The notes under the pieces: model-generated
The model's input: the letters and a program-made list of their open reading frames with translations, nothing else
Database searches by the model: none
What the model was told of the DNA's origin: nothing
Part shown: positions 1 through 36,547 of the stretch, in pieces
Numbering within the stretch: position 1 is the stretch's first letter
How the letters are laid out: the number at the start of each line of letters is the position of its first letter
Program-made: the position numbers and the translations under genes
From: a virus
IMG/VR virus record: IMGVR_UViG_3300036820_000054
Span: 1 to 36,547 of that record
Length of the DNA: 36,547 nt
Strand: one strand, 5' to 3'

Positions 1-65
1 AGGCTGATCAGCGTGCCCTGCGCAATGGGGACCACGTTCACCACGCGGCCCAGGCCTTCCATCAT
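1..65 (-). CDS. Partial gene downstream of the major capsid gene
   Basis: Only the first 21 codons are in the window (MMEGLGRVVNVVPIAQGTLI...). A strong AGGAGG site lies 9 nt before the ATG at position 65. It follows the capsid gene in the head operon, where head-completion or small structural genes are usual, but the fragment is too short to name. Function is unknown. Confidence 0.6.
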   Translation of the reverse strand, partial: MMEGLGRVVNVVPIAQGTLIS

Positions 66-104
66 TGGCGGTTGCCTCCTTAAGGCTTGTGATTCAGGTC
101 CGGG

Positions 105-1628
105 TCAGGCCGAGGACGCCGTGGTGTTGAGCAGGACGACGGGCGAGAGGGTCTGGGCGGAGCCGTTCTGGGGAGTCAGGGCCGTCTGCTGCCAGATGCG
201 CCCGTCCAGGCGCTCGATCACCCTGTAGGCCACCAGGTCAGAGGCGAACAGGTATTCCTCGGATGTCGCAATTTGCATGCTCTGCCGGTCGCCCAGGAGA
301 TACTGGCTCAGGTCCACGAAGGACAGCGCGCCCGCGGTGGCCGTGTTGCCGCTCAGCGAGGACGGGATCTTCTCGGAAACCACCAGCGGCCGGCCCATCA
401 GCGTGTAGTTCACACCGTCGCCGCTGCCGCCCGCCGGGGCGCCGACCGCCTGGAAGCTGTTCAGCATCAGGGGCGGCGCGACATTGGACGACAGGGACAG
501 CTGCAGGATCAGCGCGAACGCGTCCGGGGAGCACAGCCACACGGCGTTGCGCAGCGACGGCGGCCACATCCGGGTGAACATGGCTGCGATGTCGGCGAAC
601 GCGATCGTGTTGACGTCCCCGCTGACCTCGAGGGAAATCGCGGCCGGGGCGTTCAGGAAACCCTGGGGCTCTCCCACACCCGTCCCGCTGATGAAAGCCA
701 CATCCTCGAAGTAGGCCATCGCCTTGGGGAAGAAGATGTCGAACCACCGGTCGAGCGGGGTGATTGAGTCCTGGAGCAGTTCGTTCGGGATCGTCGTATA
801 AGCGGTCAACTTCCTGGCCTCGAGCTCGAACCGGCCGAACGTGGGCGCGGTCGCCGCGAGCGTCGCGCCTTCAGCCGTCCAGTAGGCCGCGACCCCGCCG
901 TACACCGAACTGGCGTGGCTGGTGTCATCGATGATCGGCAGCGGGACCCGCAGCGAGTCCATGGGGATCACCTGGGCGCGCGGCCGGACCACCGACTGCT
1001 CCAGGGCCAGCATCAGGATCTGGCTGCGCAGGACCTCCGGGACGAGGAACCCGCCCTCGGCCGGCAGGCGCTCGGACAGGGACGCGTTCTGCGGCCGTCC
1101 CGACAGCGCCTTGAACAGCCGCTCCTTGTCGGCCCGGATCGACGCGACGAGGTCACCGTTGCCGCTGTCCTTCGCGGCGTGCTCGGCCTTCCAGATGCGG
1201 TACATGAAGGCCCGCATGCTGTCCGCGAACGGCTCCTCATCGAACTCCGCGCCCATCGCCATGCCGCTGAACAGGCCCTGGTTGTCGGCCTGGAACTCGG
1301 CGTCCGGCATCCGGCGCTTTGCCTTGGCGATGATCCGCTGCGCCCGGGCGTCCCGCTTGCTGACCGCGGCCCCGCCCGGGCGGAAGCCGTTCTGCGGGGT
1401 CATGCCCTGCTCGGCCCAGGACTGGAGCACCTGCTGCTTGCCGAGCTCCAGCTGCTCCTTCATCTGCGAGGCCAGCTCCTGGCGCTGGTCCTCCATCGCC
1501 TTGGCGATGTAACCGGCGGTCAGTTCGCCGAACTCGCCGTTCTTCAGGATGTCGTTCATCCGGCCGCCGTCGTTCAGCAGCTCCTCCAGCTCTTCGGAGG
1601 TCTGGGGGATTTCAACCTGCCCCTTCAT
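105..1628 (-). CDS. Major capsid protein, HK97 fold (phage_capsid family)
   Basis: 507 residues, normal for an HK97-type capsid precursor. Residues 1 to about 110 are charged and helical (EELEELLNDGG, then a Glu/Gln/Lys-rich stretch), like the scaffolding delta domain removed by the prohead protease. The rest reads like the HK97 core: EGGFLVPEVLRSQIL (P-domain entry), YWTAEGATLAAT, KLTAYTTIPNELLQDS, and GTGVGEPQGFLNAP, which is highly typical of this family. The ATG at 1628 overlaps the TGA of the protease gene by 4 nt and has an AGAGGAG site. Self-assembles into the icosahedral shell. Position after portal and protease supports the call. Confidence 0.93.
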   Translation of the reverse strand: MKGQVEIPQTSEELEELLNDGGRMNDILKNGEFGELTAGYIAKAMEDQRQELASQMKEQLELGKQQVLQSWAEQGMTPQNGFRPGGAAVSKRDARAQRIIAKAKRRMPDAEFQADNQGLFSGMAMGAEFDEEPFADSMRAFMYRIWKAEHAAKDSGNGDLVASIRADKERLFKALSGRPQNASLSERLPAEGGFLVPEVLRSQILMLALEQSVVRPRAQVIPMDSLRVPLPIIDDTSHASSVYGGVAAYWTAEGATLAATAPTFGRFELEARKLTAYTTIPNELLQDSITPLDRWFDIFFPKAMAYFEDVAFISGTGVGEPQGFLNAPAAISLEVSGDVNTIAFADIAAMFTRMWPPSLRNAVWLCSPDAFALILQLSLSSNVAPPLMLNSFQAVGAPAGGSGDGVNYTLMGRPLVVSEKIPSSLSGNTATAGALSFVDLSQYLLGDRQSMQIATSEEYLFASDLVAYRVIERLDGRIWQQTALTPQNGSAQTLSPVVLLNTTASSA

Positions 1629-3250
1629 GCGAACGCTCCTCTCAGAGCTGATCGGATCTGCTCCAGGTCGAACCCGGAAAGATCGGTTTCGTCACTGTCA
1701 CCGGGCCCGTCGCCGGCGCTGTCTTCCGGCTCCCAGTCCGGGTTGACCTTCTTCATCGCCGCCTGCAAGGTGGCTGTGGCCTCGGCCTTGTTCGTCAGGC
1801 CCTCGGTCTGGTCCAGCCGGGCCAGGGCGTTGCGGACGCCCGCGGCGTTCGGCGGCGAGGACGGCGTGTACTTGTACGGCAGCGCCCACGCGGCCTGGGT
1901 CGTCTTGTCGCCCGCCTTCTTGCCGGCGCAGATCCCGCCGTAGAACGCGGCCGGGTCATCGGAGTCCGCACCCGCGGACCACGCTTTGGAGGCGTCCCAC
2001 GGGGAGTTGTCGACCTTGGAATCGGCACCGAGGAACGCGGCGAGCCCGGCGAGTTCCTCACGGATGACGGCCCGTACCTCGGCCAGCAGTTCGGCCCGGT
2101 CTTCCATGGGCTTGCCCGGAACGCTCTTGAGCTGCTCCCCGGCTGCGGTCCAGTAGTCGTGGTCGGTGTCGCCTTCGGGGCAGGCATCGCAGTCGCCGTC
2201 GCCGTCGGGGTCCCAGCGCTCGTGGTCGCCGTGAGTGCCGGGCTTGCCCGAGGCTGCCTGCAGTTCGTGGCGGATCAGCGCCAGCACGTCGTCGGCGGTC
2301 AGCCCCGCCAGTGCTGCGGCGGCGGCCTTCTTCCCCGTGCCGCCGCAGTCGGGGCACTGCCGGTTGCCCTCATCGATCTTGCCGGTGCCCTTGCACGTCG
2401 GGCAGTCCTGGCCGGTGGCGCTGTCCTGCGCGCCGTCGCCCTCGCCGCCGTCTGGCTCGGTGTGGCTGTGGCTGTGGTTCGCGTCGCCGTCGTGCGAATG
2501 CTCGTGGCTGTGCATGGCATCTCCGCCCTGGCTCGCGTAGGCAGGATGCGGGTGGGAGTGGGTGCCCTTCATCGGATCGTGACGGGCGGCGTCCTGGGGC
2601 TGCGGGAGGGCCGCGGTGGGCATCTCGCGGAGCCGGGCGGCGATCCGGCCCGGGACCGCGGTGAAGGCGGCCACGTCCAGGCCTGGTGGCAGCGCCGCCG
2701 CATCGCCGGCGACCTTGTCCGCCAGCCCGGCCGCAACGGCCTCGTCGGCGGTGTACCAGGTCTCGGCCTTCATCGCGTCACGCCAGGTGCCCGCGTTCCC
2801 GCGCCCGGAGCGGTCGGCGTAGATGTCGGCCAGGTTGGCGGACACCTTGTCCAGGGTCTCGGCCATCTTCGCCATCCCGGCCGCGTCGCCGATGCACCCG
2901 CCGCTGGCCTCGTGGATCATCAGCATCGACCCTGAGGCCGCGATGCGCTCCTGGCCGGCCTGGGCGATCACCGAGGCGATGGACGCGGCCAGCCCGTCGA
3001 CAGTCGTGGTGACGGTGCCCTTGTGCCCGCGGATGGCGTTGGCGATGGCGATGCCGTCGAAAACGTCGCCGCCACCCGAATTGACGTGAATATCCAGCTT
3101 GCCCTTCAGGCCGGAGATCTGGGCTACGAAGTCGCTGGCCGAGATCCCGTCGCTGAACCACCCGCCGCCGCCGATGTCGTCGTACACGTCGACTCTGGTA
3201 GCGCCGCCCTCGGCGCGGATCCGGCACTTCAGCGGGTACACGCTGCCCAT
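1625..3250 (-). CDS. ClpP-type (S14) prohead protease with scaffold-like C-terminus
   Basis: 541 residues. Residues 1 to about 185 form a ClpP-like serine protease: HVNSGGGDVFDG at 55-66, nucleophile Ser90 in GLAAS, His113 in MLMIHEA, and Glu163 in AETWYTADEA where ClpP has its third catalytic residue. It should cut capsid delta domains during head maturation. The middle is unusual: ten histidines between 231 and 263, two CxxCxGxG motifs (283-290 and 299-306) like DnaJ zinc centres, and an acidic DxDxDGD loop at 347-365. The C-terminal part (about 405-500) has the NSPWDASKAW and TPSSPPNAAG blocks I associate with actinophage protease/scaffold fusions. It overlaps the upstream 2H gene by 22 nt and the capsid gene by 4 nt. 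Confidence 0.9.
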   Translation of the reverse strand: MGSVYPLKCRIRAEGGATRVDVYDDIGGGGWFSDGISASDFVAQISGLKGKLDIHVNSGGGDVFDGIAIANAIRGHKGTVTTTVDGLAASIASVIAQAGQERIAASGSMLMIHEASGGCIGDAAGMAKMAETLDKVSANLADIYADRSGRGNAGTWRDAMKAETWYTADEAVAAGLADKVAGDAAALPPGLDVAAFTAVPGRIAARLREMPTAALPQPQDAARHDPMKGTHSHPHPAYASQGGDAMHSHEHSHDGDANHSHSHTEPDGGEGDGAQDSATGQDCPTCKGTGKIDEGNRQCPDCGGTGKKAAAAALAGLTADDVLALIRHELQAASGKPGTHGDHERWDPDGDGDCDACPEGDTDHDYWTAAGEQLKSVPGKPMEDRAELLAEVRAVIREELAGLAAFLGADSKVDNSPWDASKAWSAGADSDDPAAFYGGICAGKKAGDKTTQAAWALPYKYTPSSPPNAAGVRNALARLDQTEGLTNKAEATATLQAAMKKVNPDWEPEDSAGDGPGDSDETDLSGFDLEQIRSALRGAFA

Positions 3251-3849
3251 CGCTCACCTGCCCTGTCCGTCGCCGCCTGCTGAAGTGAGGTCCATGAGTC
3301 CCGCGCCGGCGCGTCCCCGTCCCCGGCGCTGAACGGGAACGCGTAACGCTGCGTCCCGTACTCAGCGCTCACCGCGGCGAACGTGACCGGCAGCGGCTCA
3401 AGCCGGCCGACCGGATCCGGGTCGCCCGGAGCCAGGTAGGACAGCGTCATGTGGGCCGTAAATCCGTGCTCCGAGGGGAGCGCGATGCCGCGGACGGCCA
3501 GCGCCAGCAGTGCGTCCTGCCGCAGCACGTCCAGCGCCGGGGAGTCCACCAGGGCCACGATCACGTCGCCCTCGCCGCCCCCGGTGAACCGGGCGTGGCC
3601 CGAGACCGTGGCAGCGACGGGAGGCCGGGCCGCAAGCGCGCTCGCCGCGGCAACCAGCACGAACTGGTCCACGTCTGCGCAGTCCCCGGTGTAGGCGACC
3701 GTCAGGTGGATGTCATCCGGGTCCAGGCCGCCCGGTATCGCCAGCTTCTCCGCCACGCCGGGCGGCGGGTACAGCGCGATCATGCACGAGCCTGAGTAGT
3801 CCGGCTGCGCGGCGTCCGCCATGGCGGCCAGCACGTCCCACGCGGTCAC
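3229..3849 (-). CDS. 2H phosphoesterase (2'-5' RNA ligase family)
   Basis: 206 residues with the two HxT motifs that define 2H phosphoesterases: His48-Leu-Thr50 (DIHLTVAY) and His133-Met-Thr135 (AHMTLSYL), spaced as usual. The family hydrolyses or joins 2'-5' or cyclic phosphodiester bonds in RNA or nucleotides. Starts with GTG overlapping the portal stop by 4 nt and runs 22 nt into the protease gene, so it is translated with the head proteins. Its role in a head operon is unclear: it could act on RNA, or on cyclic-nucleotide alarm signals as the 2H anti-CBASS enzyme Acb1 does. The latter is inference. Confidence 0.85.
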   Translation of the reverse strand: MTAWDVLAAMADAAQPDYSGSCMIALYPPPGVAEKLAIPGGLDPDDIHLTVAYTGDCADVDQFVLVAAASALAARPPVAATVSGHARFTGGGEGDVIVALVDSPALDVLRQDALLALAVRGIALPSEHGFTAHMTLSYLAPGDPDPVGRLEPLPVTFAAVSAEYGTQRYAFPFSAGDGDAPARDSWTSLQQAATDRAGERWAACTR

Positions 3850-5276
3850 CGGGCACCGGCCAGCGAGTTCCAGGCAGCGTTGCGCCGCAGTTCGTCAAGG
3901 GCGTCCCATGCCTGCGAGTCCCACCCGGCCCGCGCCCGCAGCTGCGCCACGGCGTCCTGCGCGCCCTGCCCGGCGTCGGCGGGAGCGGGCGAGCCAGGAG
4001 CACCGGGCGCCATCGGCGTGGTCCACCGCGGCGGCAGGGCCGGCACATCGGTGATGTGCAGGACCGGCTTCATGTCCGGCAAGCCCACGCACTGCAAGAC
4101 GTCGGCCTGGTCGTAACCCGCAGTAACGAGAGCAAGAGCAGCATTCGCCTTCGCGGTCAGCTCAAGATTGTCTTGCTCGCGATTTACGGGCATGGGATAT
4201 CTGAAGTCGAATTCATATCCCTGGCCGATATCGCCGAACATTGGCAGGAAGTGGAAATTGAGCACGTCCCGCCACCTGCGCAAACGCGGCGCCACTTTCC
4301 AGGCAGCAAAGATTTCCTCGCCTGTTTGCGCATTCGCCCGGTTAACGTCATCCACCAGCCCGGTCATGATCTTGTGCATGCCGAGCGCTTCCCGGATACG
4401 GTCCCCGCCCGTACTCATCAGGTTCGGGAAGTCCATGTCCTTCGGCGCGGTCGACGTGGGCACCCAGGTCACGCCTTCGAGCACCGCCACCCGGTGCGCC
4501 CGGGCCACGCCGCGGTGCGCGTCGCGCCACCGGTCGGTGAGCTCGTCCCACTCCTCGTCGGACACCCGGTGGTCCACCGACAGCACACCGTCCGGGCGGG
4601 CCGAGTTGGAGAAGAAGTTCCGGTTGTACTGCGACGCGTACTCAACCGCGTCGATCTCGGTCATCACCGACTGGATAGGCCCCGTGCCGCCGTAGGAGTC
4701 CAGCGGATCCGGCAGCGGGTTGTAGATCACCTCGTCCGCGTCCAGGGCGATGACCTCGCTGCCGCCCGGCGCGGTGTACAGCCAGCCCAGCAGGTACTTG
4801 TCCCGGTCGGGCACCGGCTGCATCCGGTCCGGGCGCACCGGCCAGATGCCGATCGGCATGTTCGCCGACTTGACGATCACCAGATGGCATTTGCCGGTCA
4901 GGTCCTGGTAGAGCTGGCTGATCTCGAACAGCCGGAACCTGCTCCAGAACTTGTTCGGCCGGGACAGCAGGTTCAGCGCCGGGTGCTGCAGCACCTGCCG
5001 GCGCGTGTCCGATCCCTGATCAGACGTGGAGTACCGCTGCCGGCCGTCCTGCTTGGCCGTCTGGAACAGCTGCCACTCCGGGCCCGCCGTCGCCGCGCCG
5101 AGAAGGGCGGCATTGCTGAACGTCGTCCCGTTACGCCCGTAGGCCCGCAGCATCGCCTCATCCGCGTTGCCCCGCGAGGACGAGGCGCGCGGCAGCTGCC
5201 AGATACCGGACTCGCCCATGGGGACCGGCGGCCCGGCCGGGTTCGCCAGCGCCAGCGCCTTGCCGATGAGGCTCAT
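3846..5276 (-). CDS. Phage portal protein, HK97 type
   Basis: 476 residues, a typical portal length. It is recognised by the block ending RLFEISQLYQDLTGKCHLV, followed by the PVRPDRMQPVPD and DADEVIYNPLPDPLDSYGG segments, NRNFFSNSARPDGVLSVD, and the late MTGLVDDVNRANAQTGEE segment, all characteristic of actinophage portals. The portal dodecamer forms the DNA channel at the unique capsid vertex and docks the terminase. ATG at 5276 overlaps the previous gene by 4 nt. The stretch at about 4130-4350 is less GC-rich than its surroundings. Confidence 0.92.
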   Translation of the reverse strand: MSLIGKALALANPAGPPVPMGESGIWQLPRASSSRGNADEAMLRAYGRNGTTFSNAALLGAATAGPEWQLFQTAKQDGRQRYSTSDQGSDTRRQVLQHPALNLLSRPNKFWSRFRLFEISQLYQDLTGKCHLVIVKSANMPIGIWPVRPDRMQPVPDRDKYLLGWLYTAPGGSEVIALDADEVIYNPLPDPLDSYGGTGPIQSVMTEIDAVEYASQYNRNFFSNSARPDGVLSVDHRVSDEEWDELTDRWRDAHRGVARAHRVAVLEGVTWVPTSTAPKDMDFPNLMSTGGDRIREALGMHKIMTGLVDDVNRANAQTGEEIFAAWKVAPRLRRWRDVLNFHFLPMFGDIGQGYEFDFRYPMPVNREQDNLELTAKANAALALVTAGYDQADVLQCVGLPDMKPVLHITDVPALPPRWTTPMAPGAPGSPAPADAGQGAQDAVAQLRARAGWDSQAWDALDELRRNAAWNSLAGAR

Positions 5277-5482
5277 GGCCCGGCGCCCGGGTCAGGCTGG
5301 ACCTCGAGTTCGGTGCCGGGCGGCACCACGATCACCCTGATGTCCGCGCCGACGGCATGCGGGAGCCGCGTGGCGATCTCGTGGGCTTCCTCGTCGCTCG
5401 GGTAGTGATCGAGGTGGACGACGATCCGGTCACCTGCGTGAAGGTCCAGCTTCGTGACCTTCTCGATGCCCGGCAGCTGCAC
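5273..5482 (-). CDS. Small conserved head-operon protein of unknown function
   Basis: 69 residues from a GTG start 4 nt after the upstream stop (VQLPGIEKVTKLDLHAGDRI...). An earlier in-frame start at 5533 would overlap the upstream gene heavily, so GTG 5482 is preferred. Contains the block LDLHAGDRIVVHLDHY followed by an amphipathic segment and a beta-rich end. Overlaps the portal gene by 4 nt. Short proteins with an LxxGDxIVV...D segment often precede actinophage portals; the function is not known. Confidence 0.7.
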   Translation of the reverse strand: MQLPGIEKVTKLDLHAGDRIVVHLDHYPSDEEAHEIATRLPHAVGADIRVIVVPPGTELEVQPDPGAGP

Positions 5483-5486
5483 CGGG

Positions 5487-5741
5487 TCAGCCCGTGACCG
5501 CGAAGTCCAGCGCCAGCAGGGACGCACCGGCAACCAGGAAGCCCACTCCCGGGCCCCAGTGGAACGCGCCGAGGTCGGCTGAGGCCAGCGCCGCGGCGGT
5601 CATCACATGCTCACGGGCCACGGCGATAGCAGCGGCCAGCTTCGAGGACTTTCCCTTGGCGCGCGCCCTGGCCGCAACCGCGGAGCCGAGCTTGCCGATG
5701 AAAGAGCGCCGGCGGGGGCCGCCGAGAGTCGCGGCGGTCAC
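5487..5741 (-). CDS. Small protein with one C-terminal membrane segment
   Basis: About 84 residues from GTG 5741, chosen because GGGGAG lies 7-8 nt upstream; a GTG at 5774 is also open but lacks a clear site. The first 45 residues are basic (RRRSF, ARARAKGKSSK). The end (WGPGVGFLVAGASLLALDFAVTG) is a probable transmembrane helix. First gene of the leftward head operon. Function unknown. Confidence 0.6.
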   Translation of the reverse strand: MTAATLGGPRRRSFIGKLGSAVAARARAKGKSSKLAAAIAVAREHVMTAAALASADLGAFHWGPGVGFLVAGASLLALDFAVTG

Positions 5742-5979
5742 GAAAGTGCTCCCCGGCGCCACCCGGCGTGACACCGGGGAGCGCGGAGGCAGCCCCTGAA
5801 AGCGCCGACCGGCACGAAGGCCCCTCCCTGCACGTCAGCCGCGAGACACCCGACCGGGTGATAGCGGCTGGTCCTGGCAGGAAGCATAATTACGGACATC
5901 CGTAACACCGGCATTATCGTGTCCGGAATTGCAGAATCCTTAGCGGATAACCGCTGCACACAGAGGGGAAGCGCCGTAG
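5742..5979. promoter_or_regulatory. Divergent promoter/operator region between head and packaging operons
   Basis: Non-coding control region between leftward head genes and rightward packaging genes. It holds a 7-bp inverted repeat TTACGGA-CA-TCCGTAA at 5890-5905 and a second one, AGCGG-ATAA-CCGCT, at 5942-5955. The DNA around 5886-5960 is locally AT-rich, as expected for promoters. The adjacent rightward gene encodes a ribbon-helix-helix protein, which makes autoregulation through one of these repeats plausible. An 83-codon leftward frame (5738-5989) crosses the region but shows no coding bias. Confidence 0.55.
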
Positions 5980-6153
5980 ATGGAGGCACTCCGCAGCGAG
6001 AAAGTGACGGTGAATCTCACGGCCGACACGGCGCGCTGTCTTGACCGCTACGCCGATGACCACAACTGGACCCGCTCCACCGCGGCAGACGTCCTCATCC
6101 GGCGCGGTCTGGAAGCCGACAAGCGCGAGCAGGCCCGTGGCTCCGCTGCGTGA
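5980..6153 (+). CDS. Ribbon-helix-helix DNA-binding protein
   Basis: 57 residues: MEALRSEKVTVNLTADTARC, then LDRYADDHNWTRSTAADVLI and RRGLEADKREQ. This is the CopG/Arc/MetJ pattern: a short beta strand (KVTVNLT), helix A (DTARCLDRYADDH), a turn with Thr-Arg-Ser, and helix B (AADVLIRRGLE). RHH dimers bind inverted repeats. GAGGGGAA lies about 9 nt before the ATG. It overlaps the small terminase gene by 17 nt and sits just after two inverted repeats. Likely a local repressor of the packaging/head divergent promoters. Confidence 0.75.
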   Translation: MEALRSEKVTVNLTADTARCLDRYADDHNWTRSTAADVLIRRGLEADKREQARGSAA

Positions 6154-6496
6154 CGCCAGCGAACTGCTCTGGCCGGCCCTCGCGGAGACTCTCGCCAGCC
6201 TCGATCTCGGACCTGAGCACGCCGCGGCGAAGAGACTCGCCCAGCGCTACGCACAGGTGATCGACGGGCTCCCGGACCGCGGCGAGGGCACCAGCGAGCG
6301 CGCCCACGACCAGGCGTGGGCCCTTCGGTGGATCGGCCCGGAACTCCTGAGGACGCTTGATGCCCTCGGCGCCACCCCGGACGCCCAGGCGCGCATCAGC
6401 AAACTCGCCAAGGGCGGCGGGGGTGACAAGCCCGATGCCGCCCCGAGCCAGCTCGACCGGCTCCGCGCCTCCCGCGCTTCGCGCCGCACCCCGTAA
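6137..6496 (+). CDS. Small terminase subunit, actinophage type
   Basis: 119 residues from GTG 6137 (MAPLRDASELLWPALAETLA). It is alpha-helical; the block AKRLAQRYAQVID, then LRWIGPELLRTLDALGATPDAQAR and a Gly-rich KGGGGDKP tail, resembles actinophage small terminases that end in a 'LGPxLLxxLxxLGLTPxAR..KGG' pattern. Small terminase recognises the packaging site and loads the large subunit. The position between an RHH gene and the large terminase supports the call. A longer frame from 6041 would swallow the RHH gene and is rejected. Confidence 0.72.
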   Translation: MAPLRDASELLWPALAETLASLDLGPEHAAAKRLAQRYAQVIDGLPDRGEGTSERAHDQAWALRWIGPELLRTLDALGATPDAQARISKLAKGGGGDKPDAAPSQLDRLRASRASRRTP

Positions 6497-9107
6497 CATC
6501 CGCGGCAAGACCACCCCGCGCCTGTTCACCCCGCCCCTCCGGCCGCTGAGCCGGCGCACGAGCGACGGCTACGACGTGGCCGACTTCGCCGACATGATCG
6601 GCGAGCCGCTGCTGCCCTGGCAGCGCTGGGCCGTCATCCACGCGCTCGAGCTGCTGCCCGGCGGCGACTACCGGTTCCGCATCGTCATCATCGTAGTGGC
6701 CAGGCAAAACGGAAAGGCGCTAGACTGCGATGTGGACATTCTTACAGCAAACCGCGGCTGGACGACCATGGGCGAACTGGCCGAAGGCGATGAGGTCTTC
6801 CACCCCGATGGCCATCCGGTGCGAGTGATCGCAGCCCACCCGGTCAGGCGCGGGCGCGACTGCTACCGGGTCACGACTACGGACGGGCGCAGCGTCATCG
6901 CCGACGCCGGGCATCTGTGGACCGTCCAGGACGTGCGCCGGTACACGCGGAAAGGCGGCCGCGCTGAGAAGAAGGTCAGAACATACACATGGGAGACACT
7001 CACGACGGCCCAGCTCCTTGGGCGCGGACTGATGCGCGATGCCCGCGAGTGCGCCTACCGGCTCCCGCGCCAGTACGCCCTCATCTCCAAGCCGGCCAGC
7101 CTGCCGCTCGACCCCTACCTGCTCGGCATGTGGCTCGGCGATGGCAACAGCCGGGGCGCCACCATCTCCGCCGGCAGCCAGGATGTTGAGCAAACCGTGG
7201 CCGCAGTCGAGCAATGCGGCGCGCGAATCGTCTCGCTCAGGCGCGACCACACTGCGTGGCGCATCCACTTCTCAATCGCGGCCAGGCGTAGTGGATACGG
7301 CTTCGAATCCCTGTGCAAGAAGCTGGGCATCTGGGGAAACAAGCACGTCCCGGAGCTTTACCTCACGGCCGGCACGGAGCAGCGTCTTGCGCTGCTGCAA
7401 GGGCTGCTTGACAGCGACGGCAGTATCTACATCGGCGGCGGCGGATCAGCTCGGGTCGAGTTCTGCGTGGTGAACCGCCAGCTCGCCGACAGCGCGCTTT
7501 ACCTGATCCGGTCGCTCGGGTGGCGCGCCACCCTGATCGAAGCTCGCGCCACCATCGCCGGGCGGGACTGCGGGCCAAAGTACCGGGTCTGCTTCACGCC
7601 CGAGCAGGGCGAACTGGTACCGTTCCGGCTCCGGCGCAAGGCCGAGAAGATCCAGGCGCCCCGGTCGCGGAGTAATGAACGTCATGCCGTCAGCATCCGC
7701 TCAATCGAGCCCGTTGAGACGCGGCCGGTGCGCTGCATCACGGTTGACCGGGAGGACGGCCAGTTTCTCGCCGGCCGCGAACTGCTGGCCACCCACAACT
7801 CGACCGTAAAACGGGCAGTGACCCTCTGGCGCATGTATATGCAGCCTAAGTGCCGCATTCTGGGCATCGCTCAGGACCTTTCGCTGGCCCGTGAGCAGTG
7901 GCAGATGTGCCAGGACACCATTCACGAAACGGCCGCCCTCGAGGAGGAGTGGGGCCGCGTCCGCAATGTCAACGGCGACGAGATGTTCTGGACCGCCAAC
8001 GGCTCCCGGTACGCCATCAAGGCACCCAACCGCAAGGCCGGCCGCGGCGGGTCCAACGATGAAGTCAACATTGACGAGCTCGCGCAGCACTACGACTGGA
8101 AATCGTGGGCCGCCACCTCCAAGACCACGATGGCGAAGGCCAACAGCCAGATCTGGGCCATGTCCAACGCGGGCGATGATAATTCAGTCGTCCTGAACCA
8201 GCTCCGCGACGCGGCGCTCACCGGCCGGGACGAGACAATCGGCCTTTTCGAGTGGTCCGGCGAGTACGGCGAGGACGGCGACACCTACTGCGACATAGAC
8301 GACTGGGCGCAGATCGCCCAGGCCAACCCCTCACTCGGGTACAAGATCAGCGCCTCGGCCGTCCGCACCGCGATGGCCGACCCGCCCGAGATCTACCGCA
8401 CCGAGAACCTGTGCCAGCGCGTCCGCAGCCTCAATACCGCGATCGACATGAAGGCCTGGGGTGCCTGCGCCGACCCCGCTGTCACCATGGACTCCCTGCG
8501 CGACCGCCTCGCCGCGTGTTTCGACGTCGCCGACGACGACGGCCACGCAACCCTCGCCGTGGCCGCCAAGACACCCGAGGGGAAGGTCCGCGGTGAGATC
8601 GCCGCCTCGTGGCCATCCGTCGCGGCCGCGCGGCTGGAGCTGGCGCCCCTGCTCGAGCGGATCAAGCCGTCGGTCATCGCCTGGTACCCGTCCGGGCCCG
8701 CCGCGTCGCTCGCACCCGTCTTCCGCGCGCCCAAAGGCCGGCCCGTCAAGCTCGCCGACGCCGCACCCGGCCGCCCCCACTACGCAGACCTCACCGGAGG
8801 CGACGTCTGCGAGGTCTGCATGGGCCTGGCCAGCCTCGTCAAGGGCCGGATGATCCTGCACTCAAACGACCCGCTGCTCAACGCCCACCTCGGCGGCGCC
8901 AGCAGGATGAAAGTCGGAGGCAGGTGGCGCTTCGCGCGCAAACTGACGACCGGGAAGGACGCGAGCGCCGGCCCGGAGGGCGCGGAGGGTGAGGACGAGG
9001 TGCCAAAGGGGCACGTGGACGCGGCCTACGCGTTCGCCGGCGCCGTGCATGAGGCCCTCCTGCTGCCCGAACCGCGCAGGGCCCGCATCAGGATGCTCAG
9101 CGCGTAG
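6435..9107 (+). CDS. Large terminase subunit (TerL) interrupted by an intein
   Basis: The precursor is about 890 residues and the spliced product about 529. N-extein: LPWQRWAVIHALEL, then the Walker A strand VVARQNGK. The C-extein resumes with STVKRAVTLWRM, so splicing restores ARQNGK-ST. Walker B is VNIDELAQH (near 8064-8090). The C-terminal nuclease has acidic residues in CFDVADDDG and KGHVDAAYAF. TerL is the ATP-driven packaging motor and DNA cutter at the portal. Start: ATG 6435, with GGCGGGGGTG upstream and a 62-nt overlap with the small terminase; in-frame TTG/ATG at 6357/6360 would extend the overlap to 140 nt. ATPase activity should depend on splicing, since the intein splits the P-loop. 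Confidence 0.93.
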   Translation: MPPRASSTGSAPPALRAAPRNIRGKTTPRLFTPPLRPLSRRTSDGYDVADFADMIGEPLLPWQRWAVIHALELLPGGDYRFRIVIIVVARQNGKALDCDVDILTANRGWTTMGELAEGDEVFHPDGHPVRVIAAHPVRRGRDCYRVTTTDGRSVIADAGHLWTVQDVRRYTRKGGRAEKKVRTYTWETLTTAQLLGRGLMRDARECAYRLPRQYALISKPASLPLDPYLLGMWLGDGNSRGATISAGSQDVEQTVAAVEQCGARIVSLRRDHTAWRIHFSIAARRSGYGFESLCKKLGIWGNKHVPELYLTAGTEQRLALLQGLLDSDGSIYIGGGGSARVEFCVVNRQLADSALYLIRSLGWRATLIEARATIAGRDCGPKYRVCFTPEQGELVPFRLRRKAEKIQAPRSRSNERHAVSIRSIEPVETRPVRCITVDREDGQFLAGRELLATHNSTVKRAVTLWRMYMQPKCRILGIAQDLSLAREQWQMCQDTIHETAALEEEWGRVRNVNGDEMFWTANGSRYAIKAPNRKAGRGGSNDEVNIDELAQHYDWKSWAATSKTTMAKANSQIWAMSNAGDDNSVVLNQLRDAALTGRDETIGLFEWSGEYGEDGDTYCDIDDWAQIAQANPSLGYKISASAVRTAMADPPEIYRTENLCQRVRSLNTAIDMKAWGACADPAVTMDSLRDRLAACFDVADDDGHATLAVAAKTPEGKVRGEIAASWPSVAAARLELAPLLERIKPSVIAWYPSGPAASLAPVFRAPKGRPVKLADAAPGRPHYADLTGGDVCEVCMGLASLVKGRMILHSNDPLLNAHLGGASRMKVGGRWRFARKLTTGKDASAGPEGAEGEDEVPKGHVDAAYAFAGAVHEALLLPEPRRARIRMLSA
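6717..7799 (+). mobile_element. Class 3-type intein with LAGLIDADG homing endonuclease
   Basis: 361 residues inserted between Lys and Ser of the terminase Walker A motif. It begins with Ala, not Cys or Ser (ALDCDVDILT...GWTTMGEL is block A), and ends in Thr359-His360-Asn361 before Ser+1. Trp68 follows His66 in block B (GHLW), Cys340 sits at block F position 4 (VRCITVD), and Thr359 at block G position 5. These three residues are the W-C-T signature of class 3 inteins, which use the block F Cys as first nucleophile. Two dodecapeptide motifs, YLLGMWLGDG (Asp142) and LLQGLLDSDG (second acidic residue Asp232 or Asp234), mark a LAGLIDADG endonuclease that looks intact. Confidence 0.92.
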
Positions 9108-9116
9108 CCGCCGGCG

Positions 9117-9146
9117 CCGGGATGGTCCGGATGGTGACCATCCCGG
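9117..9146 (+). terminator. Hairpin just after the large terminase gene
   Basis: Perfect 10-bp stem CCGGGATGGT / ACCATCCCGG with a 10-nt loop, 10 nt after the terminase stop. There is no T-run, which is common for actinobacterial terminators. It probably ends the rightward packaging transcript. Confidence 0.6.
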
Positions 9147-9449
9147 GGGCTCTGACCTGCGCAAACGCGGCTGTTCGAATTGATGGCCTGACCAGGGCAA
9201 ACGTGGGCTACGGAGCGTAATGGTTAACGCTGTTCACGGTCGTGGAGGGGGGGGCGTGGATGGGCGACCTCTGAGACGCCCCTTTCCTACTGGAAATTGG
9301 GAAATATTGCATAGATGACTGATCATCACATACATGGTGGTCAGCGCCACTATTCGAACACGTTCCCATTCCTGCGAATCTATTCGAATGCACAGTGACC
9401 GTCTGTCATCACACCTCGTGCGCTGTCGCCGCAGTGGCGAACATCCTGC
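9147..9449. other. Non-coding gap between convergent terminase and HNH genes
   Basis: About 300 nt with no convincing gene. It contains a run of eight G (9247-9254), a 7-bp hairpin GGGGCGT/ACGCCCC (9251-9257 and 9276-9282) followed by TTTCC, an AT-rich stretch (9290-9340), and the direct repeat CTATTCGAA at 9350-9358 and 9380-9388 (30-bp spacing). Gaps this size are rare in this compact genome. It may hold the leftward array's terminator or a DNA site used in packaging; neither can be shown here. Confidence 0.45.
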
Positions 9450-9791
9450 CTACCACTTCGTGACGGGGCGCGGTGCAGGATCAGGTGCTGGTCGTGCGGA
9501 TGTCTTGGCGGCGTTGCCTTCCTGCGCAGTCTTCCGCTCATGGCAACGGCAACTGCCCTGGCCGGTGCAGAGCATTCGCAGGTTGGCGAGGTCGTGGGTG
9601 CCGCCTTGTGAGCGAGGGATGGCGTGGTCGCACTGCAGGCGCGGATGGTGGTGGCCGCACTCCTCGCAGTAACCGCGGGCACGGCGCCGGGCCTCATCCC
9701 GGTTCCGCAGGTATGCGGCGTCACCGTAGGTCTCGCCGCTTCTGCGGCGATCTTCTGGCGAGTTCCTCCACGCCACAGCGCTAGTCCTCAT
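9450..9791 (-). CDS. HNH endonuclease
   Basis: About 113 residues. The HNH core is CEECGHHHPRLQCDHAIPRS with GGTHDLANLRMLC and then CRCHERKT: zinc cysteines CxxC and CxxxxC, catalytic His in CDHAIP, Asn in LANLRML, final His in CHE. Small HNH proteins next to terminase genes (HK97 gp74 and relatives) work with TerL to cut cos DNA during packaging, so that role is likely. The ATG at 9791 overlaps the upstream stop (TGATG); a GTG at 9794 is also possible. Last gene of the leftward array. Confidence 0.85.
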   Translation of the reverse strand: MRTSAVAWRNSPEDRRRSGETYGDAAYLRNRDEARRRARGYCEECGHHHPRLQCDHAIPRSQGGTHDLANLRMLCTGQGSCRCHERKTAQEGNAAKTSARPAPDPAPRPVTKW

Positions 9792-10786
9792 CACACGGCG
9801 ATGTCCAATACTCCCTGCTCTGCCTTGGCAGCGATCCGCTCGCGGGCAGATGCCTGCACCGGCACGAACGAGTCAACGATAAGCCTCAGTTGGTCCATGT
9901 CCTCGCCAGCCATGCCGACGAGCCAGTTGCAGGCCGCGTGGCAGAGCCCACGCCGGCAGGCAGAACAGGAGTCGGTGCGCTCGCCGCCGGGGCAGCAGGA
10001 ATGATCGTGGTCGATATGGATGTTGCCGGTACGATCCATCAGCCGGTCGCAGAGATAGCAGTGTCCAGCCTGTGCGTCCCATATGCGAGCCCACTCCGCA
10101 GGGCCGTCATGTGCACGGCCCCAGGAGCGGACGCGAGTTGTCGGCGCACCCTCACCAAAGAGCGCCCCCTGTGTCGCTGCCCTCGCGGCAATGCGCGCTT
10201 TGGCGGCTTCGCTGGCACGCTCAAAGTTGGCGGCAATGACCAGCATGAGGTCGGCGTCATCCTCGCCGATGCCTATGAGCAGATTGCAGGCGTCATGAGC
10301 GAGACCGCGGCGGCAGGCTGGGCACGACTTGTCGTTCTTCGGCGAGTCGCAGCAGTCGTGGTCATGGTCAACCCTGACCTTGTCGCCGGGCAGGAAGGCT
10401 ATCTGGCAGAGATAGCAGCAGCCGTTCTGAGCTTCCCACGTCCGCGCCCACTCGCTTGGGCCGCCGTGCCCATTCTGACTCCGCTGCTGCTGCCTGCGAC
10501 GTTTCTGATCCGGCGTCTTGCGGCGCTGTTGCTCACGCCAGTACGCACGGACCTTGTCCAGGTTGGCTGCCTGCCAGAGCTTCGCGGCGGCCAGCCTCTC
10601 TTCACGGTGATCCTGGTAGTACTGGCGGCTCCGCGCGTGCTCGTGGTCGATCTTGGCGTAATAGCGCCGCATCCTGGCCGCGTTAGTGCATTCGCTGCAA
10701 TGTGACATCCGGCCGTCGCGCTTAGTGCGATCCTTGCCGAATTGCTCAAGCGACTTCATTGCGCCACATCGGGGACACCGTTTCAC
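9791..10786 (-). CDS. Tandem recombination endonuclease VII protein (two domains)
   Basis: 331 residues. Residues 1-33 form a zinc finger (CPRC at 4-7, CSEC at 30-33). Residues 40-105 are a basic helical linker. Two endonuclease VII domains follow. The first has CYLC at 124-127, VDHDH at 139-143, CPACRRGL at 155-162 and Asn168 in ACNLL; the second has CYLC at 243-246, IDHDH at 258-262, CSACRRGL at 274-281 and Asn287 in ACNWL. The family cuts branched DNA such as Holliday junctions. Most members carry one domain; a double copy suggests internal duplication, perhaps an intramolecular dimer. GTG start with only a weak upstream site. Confidence 0.9.
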   Translation of the reverse strand: MKRCPRCGAMKSLEQFGKDRTKRDGRMSHCSECTNAARMRRYYAKIDHEHARSRQYYQDHREERLAAAKLWQAANLDKVRAYWREQQRRKTPDQKRRRQQQRSQNGHGGPSEWARTWEAQNGCCYLCQIAFLPGDKVRVDHDHDCCDSPKNDKSCPACRRGLAHDACNLLIGIGEDDADLMLVIAANFERASEAAKARIAARAATQGALFGEGAPTTRVRSWGRAHDGPAEWARIWDAQAGHCYLCDRLMDRTGNIHIDHDHSCCPGGERTDSCSACRRGLCHAACNWLVGMAGEDMDQLRLIVDSFVPVQASARERIAAKAEQGVLDIAV

Positions 10787-10857
10787 CTAGCCATTTTACC
10801 GGCTTGCTGTGACTTATTCGGCCATCCGTTCGATACGAATCTGCGCGCTTTCCCGTG

Positions 10858-11121
10858 TCAGGCCGCCTCAGCGTCTGGGCGCCGGTTAGTAACCCGCACC
10901 GACTGAAGGAACGGCTCGCAAGCAGCGTCCTGCCTCCAGATCGCGCAGCAGCGAGTGCAGAGACCGAGCCAGTACCCGCGCTGGGTTCGCCACCAGTAGA
11001 CCGCCTTGCGCTGCTGGCGTCCGATGATGCCGGCACAGCACCAGCACACGTCCAGATCCGGGAGTGTGATGTCTCCCGACGCCACCAGGTGGAGCAGGTG
11101 CTCTGGGTCTGTGGTGTTCAT
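10858..11121 (-). CDS. Small Cys-rich (zinc-ribbon-like) protein, paralog A
   Basis: 87 residues. Carries DVCWCCAGIIG near residue 25 and LGLCTRCCAIWRQDA near residue 55, two CxxC-type pairs spaced for one zinc ion. The motif pair CWCC...LCxRCCAIWR also occurs in the gene at 11226-11468, so the two are paralogs. No catalytic residues are recognised. Function unknown. Confidence 0.7.
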   Translation of the reverse strand: MNTTDPEHLLHLVASGDITLPDLDVCWCCAGIIGRQQRKAVYWWRTQRGYWLGLCTRCCAIWRQDAACEPFLQSVRVTNRRPDAEAA

Positions 11122-11130
11122 GACGAAAGG

Positions 11131-11211
11131 CTAGAACGTCGGCGAGAGGGCAGCGGCGTGGCGCGCCAGAAGGTCACCCTCCGCAACGTGCCGGTCGGTG
11201 CCATCAGCCAA
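11131..11211 (-). CDS. Possible 26-residue ORF between the two Cys-rich paralogs
   Basis: TTG-started frame reading MADGTDRHVAEGDLLARHAA and on to a TAG 10 nt before the next gene. Third positions are mostly G or C and AGGA precedes the start, but the spacing is poor and the peptide matches nothing I know. The only candidate for the 104-nt gap between 11122 and 11225. Confidence 0.25.
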   Translation of the reverse strand: MADGTDRHVAEGDLLARHAAALSPTF

Positions 11212-11225
11212 TTCCTGGCACTCAG

Positions 11226-11468
11226 CTAACGCAGCGTGGCCAAAACGGCCGGATGGTCACCCTCCTGGATCAGCGAGATGCGGATCGGTGCCAAGCTGGG
11301 CTCATACTCAGCGCCTTCGCGCCAGATCGCGCAGCAACGGACGCACAACCGCGTCTCGGCCTGAACCGGCTGCCCATAAGCCGTCGCCTGGCTGATATCG
11401 GCCATCGTCCAGACGTACTCGGCCGGGACAGACTTGCCGCTCTGAGCACAGCACCAGCAGCCAGTCAC
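11226..11468 (-). CDS. Small Cys-rich (zinc-ribbon-like) protein, paralog B
   Basis: 80 residues from GTG 11468. MTGCWCCAQSGKSV at the N-terminus and RLCVRCCAIWREGAEYEPSL near residue 42 match the motif pair of the gene at 10858-11121. Likely binds one zinc ion through the CxxC pairs. The tail LIQEGDHPAVLATLR is not shared. Function unknown. Confidence 0.7.
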   Translation of the reverse strand: MTGCWCCAQSGKSVPAEYVWTMADISQATAYGQPVQAETRLCVRCCAIWREGAEYEPSLAPIRISLIQEGDHPAVLATLR

Positions 11469-11481
11469 CCTCCGCAGCCTA

Positions 11482-11503
11482 GAGCACGCCCCGGTGAGTG
11501 CTC
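11482..11503 (-). terminator. Small hairpin downstream of the duplicated-repeat membrane gene
   Basis: 6-bp stem GAGCAC/GTGCTC with a 10-nt loop, just past the stop of the gene at 11511-11903 on the leftward strand. Short and without a T-run, so only a weak terminator candidate. Confidence 0.3.
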
Positions 11504-11510
11504 CAGACGG

Positions 11511-11903
11511 TCAGCGGGCCAGCTCGGTCAGCGCCTTTTTGACGGGCAGCTTGGCGAAATACCCGGCACCGAACGCGATGCACTGCAGCACGTACCAGAA
11601 CTTCTCAGCCGCTGTCATCTCGGCCAGTCCGGCCTCACTCAGCGCCTTCTTGGCCGGGACCTTGGCGAAGTACGCAGCGCCGAACGCGATGCAGCCGAGG
11701 ATGTACCAGAACGAAGCGGCGGCCGGCATTGACGGGAACCCCGGTGGCGTGGTGCGGGCGGGTGCGTATGACCCCTGCGGCGGCTGGACCGGGAACTCGT
11801 CGTGGCGACCACCTGGAGACGGCAGAACGGGCCGGCGTTCCGGCCAGTCGACCTGCTGCTGCGGCTGCCTGTGGGGCTGGGCATGGCTTGGCTGATGAGA
11901 CAT
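11511..11903 (-). CDS. Membrane protein with a duplicated FWY-CIAFG segment
   Basis: 130 residues from ATG 11903, with AGGAG 7 nt upstream; the open frame to 12158 is not needed. Residues 1 to about 60 are rich in Pro, Gln and His. Two near-identical repeats follow: FWYILGCIAFGAAYFAKVPA and FWYVLQCIAFGAGYFAKLPV, each continuing KKAL(S/T)E. Each hydrophobic core could be a membrane hairpin or an interfacial helix followed by a basic KKAL patch. Function unknown. Confidence 0.7.
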   Translation of the reverse strand: MSHQPSHAQPHRQPQQQVDWPERRPVLPSPGGRHDEFPVQPPQGSYAPARTTPPGFPSMPAAASFWYILGCIAFGAAYFAKVPAKKALSEAGLAEMTAAEKFWYVLQCIAFGAGYFAKLPVKKALTELAR

Positions 11904-11971
11904 GGGTGCTCCTAATGCCGGGTGGTGGTGGCAGTAAGACGCGGCAGGACCGATGACGGATGACAGGCCGC

Positions 11972-12337
11972 TCACGGTATGGCCCTCCGCACCGGCACGA
12001 TCAGTTCCAGGTCGACCATCCCGCCAGTCACGCCGGCGAACTCCTTCACCAGCTCGCGTGGCCACCCTGCGGGCAGCAGTCCCTCGTCGGCCAGCTTGAC
12101 GAACAGCTCGCGGCGCATGTGCTGGCGGACGCTGTCGCGGACCTCCCGGTGCTCCCACATCCCGGCGTCAACGGACTTGAGGCTGCGGTACTCGCCGTCG
12201 GCGCACTCGAGGACGTGGCGGGCGATCTTCTCAGCGGCACTGTCGGCGATGTGCACGCCTGCGTAGCGCCTGGATGCAGCCTGGACGGCGGTGACCATCT
12301 TGAGCGGGATGGGAAGCTCTGGCGCGGGCTCGGTCAT
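11972..12337 (-). CDS. Small conserved phage protein of unknown function
   Basis: 121 residues, mostly helical, with a conserved-looking core (AAEKIARHVLECADGEYRSL; DSVRQHMRRELFVKLADEG). ATG 12337 overlaps the upstream TGA by 1 nt and AGAGGA lies upstream. No motif recognised. Confidence 0.7.
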   Translation of the reverse strand: MTEPAPELPIPLKMVTAVQAASRRYAGVHIADSAAEKIARHVLECADGEYRSLKSVDAGMWEHREVRDSVRQHMRRELFVKLADEGLLPAGWPRELVKEFAGVTGGMVDLELIVPVRRAIP

Positions 12338-13053
12338 CACCGTGTCCTCTTCGGCTCAAGCCTGATGACGCGCACCGTAACGCCGGGATAGCCAGAGTGC
12401 CAGGTGACAGGCAGGTACTCCCGGTAGCTGCTCTTCCCCGCTCGTATGGCCTCGCTCACGTAGTCCTCAGATCCGGGTTCTGACCAGGCGTGGTAGCCGT
12501 CAGGGCGCCGTTCGACGCGGACCGTCTTGGTACCTCCGGATGCCCGTCCTGCGAGGTATGCGGAGTCCAGCCAGAGGCCATCGCCGCCGGCTGACAAAGC
12601 CCACGGCACCGCCCAGCAGACATCGCCCGGGCGCATGCCGCCGAGCGTTCCCCGCTTGAGTTCCGCAGGGGCGACTGCGGCCAGGACGCCTGCAGGGTCG
12701 TAGCCAGCCGATACCAGAACGGATGCGGCAATCTCGGCATTGGTGAAACTGAGTCCGGATGTCCTCGTGCCGTGGGCCAGCGACGGTGCGCACTCTCGCT
12801 CAGCGTCCCGCTCGGCATTGGCGATCAGATCGGCCAGCGGCACGTCGGCCATCCGCTGCAGGAGCGCGATGCGCGCGTCGTCGGGACGGCGGCGGCCGGT
12901 GATGGCCCGCAACGGAAGCTCCCAGAGCACGAGCCGCAGCGAGAGCAGAATGTCCGCGGTCAAGCGCCAGAGGTGCTGGCGGCCGGTGCGGGTGCACGGG
13001 ATCACGGCCAGGGCGGTGCAGCAGACGGCCAGGGTAGCGAGATCGGCTAGCAC
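12337..13053 (-). CDS. Membrane-anchored protein of unknown function
   Basis: About 238 residues from GTG 13053, chosen because GGAG lies 4-5 nt upstream and the start touches the previous stop; ATG 13071 is also open but has no site. The N-terminus LADLATLAVCCTALAVIPCT is a probable membrane anchor; a second hydrophobic stretch (LSLRLVLWELPLRAI) follows. The rest is soluble, with AEIAASVLVSAGYDPAGVL and a Trp-rich PGDVCWAVPWALS. No enzyme motif recognised. Confidence 0.6.
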   Translation of the reverse strand: MLADLATLAVCCTALAVIPCTRTGRQHLWRLTADILLSLRLVLWELPLRAITGRRRPDDARIALLQRMADVPLADLIANAERDAERECAPSLAHGTRTSGLSFTNAEIAASVLVSAGYDPAGVLAAVAPAELKRGTLGGMRPGDVCWAVPWALSAGGDGLWLDSAYLAGRASGGTKTVRVERRPDGYHAWSEPGSEDYVSEAIRAGKSSYREYLPVTWHSGYPGVTVRVIRLEPKRTR

Positions 13054-13352
13054 GGCTCCAGCCCTTCCCATCGCGGCGAGTGGCAGCCGTCAGGCTGCTC
13101 ACGCGCGGCGCAGAACTCGCCCTTGCCGGTGGCGATGTGGACGTGCTCGCCGCGGTCGCGGGCCTCGTAGACGGCACGTCTGGCCGCTGAGGTTTTGCCG
13201 CCCTGGCGGGCAGCCAGCCGGATGCGGCTGGGGCCTGGCTCGTGGTCTGGGCGCAGGACGGCCCACGGGTGGTGGATGTGGCGTGCCTGGCCTTCGCAGT
13301 AGCAGTCGTCGTGCTGCGGCGGTACGTCGGCGGGAACGTAGCTGCCTCTCAT
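13047..13352 (-). CDS. Small basic Cys/His-containing protein
   Basis: 101 residues from ATG 13352, overlapping the previous stop by 4 nt (ATGA). Residues 15-60 hold DDCYCEGQARHIHHP and LRPDHEPGPSRIRL. A Gly-Lys-Thr-Ser (RQGGKTSAARRAVYEARDRG) resembles a P-loop fragment but is too short and lacks Walker B. No function assigned. Confidence 0.6.
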   Translation of the reverse strand: MRGSYVPADVPPQHDDCYCEGQARHIHHPWAVLRPDHEPGPSRIRLAARQGGKTSAARRAVYEARDRGEHVHIATGKGEFCAAREQPDGCHSPRWEGLEPC

Positions 13353-13720
13353 GGCTTCCACTCTGCCTGGTAATCGGGGTGGTCGCTGTAGACGGAGACG
13401 AGCTGGCGAAGCGTCCGGCACGGCCAGTTGTCGGAACTGCCGAAGTTGTCGCACTCGTGGCAGATGAACGCCGCCCGCTCAATGCCGTCAGCATCGGTGT
13501 ACTCGTCGGAGTCCATGTGGTGCAGAGCCAGGACCGCCCGCTTGGCCCCGACCTCGCGGAGCACGCGCGCCGGATCGAAATCCGTAACGAAGGCGACCGC
13601 TGAGGGGCCGACCCCGGCCCAGGCAATGTCACTCCAGTCTTCCGGCAGGACCGCTTTCGCCGTCTCCTCGTCCTCGGTGAGCCGTGCCGCGAGGAACTCG
13701 GCCAGCGTGGGGCTGCTCAC
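13349..13720 (-). CDS. DUF6221-like protein, copy 1
   Basis: 123 residues. N-terminus TLAEFLAARLTEDEETAKAV, middle DPARVLREVGAKRAVLALH, then a CxxC (CHEC) and the C-terminal signature WPCRTLRQLVSVYSDHPDYQ. This order (LxEFLxARLxEDE, ARVLxEVxAKR, PCxTLRxLxxxYxDHPDY) is the DUF6221 family, frequent in Streptomyces genomes and phages and of unknown function. A second copy is at 21478-21906. Overlaps both neighbours by 4 nt. Confidence 0.8.
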   Translation of the reverse strand: MSSPTLAEFLAARLTEDEETAKAVLPEDWSDIAWAGVGPSAVAFVTDFDPARVLREVGAKRAVLALHHMDSDEYTDADGIERAAFICHECDNFGSSDNWPCRTLRQLVSVYSDHPDYQAEWKP

Positions 13721-14202
13721 AGCGGGTCCAGGACGTTGTCCGCGAAGTACGTTGCCTGCTCGCCGCGGAACTGGATTCCCCAGTACTGCTCTCGCCGCAC
13801 GGTCGTCTCCAGCACTACGCCGGCGGCGTCGAGTCCCCAGGTGTGCTGGCGCCAGAGGCCGTCGTCACTGAGGGCGTAGCCGGTGCCGATCCCGGCTGCT
13901 TTCCCGGTGCGCAGCAGCCGCGCGGCGTTGCGGTGGCAGTCGCTGCGGGCACCGCTGACCTTCCTGGCGCGTGGTCCCTGCGGTTCGCCGTCCGCTATCA
14001 GCATCTCCGCGAACGACTGCTCCAGCGGGTCCAGCGGTGGCACGACTGCCTCGCCGCCATGCGCCAGGATGGCCTGTGACAGGCGTTCCCAGAGACGGGC
14101 GTAGCCGGGGCGCTGAGCGTCGTGCTCAGCTACCCGGTCTGCGAACACGGCCAGCCTTACGGCGTCTATGCGAGCCGTCGCAGTGCGTGGCTCACCGGTC
14201 AC
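13717..14202 (-). CDS. Conserved actinobacterial protein with a CHxN / QHxW core
   Basis: 161 residues from GTG 14202. The C-terminal half has SDCHRNAARLL (Cys89, His90, Asn92), GTGYALSDDGLWRQHTWGLD (His120), VLETTVRREQYWGI and a final FADNVL. This layout recurs in actinobacterial hypothetical proteins. The spacing of Cys89, His120 and Glu132 would suit a papain/transglutaminase-like fold, but that is inference. GTGA-type overlaps on both sides. Confidence 0.65.
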   Translation of the reverse strand: MTGEPRTATARIDAVRLAVFADRVAEHDAQRPGYARLWERLSQAILAHGGEAVVPPLDPLEQSFAEMLIADGEPQGPRARKVSGARSDCHRNAARLLRTGKAAGIGTGYALSDDGLWRQHTWGLDAAGVVLETTVRREQYWGIQFRGEQATYFADNVLDPL

Positions 14203-14590
14203 CGCTGGCGCTCCCGGCGTATTCGTTCATGATGGCCTCGAACTCTTCCGGGCTGATCGGCTGGTCGTCCAGGTAGTACGACGTCATGCCGGGGATCATC
14301 TCGGTGCCGGGCCCGGTCGTGCCGGGTGTGACCGTGTCGCCGCACTGCCGGCACTCCATGTGGTCGATCAGATCCTCGTGCACCTCGTGGCAGGTATCGC
14401 ACCACCCGGGCTCCTCGTAGACCGGCCGCAGCGTCGGATACGGATCGTTACCGGGATGCCAGCGGTGCTCGTGGCCATGGGAGTCGGTGAAGCGCCAGCG
14501 CTCGTCCGCTTTGGTCAGGTAGTCCACGCGGATAACGTCGCGCTCCATGCGGAGCACGCCGCGCGGGCCGCTGATGCTTGATGCCGTCAT
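14192..14590 (-). CDS. Zinc-knuckle protein of unknown function
   Basis: 132 residues. Residues 16-50 read like a small beta domain (RVDYLTKADERWRFTDSHGH). CDTCHEVHEDLIDHMECRQC, around residue 65, is a clear four-Cys zinc site. The tail YYLDDQPISPEEFEAIMNEY is acidic and helical. Overlaps the next gene by 11 nt. Function unknown. Confidence 0.68.
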   Translation of the reverse strand: MTASSISGPRGVLRMERDVIRVDYLTKADERWRFTDSHGHEHRWHPGNDPYPTLRPVYEEPGWCDTCHEVHEDLIDHMECRQCGDTVTPGTTGPGTEMIPGMTSYYLDDQPISPEEFEAIMNEYAGSASGDR

Positions 14591-14593
14591 CGC

Positions 14594-14833
14594 TCACGCC
14601 TCCAGTGCTTGGTGCCCGGCCTCAGTGAGCCGGTAGCCGTCCGAAGCGCTGCCAGTGGCGAGGTCCATGGCCACGACGGCATCGGCGAGCTTTACTGCGC
14701 CTTCCTCGCCGGTCGACCAGCAGACTGCGTGCATGCCGGTCATGAGTTCCGGGTTGCGAACCGGGAACGGGGCGCCTGCCCAGATCGAGCAGAGGGCGGC
14801 TCGCTGGCCCTCGGTGATGGTGGCGGTGGTCAT
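14594..14833 (-). CDS. Small protein of unknown function
   Basis: 79 residues from ATG 14833, with GGAGAG about 8 nt upstream; the frame to 14905 is not needed. Sequence TTATITEGQRAALCSIWAGA then a C-terminal YRLTEAGHQALEA that resembles a winged-helix end. No confident family. Confidence 0.6.
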   Translation of the reverse strand: MTTATITEGQRAALCSIWAGAPFPVRNPELMTGMHAVCWSTGEEGAVKLADAVVAMDLATGSASDGYRLTEAGHQALEA

Positions 14834-14883
14834 CGGTGGCTCTCCCATTCGCTGCTGCCGTCTTTTCCCGGTCTCTATAAGGG

Positions 14884-15060
14884 TCACCGCGGACGGCCCG
14901 GCCACATCCCGCCGTCAACCGCCTTCTCTAGCAGGTAGTTGTCTGACCAGAGCTTGCGGAGATCCCCGAGCCGCACGGTCACCTGGGTATCAGCATCCTG
15001 GTCCTGGACCAGGGTGAGCAGTTCCGCGAGCCGGTCAAGTTCGGGCCTGCTGACTGCCAT
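14884..15060 (-). CDS. Small protein of 58 residues, unknown function
   Basis: MAVSRPELDRLAELLTLVQD, then DTQVTVRLGDLRKLWSDNYL and a short basic tail ending at TGA 14884. Strong GC third-position bias and fit between two genes (starts 4 nt after the previous stop) support it. Reads as two amphipathic helices. No family recognised. Confidence 0.55.
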   Translation of the reverse strand: MAVSRPELDRLAELLTLVQDQDADTQVTVRLGDLRKLWSDNYLLEKAVDGGMWPGRPR

Positions 15061-15063
15061 CGC

Positions 15064-15306
15064 TTAGCCCACGTGAGCGGCGATGAGGCCGAAGCCGCCG
15101 CAAATGAGCAGCAGGACCGCGAAGCCGATGATGAGGCCCCAGAGATCCGACCGGGAGATGTACCATTCGTCGCGCACGCGGCTGCAGCGGCTTATGTCTC
15201 TATCCTTCCTGGCCGCCCGGCGGCGCCGCTCACGCCCGGCGTCCTTCCCGTAAGCGTCCCAGCTATCGTCGTACACGGCACCACACTCCCAGTTGTGCTC
15301 GCTCAC
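15064..15306 (-). CDS. Small single-pass membrane protein
   Basis: 80 residues from GTG 15306. Residues 1-50 are charged and Arg-rich (GRERRRRAARKDRDI); WGLIIGFAVLLLICGGFGLI near the C-terminus is a transmembrane helix. No Shine-Dalgarno; TAAGCT lies 8 nt upstream, so the mRNA may be leaderless. Divergent from the RHH gene at 15361. Function unknown. Confidence 0.65.
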   Translation of the reverse strand: MSEHNWECGAVYDDSWDAYGKDAGRERRRRAARKDRDISRCSRVRDEWYISRSDLWGLIIGFAVLLLICGGFGLIAAHVG

Positions 15307-15313
15307 GCATTCA

Positions 15314-15354
15314 AGCTTACCACTATCGGCAGGATTCCGGCTTGCTGGTAAGCT
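15314..15354. promoter_or_regulatory. Symmetric divergent promoter/operator
   Basis: 9-bp inverted repeat AGCTTACCA (15314-15322) / TGGTAAGCT (15346-15354). Each arm places an identical TGGTAAGCT, with its -10-like TAAGCT, about 6-8 nt before a start codon: GTG 15306 leftward and ATG 15361 rightward. So the arms may be two matching -10 elements, a repressor operator, or both. Confidence 0.55.
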
Positions 15355-15360
15355 AGAAAC

Positions 15361-15705
15361 ATGTCGCGGCCTAAGACCCCAGACGGCAAGCGCGTCTCAC
15401 TGTCAGTGAAAGTCAGCGAGGCCAAGGCCGCAGCCGTGGACGAGCGGCGCGGCATGCTGGGACTGGGGCGGGCTGCTTATCTGGAGGCGCTGATAGACGC
15501 CGATCTCGCGCCAGCGCCGGCGGCGGCCAAGTCAGCGGCAGCCGAGGCGGCATCACTAGCTGCTGCGGCGAGACCCTCCGTGGCCGTCACGGCATCGGCG
15601 AGCCGGGCGTTAAGGCGCTTCCAGCTCTCTTCGGTGCCCAGGGTGTCTGGCATGGTCAGTTCTCCTCAGTGTCGTGCTGCGGCCGGCCCTGGCTGCCACG
15701 GATGA
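15361..15705 (+). CDS. Ribbon-helix-helix-like regulator
   Basis: 114 residues. The first 50 fit an RHH fold: basic start (MSRPKTPDGKR), beta strand VSLSVKVS, helix EAKAAAVDERRGM, then LGRAAYLEALIDADL. The rest is Ala-rich and less convincing. No Shine-Dalgarno, but a -10-like TAAGCT lies 6 nt before the ATG, suggesting a leaderless transcript. Likely regulates the symmetric divergent promoter just upstream. Its 3' half overlaps two leftward genes, so the true protein may be shorter or the overlap is antisense. Confidence 0.6.
   Translation: MSRPKTPDGKRVSLSVKVSEAKAAAVDERRGMLGLGRAAYLEALIDADLAPAPAAAKSAAAEAASLAAAARPSVAVTASASRALRRFQLSSVPRVSGMVSSPQCRAAAGPGCHG
15477..15653 (-). CDS. 58-residue helical protein, antisense to the RHH gene
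   Basis: MPDTLGTEESWKRLNARLAD then an Ala-rich helix, ending at TAA 15477. A strong GAGGAG site lies 7-8 nt before the ATG, which follows the antitoxin-like gene's stop by 2 nt. These signals favour a real gene, but it lies wholly opposite the RHH gene; both cannot be under full coding constraint at once. Function unknown. Confidence 0.4.
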   Translation of the reverse strand: MPDTLGTEESWKRLNARLADAVTATEGLAAAASDAASAAADLAAAGAGARSASISASR

Positions 15706-15859
15706 GCGCCTGCGCCGACTCGTACCAGTCCAGGCCGACGATGACGGCCTTGGGCTTGCCGTTGCGGGTGATGGTGAAGTGCTCACCAGCGATAGCGGCG
15801 CGGTCAACGATGTCGCCGAGGACGCGCCGCGCCTCCTCGATGTTCTGCTCGTGCTCCAT
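15656..15859 (-). CDS. Phd/YefM-family antitoxin-like protein (orphan)
   Basis: 67 residues from ATG 15859. NIEEARRVLGDIVDRAAIAG, then EHFTITRNGKPKAVIVGLDWYE is the classic Phd/YefM core: N-terminal helix, strand-turn-strand with RNGKPxAVIV. Such proteins bind DNA and neutralise RelE, Doc or PIN toxins. No toxin of these families is adjacent. TAGAGT lies about 8 nt before the ATG and no ribosome site is seen, so the transcript may be leaderless. Could be a regulator or a decoy antitoxin. Confidence 0.75.
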   Translation of the reverse strand: MEHEQNIEEARRVLGDIVDRAAIAGEHFTITRNGKPKAVIVGLDWYESAQALIRGSQGRPQHDTEEN

Positions 15860-15910
15860 GCTCAAGACTCTACAGGCCCTTAAGGTTTAGGGCAAGCGGG
15901 GTGCTCAGGG

Positions 15911-16111
15911 TCAGTCCCAGTTGCGGTTGCAGGATGGGCAGGCAAGGTCACCTCCGCACTTCGGGCAGCGGGGACGGGCAGGCGCGCTGGCCGCTTCCCT
16001 GAGTTCGGCCGACAGGCGGTCAACCTCGGCACGCAGGCGCTCGTTCTCGGCGGCAGCGTCTAGCTTGCGCTGCCGCCATGCCGCCTGCCGCTCGGCGCCG
16101 GTTCTGGCCAT
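15911..16111 (-). CDS. Coiled-coil plus zinc-ribbon protein
   Basis: 66 residues from ATG 16111. MARTGAERQAAWRQRKLDAA is a basic N-terminus common among actinophage small proteins; ENERLRAEVDRLSAELREA is a leucine-zipper-like coiled coil; CPKCGGDLACPSCNRNWD is a zinc ribbon. Probably a dimeric DNA-binding protein. It faces the GTTAGTGAC boxes at 16132-16183, so it may bind them. Confidence 0.7.
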   Translation of the reverse strand: MARTGAERQAAWRQRKLDAAAENERLRAEVDRLSAELREAASAPARPRCPKCGGDLACPSCNRNWD

Positions 16112-16131
16112 GAGCACAGGGTACAGGATTC

Positions 16132-16183
16132 GTTAGTGACATGTTAGTGACGGAGGGCCTTTCGGCATGGTAGCGTCACTAAC
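16132..16183. promoter_or_regulatory. Three GTTAGTGAC boxes, probable operator
   Basis: GTTAGTGAC occurs at 16132-16140 and 16143-16151 as direct repeats one helical turn apart, and inverted (GTCACTAAC) at 16175-16183. The first and third share the 10-mer CGTTAGTGAC. They lie between the leftward coiled-coil gene and a rightward two-gene island. Confidence 0.65.
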
Positions 16184-16262
16184 GCAAGCAGAAAGCGCCC
16201 GCGGCGGCCGGGAACCAGCCGTCAGCACCACAGCATCAGCCAAGATCCCAAAGGAGACCAAC

Positions 16263-16382
16263 GTGACCATTCACCAGCGCCGCGGGCGCCACCACGCAGG
16301 CTACCGGCTCGCCTCATTGCTGCGCAGGCGGCAGGGACGGCACGCGGCATGGGCGCTGCACGCGCTCGTGGCGGCCTTCTAG
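16263..16382 (+). CDS. 39-residue basic peptide
   Basis: GTG 16263 is preceded by AAGGAGA at ideal spacing. Reads MTIHQRRGRHHAGYRLASLL then RRRQGRHAAWALHALVAAF: strongly basic with a C-terminal amphipathic end. An upstream in-frame ATG (16167) has no ribosome site. Could be a small nucleic-acid-binding or membrane-active peptide; unknown. Confidence 0.45.
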   Translation: MTIHQRRGRHHAGYRLASLLRRRQGRHAAWALHALVAAF

Positions 16383-16432
16383 GGCCAGCATCAGGCACAG
16401 TCAAGACAAGCAGCGAGGAGGAAGGACGCAGC

Positions 16433-16867
16433 ATGAGCCGCGAAGTAAGGCCCGTGGCGCTCGACTGGGAGCACCCGCGCGGGCGTGGCACGTACCAGGA
16501 CGGCAGCCCGCGCTACATCGGGCTGTCCTCACGCGAGGACCTGAATCACCGCTTGGGCTACCGCGCCGACCATCCCGGCGACGAGGACGAACAGGAGCCG
16601 ATTGACCTGAGCGAATACATGCCGGAGATCCGTGAGGGCACGCCCTGCGGCTGGCAGATGTACGAAACGGTCAGCGATGGCACGCCCCTATCGCCTGTGT
16701 TCGCCACCAAGGATGAACTTGCCGCTTGGCTCGCGAGTCCTGAGGCCGGCGACGAGCAGCGGTCACCAGCAGTGGCGGCCAGGTTCGTGGAGGAAGGCTG
16801 GGCACCGACCTTCGCCTCCAGTGGCGGTCAGTTCATGTCGGGTGTCGACTGGATCGGCCGAACCTAG
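16433..16867 (+). CDS. Conserved actinophage protein of unknown function
   Basis: 144 residues from ATG 16433 with GAGGAAGGA upstream. The C-terminal half has GWQMYETVSDGTPLSPVFAT, KDELAAWLASP, AARFVEEGWAPTF and MSGVDW; this 'W-E-TVS-GTP-SPVF-T-EELA-WL' pattern recurs in Streptomyces and actinophage proteins with no known role. Second gene of a rightward island set in a leftward array. Confidence 0.75.
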   Translation: MSREVRPVALDWEHPRGRGTYQDGSPRYIGLSSREDLNHRLGYRADHPGDEDEQEPIDLSEYMPEIREGTPCGWQMYETVSDGTPLSPVFATKDELAAWLASPEAGDEQRSPAVAARFVEEGWAPTFASSGGQFMSGVDWIGRT

Positions 16868-16906
16868 CCCCACCAGCCTGCCGTGCCGGTACTGCGCGGC
16901 TACGCC

Positions 16907-17290
16907 TCAACGCGGCGGCAGGCACCCGTCGCCCTCGCCGAGGTTTTGCGGCCGGCGCGTCTCGCTCACGTCCATCTGAACGCCCGCATCCCTCCGTGGA
17001 TCCGCTCCTGCTTGTCTCCGGTACTGCGGGGTGGCCTGGCAGGCCAGTTCACACACGGGACAGTGCTCAACGCCGATGTGCACCAGGTCTGAGTGTCCGC
17101 AGACCGGGCACGGGTGGCCAGCGGGCCACGCACTGATGGCCGGGTGACGACCAGCCTCGATGATCGACCACAGCGGCTGGTCTGCCTCGGGAGGTGTCCA
17201 CGTGCAAAGCTCACCGAGAGGAAGAGCGGCTGTGGGCTGGCAGCCGTCGAACTGGAAGGCACAGGTTCCGCCGTGGGTGACGCACTGCAT
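16907..17290 (-). CDS. Zinc-knuckle protein of unknown function
   Basis: 127 residues from ATG 17290, which overlaps the previous TGA by 1 nt. HPCPVCGHSDLVHIGVEHCP then VCELAC gives two CxxC pairs and extra Cys, a likely zinc ribbon. The N-terminus has another Cys pair (MQCVTHGGTCAFQFDGC). The same frame is open to 17947 but that part is antisense noise over real genes. Confidence 0.65.
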   Translation of the reverse strand: MQCVTHGGTCAFQFDGCQPTAALPLGELCTWTPPEADQPLWSIIEAGRHPAISAWPAGHPCPVCGHSDLVHIGVEHCPVCELACQATPQYRRQAGADPRRDAGVQMDVSETRRPQNLGEGDGCLPPR

Positions 17291-17562
17291 CACAGCTTCC
17301 ACAGCTTGCGCAGCAGCGCGTGAAGACGTGCCCGCAGCGACTTGGCGGCCGAGTCGGCGAGAAGGGCCAGCAGTTCGTCCTGGAGCCGGTGCCACTCTGT
17401 GTGAGCGGCCCTGTTGTCGGCCGAGCCCTCTTCCGTCAGGCCGATGACGACGACGGCCGCGCCGCATCGCCCGCAGAAGCCGAACTGAAGGCCGCCAATC
17501 TTGAACTCGTCTAGCGGCTGCTCGGTGCTCACGCTGACCGGAAAGGTCACAGGCTCGGCCAT
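17290..17562 (-). CDS. Single zinc-finger protein (CxxC...HxxxH)
   Basis: 90 residues from ATG 17562 (TGATG overlap). FGFCGRCGAAVVVIGLTEEG then NRAAHTEWHRLQDELLALLA: CxxC followed by HxxxH, a common pattern in small actinophage proteins. The C-terminal half is a basic amphipathic helix (AKSLRARLHALLRKLWKL). Confidence 0.7.
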   Translation of the reverse strand: MAEPVTFPVSVSTEQPLDEFKIGGLQFGFCGRCGAAVVVIGLTEEGSADNRAAHTEWHRLQDELLALLADSAAKSLRARLHALLRKLWKL

Positions 17563-17963
17563 CACCACTCCGCGCACGTCTCGCAGCCGCTCTCAAGGTA
17601 GCCGTGGCTGCACCGGCCGTGTCCTGGCAGCAGGGAGACCAGCCAGCAGGCGAGGCAGCGGTGACGCTTGGGCTCGCGGCGTGGCGACGGGGGCAGTTCG
17701 CCGCGAAGGCCGCGGGCAAGGTAGTCGTTGAGCGCGTCGCCCATCCCCGCGTAGTCGTCAAGAAGCGCTTGCGGCACGAGGAAGCCACCGGACTTGACCT
17801 CGGCCGACGGAGGAGGGTCGCTCTCGTCGGTGTAGCACCAGGCGCAGCGGCAGCCGGCAGGACGGCCATAGGGGCAGTCATCGGGCAGCACGCGCGCAAA
17901 GCCCTGCACGAGGCTGCGGACTTCATCTGGCTCCTCAGCGTTCTCAAGCGGCCAGTAGGTCAC
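17562..17963 (-). CDS. Cys-rich protein of unknown function
   Basis: 133 residues from GTG 17963 (GTGA overlap). Contains DDCPYGRPAGCRCAWC near residue 30 and RCLACWLVSLLPGHGRCSHG then GCETCAEW at the end: up to ten cysteines in two clusters, probably two zinc sites. No catalytic motif. Confidence 0.65.
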   Translation of the reverse strand: MTYWPLENAEEPDEVRSLVQGFARVLPDDCPYGRPAGCRCAWCYTDESDPPPSAEVKSGGFLVPQALLDDYAGMGDALNDYLARGLRGELPPSPRREPKRHRCLACWLVSLLPGHGRCSHGYLESGCETCAEW

Positions 17964-18262
17964 AGTCCCAGCATCCTGTCGCGCTCCCGGCGCTGTCGCG
18001 CACGGGCGATATGCGCGTGACGCAGAACGTCGCTAACCACGTCCAGGTCGTAGCCGGGCCCGGCGTCCGTGAAAGCGCCGGTCGGCTCGTCAGCGGGGCG
18101 TGCCCACTCAAACCGCAGCCCGGCTTCCCGCATCCATTCTGGCAGTGCGGCGGTCGCCTTCTCGGCCATCTGGCGGCCCTTGCTGTCCACCCAGGCCTGA
18201 TACTGGCGCTCGGTGAAGTGCCGCTCAACGTCAACGACCCACGCTTCGTCTGCGGTGCTCAC
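17960..18262 (-). CDS. Small charged protein of unknown function
   Basis: 100 residues from GTG 18262, overlapping the previous 21-codon ORF by 4 nt. Helical and charged, with a Trp-rich first half (AWVVDVERHFTERQYQAWVD) and C-terminal VVSDVLRHAHIARARQRRER. No family recognised. Confidence 0.65.
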   Translation of the reverse strand: MSTADEAWVVDVERHFTERQYQAWVDSKGRQMAEKATAALPEWMREAGLRFEWARPADEPTGAFTDAGPGYDLDVVSDVLRHAHIARARQRRERDRMLGL

Positions 18263-18324
18263 GGTCGCCTCCCCAGCAGGTCCCAGACGGCCAGCGGCTC
18301 GGCGTTGATGTCAGTGAGGGTCAT
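18259..18324 (-). CDS. 21-residue micro-ORF in a coupled gene chain
   Basis: Reads MTLTDINAEPLAVWDLLGRR P. Its ATG overlaps the previous gene's TGA (TGATG) and its TGA overlaps the next GTG (GTGA), so it fits the coupling pattern on both sides. Third positions are GC-biased. It may encode a peptide or simply carry ribosomes between neighbours. Confidence 0.5.
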   Translation of the reverse strand: MTLTDINAEPLAVWDLLGRRP

Positions 18325-18551
18325 CAGAGGCCGCCGATCTCCTTGAGGATGCCCAGTGCCATGATCGCCCTGTCCTTGGCGAGAGTGTCCGCGCCGGCCA
18401 CGATTTCAGCCGCGCGGCGCAGCAGTTCCTCTTCTGGCGGGTACTGGTCGCCGTACTTGAGTCCGCAGGCCTCGGCGAGCATGTGCCGGGCGACCTGTGC
18501 GCAGTGGGGGAACTTTGCGTTGGGCGCGCGGTCAGCCCAGGATGCCGTCAT
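18324..18551 (-). CDS. Small helical protein of unknown function
   Basis: 75 residues from ATG 18551 (TGATG overlap); the frame upstream to 18758 is antisense noise. Core: HCAQVARHMLAEACGLKYGD then PPEEELLRRAAEIVAGADTL and AIMALGILKEIG. No motif. Confidence 0.6.
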   Translation of the reverse strand: MTASWADRAPNAKFPHCAQVARHMLAEACGLKYGDQYPPEEELLRRAAEIVAGADTLAKDRAIMALGILKEIGGL

Positions 18552-18868
18552 CACCGGCTCCACAGTCCCGTAACCCGCCACAGCGCCACACAGGCCCGCT
18601 CGTGGCCGTGGTGCAGCAGCAAGATGCCCGCGGCGGTCAGCTGCTTGCGCCACCACAGCCGGAAACGCGTGCGGCGGGTCAGAAGGCGGCGCATCTCCCG
18701 GCGCATGTGGCGAGCCTGGCCGGCCGGGGTGTTCGCGAGCTCGAAGCGGCGCTGCCACTCGGCCAGGTCCTCGCTGCTGACTGGCCAGTAGTCCTCTGGC
18801 CGGGCAGGTGGCAGTGGCAGGTGCGGTGAAGTCTCAGCGAGACGGCGGAGCACGCGCTCGTCGTCCAC
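18551..18868 (-). CDS. Basic helical protein, start of a leftward unit
   Basis: 105 residues. GTG 18868 is preceded by AAGGAGGTGA, the best ribosome site in the window, and lies just after a terminator hairpin, so a new leftward transcript probably starts here. The sequence is Arg/Trp-rich (ARHMRREMRRLLTRRTRFRL). Probably nucleic-acid or membrane associated; function unknown. Confidence 0.65.
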   Translation of the reverse strand: MDDERVLRRLAETSPHLPLPPARPEDYWPVSSEDLAEWQRRFELANTPAGQARHMRREMRRLLTRRTRFRLWWRKQLTAAGILLLHHGHERACVALWRVTGLWSR

Positions 18869-18908
18869 CGGTCACCTCCTTGCATTCATCATGCCCTGCA
18901 GACGGGAA

Positions 18909-18941
18909 CGGTGCCGTACGCCCCGCTCTCGTACGGCACCG
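18909..18941 (-). terminator. Strong intrinsic terminator hairpin
   Basis: Perfect 12-bp stem CGGTGCCGTACG / CGTACGGCACCG with a 9-nt loop, 15 nt beyond the stop of the gene at 18956-19468. Ends the upstream leftward transcript before a new unit starts at 18868. Confidence 0.75.
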
Positions 18942-18955
18942 TCCGCTCTTGGGCC

Positions 18956-19468
18956 TCAGCTAGCGGGCGGCTGCGACTCGCTGGTCTCGGCCGCCACCGC
19001 TGCGGTGTTCGCCGAGTTCGCGGTGTCCAGCGCGGCGTCAGCGGCCTGCAGGGCAGCCAGGGTCGACGGCTGCACGGTCAGCGAGCCGTCCGCGATCTCG
19101 GTGAGAACTGCGTTGACGGCGGTGGTGCTCGCGGCCGTGGCTGCGGTGAGCGCGGTTACCTGTGCCTGAATGTCGGCGGTAACCGCCTGGACTGCTGCGT
19201 CCTCGGACATGATCTTCTCCAGTTTCGTGTCGATGTTGCCTAGCTGGCCGCTGATGACGGCCAGGTCTGCGGGAGTAGCGGCGGGCACGGACGGGCGGTC
19301 ACGCAGCCAGCGGTAGGCGGAATCGGCCAGGGACAGCCAGTGGAACGGCTCGGCCTCGCCGTCTCTGACATGGACGTCATCGCGGTGGGAGGCCAGGTCA
19401 ACAGCAGCAGCGAGAGCAGCACGGCGGTCAGCGGCGTCAGCGGCGAGCTCGGCGGCGTCAGCGGTCAC
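18956..19468 (-). CDS. Ala/Thr-rich coiled-coil protein
   Basis: 170 residues from GTG 19468 (GTGA overlap). Residues 1-55 are Ala/Asp-rich with HWLSLADSAYRWLRDRP. From about residue 70, ISGQLGNIDTKLEKIMSEDA then AVTADIQAQVTALTAATAAS form long heptad-like helices, as in phage fibre-like or tail-associated small proteins. Last gene of its unit, followed by a strong terminator. Function unknown. Confidence 0.65.
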   Translation of the reverse strand: MTADAAELAADAADRRAALAAAVDLASHRDDVHVRDGEAEPFHWLSLADSAYRWLRDRPSVPAATPADLAVISGQLGNIDTKLEKIMSEDAAVQAVTADIQAQVTALTAATAASTTAVNAVLTEIADGSLTVQPSTLAALQAADAALDTANSANTAAVAAETSESQPPAS

Positions 19469-19665
19469 TGTTCAGGCCCTCCTGCTGGCGCAAGTTCGCG
19501 GGTGATCACGTCAAGGCTGTCGCGGGTGCCAACCGTCTCGGTGACGACCCGCACGGCGCTGCCGCACTCGGCGATGATCGTCACCTTGAGTATCCGCGAC
19601 GGGTCGGACAGGATGCCCGCCTCATGCAGGCTGGCGATGAGGGTTTCTGACCGCGGGATACTCAA
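19465..19665 (-). CDS. Small protein of unknown function
   Basis: 66 residues from TTG 19665, with GGAG about 9 nt upstream and next to the previous stop. Reads as a helix (SETLIASLHEAGILSDPSRI) and a beta segment (LKVTIIAECGSAVRVVTETV). No family. Confidence 0.6.
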   Translation of the reverse strand: MSIPRSETLIASLHEAGILSDPSRILKVTIIAECGSAVRVVTETVGTRDSLDVITRELAPAGGPEQ

Positions 19666-19669
19666 AGCC

Positions 19670-19882
19670 TTACTCCTGGTTCAGGAATCTGGTCATCGAC
19701 AAGGCGAACTGCGCGTCGGCGACGCTCCGGGCGAGCCGCAGTCCTTCGGCGCACTGGCCTTCCCGGCAGTGGTGCTCGCGGCGGTGGGTGAAATGCTCGG
19801 CCGCGGCGTCGTCCAGTGCCCGCTGAGCCTCGCGCAGGACAGTTCGCAGCGACGAAGGGTGAATGCCGGGGTCCGCGGTCAT
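19670..19882 (-). CDS. Small helical Cys/His protein
   Basis: 70 residues. HFTHRREHHCREGQCAEGLR at mid-protein could bind a metal; the rest is helical (LRTVLREAQRALDDAAAEHF). ATGA overlap with the upstream gene. Function unknown. Confidence 0.6.
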   Translation of the reverse strand: MTADPGIHPSSLRTVLREAQRALDDAAAEHFTHRREHHCREGQCAEGLRLARSVADAQFALSMTRFLNQE

Positions 19883-20136
19883 TCGTCAATCCAGACGGCC
19901 AGCGTCTTGTGCTTCTCGAGGTCGGCGAGGAAGTCGCCGAGGTCGCCGCGGCGCTCGCCCTCCGCCAGCGCGTCGCGGAAACCCTTGAGGTAGATGTGCT
20001 GGGAGCTTCCGGCACCAATGACAGTGCGCGCCCCGCAGAGCCTCTCGCCCGCTTCGAAGAGCAGTTGCTTGAGTTCGTGGCAACTGCCGAGCGGTTCATC
20101 CGGAACGACCTGCTGCCAGTAGGCGGTTGTGCTCAC
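19879..20136 (-). CDS. Small helical protein of unknown function
   Basis: 85 residues from GTG 20136. Core SCHELKQLLFEAGERLCGAR and LKGFRDALAEGERRGDLGDF. Overlaps the next gene by 4 nt. No motif. Confidence 0.6.
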   Translation of the reverse strand: MSTTAYWQQVVPDEPLGSCHELKQLLFEAGERLCGARTVIGAGSSQHIYLKGFRDALAEGERRGDLGDFLADLEKHKTLAVWIDE

Positions 20137-20139
20137 TGC

Positions 20140-20477
20140 TCAGCCCTCCATCCGCGTGATGGTCACGGAGCACTCGTGGCCCTCGTCCCAGCACAGGCCG
20201 CCGATGCCCAGCAGAGCAGCCGCAGCTTCACGAACTCGGCGTGCTCGCGGTCAGTCTCGACATCCGCCAAGCCGCCGTCGCCGCCCGCGCTGACCAGGCG
20301 CATGTACATGACGCCGCTGCGGGTCTCTGGCGTGTCTGTGAGCACCTTGCCGTCCCTCGCTGCGATGTCCGCAGCCTTGTCGCGCATCGACGCCCACAAG
20401 CCCTCCCGCATGGACACGTCATCCCATGCGCCGAGCGGGAACTCGCCGATGACGGCAACCTGCTCCTGCGTCTTCAC
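20140..20477 (-). pseudogene. Small conserved protein with a probable frame break near 20225-20240
   Basis: The open frame from ATG 20477 (MKTQEQVAVIGEFPLGAWDD...) runs to TGA 20163, but its last 20 codons lose GC third-position bias. In the -1 frame the same DNA reads AALLGIGGLCWDEGHECSVT and ITRMEG, with strong bias, and stops at 20140, 3 nt before the next GTG, as expected in this tightly packed array. I see no slippery heptamer, so a one-base deletion (mutation or sequencing error) near EFVKL is more likely than programmed frameshifting. Function unknown. Confidence 0.6.
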
Positions 20478-20490
20478 CGCTCAGTCCTCA

Positions 20491-20751
20491 TCACCAGTGA
20501 TGCAGCTCGGTAGCCAGCGTCCGGAACTCCTGAGCCAGGAACCGTGCCGTGCCGATCGCGGTGTCTGCGGCATCGAGGTCGGAGTCACTCACGTTCGCAA
20601 GCGCGCCCGGGTCGGCCCTGATGGCGGATTCCGCAGCGTCGGCCCCCTCGCTGAGCACTCGCGCCCGTTCTAGCAGCGCCCGTTCCACTGGGGCAACGTG
20701 AGCGGAGACGTGAGCGGCAGGACTGGCGGCCCGCTGCGGTCCGGCTGCCAT
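20491..20751 (-). CDS. Small helical protein of unknown function
   Basis: 86 residues, ATG 20751 in a TGATG overlap. Helical: PVERALLERARVLSEGADAA, then LDAADTAIGTARFLAQEFRT. No family. Confidence 0.6.
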   Translation of the reverse strand: MAAGPQRAASPAAHVSAHVAPVERALLERARVLSEGADAAESAIRADPGALANVSDSDLDAADTAIGTARFLAQEFRTLATELHHW

Positions 20752-21269
20752 CAGGCCGCTGGTGCTTCCGCAGGCTGCTCGGCGGCCTCGGCTGGCGCTT
20801 CCGCCGGCGCGGGCTCAGCCGCGGCGAGCCGGGCCTCCATGCTGTCGATGAGCGACGCTATCGCCGACAGGGCTTCCGGTACCTCGGTCAGGTGGGCGGC
20901 CTTGCTCAGCGACTCCACGACCGGGTTGGACGCCAGCTTGGACGCCTCGGCCGAGACGGCGGGCAGCTCTTCCTCGAGCAGGGCCTTGGCGCGGTTGTAG
21001 TCGTCCTGCGCTGTGGCGAGGAACTTGCGGGCGGCGTCTTCGGCCTTGGCCGGGAAGTCGGTCAGGATGCTCATGGCGGGTTCCTCCGGGACGTTTTCGG
21101 TCACGCTGCCTGCATGGTATCGGCCATGACCGAAAACGGCCTCCGCGACGTGCGAGACGCTCTCTGCGCCGGCTTCCACGCCTGCGGCGAAGTCTGCCGC
21201 GATGAGCCGGGCGCGCTCGCCCTCTTTGGCGAGTTCGGCCCGGACCTCCTCAAACAGGGGTTCCGTCAT
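20751..21269 (-). CDS. Ala/Pro-rich coiled-coil protein, possibly two starts
   Basis: 172 residues from ATG 21269. A second start, ATG 21074 (MSILTDFPAKAEDAARKFLA), has GGAGGAA at ideal spacing and lies just after a 12-bp inverted repeat, so a 107-residue shorter product is likely made, or is the real gene. Residues 66-140 are long helices; the tail is a low-complexity APAEAPAEAAEQPAEAPAA. Could be a structural or nucleoid-like phage protein; unknown. Confidence 0.6.
   Translation of the reverse strand: MTEPLFEEVRAELAKEGERARLIAADFAAGVEAGAESVSHVAEAVFGHGRYHAGSVTENVPEEPAMSILTDFPAKAEDAARKFLATAQDDYNRAKALLEEELPAVSAEASKLASNPVVESLSKAAHLTEVPEALSAIASLIDSMEARLAAAEPAPAEAPAEAAEQPAEAPAA
21092..21138. promoter_or_regulatory. 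12-bp inverted repeat inside or before the coiled-coil gene
   Basis: CGTTTTCGGTCA (21092-21103) and TGACCGAAAACG (21127-21138) form perfect arms around a 23-nt spacer. It lies about 20 nt upstream of the RBS-equipped ATG 21074. Could be an operator or an RNA hairpin controlling that internal start. Confidence 0.45.
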
Positions 21270-21481
21270 CGTCCAGCCCTCCGCAGGTATTCGGGATGCT
21301 CGGACTCTGCCCAGGCCATGACCCGCTGGAAGCAGTCATCGCAGATGGTTCCCTCTTCATCATCGCCGAACGGATCTACCCAGATCTCGCGGCGCTCCGC
21401 TTCGGCCTCTTCGTCGCTGCGGGTTTTGGTGAACGTGCCGTGGCAGACAGCGCACTCGTAGGACTCGCCGGTTCCGGTCAC
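21266..21481 (-). CDS. CxxC-HGTF zinc-knuckle protein
   Basis: 71 residues from GTG 21481 (GTGA overlap with the previous stop; ATG 21496 is also open). YECAVCHGTFTKTRSDEEAE, then EGTICDDCFQRVMAWAES. The CAVCHGTF...DEEA...CDDC arrangement is a widespread actinophage protein of unknown function; four Cys should hold one zinc. Confidence 0.75.
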   Translation of the reverse strand: MTGTGESYECAVCHGTFTKTRSDEEAEAERREIWVDPFGDDEEGTICDDCFQRVMAWAESEHPEYLRRAGR

Positions 21482-21906
21482 GGTTCCGGCCTCCATGACG
21501 GGTTGTAGTCCGGGTGGTCACGCCAGACGGCGGCGAGCGTGAGCAACGTCGGACAGGGCCAGAACGTGTAGCCACCAAGGCAGGTGGCGCACATCATGCG
21601 CCCCTCGTGCCGCACCGGCTCGTGGTCGGCCAGGATCTTCCGCTTGGCCTCGACCTCGCTGAGCACGCGGTTCAGGTCGTTCGGGGGCCTGGTGCCGCGC
21701 GCTGCCCACTGCTGCGAGAGTTCCGGGATAGCGGGTTCGGCGGCGAGGAGATCCATGACGGCAGGCATCATCTTCGCCAGCTCAGAGTCCGACATCTCGG
21801 CCGCCTTGATTTCCTGGCGCTTGACGATGTCGAACACAGTTCGGATGTACGCCTCGTCCTCGTCGTAGCGAGCCTCAAGGAACTCGGCCAGGTTCATGTC
21901 AGCCAT
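21478..21906 (-). CDS. DUF6221-like protein, copy 2
   Basis: 142 residues. MNLAEFLEARYDEDEAYIRT, then LNRVLSEVEAKRKILADHEP, a CATC, and the signature WPCPTLLTLAAVWRDHPDYN. Same order of motifs as the copy at 13349-13720, with a 35-residue insert in the first half. Function unknown. Start is ATG 21906 or 21897. Confidence 0.8.
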   Translation of the reverse strand: MADMNLAEFLEARYDEDEAYIRTVFDIVKRQEIKAAEMSDSELAKMMPAVMDLLAAEPAIPELSQQWAARGTRPPNDLNRVLSEVEAKRKILADHEPVRHEGRMMCATCLGGYTFWPCPTLLTLAAVWRDHPDYNPSWRPEP

Positions 21907-21912
21907 CCTTGC

Positions 21913-22350
21913 TCACGATGGCGTCCAGGTGACGTGACGCAGCATGCGGGCCAGTTCCTTGTCATCGCCCGTGCTGACCCAGCAGTCCCGGTGCGACTCG
22001 TAAGGATCGCCAAGGAAGCCGAGCGCCGCCATTGAGCGGAGCATGTCGATGCGCTGCCGGTCCCCGCTGCTCACCGCTTCGGCCACCTCACAGCCGACGC
22101 AGAGCGGCGCAGGCTTGCGCGTCAGGATCTGAGGCCGACGCACACTCGCCTGCTGCCGCCGGCCAGCGAATGCGGGTCTGGCCCTGCCAGCGCCATAGAA
22201 CGCCAGGCTCAGCAGGAACACGGTCGTTGACACGGCCAGCGGCACGACGGCGAGCGCACCGTGGACCTGGCTGCTGACGGCGAAGGCCATGAACAGCGAG
22301 CACGCCACGAGGAACGCGCTGGCCACCAGGAACTTCCGCAGCTTGGTCAC
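21913..22350 (-). CDS. Membrane protein with two TM segments and a CxxC
   Basis: 145 residues from GTG 22350. LRKFLVASAFLVACSLFMAF and LAVVPLAVSTTVFLLSLAFY are transmembrane helices; a cytoplasmic tail carries PLCVGCEVAEAV and helical RIDMLRSMAALGFLGDPYES. Function unknown. Confidence 0.7.
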   Translation of the reverse strand: MTKLRKFLVASAFLVACSLFMAFAVSSQVHGALAVVPLAVSTTVFLLSLAFYGAGRARPAFAGRRQQASVRRPQILTRKPAPLCVGCEVAEAVSSGDRQRIDMLRSMAALGFLGDPYESHRDCWVSTGDDKELARMLRHVTWTPS

Positions 22351-22697
22351 GGCTCGCTCACCAGCGCCTTAACCACGTCACCGAGGGTGGCGGTCAGCTT
22401 GTCGACGCGGGCCCGCTCGCCGTCGTAGTCCTTGCGGAGCGCTCGTGTGTCCTCGGCACCGTGGTAGTAGCGGGTCAGGGCGTCCAGCAGGGCGCGGGCT
22501 TCGGCGTCCTCGAGCGTGAGCGTGGACTCTGACGGGCCAAGCCGCGGGTCGGTGACCTCTTCCCACTCGCGTTCGTATCCCTGGCCGATGCGCAGCGCGC
22601 GGTACGGGCCGCCCATCTGGCCGTCCCCAGGACGGTCGGCGATGAGGATGGCGACACCGAAGCCGTAGGAGTGGTCGGCGACGTGAGCCTTGATCAT
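22347..22697 (-). CDS. Small protein of unknown function
   Basis: 116 residues. N-terminus is beta-rich (HSYGFGVAILIADRPGDG, then YRALRIGQGYEREWEE). The C-terminus is helical (TLEDAEARALLDALTRYYHG). ATGA and GTGA overlaps on its sides. No family. Confidence 0.65.
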   Translation of the reverse strand: MIKAHVADHSYGFGVAILIADRPGDGQMGGPYRALRIGQGYEREWEEVTDPRLGPSESTLTLEDAEARALLDALTRYYHGAEDTRALRKDYDGERARVDKLTATLGDVVKALVSEP

Positions 22698-22957
22698 GGC
22701 TTGACCGCTGTCTTCCGCTCCAGCTTGTCAGCAAGATCGGTCAGCGTCGCGGTGAGCATGCGCGTTACCTTGATCAGGTCAGCCCTGAACGGGTCGTCAC
22801 TGTCGGCAGGGCGAAACTGGTCCGCCCAGAGGAACTCCTTGGCCAGGTCGAGCAGGACCGCAACGACGGCCGCCGGCGTCGCGCCAGAAGGAATGGCGGA
22901 GCGGGCGCCCTTCTCGATCGCGAACGGCCAGCCGAGGTGCTCCCCGGTGCTGGTCAC
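22694..22957 (-). CDS. Small helical protein of unknown function
   Basis: 87 residues from GTG 22957. AAVVAVLLDLAKEFLWADQF and DLIKVTRMLTATLTDLADKL are amphipathic helices. No motif. Confidence 0.65.
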   Translation of the reverse strand: MTSTGEHLGWPFAIEKGARSAIPSGATPAAVVAVLLDLAKEFLWADQFRPADSDDPFRADLIKVTRMLTATLTDLADKLERKTAVKP

Positions 22958-23481
22958 GTCAGGCCCTCAACACCGCCAGCGTCCACGATCTGCTCAACGA
23001 GTACCTGATGCTTCGCGATCCTTGCGCCCCGGTCGGCGATGGTCTCGCGGTTGTCCCGCTGCTCACGCAGGTAGTACCTGAGAATCGTTTCACAGTCGCA
23101 GCTAGGGCAGTGCTTGGCCACCGTCACGTCAAGCGGCCCCATCACCCGCTCAGCAGCGGTTGCTAGCGGGACGACATCGCCGTTCAGCTTCAGGCCCCAG
23201 CCAACCAGCGGCTCGGACCACTTGCTGCCATCGTCCTGGATGTGCTCAACCCGCCACCCGCCAGCGGGTAGCAAGGCGGTCAAGGCGGAGTACGGGTCCT
23301 CGGCCATTCCGTGGTAGTTGGCGTAGGCCTCAGCATGGACAAGCCGTGTCTTATGCCTGCCCTCGGCATCGACAACCAGGGGCCTACCGTCCTCATCAAA
23401 AGCGACGATTGGCAGGTTGGTCCAGTGCTCAGGTTCGGAATGCTTATACTGGGCAACCAGCCCTGGCGGTGCGGGGATCAT
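22954..23481 (-). CDS. Conserved phage protein with a C-terminal CxxCxC
   Basis: 175 residues from ATG 23481 with AGGA upstream and a 4-nt overlap; the frame to 23631 is noise. Residues 20-110 look like a beta domain (TNLPIVAFDEDGRPLVVDAE; GGWRVEHIQDDGSKWSEPLV). KHCPSCDCETILRYYLREQR carries a Cys cluster and a helix. Function unknown. Confidence 0.65.
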   Translation of the reverse strand: MIPAPPGLVAQYKHSEPEHWTNLPIVAFDEDGRPLVVDAEGRHKTRLVHAEAYANYHGMAEDPYSALTALLPAGGWRVEHIQDDGSKWSEPLVGWGLKLNGDVVPLATAAERVMGPLDVTVAKHCPSCDCETILRYYLREQRDNRETIADRGARIAKHQVLVEQIVDAGGVEGLT

Positions 23482-23684
23482 TTCCTGCTCACCGAGCCTT
23501 TCTGGTTGCCCATCTGCGCCGCACGCTGCACCAGCGTCACAGCGGCCGATTCGAAACCACGGCAGTACAGGACGCGGCCCACCGGGAACGCGACGTGACG
23601 CAGGCACCAGAACCGGGCCCGCGCACGCCACGGCAGCCTGGCTGCGGCCATGTAAGCCTGGGTGAACTCAATGAAGCCGCTCAT
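23478..23684 (-). CDS. Small basic protein of unknown function
   Basis: 68 residues from ATG 23684 with GGAGGAGCAGGA upstream. FIEFTQAYMAAARLPWRARA then RFWCLRHVAFPVGRVLYCRG. Possibly membrane-interfacial. No family. Confidence 0.55.
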   Translation of the reverse strand: MSGFIEFTQAYMAAARLPWRARARFWCLRHVAFPVGRVLYCRGFESAAVTLVQRAAQMGNQKGSVSRK

Positions 23685-23866
23685 TCCTGCTCCTCCAGCG
23701 GCTTGCGCAGCGAGTCCACGCTGATCTGCTGCTTCGGGCCGTCCCGGAACGCGGCCAGGAACTCGGCTAGGGCGCGCCCCTCCAGTACGGTGCCGGCAAG
23801 GCTGTCCGGCATCAGGAAGCCCTTCCCGGGAGCGTTCAGGACTTCGCACTCAGCGTCTTCGCTCAT
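23681..23866 (-). CDS. Small acidic protein of unknown function
   Basis: 61 residues, ATGA overlaps on both sides. MSEDAECEVLNAPGKGFLMP then ALAEFLAAFRDGPKQQISVD. No motif. Confidence 0.55.
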   Translation of the reverse strand: MSEDAECEVLNAPGKGFLMPDSLAGTVLEGRALAEFLAAFRDGPKQQISVDSLRKPLEEQE

Positions 23867-24168
23867 GACTCCAGCCTTTCCTGCCAGCCCTCGTAGGTGT
23901 CAGCGCTGACCCGCTGGCTGTAGCCGTTGGCGCCCTGCCTGAAGCCGCCGTGCATCTCGCGGGCCAGTGCCTCCATCCCGTCGGCGCGCCCTTTCAGCGC
24001 GACCAGGGAGCTTGCTGCTTCTGGCGAGTCTGCCGTCACTGTCCCTGACGGGATCGCTTCCCTTATCTCGTCTACAGCCTGGTCTACCCATGCTGGCACC
24101 GAGGGGACGCGCAGGCGCTGGAGGAGACTGGCGAGTGCGGCACGGATCTTAGCGTCAGGGTCGGACAT
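23863..24168 (-). CDS. Small helical protein of unknown function
   Basis: 101 residues from ATG 24168 with AGGAGGC upstream. DAKIRAALASLLQRLRVPSV and WVDQAVDEIREAIPSGTV are helical; the C-terminus has REMHGGFRQGANGYSQRVSA. Overlaps the upstream gene by 14 nt. No family. Confidence 0.6.
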   Translation of the reverse strand: MSDPDAKIRAALASLLQRLRVPSVPAWVDQAVDEIREAIPSGTVTADSPEAASSLVALKGRADGMEALAREMHGGFRQGANGYSQRVSADTYEGWQERLES

Positions 24169-24361
24169 CAGGTGCCTCCTGGGCAAACTCGTAGCGGCCG
24201 GCCGGGTCGCGCACGGGCCAGAAGCCGGCCGTGCCGTCATCGAACTCAACCATGTAACAGGCCCGGTCAGTGCCGGGCGTGGGCAGGGATGCGGTGCCGC
24301 GCAGCGTGGCCCACTCGCCGCTGCGGAAACTGCGGGGGTGCGTCGTCCGTATGCGGGTCAA
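24155..24361 (-). CDS. Small beta-rich conserved actinophage protein
   Basis: 68 residues from TTG 24361, which overlaps the previous TGA (TTGA). THPRSFRSGEWATLRGTASL, then ACYMVEFDDGTAGFWPVRDP and AGRYEF. The 'HPxxFRSGEWAxLxG...CYxVxFxDGxxxxWPVxD...YEF' pattern is common in actinophages and unassigned. The longer frame to 24700 is noise. Confidence 0.7.
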   Translation of the reverse strand: MTRIRTTHPRSFRSGEWATLRGTASLPTPGTDRACYMVEFDDGTAGFWPVRDPAGRYEFAQEAPDVRP

Positions 24362-24459
24362 CGCCCATGCTCCTGCTCGTCCAAAACCGCGGCGAACGGG
24401 TGCCGGTGCACTCCGCCCACCACCATGTTGCCGGGGCCGGCCAGTTCGGGTCCGGTCAT
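24358..24459 (-). CDS. 33-residue peptide of unknown function
   Basis: From ATG 24459 (MTGPELAGPGNMVVGGVHRH...), with GGAGGAC at 9 nt; a GTG at 24465 would overlap the previous TGA. Ends in a TTGA overlap with the next gene. Very short, unknown. Confidence 0.45.
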   Translation of the reverse strand: MTGPELAGPGNMVVGGVHRHPFAAVLDEQEHGR

Positions 24460-24461
24460 GG

Positions 24462-24710
24462 TCACAATGTCCTCCTGCGGAACGGGAACAGGCTGATTGC
24501 CGGCGTTGCCCGGCGCCGGTAGCTGGGGCACGGGCAGCCGCCGCACGACGTGCCGGCGTGGAAGTGCTCGTGATGCGCGCGGGAGTGACCGCAGCGGCGG
24601 CAGGGACGCTGCCCGGGAGCCGTCGCGTGTGCCCGCGAGCCGAGCCATATGGCCCCGGCGAGGGCAACGGCAAGAGCCGCGGCGAGCAGGAACGTGCCAA
24701 TGCCGCTCAC
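24462..24710 (-). CDS. Membrane-anchored zinc-finger protein
   Basis: 82 residues. GTFLLAAALAVALAGAIWLG is an N-terminal membrane helix; CRRCGHSRAHHEHFHAGTSC then GGCPCPSY is a Cys/His cluster of the 'CxxCGHxxxxHEHxxxGxxCxxCxC' type common in actinobacterial proteins. Function unknown. Confidence 0.7.
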   Translation of the reverse strand: MSGIGTFLLAAALAVALAGAIWLGSRAHATAPGQRPCRRCGHSRAHHEHFHAGTSCGGCPCPSYRRRATPAISLFPFRRRTL

Positions 24711-24958
24711 CGTTTATGCTTCCTGGCCACGCTGCGCCGCACCGGCCCGGCCGGCATCCGCTTCACCTCGCCGAGCACCGGCACGCAGGCACCAAACGCC
24801 ACACCACCCGCCGTGCAGGCACCGACCGACAGGCGCAGCAGCGGAACCCACAGGCCGCAGCAGGCGTACGGGCAGGCAGCGACAAGGAGGAAGGCGCCGG
24901 CCATCGAGGCGGCGAAGCCCGCGGCGGCACCAGTCAGGGCGGCGGCGGCCCGGCTCAT
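24707..24958 (-). CDS. Small multi-pass membrane protein
   Basis: 83 residues from ATG 24958 (GAGGA at 9-10 nt; GTG 24967 is also open). Two or three hydrophobic segments (AAALTGAAAGFAASMAGAFL, ACPYACCGLWVPLLRLSVGA, GGVAFGACVPVLG) and a basic tail (RRSVARKHKR). Holin-like in layout, but no lysin gene is nearby, so not called as one. First gene after the terminator. Confidence 0.55.
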   Translation of the reverse strand: MSRAAAALTGAAAGFAASMAGAFLLVAACPYACCGLWVPLLRLSVGACTAGGVAFGACVPVLGEVKRMPAGPVRRSVARKHKR

Positions 24959-24987
24959 CTCAGGCACTTCCTCTCGCTTCGCTGGTG

Positions 24988-25033
24988 CCCCGGCGGCAGC
25001 GGGGGACCTAGCTACGGTTCGCTGCCGCCGGGG
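24988..25033 (-). terminator. Strong hairpin after the secreted protein gene
   Basis: Perfect 14-bp stem CCCCGGCGGCAGCG / CGCTGCCGCCGGGG with an 18-nt loop, 15 nt past the leftward stop at 25049. It isolates the secreted protein gene from the array downstream. Confidence 0.75.
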
Positions 25034-25048
25034 ACGCTGCGACGCCGG

Positions 25049-25996
25049 CTAGAGCTTGTGGACGTCGTTGATCTTGACGACCGAGCCCTTGAGAACGACC
25101 GCGCGGGGATCCGGGCTGGTGCCCTTGACGAAGTAGGCCGTGCGCGGCCTGCGGCTGTGCTCGACCGCGTAGCGCAGGCCCTTGCCGCCCAGCAGGCCAG
25201 TGCAGACGTACACGCGCTTGCCGAGGCAGTTGGGCACCCGCACGTAGTGAGCCTTCAGGGTCCCGGCGCACTGCGTGCCGGTGATGTTCCCGTCGGCCGC
25301 CAGGGCGCCAGCGTCGTTGGCCGCGCTGTCGGTCCAGGACTCACACGAGACCGCATTGGTGTGCTTGCCGGCCCCGGTCATCGAGGTGTAGCTCCAGCCC
25401 CACGTGTTCTGCAGCACGGTGTCGTTGGCGCCGCCAACGGTGACGATCTGACCGTCGGAGTTGTAGAACGTGGCCGAGCCGGAGAACGCGTTCACGAACC
25501 AGTCACTGGTCGAGTCAGCCACCGGGCCCGGGCTGTGGCCGTCGTTGTTCACCACGCCGGGGATGTTCGCGGCAGCCGGCGTGGCGCTGGTCTCGAAGAT
25601 GTAGGTGGCGCCGCCATTGAGCGGCCCGCTGACCGGCGGGTAGGCGATGTTGGTGCCCGCGTCGGTGGTGCTGGCCGGGTTCGGCGCGTGGCCGTTGCCC
25701 GGGATGGTCTCGAACGTACCCGTGTCAGAGATCGTGGCGGTGTAGCAGGTCAGCCCGTTGATCGGGTCGTTGCACGCATCGGGCGTGGCGGTGACCGAGA
25801 GAGCCCGGTGGAACGTGTCGATTGCCCAGGCACCCTGCAGGCTGTTGACCGTGGCCGAGCCGTTGCCCGAGTCCAGGTTGGCCGGCAGGTAGGTGGTGCC
25901 GGTGATCGTGGTGGCGGCACTGGCGGGCAGGGACATGCCCAGCGCCAGGCCCACGGCGGCGATTAGCCCCGTAAGCAGGTAAGCGATTCTGCGCAT
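25049..25996 (-). CDS. Secreted protein of unknown function, likely cargo
   Basis: 315 residues from ATG 25996 with GAGGACGGA upstream. A clear Sec signal peptide: RR, a hydrophobic core (IAYLLTGLIAAVGLALG), and an Ala-Ser-Ala cut site after residue 27. The mature part is Gly/Ser/Thr/Asn-rich and beta-like, with six cysteines that could form disulfides, and a basic C-terminal end (LKGSVVKINDVHKL). It resembles secreted actinobacterial proteins rather than phage structural ones. With its own promoter gap and terminator next to an integrase, it looks like a lysogenic-conversion or host-derived gene. No domain recognised. Confidence 0.75.
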   Translation of the reverse strand: MRRIAYLLTGLIAAVGLALGMSLPASAATTITGTTYLPANLDSGNGSATVNSLQGAWAIDTFHRALSVTATPDACNDPINGLTCYTATISDTGTFETIPGNGHAPNPASTTDAGTNIAYPPVSGPLNGGATYIFETSATPAAANIPGVVNNDGHSPGPVADSTSDWFVNAFSGSATFYNSDGQIVTVGGANDTVLQNTWGWSYTSMTGAGKHTNAVSCESWTDSAANDAGALAADGNITGTQCAGTLKAHYVRVPNCLGKRVYVCTGLLGGKGLRYAVEHSRRPRTAYFVKGTSPDPRAVVLKGSVVKINDVHKL

Positions 25997-26138
25997 TTTC
26001 CGTCCTCTTTGGTGAGGTTTCGCGGGTTTTCCCGCAGCGGGGTCGCTGCGGTTAGTGCATGTGAGACGCCTGAGAGGCGCCATTGGAGTACGTGCTACGT
26101 AAATTTATCGGATGTTCCCTTGCGTTACCCTGGGTTAC
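25997..26138. promoter_or_regulatory. Divergent promoter region of the secreted protein and serine recombinase
   Basis: 142 nt, AT-rich around 26095-26115. Holds TACGT-GC-TACGTA near 26089-26102, and TTACCCTGGGTTA flanked by CTTGC/GCAAG at 26119-26145, reaching into the recombinase start. Serine integrase attP sites usually lie beside the gene, so this region is a candidate, but no core can be defined from one sequence. Confidence 0.4.
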
Positions 26139-27566
26139 ATGCAAGCCGGCCCGCAGAATCTCAGCGCCGCCATCTACACACGCCTGTCCAAAGGCTTTGG
26201 CCGCAGCATAGAGGAGCAGGAAGCCGAGGACCGGGCCGAATGCGGGCGCCTGGGCTGGGGCATCGCCGATGTCTACTCGGACGCATCCCGGTCCGCGTCC
26301 CGGTTCGCCACGAAGGGCCGCGAGGACTGGGCGCGGCTGCTGGCCGACCTGGACTCCGGGCGGTTCGGGGTGCTGATGCTCTGGGAGCCGAGCCGCGGCG
26401 ACCGGGACGCGGAGTCGTGGCTCGGCCTGCTGAACCTGTGCCGCCGGCGCGGCGTGAAGATCCACATCACGTCCCACGGCCACACCTACGACATGACCCG
26501 GCGCCGCGACTGGCGGGCCCTGGCCGACGAGGGCATCGACTCGGCCGACGAGTCAGAGAAGATCAGCGAGAGGATCCGGCGCGACGTCCGGGCCAACGCC
26601 GCGCTGGGCCGCCCGCACGGCAAGACCCCCTACGGCTATGAGCGGATCTACGACTCCCGCACCAAGCAGCTGGCCGAGCAGCGGCCCGACCCCCGGACCG
26701 CACCCGTCGTCGCCGAGATCTACTGGCGGGTGGGCTCGGGCGAGCCGGTGCTTGCTATCGCCCGTGACCTGAACGCCCGCGGCGAGCCCGCGCCGGGCGG
26801 GAAGCAGTGGTCCCGGGTGATGATCCGCAACATCGCCACCAGCCCCGTCTACGCCGGCCGGCGGGTGTGGAAAGGCGAGCAGATCCCCGGCATCTGGCAG
26901 CCGCTGGTGGACGAGGCGGCCTGGCACCGGGCCAAGCGGGTGCTCACCGACCCGTCCCGGGCCCGGGTGCGGCCCACCCGCGCCCGGCACCTGCTGTCGT
27001 ACATCGGGCAGTGCGGCGAGTGCGGCGCCCCGCTCGCGGCCGCCCCCCGCGGCGCCAAGCGCAACTTGTACGGGTGCAGCGAGCGAGGGTGCGTGTTCAT
27101 CCGCGAAGACTGGCTCGATGACGAAGTGACCCGGCGCGTGATCGCCATCCTGTCCAGTGCGGAGATCTACCGGGCCCGGCAGGGCGCCAGCGACGCCGCC
27201 GTCCTGGCCGCCATGGCCGAGGCCGACAAACTCCAGGAGCGGCTTGACGAGATGGCCGGCCAGGCGGCCCGCGGCGAGATCGAGCTGCGGGCCCTGTCGA
27301 TCGGCGAAGCCGAGCTGCGGCCGAAGATCAGGGCGGCGCACGACCGGGCGAACGCGGCGGCGGTGCCGCTGGAGATCCGCGACCTCGCTGAGCACCGCGA
27401 GTCGATGCCCGACGTCTGGCTGACCATGCCGCTGGCCCGCAAGAAGCAGCTGCTGCGGACCCTCATCGCCGACGGGGCACTGTGCGTGAAGGTCCGCAAG
27501 CCGCAGCCGGGCGGTGTGCGGGGGAAGTTCGACCCGGCGAGGGTGGTCACCGAGCCGGGGCGCTAG
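26139..27566 (+). CDS. int: Large serine recombinase (phage integrase)
   Basis: 475 residues from ATG 26139; ATG 26112 is also open. N-terminal resolvase domain: AAIYTRLSKG with nucleophile Ser17, FGVLMLWEPSRGDRDAES with the catalytic Arg cluster. The 'recombinase' domain begins near RPHGKTPYGYERIYD and includes WSRVMIRNIATSPVYAGRRV; a zinc ribbon (CGECGAPL...YGCSERGC) and a coiled-coil region (EADKLQERLDEMAGQ) follow. Such enzymes join attP and attB in one direction and need a directionality factor to excise. No Shine-Dalgarno is visible, so translation may be leaderless. At 475 residues it is at the shorter end for the class but has every domain. Confidence 0.92.
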   Translation: MQAGPQNLSAAIYTRLSKGFGRSIEEQEAEDRAECGRLGWGIADVYSDASRSASRFATKGREDWARLLADLDSGRFGVLMLWEPSRGDRDAESWLGLLNLCRRRGVKIHITSHGHTYDMTRRRDWRALADEGIDSADESEKISERIRRDVRANAALGRPHGKTPYGYERIYDSRTKQLAEQRPDPRTAPVVAEIYWRVGSGEPVLAIARDLNARGEPAPGGKQWSRVMIRNIATSPVYAGRRVWKGEQIPGIWQPLVDEAAWHRAKRVLTDPSRARVRPTRARHLLSYIGQCGECGAPLAAAPRGAKRNLYGCSERGCVFIREDWLDDEVTRRVIAILSSAEIYRARQGASDAAVLAAMAEADKLQERLDEMAGQAARGEIELRALSIGEAELRPKIRAAHDRANAAAVPLEIRDLAEHRESMPDVWLTMPLARKKQLLRTLIADGALCVKVRKPQPGGVRGKFDPARVVTEPGR

Positions 27567-27820
27567 CCTTCCGCGCTGCACGGAGGGTCGAACATCATCC
27601 CGCTGCGCCCCTCGCTGATGCACTGGAGACACGCCACGTACTGATGGCCGTGGGAGCCTGGGCCCTTCCTGGCTGTAGCACACTCGCAGCTGTGGAATCC
27701 GCAGAGCACGCGGTTCGGCAGGAAGCGGCCTTGCGGGTTCCGGCCGTAGCGCAGAACGTGGCCGGCCCGGCACTCCGGTGGAGCGAACGCCGTCAGGTCA
27801 ATCGCCGTCTTCGCCCTCAT
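27563..27820 (-). CDS. Cys/His-rich small protein
   Basis: 85 residues from ATG 27820. PECRAGHVLRYGRNPQGRFL, then VLCGFHSCECATARKGPGSH and VACLQCISEG: six or more Cys plus His, probably two zinc sites. Its stop overlaps the serine recombinase stop tail to tail. Start is uncertain (23-nt overlap upstream). Confidence 0.6.
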   Translation of the reverse strand: MRAKTAIDLTAFAPPECRAGHVLRYGRNPQGRFLPNRVLCGFHSCECATARKGPGSHGHQYVACLQCISEGRSGMMFDPPCSAEG

Positions 27821-28187
27821 CGTCCCAGCCGCCCTCGATGCCTGCCCAGAACTCCGCACCGGCTATCACGTCCGGCAGCGGGCCAGTCGCCCGCGGATGC
27901 GAGGTCACTCCCGGTGCCATGTCCAGGTACGTGAACGTCGCTCCATGCGGAAGCACCATTGCGCGGGACGGCACGCCGCGGGCTGGCCAGATCACCTCGA
28001 AGACGATGACCTCGCCGCCCATCTCCGGGCCGAGAGGTTCCGGCAGGTCGACCTGGTATGCGAACGGCGGCTCCTGCTCGCCCATCCACAGCCGGATGCG
28101 GTGCTGGCCGTTTTCGGCGCGGTGTTCCTGGGTCTCCGGGCGCAACCGCGGCATCGTTCCGGGATTGCCTTGCGTGGGCTGACTCAT
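27798..28187 (-). CDS. Beta-rich protein of unknown function in the repressor operon
   Basis: 129 residues from ATG 28187, overlapping the repressor stop by 4 nt (ATGA), so co-translated with it. Beta-rich core: HRIRLWMGEQEPPFAYQVDL, GGEVIVFEVIWPARGVPSRA, GATFTYLDMAPG; acidic tail. No family recognised. Co-expression with the repressor suggests a lysogeny-linked role. Confidence 0.6.
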   Translation of the reverse strand: MSQPTQGNPGTMPRLRPETQEHRAENGQHRIRLWMGEQEPPFAYQVDLPEPLGPEMGGEVIVFEVIWPARGVPSRAMVLPHGATFTYLDMAPGVTSHPRATGPLPDVIAGAEFWAGIEGGWDDEGEDGD

Positions 28188-28414
28188 GCGGCCCTCCTCG
28201 CCAGCTGCCTCAGCAGCCTGCCGTACGCCAGAGCATGCACCGAAGACGGGGAGCAGAGCCCGGCTTCCCATTTCGACACCGCCTGGCGCGACACGCCGAT
28301 CACCTCGGCGATATCAGCCTGCCGTGCGCCCGCAGTCTCGCGTGCTTCCCTTGCCGCGCCGGATGCGAGAGCCGCGCGGGTCCTCAGGGCGAGGTCGAGA
28401 TCGGCGGAGCGCAT
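28184..28414 (-). CDS. XRE-family helix-turn-helix repressor
   Basis: 76 residues. The HTH is AGARQADIAEVIGVSRQAVS with KWEAGLCSPSSVHALAYGRL: the QADIAEVIGVSRQAVSKWE pattern is the Cro/C1-type HTH. DNA-binding only, without a cleavable C-terminal domain. Divergent from the tyrosine recombinase operon across a 24-bp inverted repeat (28484-28507), which it probably binds. Likely immunity or integration repressor. Confidence 0.85.
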   Translation of the reverse strand: MRSADLDLALRTRAALASGAAREARETAGARQADIAEVIGVSRQAVSKWEAGLCSPSSVHALAYGRLLRQLARRAA

Positions 28415-28483
28415 GGGTCAAGAGTAGCCGCGAGCAGTCAGGCAACTGGCACGCAACCCGGCGTCAACTTAGCTGATTTCATA

Positions 28484-28507
28484 CAGAGATAATTGCTGTT
28501 ATCTTTG
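28484..28507. promoter_or_regulatory. Operator-like inverted repeat before the tyrosine recombinase operon
   Basis: CAGAGATAA / TTATCTTTG half-sites (8 of 9 paired, inner AGATAA/TTATCT perfect) with a 6-nt spacer. The right half TTATCT sits about 8 nt before ATG 28513 and can serve as a -10 element, so a bound repressor would block the promoter directly. Confidence 0.6.
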
Positions 28508-28512
28508 TAGGC

Positions 28513-28782
28513 ATGCAGCAGAATGGCCATGGGCGCTCGTTCACGATCCCGGCGCGGAAGTACGAAGGGCATCCGGAGCATTCCCGCCGGACGCTGTTCG
28601 CCAAAGACAGGGAGATCCGGCGTCAGTGCGCCAGGGCCGATCAGGTACTGAGCACGCTGGAATTCATCGCCGCCACCGCGGACGGCAAGACCGGGGGCGC
28701 AGATCCCCAGTGGCAGGTAGCGGCAATCCTCGAAGCTCTGACCCCAGAGATCCGGCGCGCTATCGGCGGTCGCCATGAGTGA
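28513..28782 (+). CDS. Small protein co-transcribed with the tyrosine recombinase
   Basis: 89 residues. N-terminus is basic (HGRSFTIPARKYEGHPEHSR); the rest is helical (ADQVLSTLEFIAATADGKTG; VAAILEALTPEIRRAIG). No Shine-Dalgarno; probably leaderless from TTATCT. Its stop overlaps the integrase start by 8 nt. Position suggests a helper or regulator of recombination, but no excisionase motif is seen. Confidence 0.65.
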   Translation: MQQNGHGRSFTIPARKYEGHPEHSRRTLFAKDREIRRQCARADQVLSTLEFIAATADGKTGGADPQWQVAAILEALTPEIRRAIGGRHE

Positions 28783-29839
28783 ACCGCTCATCGGTGAGAT
28801 CGTCCCGGCCGGGCAGGTGCCGGCCGCTAGTGACCGTCCGCCCAGCCGGCCCGAGCGGCTAGCGTGGCGATGGGTCACCACCAAGCGCTCACCGCACACC
28901 CGGTACAGCTACGGCCGGGACATCGGCATCCCGGTGCCGCGGGCCGGCCGCATCAAGCCGCCGGAGCTTGCGGCAGCCAAGGCGCCAGACTGGCTCGGCT
29001 TCTGCCGGGCTGCGGGCATTGACCCGCTCGGGGCCGTCCGCGAGGAACACGTCGCGGTGTGGGCCCGGGGCATGGAGTCGGCTGGCCTGTCGGCGCCGAC
29101 CGTGGCCCGCAAGCTGTCGGCCGTCTCATCCTGGTACGGCTGGCTCAAGCGCAACGGCCATGTGGCCGTCAACCCGGCTGCCGAGCTGGCCCGGCCGTAC
29201 GTGGACGCAGACACGTCCAAGACGCCGGGCCTGACCAAAGCCCAAGCGCTCGCGCTGCTCGCCGCGGCCGACGGCGCCAGGGGTCCGCAGGGCAAGCGGA
29301 CAGCCGCCCTGGCCGCGCTGCTGCTCTACACCGGGGCGCGCGTCAGCGAGGTCTGCTCGGCGTCGCTGGCCGACCTCGGGATGGACCGCGGGCACCGGGT
29401 GCTGTGGGTCACCAGGAAGGGCGGCGCACGGCAGGCGCTCGTGCTGCCGCCGCCCGTGCTCGAGCGGCTGGACGGCTACCTTGCAGCGAGAGGCGACCTT
29501 GAGCGGCTGCCCGCGTTGCGTGGGACCGCGGGCCAGTCACGGTCACTGCTGGCCACCTATGCGGGCAAGCCGCTGGACCCGGCCGATGTGTGGAAGTTGC
29601 TGCGCCGGCTCGGGAAAGCCGCGGGGCTGCCGCCCGAACTCGTCAGCCATATGGGCCCGCACTCGATGCGGCACTCGTTCGCCACGCTCTACCTTGACGC
29701 TGGCGGCAATCTGCGCGACCTGCAAGACGCGATGGGCCACAAGGACCCGCGGACGACGCGCCGCTACGACCGGGCCCGTGGCACACTGGACCGCTCCCCC
29801 GGGTACACGCTCGCGGCGTACCTCGCCGACGAAAGCTAG
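28775..29839 (+). CDS. Tyrosine recombinase (phage integrase family)
   Basis: 354 residues. N-terminal core-binding domain at about 35-135 (TRYSYGRDI; TVARKLSAVSSWYGWLKRNG). The catalytic domain has the full set: Arg189 (TGARVSEV), Lys215 (WVTRKGGA), His296 and Arg299 (PHSMRHSFATLYLDAG), His322 (MGHKD) and nucleophile Tyr331 (RRYDRA). Resembles XerC/XerD-like actinobacterial integrases. No arm-binding domain is clear at the N-terminus. Sits 1.2 kb from a serine integrase, so one of the two may integrate the phage and the other may resolve multimers or be left by a second element. Its stop shares CTAG with the facing gene. Confidence 0.92.
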   Translation: MSEPLIGEIVPAGQVPAASDRPPSRPERLAWRWVTTKRSPHTRYSYGRDIGIPVPRAGRIKPPELAAAKAPDWLGFCRAAGIDPLGAVREEHVAVWARGMESAGLSAPTVARKLSAVSSWYGWLKRNGHVAVNPAAELARPYVDADTSKTPGLTKAQALALLAAADGARGPQGKRTAALAALLLYTGARVSEVCSASLADLGMDRGHRVLWVTRKGGARQALVLPPPVLERLDGYLAARGDLERLPALRGTAGQSRSLLATYAGKPLDPADVWKLLRRLGKAAGLPPELVSHMGPHSMRHSFATLYLDAGGNLRDLQDAMGHKDPRTTRRYDRARGTLDRSPGYTLAAYLADES

Positions 29840-30057
29840 CGGTGCCTGCGCCTCCTGCGGGCTAGGTGCCTGGACCTGTAGTCGTGTCCGTCGATGGCCA
29901 GCGGCAGGGAGAGCATCATCCGGGCGCGCTTGCTGGCCGCAGCATAAGCGGCGGCGAACAACGGGTCACGCAGGGCTTCGGCGAGGTACTCATCAAGCTC
30001 ATCGGCGGCGAACAGCAAGGGCTCACCGAGGGCGGTACGGCTGGCTGCCTTGATCAC
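29836..30057 (-). CDS. Small basic helical protein
   Basis: 73 residues from GTG 30057 (GTGA overlap). ADELDEYLAEALRDPLFAAA then a basic tail (YRSRHLARRRRRHR). Last gene of the right-hand leftward array. Function unknown. Confidence 0.6.
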   Translation of the reverse strand: MIKAASRTALGEPLLFAADELDEYLAEALRDPLFAAAYAAASKRARMMLSLPLAIDGHDYRSRHLARRRRRHR

Positions 30058-30416
30058 TGCTCTCCCTCCAGCGCCCGTATGGTCGGGCACGGCCACACAC
30101 GGTCGCACTCCTCGCAGAACGGCTTCTTGTGATGGTCCCGGACGTGGAGTGCCCGGACACGGGCGATGGCGGCGTGTGCGGCGTCGGGCTCAGCGAGGGC
30201 CGGCTCGCCCGCTATCACGGCACCCTGTGGCGGCTCGTGCGCGCCGGGGCAGTTGCCATAGCCGGCGCGGTCCCGGTGCATGCGCAGGATGCCATCGCCG
30301 TTGACCAGGATGTCGTCGCGCCCGCACTCCGGGCACGTTCCCCTGCTCCGCAAGGATGGGTACAGGCGCCCCAGCGCATCGTGCCCGTCAGGGTTGCGGT
30401 GCTTCGGCTTAGGCAT
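30054..30416 (-). CDS. Zinc-binding protein of unknown function
   Basis: 120 residues from ATG 30416 with GGAGGACAG upstream. CPECGRDDILVNGDGILRMH is a zinc-finger-like N-terminal half; HHKKPFCEECDRVWPCPTIR near the end is a second CxxC with the 'C-x-x-C...WPCPT' pattern common in actinophage proteins. Function unknown. Confidence 0.7.
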   Translation of the reverse strand: MPKPKHRNPDGHDALGRLYPSLRSRGTCPECGRDDILVNGDGILRMHRDRAGYGNCPGAHEPPQGAVIAGEPALAEPDAAHAAIARVRALHVRDHHKKPFCEECDRVWPCPTIRALEGEQ

Positions 30417-30618
30417 CTCTGTCCTCCCCGGTGATGCCCGCGTCAGTCGCCCGGTCCATGGCACGCCCGATCCCCCTGCACGGAATCGCGGCCCCCCAGT
30501 TGCTCGCCTTGGTGCCAGCCCTGGCGAGCATGTGGCTGCGAAGGATGAGCCTGCCGCCCCGGAACCGTCCGGTCACCTGCTTCCCGCAGACCGGGCACAT
30601 GGCGCGCGGCCTAGCCAT
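30409..30618 (-). CDS. Small CxxC protein
   Basis: 69 residues from ATG 30618 (30642 is also open). RAMCPVCGKQVTGRFRGGRL has one CxxC and a basic patch. No family. Confidence 0.6.
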   Translation of the reverse strand: MARPRAMCPVCGKQVTGRFRGGRLILRSHMLARAGTKASNWGAAIPCRGIGRAMDRATDAGITGEDRDA

Positions 30619-30808
30619 CGCCGCTTTTCCTGATGCCGTCATCGCCCCGCGGCAGGTTCAGCCAGCTGGTCCCGGCGGCGTAGTCACGCAGCAGGGTGAC
30701 CGTGACCTCGGTCAGCGAGCGATTCTCCGCGTTCGCCCTCTCCGCTGCAGCTTCAAGGACCTCAACCGGCAGGTCGAAGCCGACCGTTGTCTTCCGCTTG
30801 CCGCCCAT
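30611..30808 (-). CDS. Ribbon-helix-helix DNA-binding protein
   Basis: 65 residues from ATG 30808. MGGKRKTTVGFDLPVEVLEA then AAERANAENRSLTEVTVTLL and RDYA: beta strand TTVGFDL, helix A, turn with NRSLTE, helix B, which is the CopG/Arc pattern. Probably a dimeric repressor. Third RHH gene in the window. Confidence 0.75.
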   Translation of the reverse strand: MGGKRKTTVGFDLPVEVLEAAAERANAENRSLTEVTVTLLRDYAAGTSWLNLPRGDDGIRKSGDG

Positions 30809-30813
30809 GCCAC

Positions 30814-31236
30814 TCAGTCTCCCTCTCGGTGCTCCCGGCCAGGGCCGGGAGCGGTGTCCATGATGCGGCGTACTGGGATGCCTGCCTTCTCGGCGAGGTC
30901 GGCGCAGTGCGATGCGCCGCGCGAGCCGTTGCGGATGAACGCGAGGCAAACGTTCGCCCCGAGGCTCACCATCTCGGCATTGCGGCGGAAGCCTGCGGAG
31001 CGGTCCAGCACGCCGTCCGGCCGCCAGCTGGCCCGGTGCTCCTCAGCACGCCAGCGGTAGTCGCGGCAGATCGCTGCGGCCATGGAGTCGGCTCCCGTTG
31101 GGCAGCCTCCGTGAACGACCACGATGTCCTCAGTGCAGTGGCCGCTCTCGCCGATAGCGATGCCGAGCTCGAACGAGACGCGGGCGAAGTCCTGCCAGCC
31201 CCTCGAGCCAGTCACGAGAATCCTGTAGTCAGCCAT
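30814..31236 (-). CDS. SLOG-superfamily (YspA-like) nucleotide-binding protein
   Basis: 140 residues from ATG 31236. RILVTGSRGWQDF (Rossmann-like strand and Gly-rich loop), IVVVHGGCPTGADSMAAAIC (second Gly-rich loop), AGFRRNAEMVSLGANVCLAF and GSRGASHCADLAEKAGIPVR. This is the DUF2493/YspA type of the SLOG fold, which binds nucleotides or NAD-derived ligands. Frequent in actinophages; its ligand there is unknown. Confidence 0.85.
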   Translation of the reverse strand: MADYRILVTGSRGWQDFARVSFELGIAIGESGHCTEDIVVVHGGCPTGADSMAAAICRDYRWRAEEHRASWRPDGVLDRSAGFRRNAEMVSLGANVCLAFIRNGSRGASHCADLAEKAGIPVRRIMDTAPGPGREHREGD

Positions 31237-31558
31237 CACGCCACCACCGGTCAGCAGTCTTCGTCTCCTCGGTGCCCGCGTTCAGCCGTGCTGACCACGC
31301 CTCAACCGCATCGGCCCAGAGTTCCTTTTGCTCTTTGGTGAGCTGGCTTGTCACCCAGCGCCAGCGGATGTAGAGGTGGATGTCGCCGAGCAAGTTCTCG
31401 TAAGGCTCAGCGAGGGGCAGCGCTGCCGCGTCCAGGATCTCCCGGGCGCTTCCCTCGAAGTCCCGCCACGTCAGGTGCGCGGCCTCGTACTGGGTCTCGT
31501 ACTGGCGCAGCATCACCTCGGCGGCGCGCTGGACTGCATCGCCTGGGTAGTCAGCCAC
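31229..31558 (-). CDS. Small Trp-rich helical protein
   Basis: 109 residues from GTG 31558, overlapping the upstream gene by 8 nt. AVQRAAEVMLRQYETQYEAA, then DIHLYIRWRWVTSQLTKEQK and KELWADAVEAWSARL. No family recognised. Confidence 0.6.
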   Translation of the reverse strand: MADYPGDAVQRAAEVMLRQYETQYEAAHLTWRDFEGSAREILDAAALPLAEPYENLLGDIHLYIRWRWVTSQLTKEQKELWADAVEAWSARLNAGTEETKTADRWWRDG

Positions 31559-31817
31559 GGGACTTCGCCACCAGCGCCGCCCACCGGGCAGCCTCACGCT
31601 CAACCTGGGGACCGATCTCGTCTTCGTCCATCTCAACTACCTCGGCGATGACGTGCCGTTCCCGCCGGCCAATCTTCGCGGTCTCGGCCCGCTCCCAGTC
31701 TCGGGCGTTCACAGCATCCTCAAGACTGGCGTGCAGGTCCGCTCCAGTGTCCAGGCCGGGCCAGCCGCTCGCCTGGTTGAAGCTGACGACGGCGTACCCG
31801 AGGGAGTTACCGCACAT
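31551..31817 (-). CDS. Small protein of unknown function
   Basis: 88 residues, overlapping the upstream gene by 11 nt. ASLEDAVNARDWERAETAKI then EVVEMDEDEIGPQVEREAAR: charged helices after a short beta N-terminus. No family. Confidence 0.6.
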   Translation of the reverse strand: MCGNSLGYAVVSFNQASGWPGLDTGADLHASLEDAVNARDWERAETAKIGRRERHVIAEVVEMDEDEIGPQVEREAARWAALVAKSRG

Positions 31818-32136
31818 CGCTGCCGCCCTTCCTGCGCGCTTTGACCAGCGTCCCGTTCGGCAGCGGCGCGTACGACCGTCCCGCCACCACGGCGAGCTTG
31901 GCCTCTACCGCGTTCTGCAGGTCTACTCCGGTCATCTGGGCGATGCCGAGCAGGAAGATCGCCACGTCTGCCAGTTCGTCACCGAGGGAAGGGTTGCCCT
32001 TGCGCCAGGCGCTGAACGCCTCGCCGAGTTCCTCGGCCAGCAGCATGAAGTTCAGCGGAACGTCCGTGGTATTGAAGCCGTGGACTCCCTTGAGGCGCCA
32101 GGCTTCGGCCTGCATGGCGCGGAGGGTGTCAGCCAT
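31807..32136 (-). CDS. MazG-like nucleotide pyrophosphohydrolase
   Basis: 109 residues from ATG 32136; the frame to 32400 is noise. LNFMLLAEELGEAFSAWRKG, then LGDELADVAIFLLGIAQMTG: the ExxE and ExxD acidic pairs on two helices bind Mg and define the all-alpha NTP pyrophosphatase fold. The C-terminus (YAPLPNGTLVKARRKG) is less typical. Cleaves NTPs to NMP and PPi, cleaning odd nucleotides or lowering (p)ppGpp precursors. Phage copies may damp stress responses; inference here. Confidence 0.82.
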   Translation of the reverse strand: MADTLRAMQAEAWRLKGVHGFNTTDVPLNFMLLAEELGEAFSAWRKGNPSLGDELADVAIFLLGIAQMTGVDLQNAVEAKLAVVAGRSYAPLPNGTLVKARRKGGSDVR

Positions 32137-32476
32137 GGCCCGGTGCCCCGTCGGCCAGGTCGGGCCCGAGCGTCCGCTCCACGATGTCGCGGAACCACAC
32201 GCCGGCCCGGCCGTGCTTCTCGTCCGTGAGCCAGGAGCGCTGACCGCAGGCGAAACCGTCCCGCCACCAGACCGTGCGAGGATCAACGGCGGACATGCGG
32301 CCGTCCAGCTGCCACGCGACGTAACTGTCAGCCAGCGGCTGGGCGCGGGCAATGTCGTGGGTGCCGAAGACCACGACGCCGCAAAGGATCTCGTCCTCAT
32401 CGGTGACGGCGTTCGCTGTTATCTTGCGCGGCCGGTAGATGGTTCCGTCCGGCCGCTTGATCGCTGGCTCAGCCAC
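32129..32476 (-). CDS. Conserved actinophage protein of unknown function
   Basis: 115 residues from GTG 32476, with GAGAGGAAC upstream. KRPDGTIYRPRKITANAVTD, then ILCGVVVFGTHDIARAQPLA and DSYVAWQLD. This block recurs in Streptomyces phages. No catalytic motif. Confidence 0.7.
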   Translation of the reverse strand: MAEPAIKRPDGTIYRPRKITANAVTDEDEILCGVVVFGTHDIARAQPLADSYVAWQLDGRMSAVDPRTVWWRDGFACGQRSWLTDEKHGRAGVWFRDIVERTLGPDLADGAPGHG

Positions 32477-32717
32477 GTTCCTCTCCCTCGGTGAGCAGTT
32501 CCTCCCGCAGTACATCCCGCAGCCTGGACACGAACAGCGCAGTCGCCGAGTAGTCGTTGCCGCGTTCCCCGTACAACTGGCCAGCGAGGGCATTGATGCG
32601 GCGGAGGGCTTTGAGCATGCGCGGCGAGTCTGCGGTTGCGAACTCGCGGAGGCCGCCGTGCTCCTGCCGCTGCTCGATGGCCGCTAGTTCGGCGGCGAGG
32701 GCATCTGGGTCAGCCAT
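32469..32717 (-). CDS. Small helical protein, MADxxxLAAELAxI family member
   Basis: 82 residues. N-terminus MADPDALAAELAAIEQRQEH matches that of the next gene upstream, so the pair may share an ancestor or an N-terminal helix. The rest is helical (LKALRRINALAGQLYGERGN). Function unknown. Confidence 0.6.
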   Translation of the reverse strand: MADPDALAAELAAIEQRQEHGGLREFATADSPRMLKALRRINALAGQLYGERGNDYSATALFVSRLRDVLREELLTEGEERG

Positions 32718-32934
32718 GGTCCGCCTCCTTGCTGAGCAGTTCCCTGTCGGCCTTCCGGTTCAGCACGAAATCAGCCGCCGTGTCTCCGGAGCGGGCATAG
32801 CCGTACTTGTCGATGGGACCGGTGTACCTGGCGTCCCGGAGCACGTCGTAGCGGCGCTGTGACTCGCTCTGCTGGGCGGCGCGGTCCCGGATGTCGGCTA
32901 GTTCGGCGGCGAGAGGATCGGGTGCGTCAGCCAC
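32710..32934 (-). CDS. Small protein, MADxxxLAAELAxI family member
   Basis: 74 residues from GTG 32934 with GGGAGG upstream. Begins MADAPDPLAAELADIRDRAA like its neighbour at 32469-32717, then diverges (GPIDKYGYARSGDTAADFVL). Function unknown. Confidence 0.6.
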   Translation of the reverse strand: MADAPDPLAAELADIRDRAAQQSESQRRYDVLRDARYTGPIDKYGYARSGDTAADFVLNRKADRELLSKEADHG

Positions 32935-33223
32935 CGGAACCTCCCACGGGCTCCAGTGGCCCGGTCAGGCCGCGTCGGCTGTGGGTGGCCAGGTGGCTGA
33001 CGTCCCGCTTGCCGTTGGTCAGCCCCAGCATCTCGTGGGCGTCCTTGGCCGCGTTCAGCCACTCGCGCGGGATGTCGTGCCAGAACACGTCGCCGTGGAT
33101 CATCACGCCCTCGCGGGATGCGCTGAGCACCGGCCGCTCATTGTCGCCGGTGCTGTAGTACCAGCGGACCACGGTGCCGGACTGGATGGTCGGGGTAACG
33201 GTGACGATGGGCTCAGTCGCCAT
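32927..33223 (-). CDS. Small protein of unknown function
   Basis: 98 residues. Beta-rich start (EPIVTVTPTIQSGTVVRWYY), then FWHDIPREWLNAAKDAHEML. Overlaps the upstream gene by 11 nt. No family. Confidence 0.6.
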   Translation of the reverse strand: MATEPIVTVTPTIQSGTVVRWYYSTGDNERPVLSASREGVMIHGDVFWHDIPREWLNAAKDAHEMLGLTNGKRDVSHLATHSRRGLTGPLEPVGGSGG

Positions 33224-33632
33224 CGGGGTCCTCCTTCACGTACAGGCCACCGGTCAGGTTGTGCGCTTTCCGCAAGTGAGCCGCCAGTTGCATGGCCAGC
33301 CCAGCGGCGGCTCCGAGATGGCCTGTGGCCTGACCGACCGCTTCATGCACGTCCTGTGGGTGCCCTTCGATGCGGGCGTATGAGTCACCCAGCGGGCGCC
33401 TGCGGTCCTGGTCACCCAGCCACGCACCCGTCTGGGAGAGAAGCTGCGGCAGGCGCTCGCAAGCGATCTTGACCGAGCCGATCAGCTCATACGCGTCGCA
33501 CGGCGCCACCAGGCCCGGCGCTTCGCTCAGGGTCGCGTAATTCAGGAACCGGGTTCCCTCAGCTACCAGGTTCGCGATCTCCTGGGTGCGCGCTGGGCTG
33601 TGCGGGCCGTCTGGGTTCAGGTCGATGTCCAT
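33213..33632 (-). CDS. Helical protein of unknown function
   Basis: 139 residues. Long helices (QEIANLVAEGTRFLNYATLS; AYELIGSVKIACERLPQLLS; HEAVGQATGHLGAAAGLAMQ). A similar phage family carries the 'RxLNxAT...A......L......LPQLL' pattern, with unknown role. TGATG overlap upstream. Confidence 0.65.
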   Translation of the reverse strand: MDIDLNPDGPHSPARTQEIANLVAEGTRFLNYATLSEAPGLVAPCDAYELIGSVKIACERLPQLLSQTGAWLGDQDRRRPLGDSYARIEGHPQDVHEAVGQATGHLGAAAGLAMQLAAHLRKAHNLTGGLYVKEDPDGD

Positions 33633-33985
33633 CAGAACTGCTCCTCTCCGACCGCTTGCGCGACCGCCTTGGCGATGGCCTTGGAGTGCGCGGAGCCCAT
33701 GATGGACAGCCGGTAGCGGTTCTCACCCAGTGCTACGGCGAGGTCGAGGAGGGCCATCTCCGAGGTGGAAGCTCGCGCGCCAGCGTCTACGAACTCGCGT
33801 GCCGCGCTCCAGTCGATGTTGGCCTCGTAGCGGCTGCGGTGCACGGCGGCGGTCCGGAAGTCAGCACGGCGCAGCCAGAACTCGTGCCAGATCAGCAGTT
33901 CGACGGCTGCCCGGACGTGGGGGTCGTGGTTCTGGGTCCAGGCCCTCAGGTGCTTGATGAGGGCTTCAGTGGCATCAGTGGTCAT
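33632..33985 (-). CDS. Helical protein of unknown function
   Basis: 117 residues. ALIKHLRAWTQNHDPHVRAA, then LLIWHEFWLRRADFRTAAVH and SSIM-type C-terminal helix. No family recognised. Overlaps upstream by 11 nt. Confidence 0.6.
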   Translation of the reverse strand: MTTDATEALIKHLRAWTQNHDPHVRAAVELLIWHEFWLRRADFRTAAVHRSRYEANIDWSAAREFVDAGARASTSEMALLDLAVALGENRYRLSIMGSAHSKAIAKAVAQAVGEEQF

Positions 33986-34328
33986 CGGTCTCTCCTAGGT
34001 AGGCACGGGCGATCGCGATAGCCTCATCGCAGCCGACGCGGGAGAGCATGTCGGCGTCAAGCTCACCCATCCAGGCGATCTTGTCGAGCAGGTCAGCGAC
34101 AGCCAGGGCGACAAGGGGGTGCCAGGAAGCGATGTGGACCCGGGTGGCGCGGTCGATGCCGTCCTCGTTGATGCCTGTCGTGTCCACTGGCCAGAAGCCT
34201 TCATCGGCGAGGGATGCGACACCGCCGTCCAGCGCGGCCCACGGTCCCGGTGGTGCCTGATCGGCGCGCTCCCGCATCAGGGAAGCTGCCTGCCTCAGCA
34301 GGGCTGCCGGGGTCTCGGTGGTGGTCAC
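33975..34328 (-). CDS. Conserved actinobacterial protein, PGPW family
   Basis: 117 residues from GTG 34328 with GGAGGAGGA upstream. LLRQAASLMRERADQAPPGP W, then VHIASWHPLVALAVADLLDK. The 'LRxAAxxMRERA...PGPW...HIAxWxPxVALAVADLL' pattern is frequent in actinobacterial and phage small proteins; role unknown. Confidence 0.72.
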   Translation of the reverse strand: MTTTETPAALLRQAASLMRERADQAPPGPWAALDGGVASLADEGFWPVDTTGINEDGIDRATRVHIASWHPLVALAVADLLDKIAWMGELDADMLSRVGCDEAIAIARAYLGETDDH

Positions 34329-34798
34329 TGGTCCTCCTCCTTCGGCGCGCTTACCTCGCACACCATCCACCGCGTCCCGGCGGCGCACTCGCTGGCTCTC
34401 AGGTCCCGCTCCCAGCAGGCCCCGGCGTTGTCCGTCTGCAGGACTGTTGAGGACAGGTCGGTGGGGATGGTCTCGCCGGGCGCGTACTCAACCACCACGT
34501 AGCCGATGCTCCCGGCCGCAGCATCCCCGGTGTCGTAGCGGCAGACGGCGACGAGGTTGCCAGGGCTCTCGCAGTGCGTCAGGCCCCCCCGGCCCTCCAG
34601 CTCGACCCGGACGGCCTCGTCTTCGGGCGGCTCGTAAGCGATGGCCTCAACGCACTCCAGCGTGGTCCCCACGAGGACCAGATCGCCAGGGAAGACCAGG
34701 AGGCTGCCCGCGCCGTCCGTCCAGGTGGTGATCATGTCGTGGACGGCGCTTGGCGGGCAGGAGACCGGGGTCTCGGTAGTGGTCAGTTCGGTGGCCAT
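34325..34798 (-). CDS. Beta-rich protein of unknown function
   Basis: 157 residues from ATG 34798 with GGAGGCGG upstream; the frame to 35155 is noise. Beta strands throughout (GSLLVFPGDLVLVGTTLECV; AAAGSIGYVVVEYAPGETIP) and six cysteines in the mature range. No family. Confidence 0.6.
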   Translation of the reverse strand: MATELTTTETPVSCPPSAVHDMITTWTDGAGSLLVFPGDLVLVGTTLECVEAIAYEPPEDEAVRVELEGRGGLTHCESPGNLVAVCRYDTGDAAAGSIGYVVVEYAPGETIPTDLSSTVLQTDNAGACWERDLRASECAAGTRWMVCEVSAPKEEDQ

Positions 34799-34983
34799 TG
34801 GGAGACCGCCTCCTCCTGTGCTCGCGCTGCCGCCTCGTCCAGCCGCGTCTTCTCGTTCTCGGTGAGGTCCCGCAGTGCCACGCCTTCGGCTGTGACGACC
34901 ACGACGACGATGCGAAGTGCCCCGGACCACTGAACCGTTATCAGGTCTCCGTCGTGCAGGGAGCACAGGTGCTGGCCGCTCAT
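34783..34983 (-). CDS. Small protein, beta domain plus helix
   Basis: 66 residues from ATG 34983 (ATGA overlap). DGDLITVQWSGALRIVVVVV, then LTENEKTRLDEAAARAQEEA. No family. Confidence 0.6.
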   Translation of the reverse strand: MSGQHLCSLHDGDLITVQWSGALRIVVVVVTAEGVALRDLTENEKTRLDEAAARAQEEAVSQWPPN

Positions 34984-35324
34984 CGCTGCTGCTCCTCCGT
35001 GCCCTGGGTGGGGGCAGGCGGGTCGATGATGTCGGCTGCGTCGAACGAGGCCGCGCGGACCAGGGCCACCATGCCGAAGTTCTCCAGCTTCTTGGCCGCT
35101 GCCCGGATCTCGGCCGCGCACTTGCGGCGTTCGTCGGCGCGGGCCGCACCCTCAATGCCGCTGAGGTCCAGCGAGCCGTCTGCGGGCGACAGGATGGCGA
35201 ACACCGGGCCGGAGCCCACGTCTTTGGACGTGATCCGGCTTAGCGGGCCGACTCCCTTGCCGACGTAGACCACATCGTCCATCGCGTGGCCGACGAGTTC
35301 GCGGATGAGTTCGCGGACTTTCAT
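34980..35324 (-). CDS. Small protein of unknown function
   Basis: 114 residues from ATG 35324 with GGAG 8 nt upstream. The start MKVRELIRELVGHAMDDVVY with VYVGKGVGPLSRITSKDV resembles short phage proteins that begin 'VxELIxxLxxxPxDxxVxV'; the second half is a charged helix. Function unknown. Confidence 0.65.
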   Translation of the reverse strand: MKVRELIRELVGHAMDDVVYVGKGVGPLSRITSKDVGSGPVFAILSPADGSLDLSGIEGAARADERRKCAAEIRAAAKKLENFGMVALVRAASFDAADIIDPPAPTQGTEEQQR

Positions 35325-35325
35325 C

Positions 35326-35550
35326 TCAGCGCTCCTTCTCCGTGGGTACGCCCTCACCGGAACCAGGGGGCGGGGCGGGGTCGTGCGGTACGTACTCGCA
35401 GCCAGCGGGGCACGGCTCGCTGCCGCAGCCCCGCTCGTGGATGCCGTAGTAGCCGCCCGGCCCCACGCCGCAGGTGCAGCCGTCCACGATGACCTCGCCG
35501 TAGCCGTTGCACTCACCGGCCGGGCAGCGGGACTTGGCGTTGCGGAACAT
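35326..35550 (-). CDS. Cys-rich protein (zinc-binding)
   Basis: 74 residues from ATG 35550 with GAGGAC upstream. CPAGECNGYGEVIVDGCTCG, then RGCGSEPCPAGCEYVPHDPA: at least eight Cys in CxxxC and CxC patterns. Looks like a two-zinc or disulfide knot. Function unknown. Confidence 0.65.
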   Translation of the reverse strand: MFRNAKSRCPAGECNGYGEVIVDGCTCGVGPGGYYGIHERGCGSEPCPAGCEYVPHDPAPPPGSGEGVPTEKER

Positions 35551-35552
35551 GG

Positions 35553-35831
35553 TCAGTCCTCCCCTGCGGTAACGATCAGCGAGTTCGTGCTGGAGTGCTC
35601 GCACCGGTAGCCAGCGCCGGTCAGCACGGCCGAGTACCGGTTCAGTTCCGCGAGGTGGCTAGCGCCCCGGTAGCTGACATGCTCAACCGTCAGGCCGCCG
35701 GGAGGGCCGACCTTGCCGAGGATCACGAACCCTGCATCTTCGGGGCGCATGGCGAAACTGTTGAGCGCGCGAGTGAACCCGGCCTTGCGTAGCAGCGCTG
35801 AGATGGCCTGCGGGGTGGGTGGCTTGGTCAT
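35553..35831 (-). CDS. Small protein of unknown function
   Basis: 92 residues from ATG 35831, with GAGGAGGCAGGG upstream. PQAISALLRKAGFTRALNSF, then GGLTVEHVSYRGASHLAELN and AGYRCEHSSTNSLIV. The frame stays open upstream to 36398, but the strong RBS and the TGA overlap (ATGA) in the neighbouring frame mark this start. Confidence 0.65.
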   Translation of the reverse strand: MTKPPTPQAISALLRKAGFTRALNSFAMRPEDAGFVILGKVGPPGGLTVEHVSYRGASHLAELNRYSAVLTGAGYRCEHSSTNSLIVTAGED

Positions 35832-36194
35832 CGCCCTGCCTCCTCGTCCATGGCGTCCAGGACCGTCCGGACCATGGCGCCAGCCCTTCACGATCACGGG
35901 CTTGGAGATCTCCACCGACATGTGATCCCGCAGCCACGGATGCTGCTCAAGCGCCTCGGTCATCTCGGCACCCAGGCGCGCCCGGACGTCCAGCGACACG
36001 AACACGTTGCCGTGCTCGTCCGCGTACGCCTGCGCCTGCGCGGGTGTCAGCGTGACAGTGACCATGGCGGACACCTTGATCTCGTCGTAGTCGGTGGTCA
36101 TTGCTCGCTCCTCTGGTTCTGGGTGCGGCCAGGATGGATACGCACGGCGGAAGGTATCCGCGTCGTGGAGGATGTCGGAGGCGGTCACGCTCAT
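35828..36194 (-). pseudogene. Protein with a probable frame break near 35880
   Basis: From ATG 36194 (MSVTASDILHDADTFRRAYP) the frame runs through MTTDYDEIKVSAMVTVTLTP, ANVFVSL-type beta segments and ISKPVIVKGW, then continues in frame into the next gene. After VIVK the third positions lose GC bias; in the +1 frame the DNA reads AGAMVRTVLDAMDEEAGR and stops at 35828, overlapping the next ATG as in the rest of the array. One extra G in the GGG at about 35887 would explain it. A second start, ATG 36101, has AGAGGAG upstream, so the first 31 codons may be a separate cistron that reads through. Confidence 0.5.
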
Positions 36195-36367
36195 CGCCAT
36201 TCCACCAACTGCCCGCTGTCGTCCTGGTCGGCGTGCGGCCAGCGCGGGAAGTGCCCAGCAGTCCGGTGGCAGCACAGCCGCTGGGCATCGGGCGTCCGTG
36301 CGAGGTCCATGCAGGGCTGCGGGATAACGGCGCCAGCCATGTCGCGGACGGTCTGCCTGTCGCTCAT
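36191..36367 (-). CDS. Small Cys/His protein of unknown function
   Basis: 58 residues from ATG 36367 (TGATG overlap with the 22-codon ORF). QPCMDLARTPDAQRLCCHRT then AGHFPRWPHADQDDSG. Cys and His could bind a metal. No family. Confidence 0.6.
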   Translation of the reverse strand: MSDRQTVRDMAGAVIPQPCMDLARTPDAQRLCCHRTAGHFPRWPHADQDDSGQLVEWR

Positions 36368-36435
36368 CAGCGCTCCCCAGCAAGGAGGAGGTCGGCAAGT
36401 TGCTCGATCTCCTGCGCGCACCGGTTGCCCTTCAT
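36367..36435 (-). CDS. 22-residue micro-ORF, first gene of the array
   Basis: MKGNRCAQEIEQLADLLLAG ER: one amphipathic helix. ATG 36435 lies inside the first copy of the 29-bp tandem repeat; its TGA overlaps the next ATG. As leader cistron it may encode a peptide or set translation of the array. Confidence 0.45.
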   Translation of the reverse strand: MKGNRCAQEIEQLADLLLAGER

Positions 36436-36475
36436 AGGTCAACCTTAGCTTGGTTGCCCTTCACCGCGCAACCTT
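36423..36475. promoter_or_regulatory. 29-bp tandem repeat with inverted GGTTG/CAACC half-sites
   Basis: GGTTGCCCTTCA occurs at 36423-36434 and 36452-36463, and CAACCTT at 36440-36446 and 36469-36475, all offset by 29 bp. Each unit is thus GGTTG-N12-CAACC; the second is a 6-bp perfect GGTTGC/GCAACC. Two operator-like sites in a divergent promoter; the first overlaps the start of the leftward leader ORF. Confidence 0.6.
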
Positions 36476-36489
36476 GTTATCGTGATCAC

Positions 36490-36547
36490 ATGCTCAGCAC
36501 CGCGCAGGCAGCCGAACTCGCCAGCACGACGCGCTACACCGTGGAGC
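36490..36547 (+). CDS. Partial rightward gene, possible helix-turn-helix protein
   Basis: Cut by the window edge. MLSTAQAAELASTTRYTVE fits the opening of an excisionase/MerR-type HTH (xxTAxQAAELLGVSRxTV). No ribosome site; TTATCG 9 nt upstream could be a -10 element. If right, it likely binds the adjacent tandem repeat. Confidence 0.55.
   Translation, partial: MLSTAQAAELASTTRYTVE

Follow-up and report, generated by a model that had tools for sequence, protein, structure and literature searches.

In one viral contig (IMG/VR record IMGVR_UViG_3300036820_000054; the window analysed here is the whole stretch of 36,547 nucleotides), the Walker A motif of the large terminase is interrupted by a long in-frame insertion, which raises the question of what the insertion is and whether it could be removed from the protein and spread between phages. 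It is very probably a full-length class 3 intein with a LAGLIDADG homing endonuclease, of the TerL1-a type, set in the Walker A loop of the large terminase, that would both splice and home.

Host gene and insertion site

The open frame of the large terminase spans 6357-9107 (+). Within it, the ATG at 6435 is the more likely start codon because that Met (MPPR) is conserved in two intein-free homologues, viral contigs L011 and L012, which gives an N-extein at 6435-6716 (+) and a C-extein at 7800-9107 (+). The extein was identified as a large terminase by a match to phrog_9 (E=4.7e-49) and by a match to the terminase family phrog_36964. The C-extein includes a Walker B-like motif, VNIDE (8064-8078, +), and its alignment with the intein-free homologues runs end to end, with identities of 89% to L011 and 84% to L012. 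The terminase gene adjoins portal, protease, and capsid genes; the terminase side (6041-9107, +) is divergent from these genes (105-5276, -). Between the portal and protease genes, 3229-3849 (-) encodes a protein that matches both RNA ligase and head maturation protease families.

In translation, the insertion is 361 residues long (Ala1-Asn361; 6717-7799, +) and lies between Lys and Ser of ARQNGK-ST, with the junctions reading ARQNGK-ALDCD...LLATHN-STVKR and with no stops or frameshifts across the 361 codons. The Walker A half-motif ARQNGK (6699-6716, +) is thus broken after its Lys, and Ser+1 of the C-extein (7800-7802, +), the predicted second nucleophile, would become the Walker A Ser once the protein is spliced. 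The earlier note had placed the insertion exactly between these two residues, and the boundaries were fixed independently by the intein-free alleles, in which the motif is uninterrupted (ARQNGKSTIKR and ARQNGKSTLKR; viral contigs L011, L012). Because both read through ARQNGKST at the site, no residue has been lost or duplicated and the insertion is exact. When the intein was searched against the L011 and L012 records, no match was found in either.

Splicing domain and class 3 assignment

Intein residue 1 is Ala, and a Cys/Ser nucleophile is absent there. The translation gave Ala as the first residue and Trp68, Cys340, and Thr359 the same numbers as in the earlier note, which had read these residues as the W-C-T set of a class 3 intein. 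Their positions were assigned by alignment to the solved mycobacterial DnaB inteins MchDnaB1 (6RIX) and MsmDnaB1 (6BS8), which stood in as references for the intein of mycobacteriophage Bethlehem. The MchDnaB1 residues concerned are His65, Trp67, Cys124, and Thr143, with Cys124-His65-Thr143 forming a Cys-His-Thr triad (PMC7664689). Block B, His66-Leu-Trp68 (6912-6920, +), aligned with His65/Trp67, placing Trp68 at block B position 12; Cys340 (7734-7736, +), the predicted first nucleophile, paired with Cys124 at block F position 4; and block G, Thr359-His360-Asn361 (7791-7799, +), put Thr359 opposite Thr143 at block G position 5, with His360 and Asn361 as the last two intein residues and Asn361 predicted to cyclise. 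The blocks read 'DAGHLW' vs 'DAAHQW' (B), 'PVRCITVD' vs 'PVRCVEVD' (F), and 'ATHN' vs 'PTHN' (G) in this intein and the solved class 3 inteins, and His66, Trp68, Cys340, Thr359, and Asn361 aligned with both 6RIX and 6BS8.

Conservation was assessed in an alignment of 88 related inteins that had been collected by endonuclease-motif patterns and not by the W-C-T residues. Cys340, Thr359, His66, and Asn361 were each present in 88/88, Trp68 in 87/88, and His360 in 85/88. The class 3 call therefore stands, as the W-C-T residues fall in blocks B, F, and G of solved class 3 inteins and are near-invariant in the family; the outcome that would have spoken against it, a Cys340 or Trp68 lying outside blocks F or B, was looked for and both residues were inside.

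Similarity searches gave the same nearest relatives. With phmmer against solved structures, the Mycobacterium chimaera and M. smegmatis class 3 DnaB inteins were the top matches (E=8.6e-20, 4.2e-19, and 1.3e-18), and a profile of 44 relatives against the PDB placed class 3 DnaB inteins at the top (E=4e-42), followed by PI-SceI (E=2e-19). The Pfam model Intein_splicing (PF14890) had no match in the intein, although alignment to 6RIX shows the splicing domain plainly; the PF14890 model is insensitive to this intein. An AlphaFold model built on a 44-sequence alignment had a pLDDT of 93.6 (single-sequence prediction was poor, with a pLDDT of 39). It covers the class 3 DnaB inteins with a TMt of 0.80-0.85 (normalised to those inteins), in keeping with a Hint fold for the splicing domain, and matches PI-SceI over its full length with a TMq of 0.72-0.75 (two best matches). 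MchDnaB1 and MsmDnaB1 share the splicing domain and the Cys-His-Thr/Trp active site but differ in being mini-inteins of the DnaB helicase in which the endonuclease domain is absent.

Endonuclease domain and predicted activity

Two LAGLIDADG motifs were located, LLGMWLGDG at residues 135-143 (7119-7145, +; Asp142) by alignment to the PI-SceI endonuclease domain and LLQGLLDSDG at residues 226-235 (7392-7421, +; Asp234) by a match to Pfam LAGLIDADG_3 (E=2.1e-6). These motifs with Asp142/Asp234, the Pfam match, and the full-length structural match to PI-SceI identify the domain as DOD-type. Among the relatives, the acidic residue at D142 was kept in 83/88 and those at D232 and D234 in 88/88. The earlier suggestion that both motifs look intact was borne out, with the catalytic Asp142 and Asp234 and neighbouring conserved positions retained, and the sequence is consistent with an active homing endonuclease.

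From solved and assayed relatives, a sequence of steps can be proposed. Cys340, activated by His66 and Thr359, would attack the Lys-Ala1 bond; the N-extein would then be transferred to Ser+1, Asn361 would cyclise, and the ester would rearrange to a normal Lys-Ser peptide bond, by which GKS and, with it, the packaging ATPase would be restored. Terminase alleles that lack the intein would be cleaved by the endonuclease at their unbroken Walker A codons, and the intein would spread by homing. In this way we infer splicing, DNA cutting, and ATPase inactivity before splicing. That packaging would wait on splicing follows soundly from the Walker A insertion site, and Kelley et al. 2016 (PMC5050341) have already concluded the same of other terminases. 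A redox-sensitive mycobacterial DnaB intein has been reported (PMC6195587); that the present intein acts as a regulated switch, for instance redox-sensitive through Cys340 and delaying DNA packaging until late-assembly conditions suit, is a very doubtful extension.

Other readings of the insertion were weighed. It may be a class 3 intein at a late stage of the homing cycle, still splicing but with an endonuclease that has already lost its activity, and retained only because exact loss seldom happens. Decay of the endonuclease is frequent among inteins and catalytic acids alone are no proof of activity, but here the two catalytic Asp residues are conserved along with Lys209 and the motif helices, the endonuclease part was modelled with high confidence, and intein-free alleles (L011 and L012) exist as candidate targets, so that this reading is unlikely though worth keeping in mind. 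Doubt over the terminase as a whole could come from the nature of the record, a linear viral contig that carries integrase genes and may derive from a prophage, in which a broken intein would leave a dead terminase. Such degradation is highly improbable given that the reading frame is open through the 361-codon intein and both exteins, every catalytic residue is retained, and the C-extein aligns over its whole length with intein-free homologues.

Still less probable, to the point of being nearly negligible, is a class 1 or class 2 intein in which the W, C, and T residues occur by chance. Class 2 inteins likewise start with Ala, but they require a strong +1 nucleophile, classically Cys, where this intein has Ser; the invariance of Cys340 and Thr359 at class 3 positions across the 88 relatives and the class 3 DnaB inteins as nearest solved splicing domains also argue against either class.

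Relatives, distribution, and neighbouring genes

Relatives of the intein were found with tblastn in 766 phage records, 723 of which cover >=80% of the intein, so the insertion is not a chance event. A regular-expression tally showed that at least 51/87 relatives interrupt a GK-S/T motif, with a GK-Ala junction and Ser/Thr at +1; this count is a minimum, as the expression missed the window intein itself. Over ~200 residues around the site, the intein-free terminases of L011 and L012 are 94% and 89% identical to that of the window. The nearest inteins, in L001 (IMG/VR; 63-64% identity) and L013 (a Pseudonocardia MAG contig; 63%), occupy a K-T terminase site like the present one but lie in terminase exteins only 41% and 47% identical, respectively, over the ATPase region of ~200 aa. 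More distant pairs were L014 (extein 25%, intein 57%) and L017 (extein 27%, intein 52%).

This sporadic distribution points to lateral movement of the intein, because the closest exteins are without it while inteins 52-57% identical sit in terminases 25-27% identical. Gain and precise loss in the closest lineage would not be told apart by presence and absence alone, since the two nearest inteins are also in the nearest intein-bearing exteins compared (L001 and L013). Sliding identity to L011 and L012 revealed no clear co-conversion tract flanking the insertion. Base composition is not decisive because the intein's GC3 (0.83) is slightly under that of the structural genes (0.87-0.93) yet over that of the endonuclease VII gene (0.75).

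In the L013 genome, intein-like matches were present on four contigs (C219, C180, C61, and C644), which suggests several intein-bearing genes or prophages in this Pseudonocardia MAG. Related inteins, 49-50% identical to the window intein, were also seen in L015 (3001-4029) and L016 (3001-3999), with a C-terminal TAN in place of THN, Cys at +1, and a site that is not a P-loop.

At least 1701 class 3 inteins are known, the count in a 2020 survey, 82.5% of them with LAGLIDADG motifs (PMC7891396), and in mycobacteriophages no protein hosts inteins more often than the terminase (PMC5050341). In the TerL1-a type the insertion follows the Walker A Lys and precedes Thr (Kelley et al. 2016, PMC5050341), and the present intein falls in it by its position between the Walker A Lys and Ser (ARQNGK-ST) of a phrog_9 large terminase. 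It shares with the TerL1-a intein of mycobacteriophage Contagion the Lys-Ser/Thr site, Ala1, the W-C-T set, and the LAGLIDADG endonuclease, at 43% intein identity, but comes from another phage lineage, with a terminase ATPase region only 24% identical and with Ser at +1 where Contagion has Thr. The TerL1-b intein of mycobacteriophage Baka likewise shows ~43% identity along its whole length and has the W-C-T set in the same loop, but is inserted one residue downstream (GKG-...S) and its first residue is not Ala. For Baka TerL1-b and Bethlehem TerL1-c, splicing and cutting of intein-free partner DNA were shown by assay (PMC5050341). Precedents exist for its insertion site, its class, its endonuclease, and its host protein alike, and the intein is an ordinary example that leaves the picture of inteins and terminases unchanged. 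Its value is as a further class 3 terminase intein with well-defined boundaries for which close intein-free alleles exist, and the pairing of intein and intein-free alleles would be a convenient system for homing tests.

Immediately downstream of the terminase, the opposite strand carries a small HNH endonuclease gene (9450-9794, -) and, beside it, a gene for an endonuclease VII-like protein (9791-10786, -) that is apparently made of two copies of one unit. Further along the window, 26112-27566 (+) encodes an integrase/recombinase of the serine type (phrog_95; it also matches a DNA invertase), and ~1.2 kb from it, 28775-29839 (+) encodes a second integrase (phrog_1), probably of the tyrosine type.
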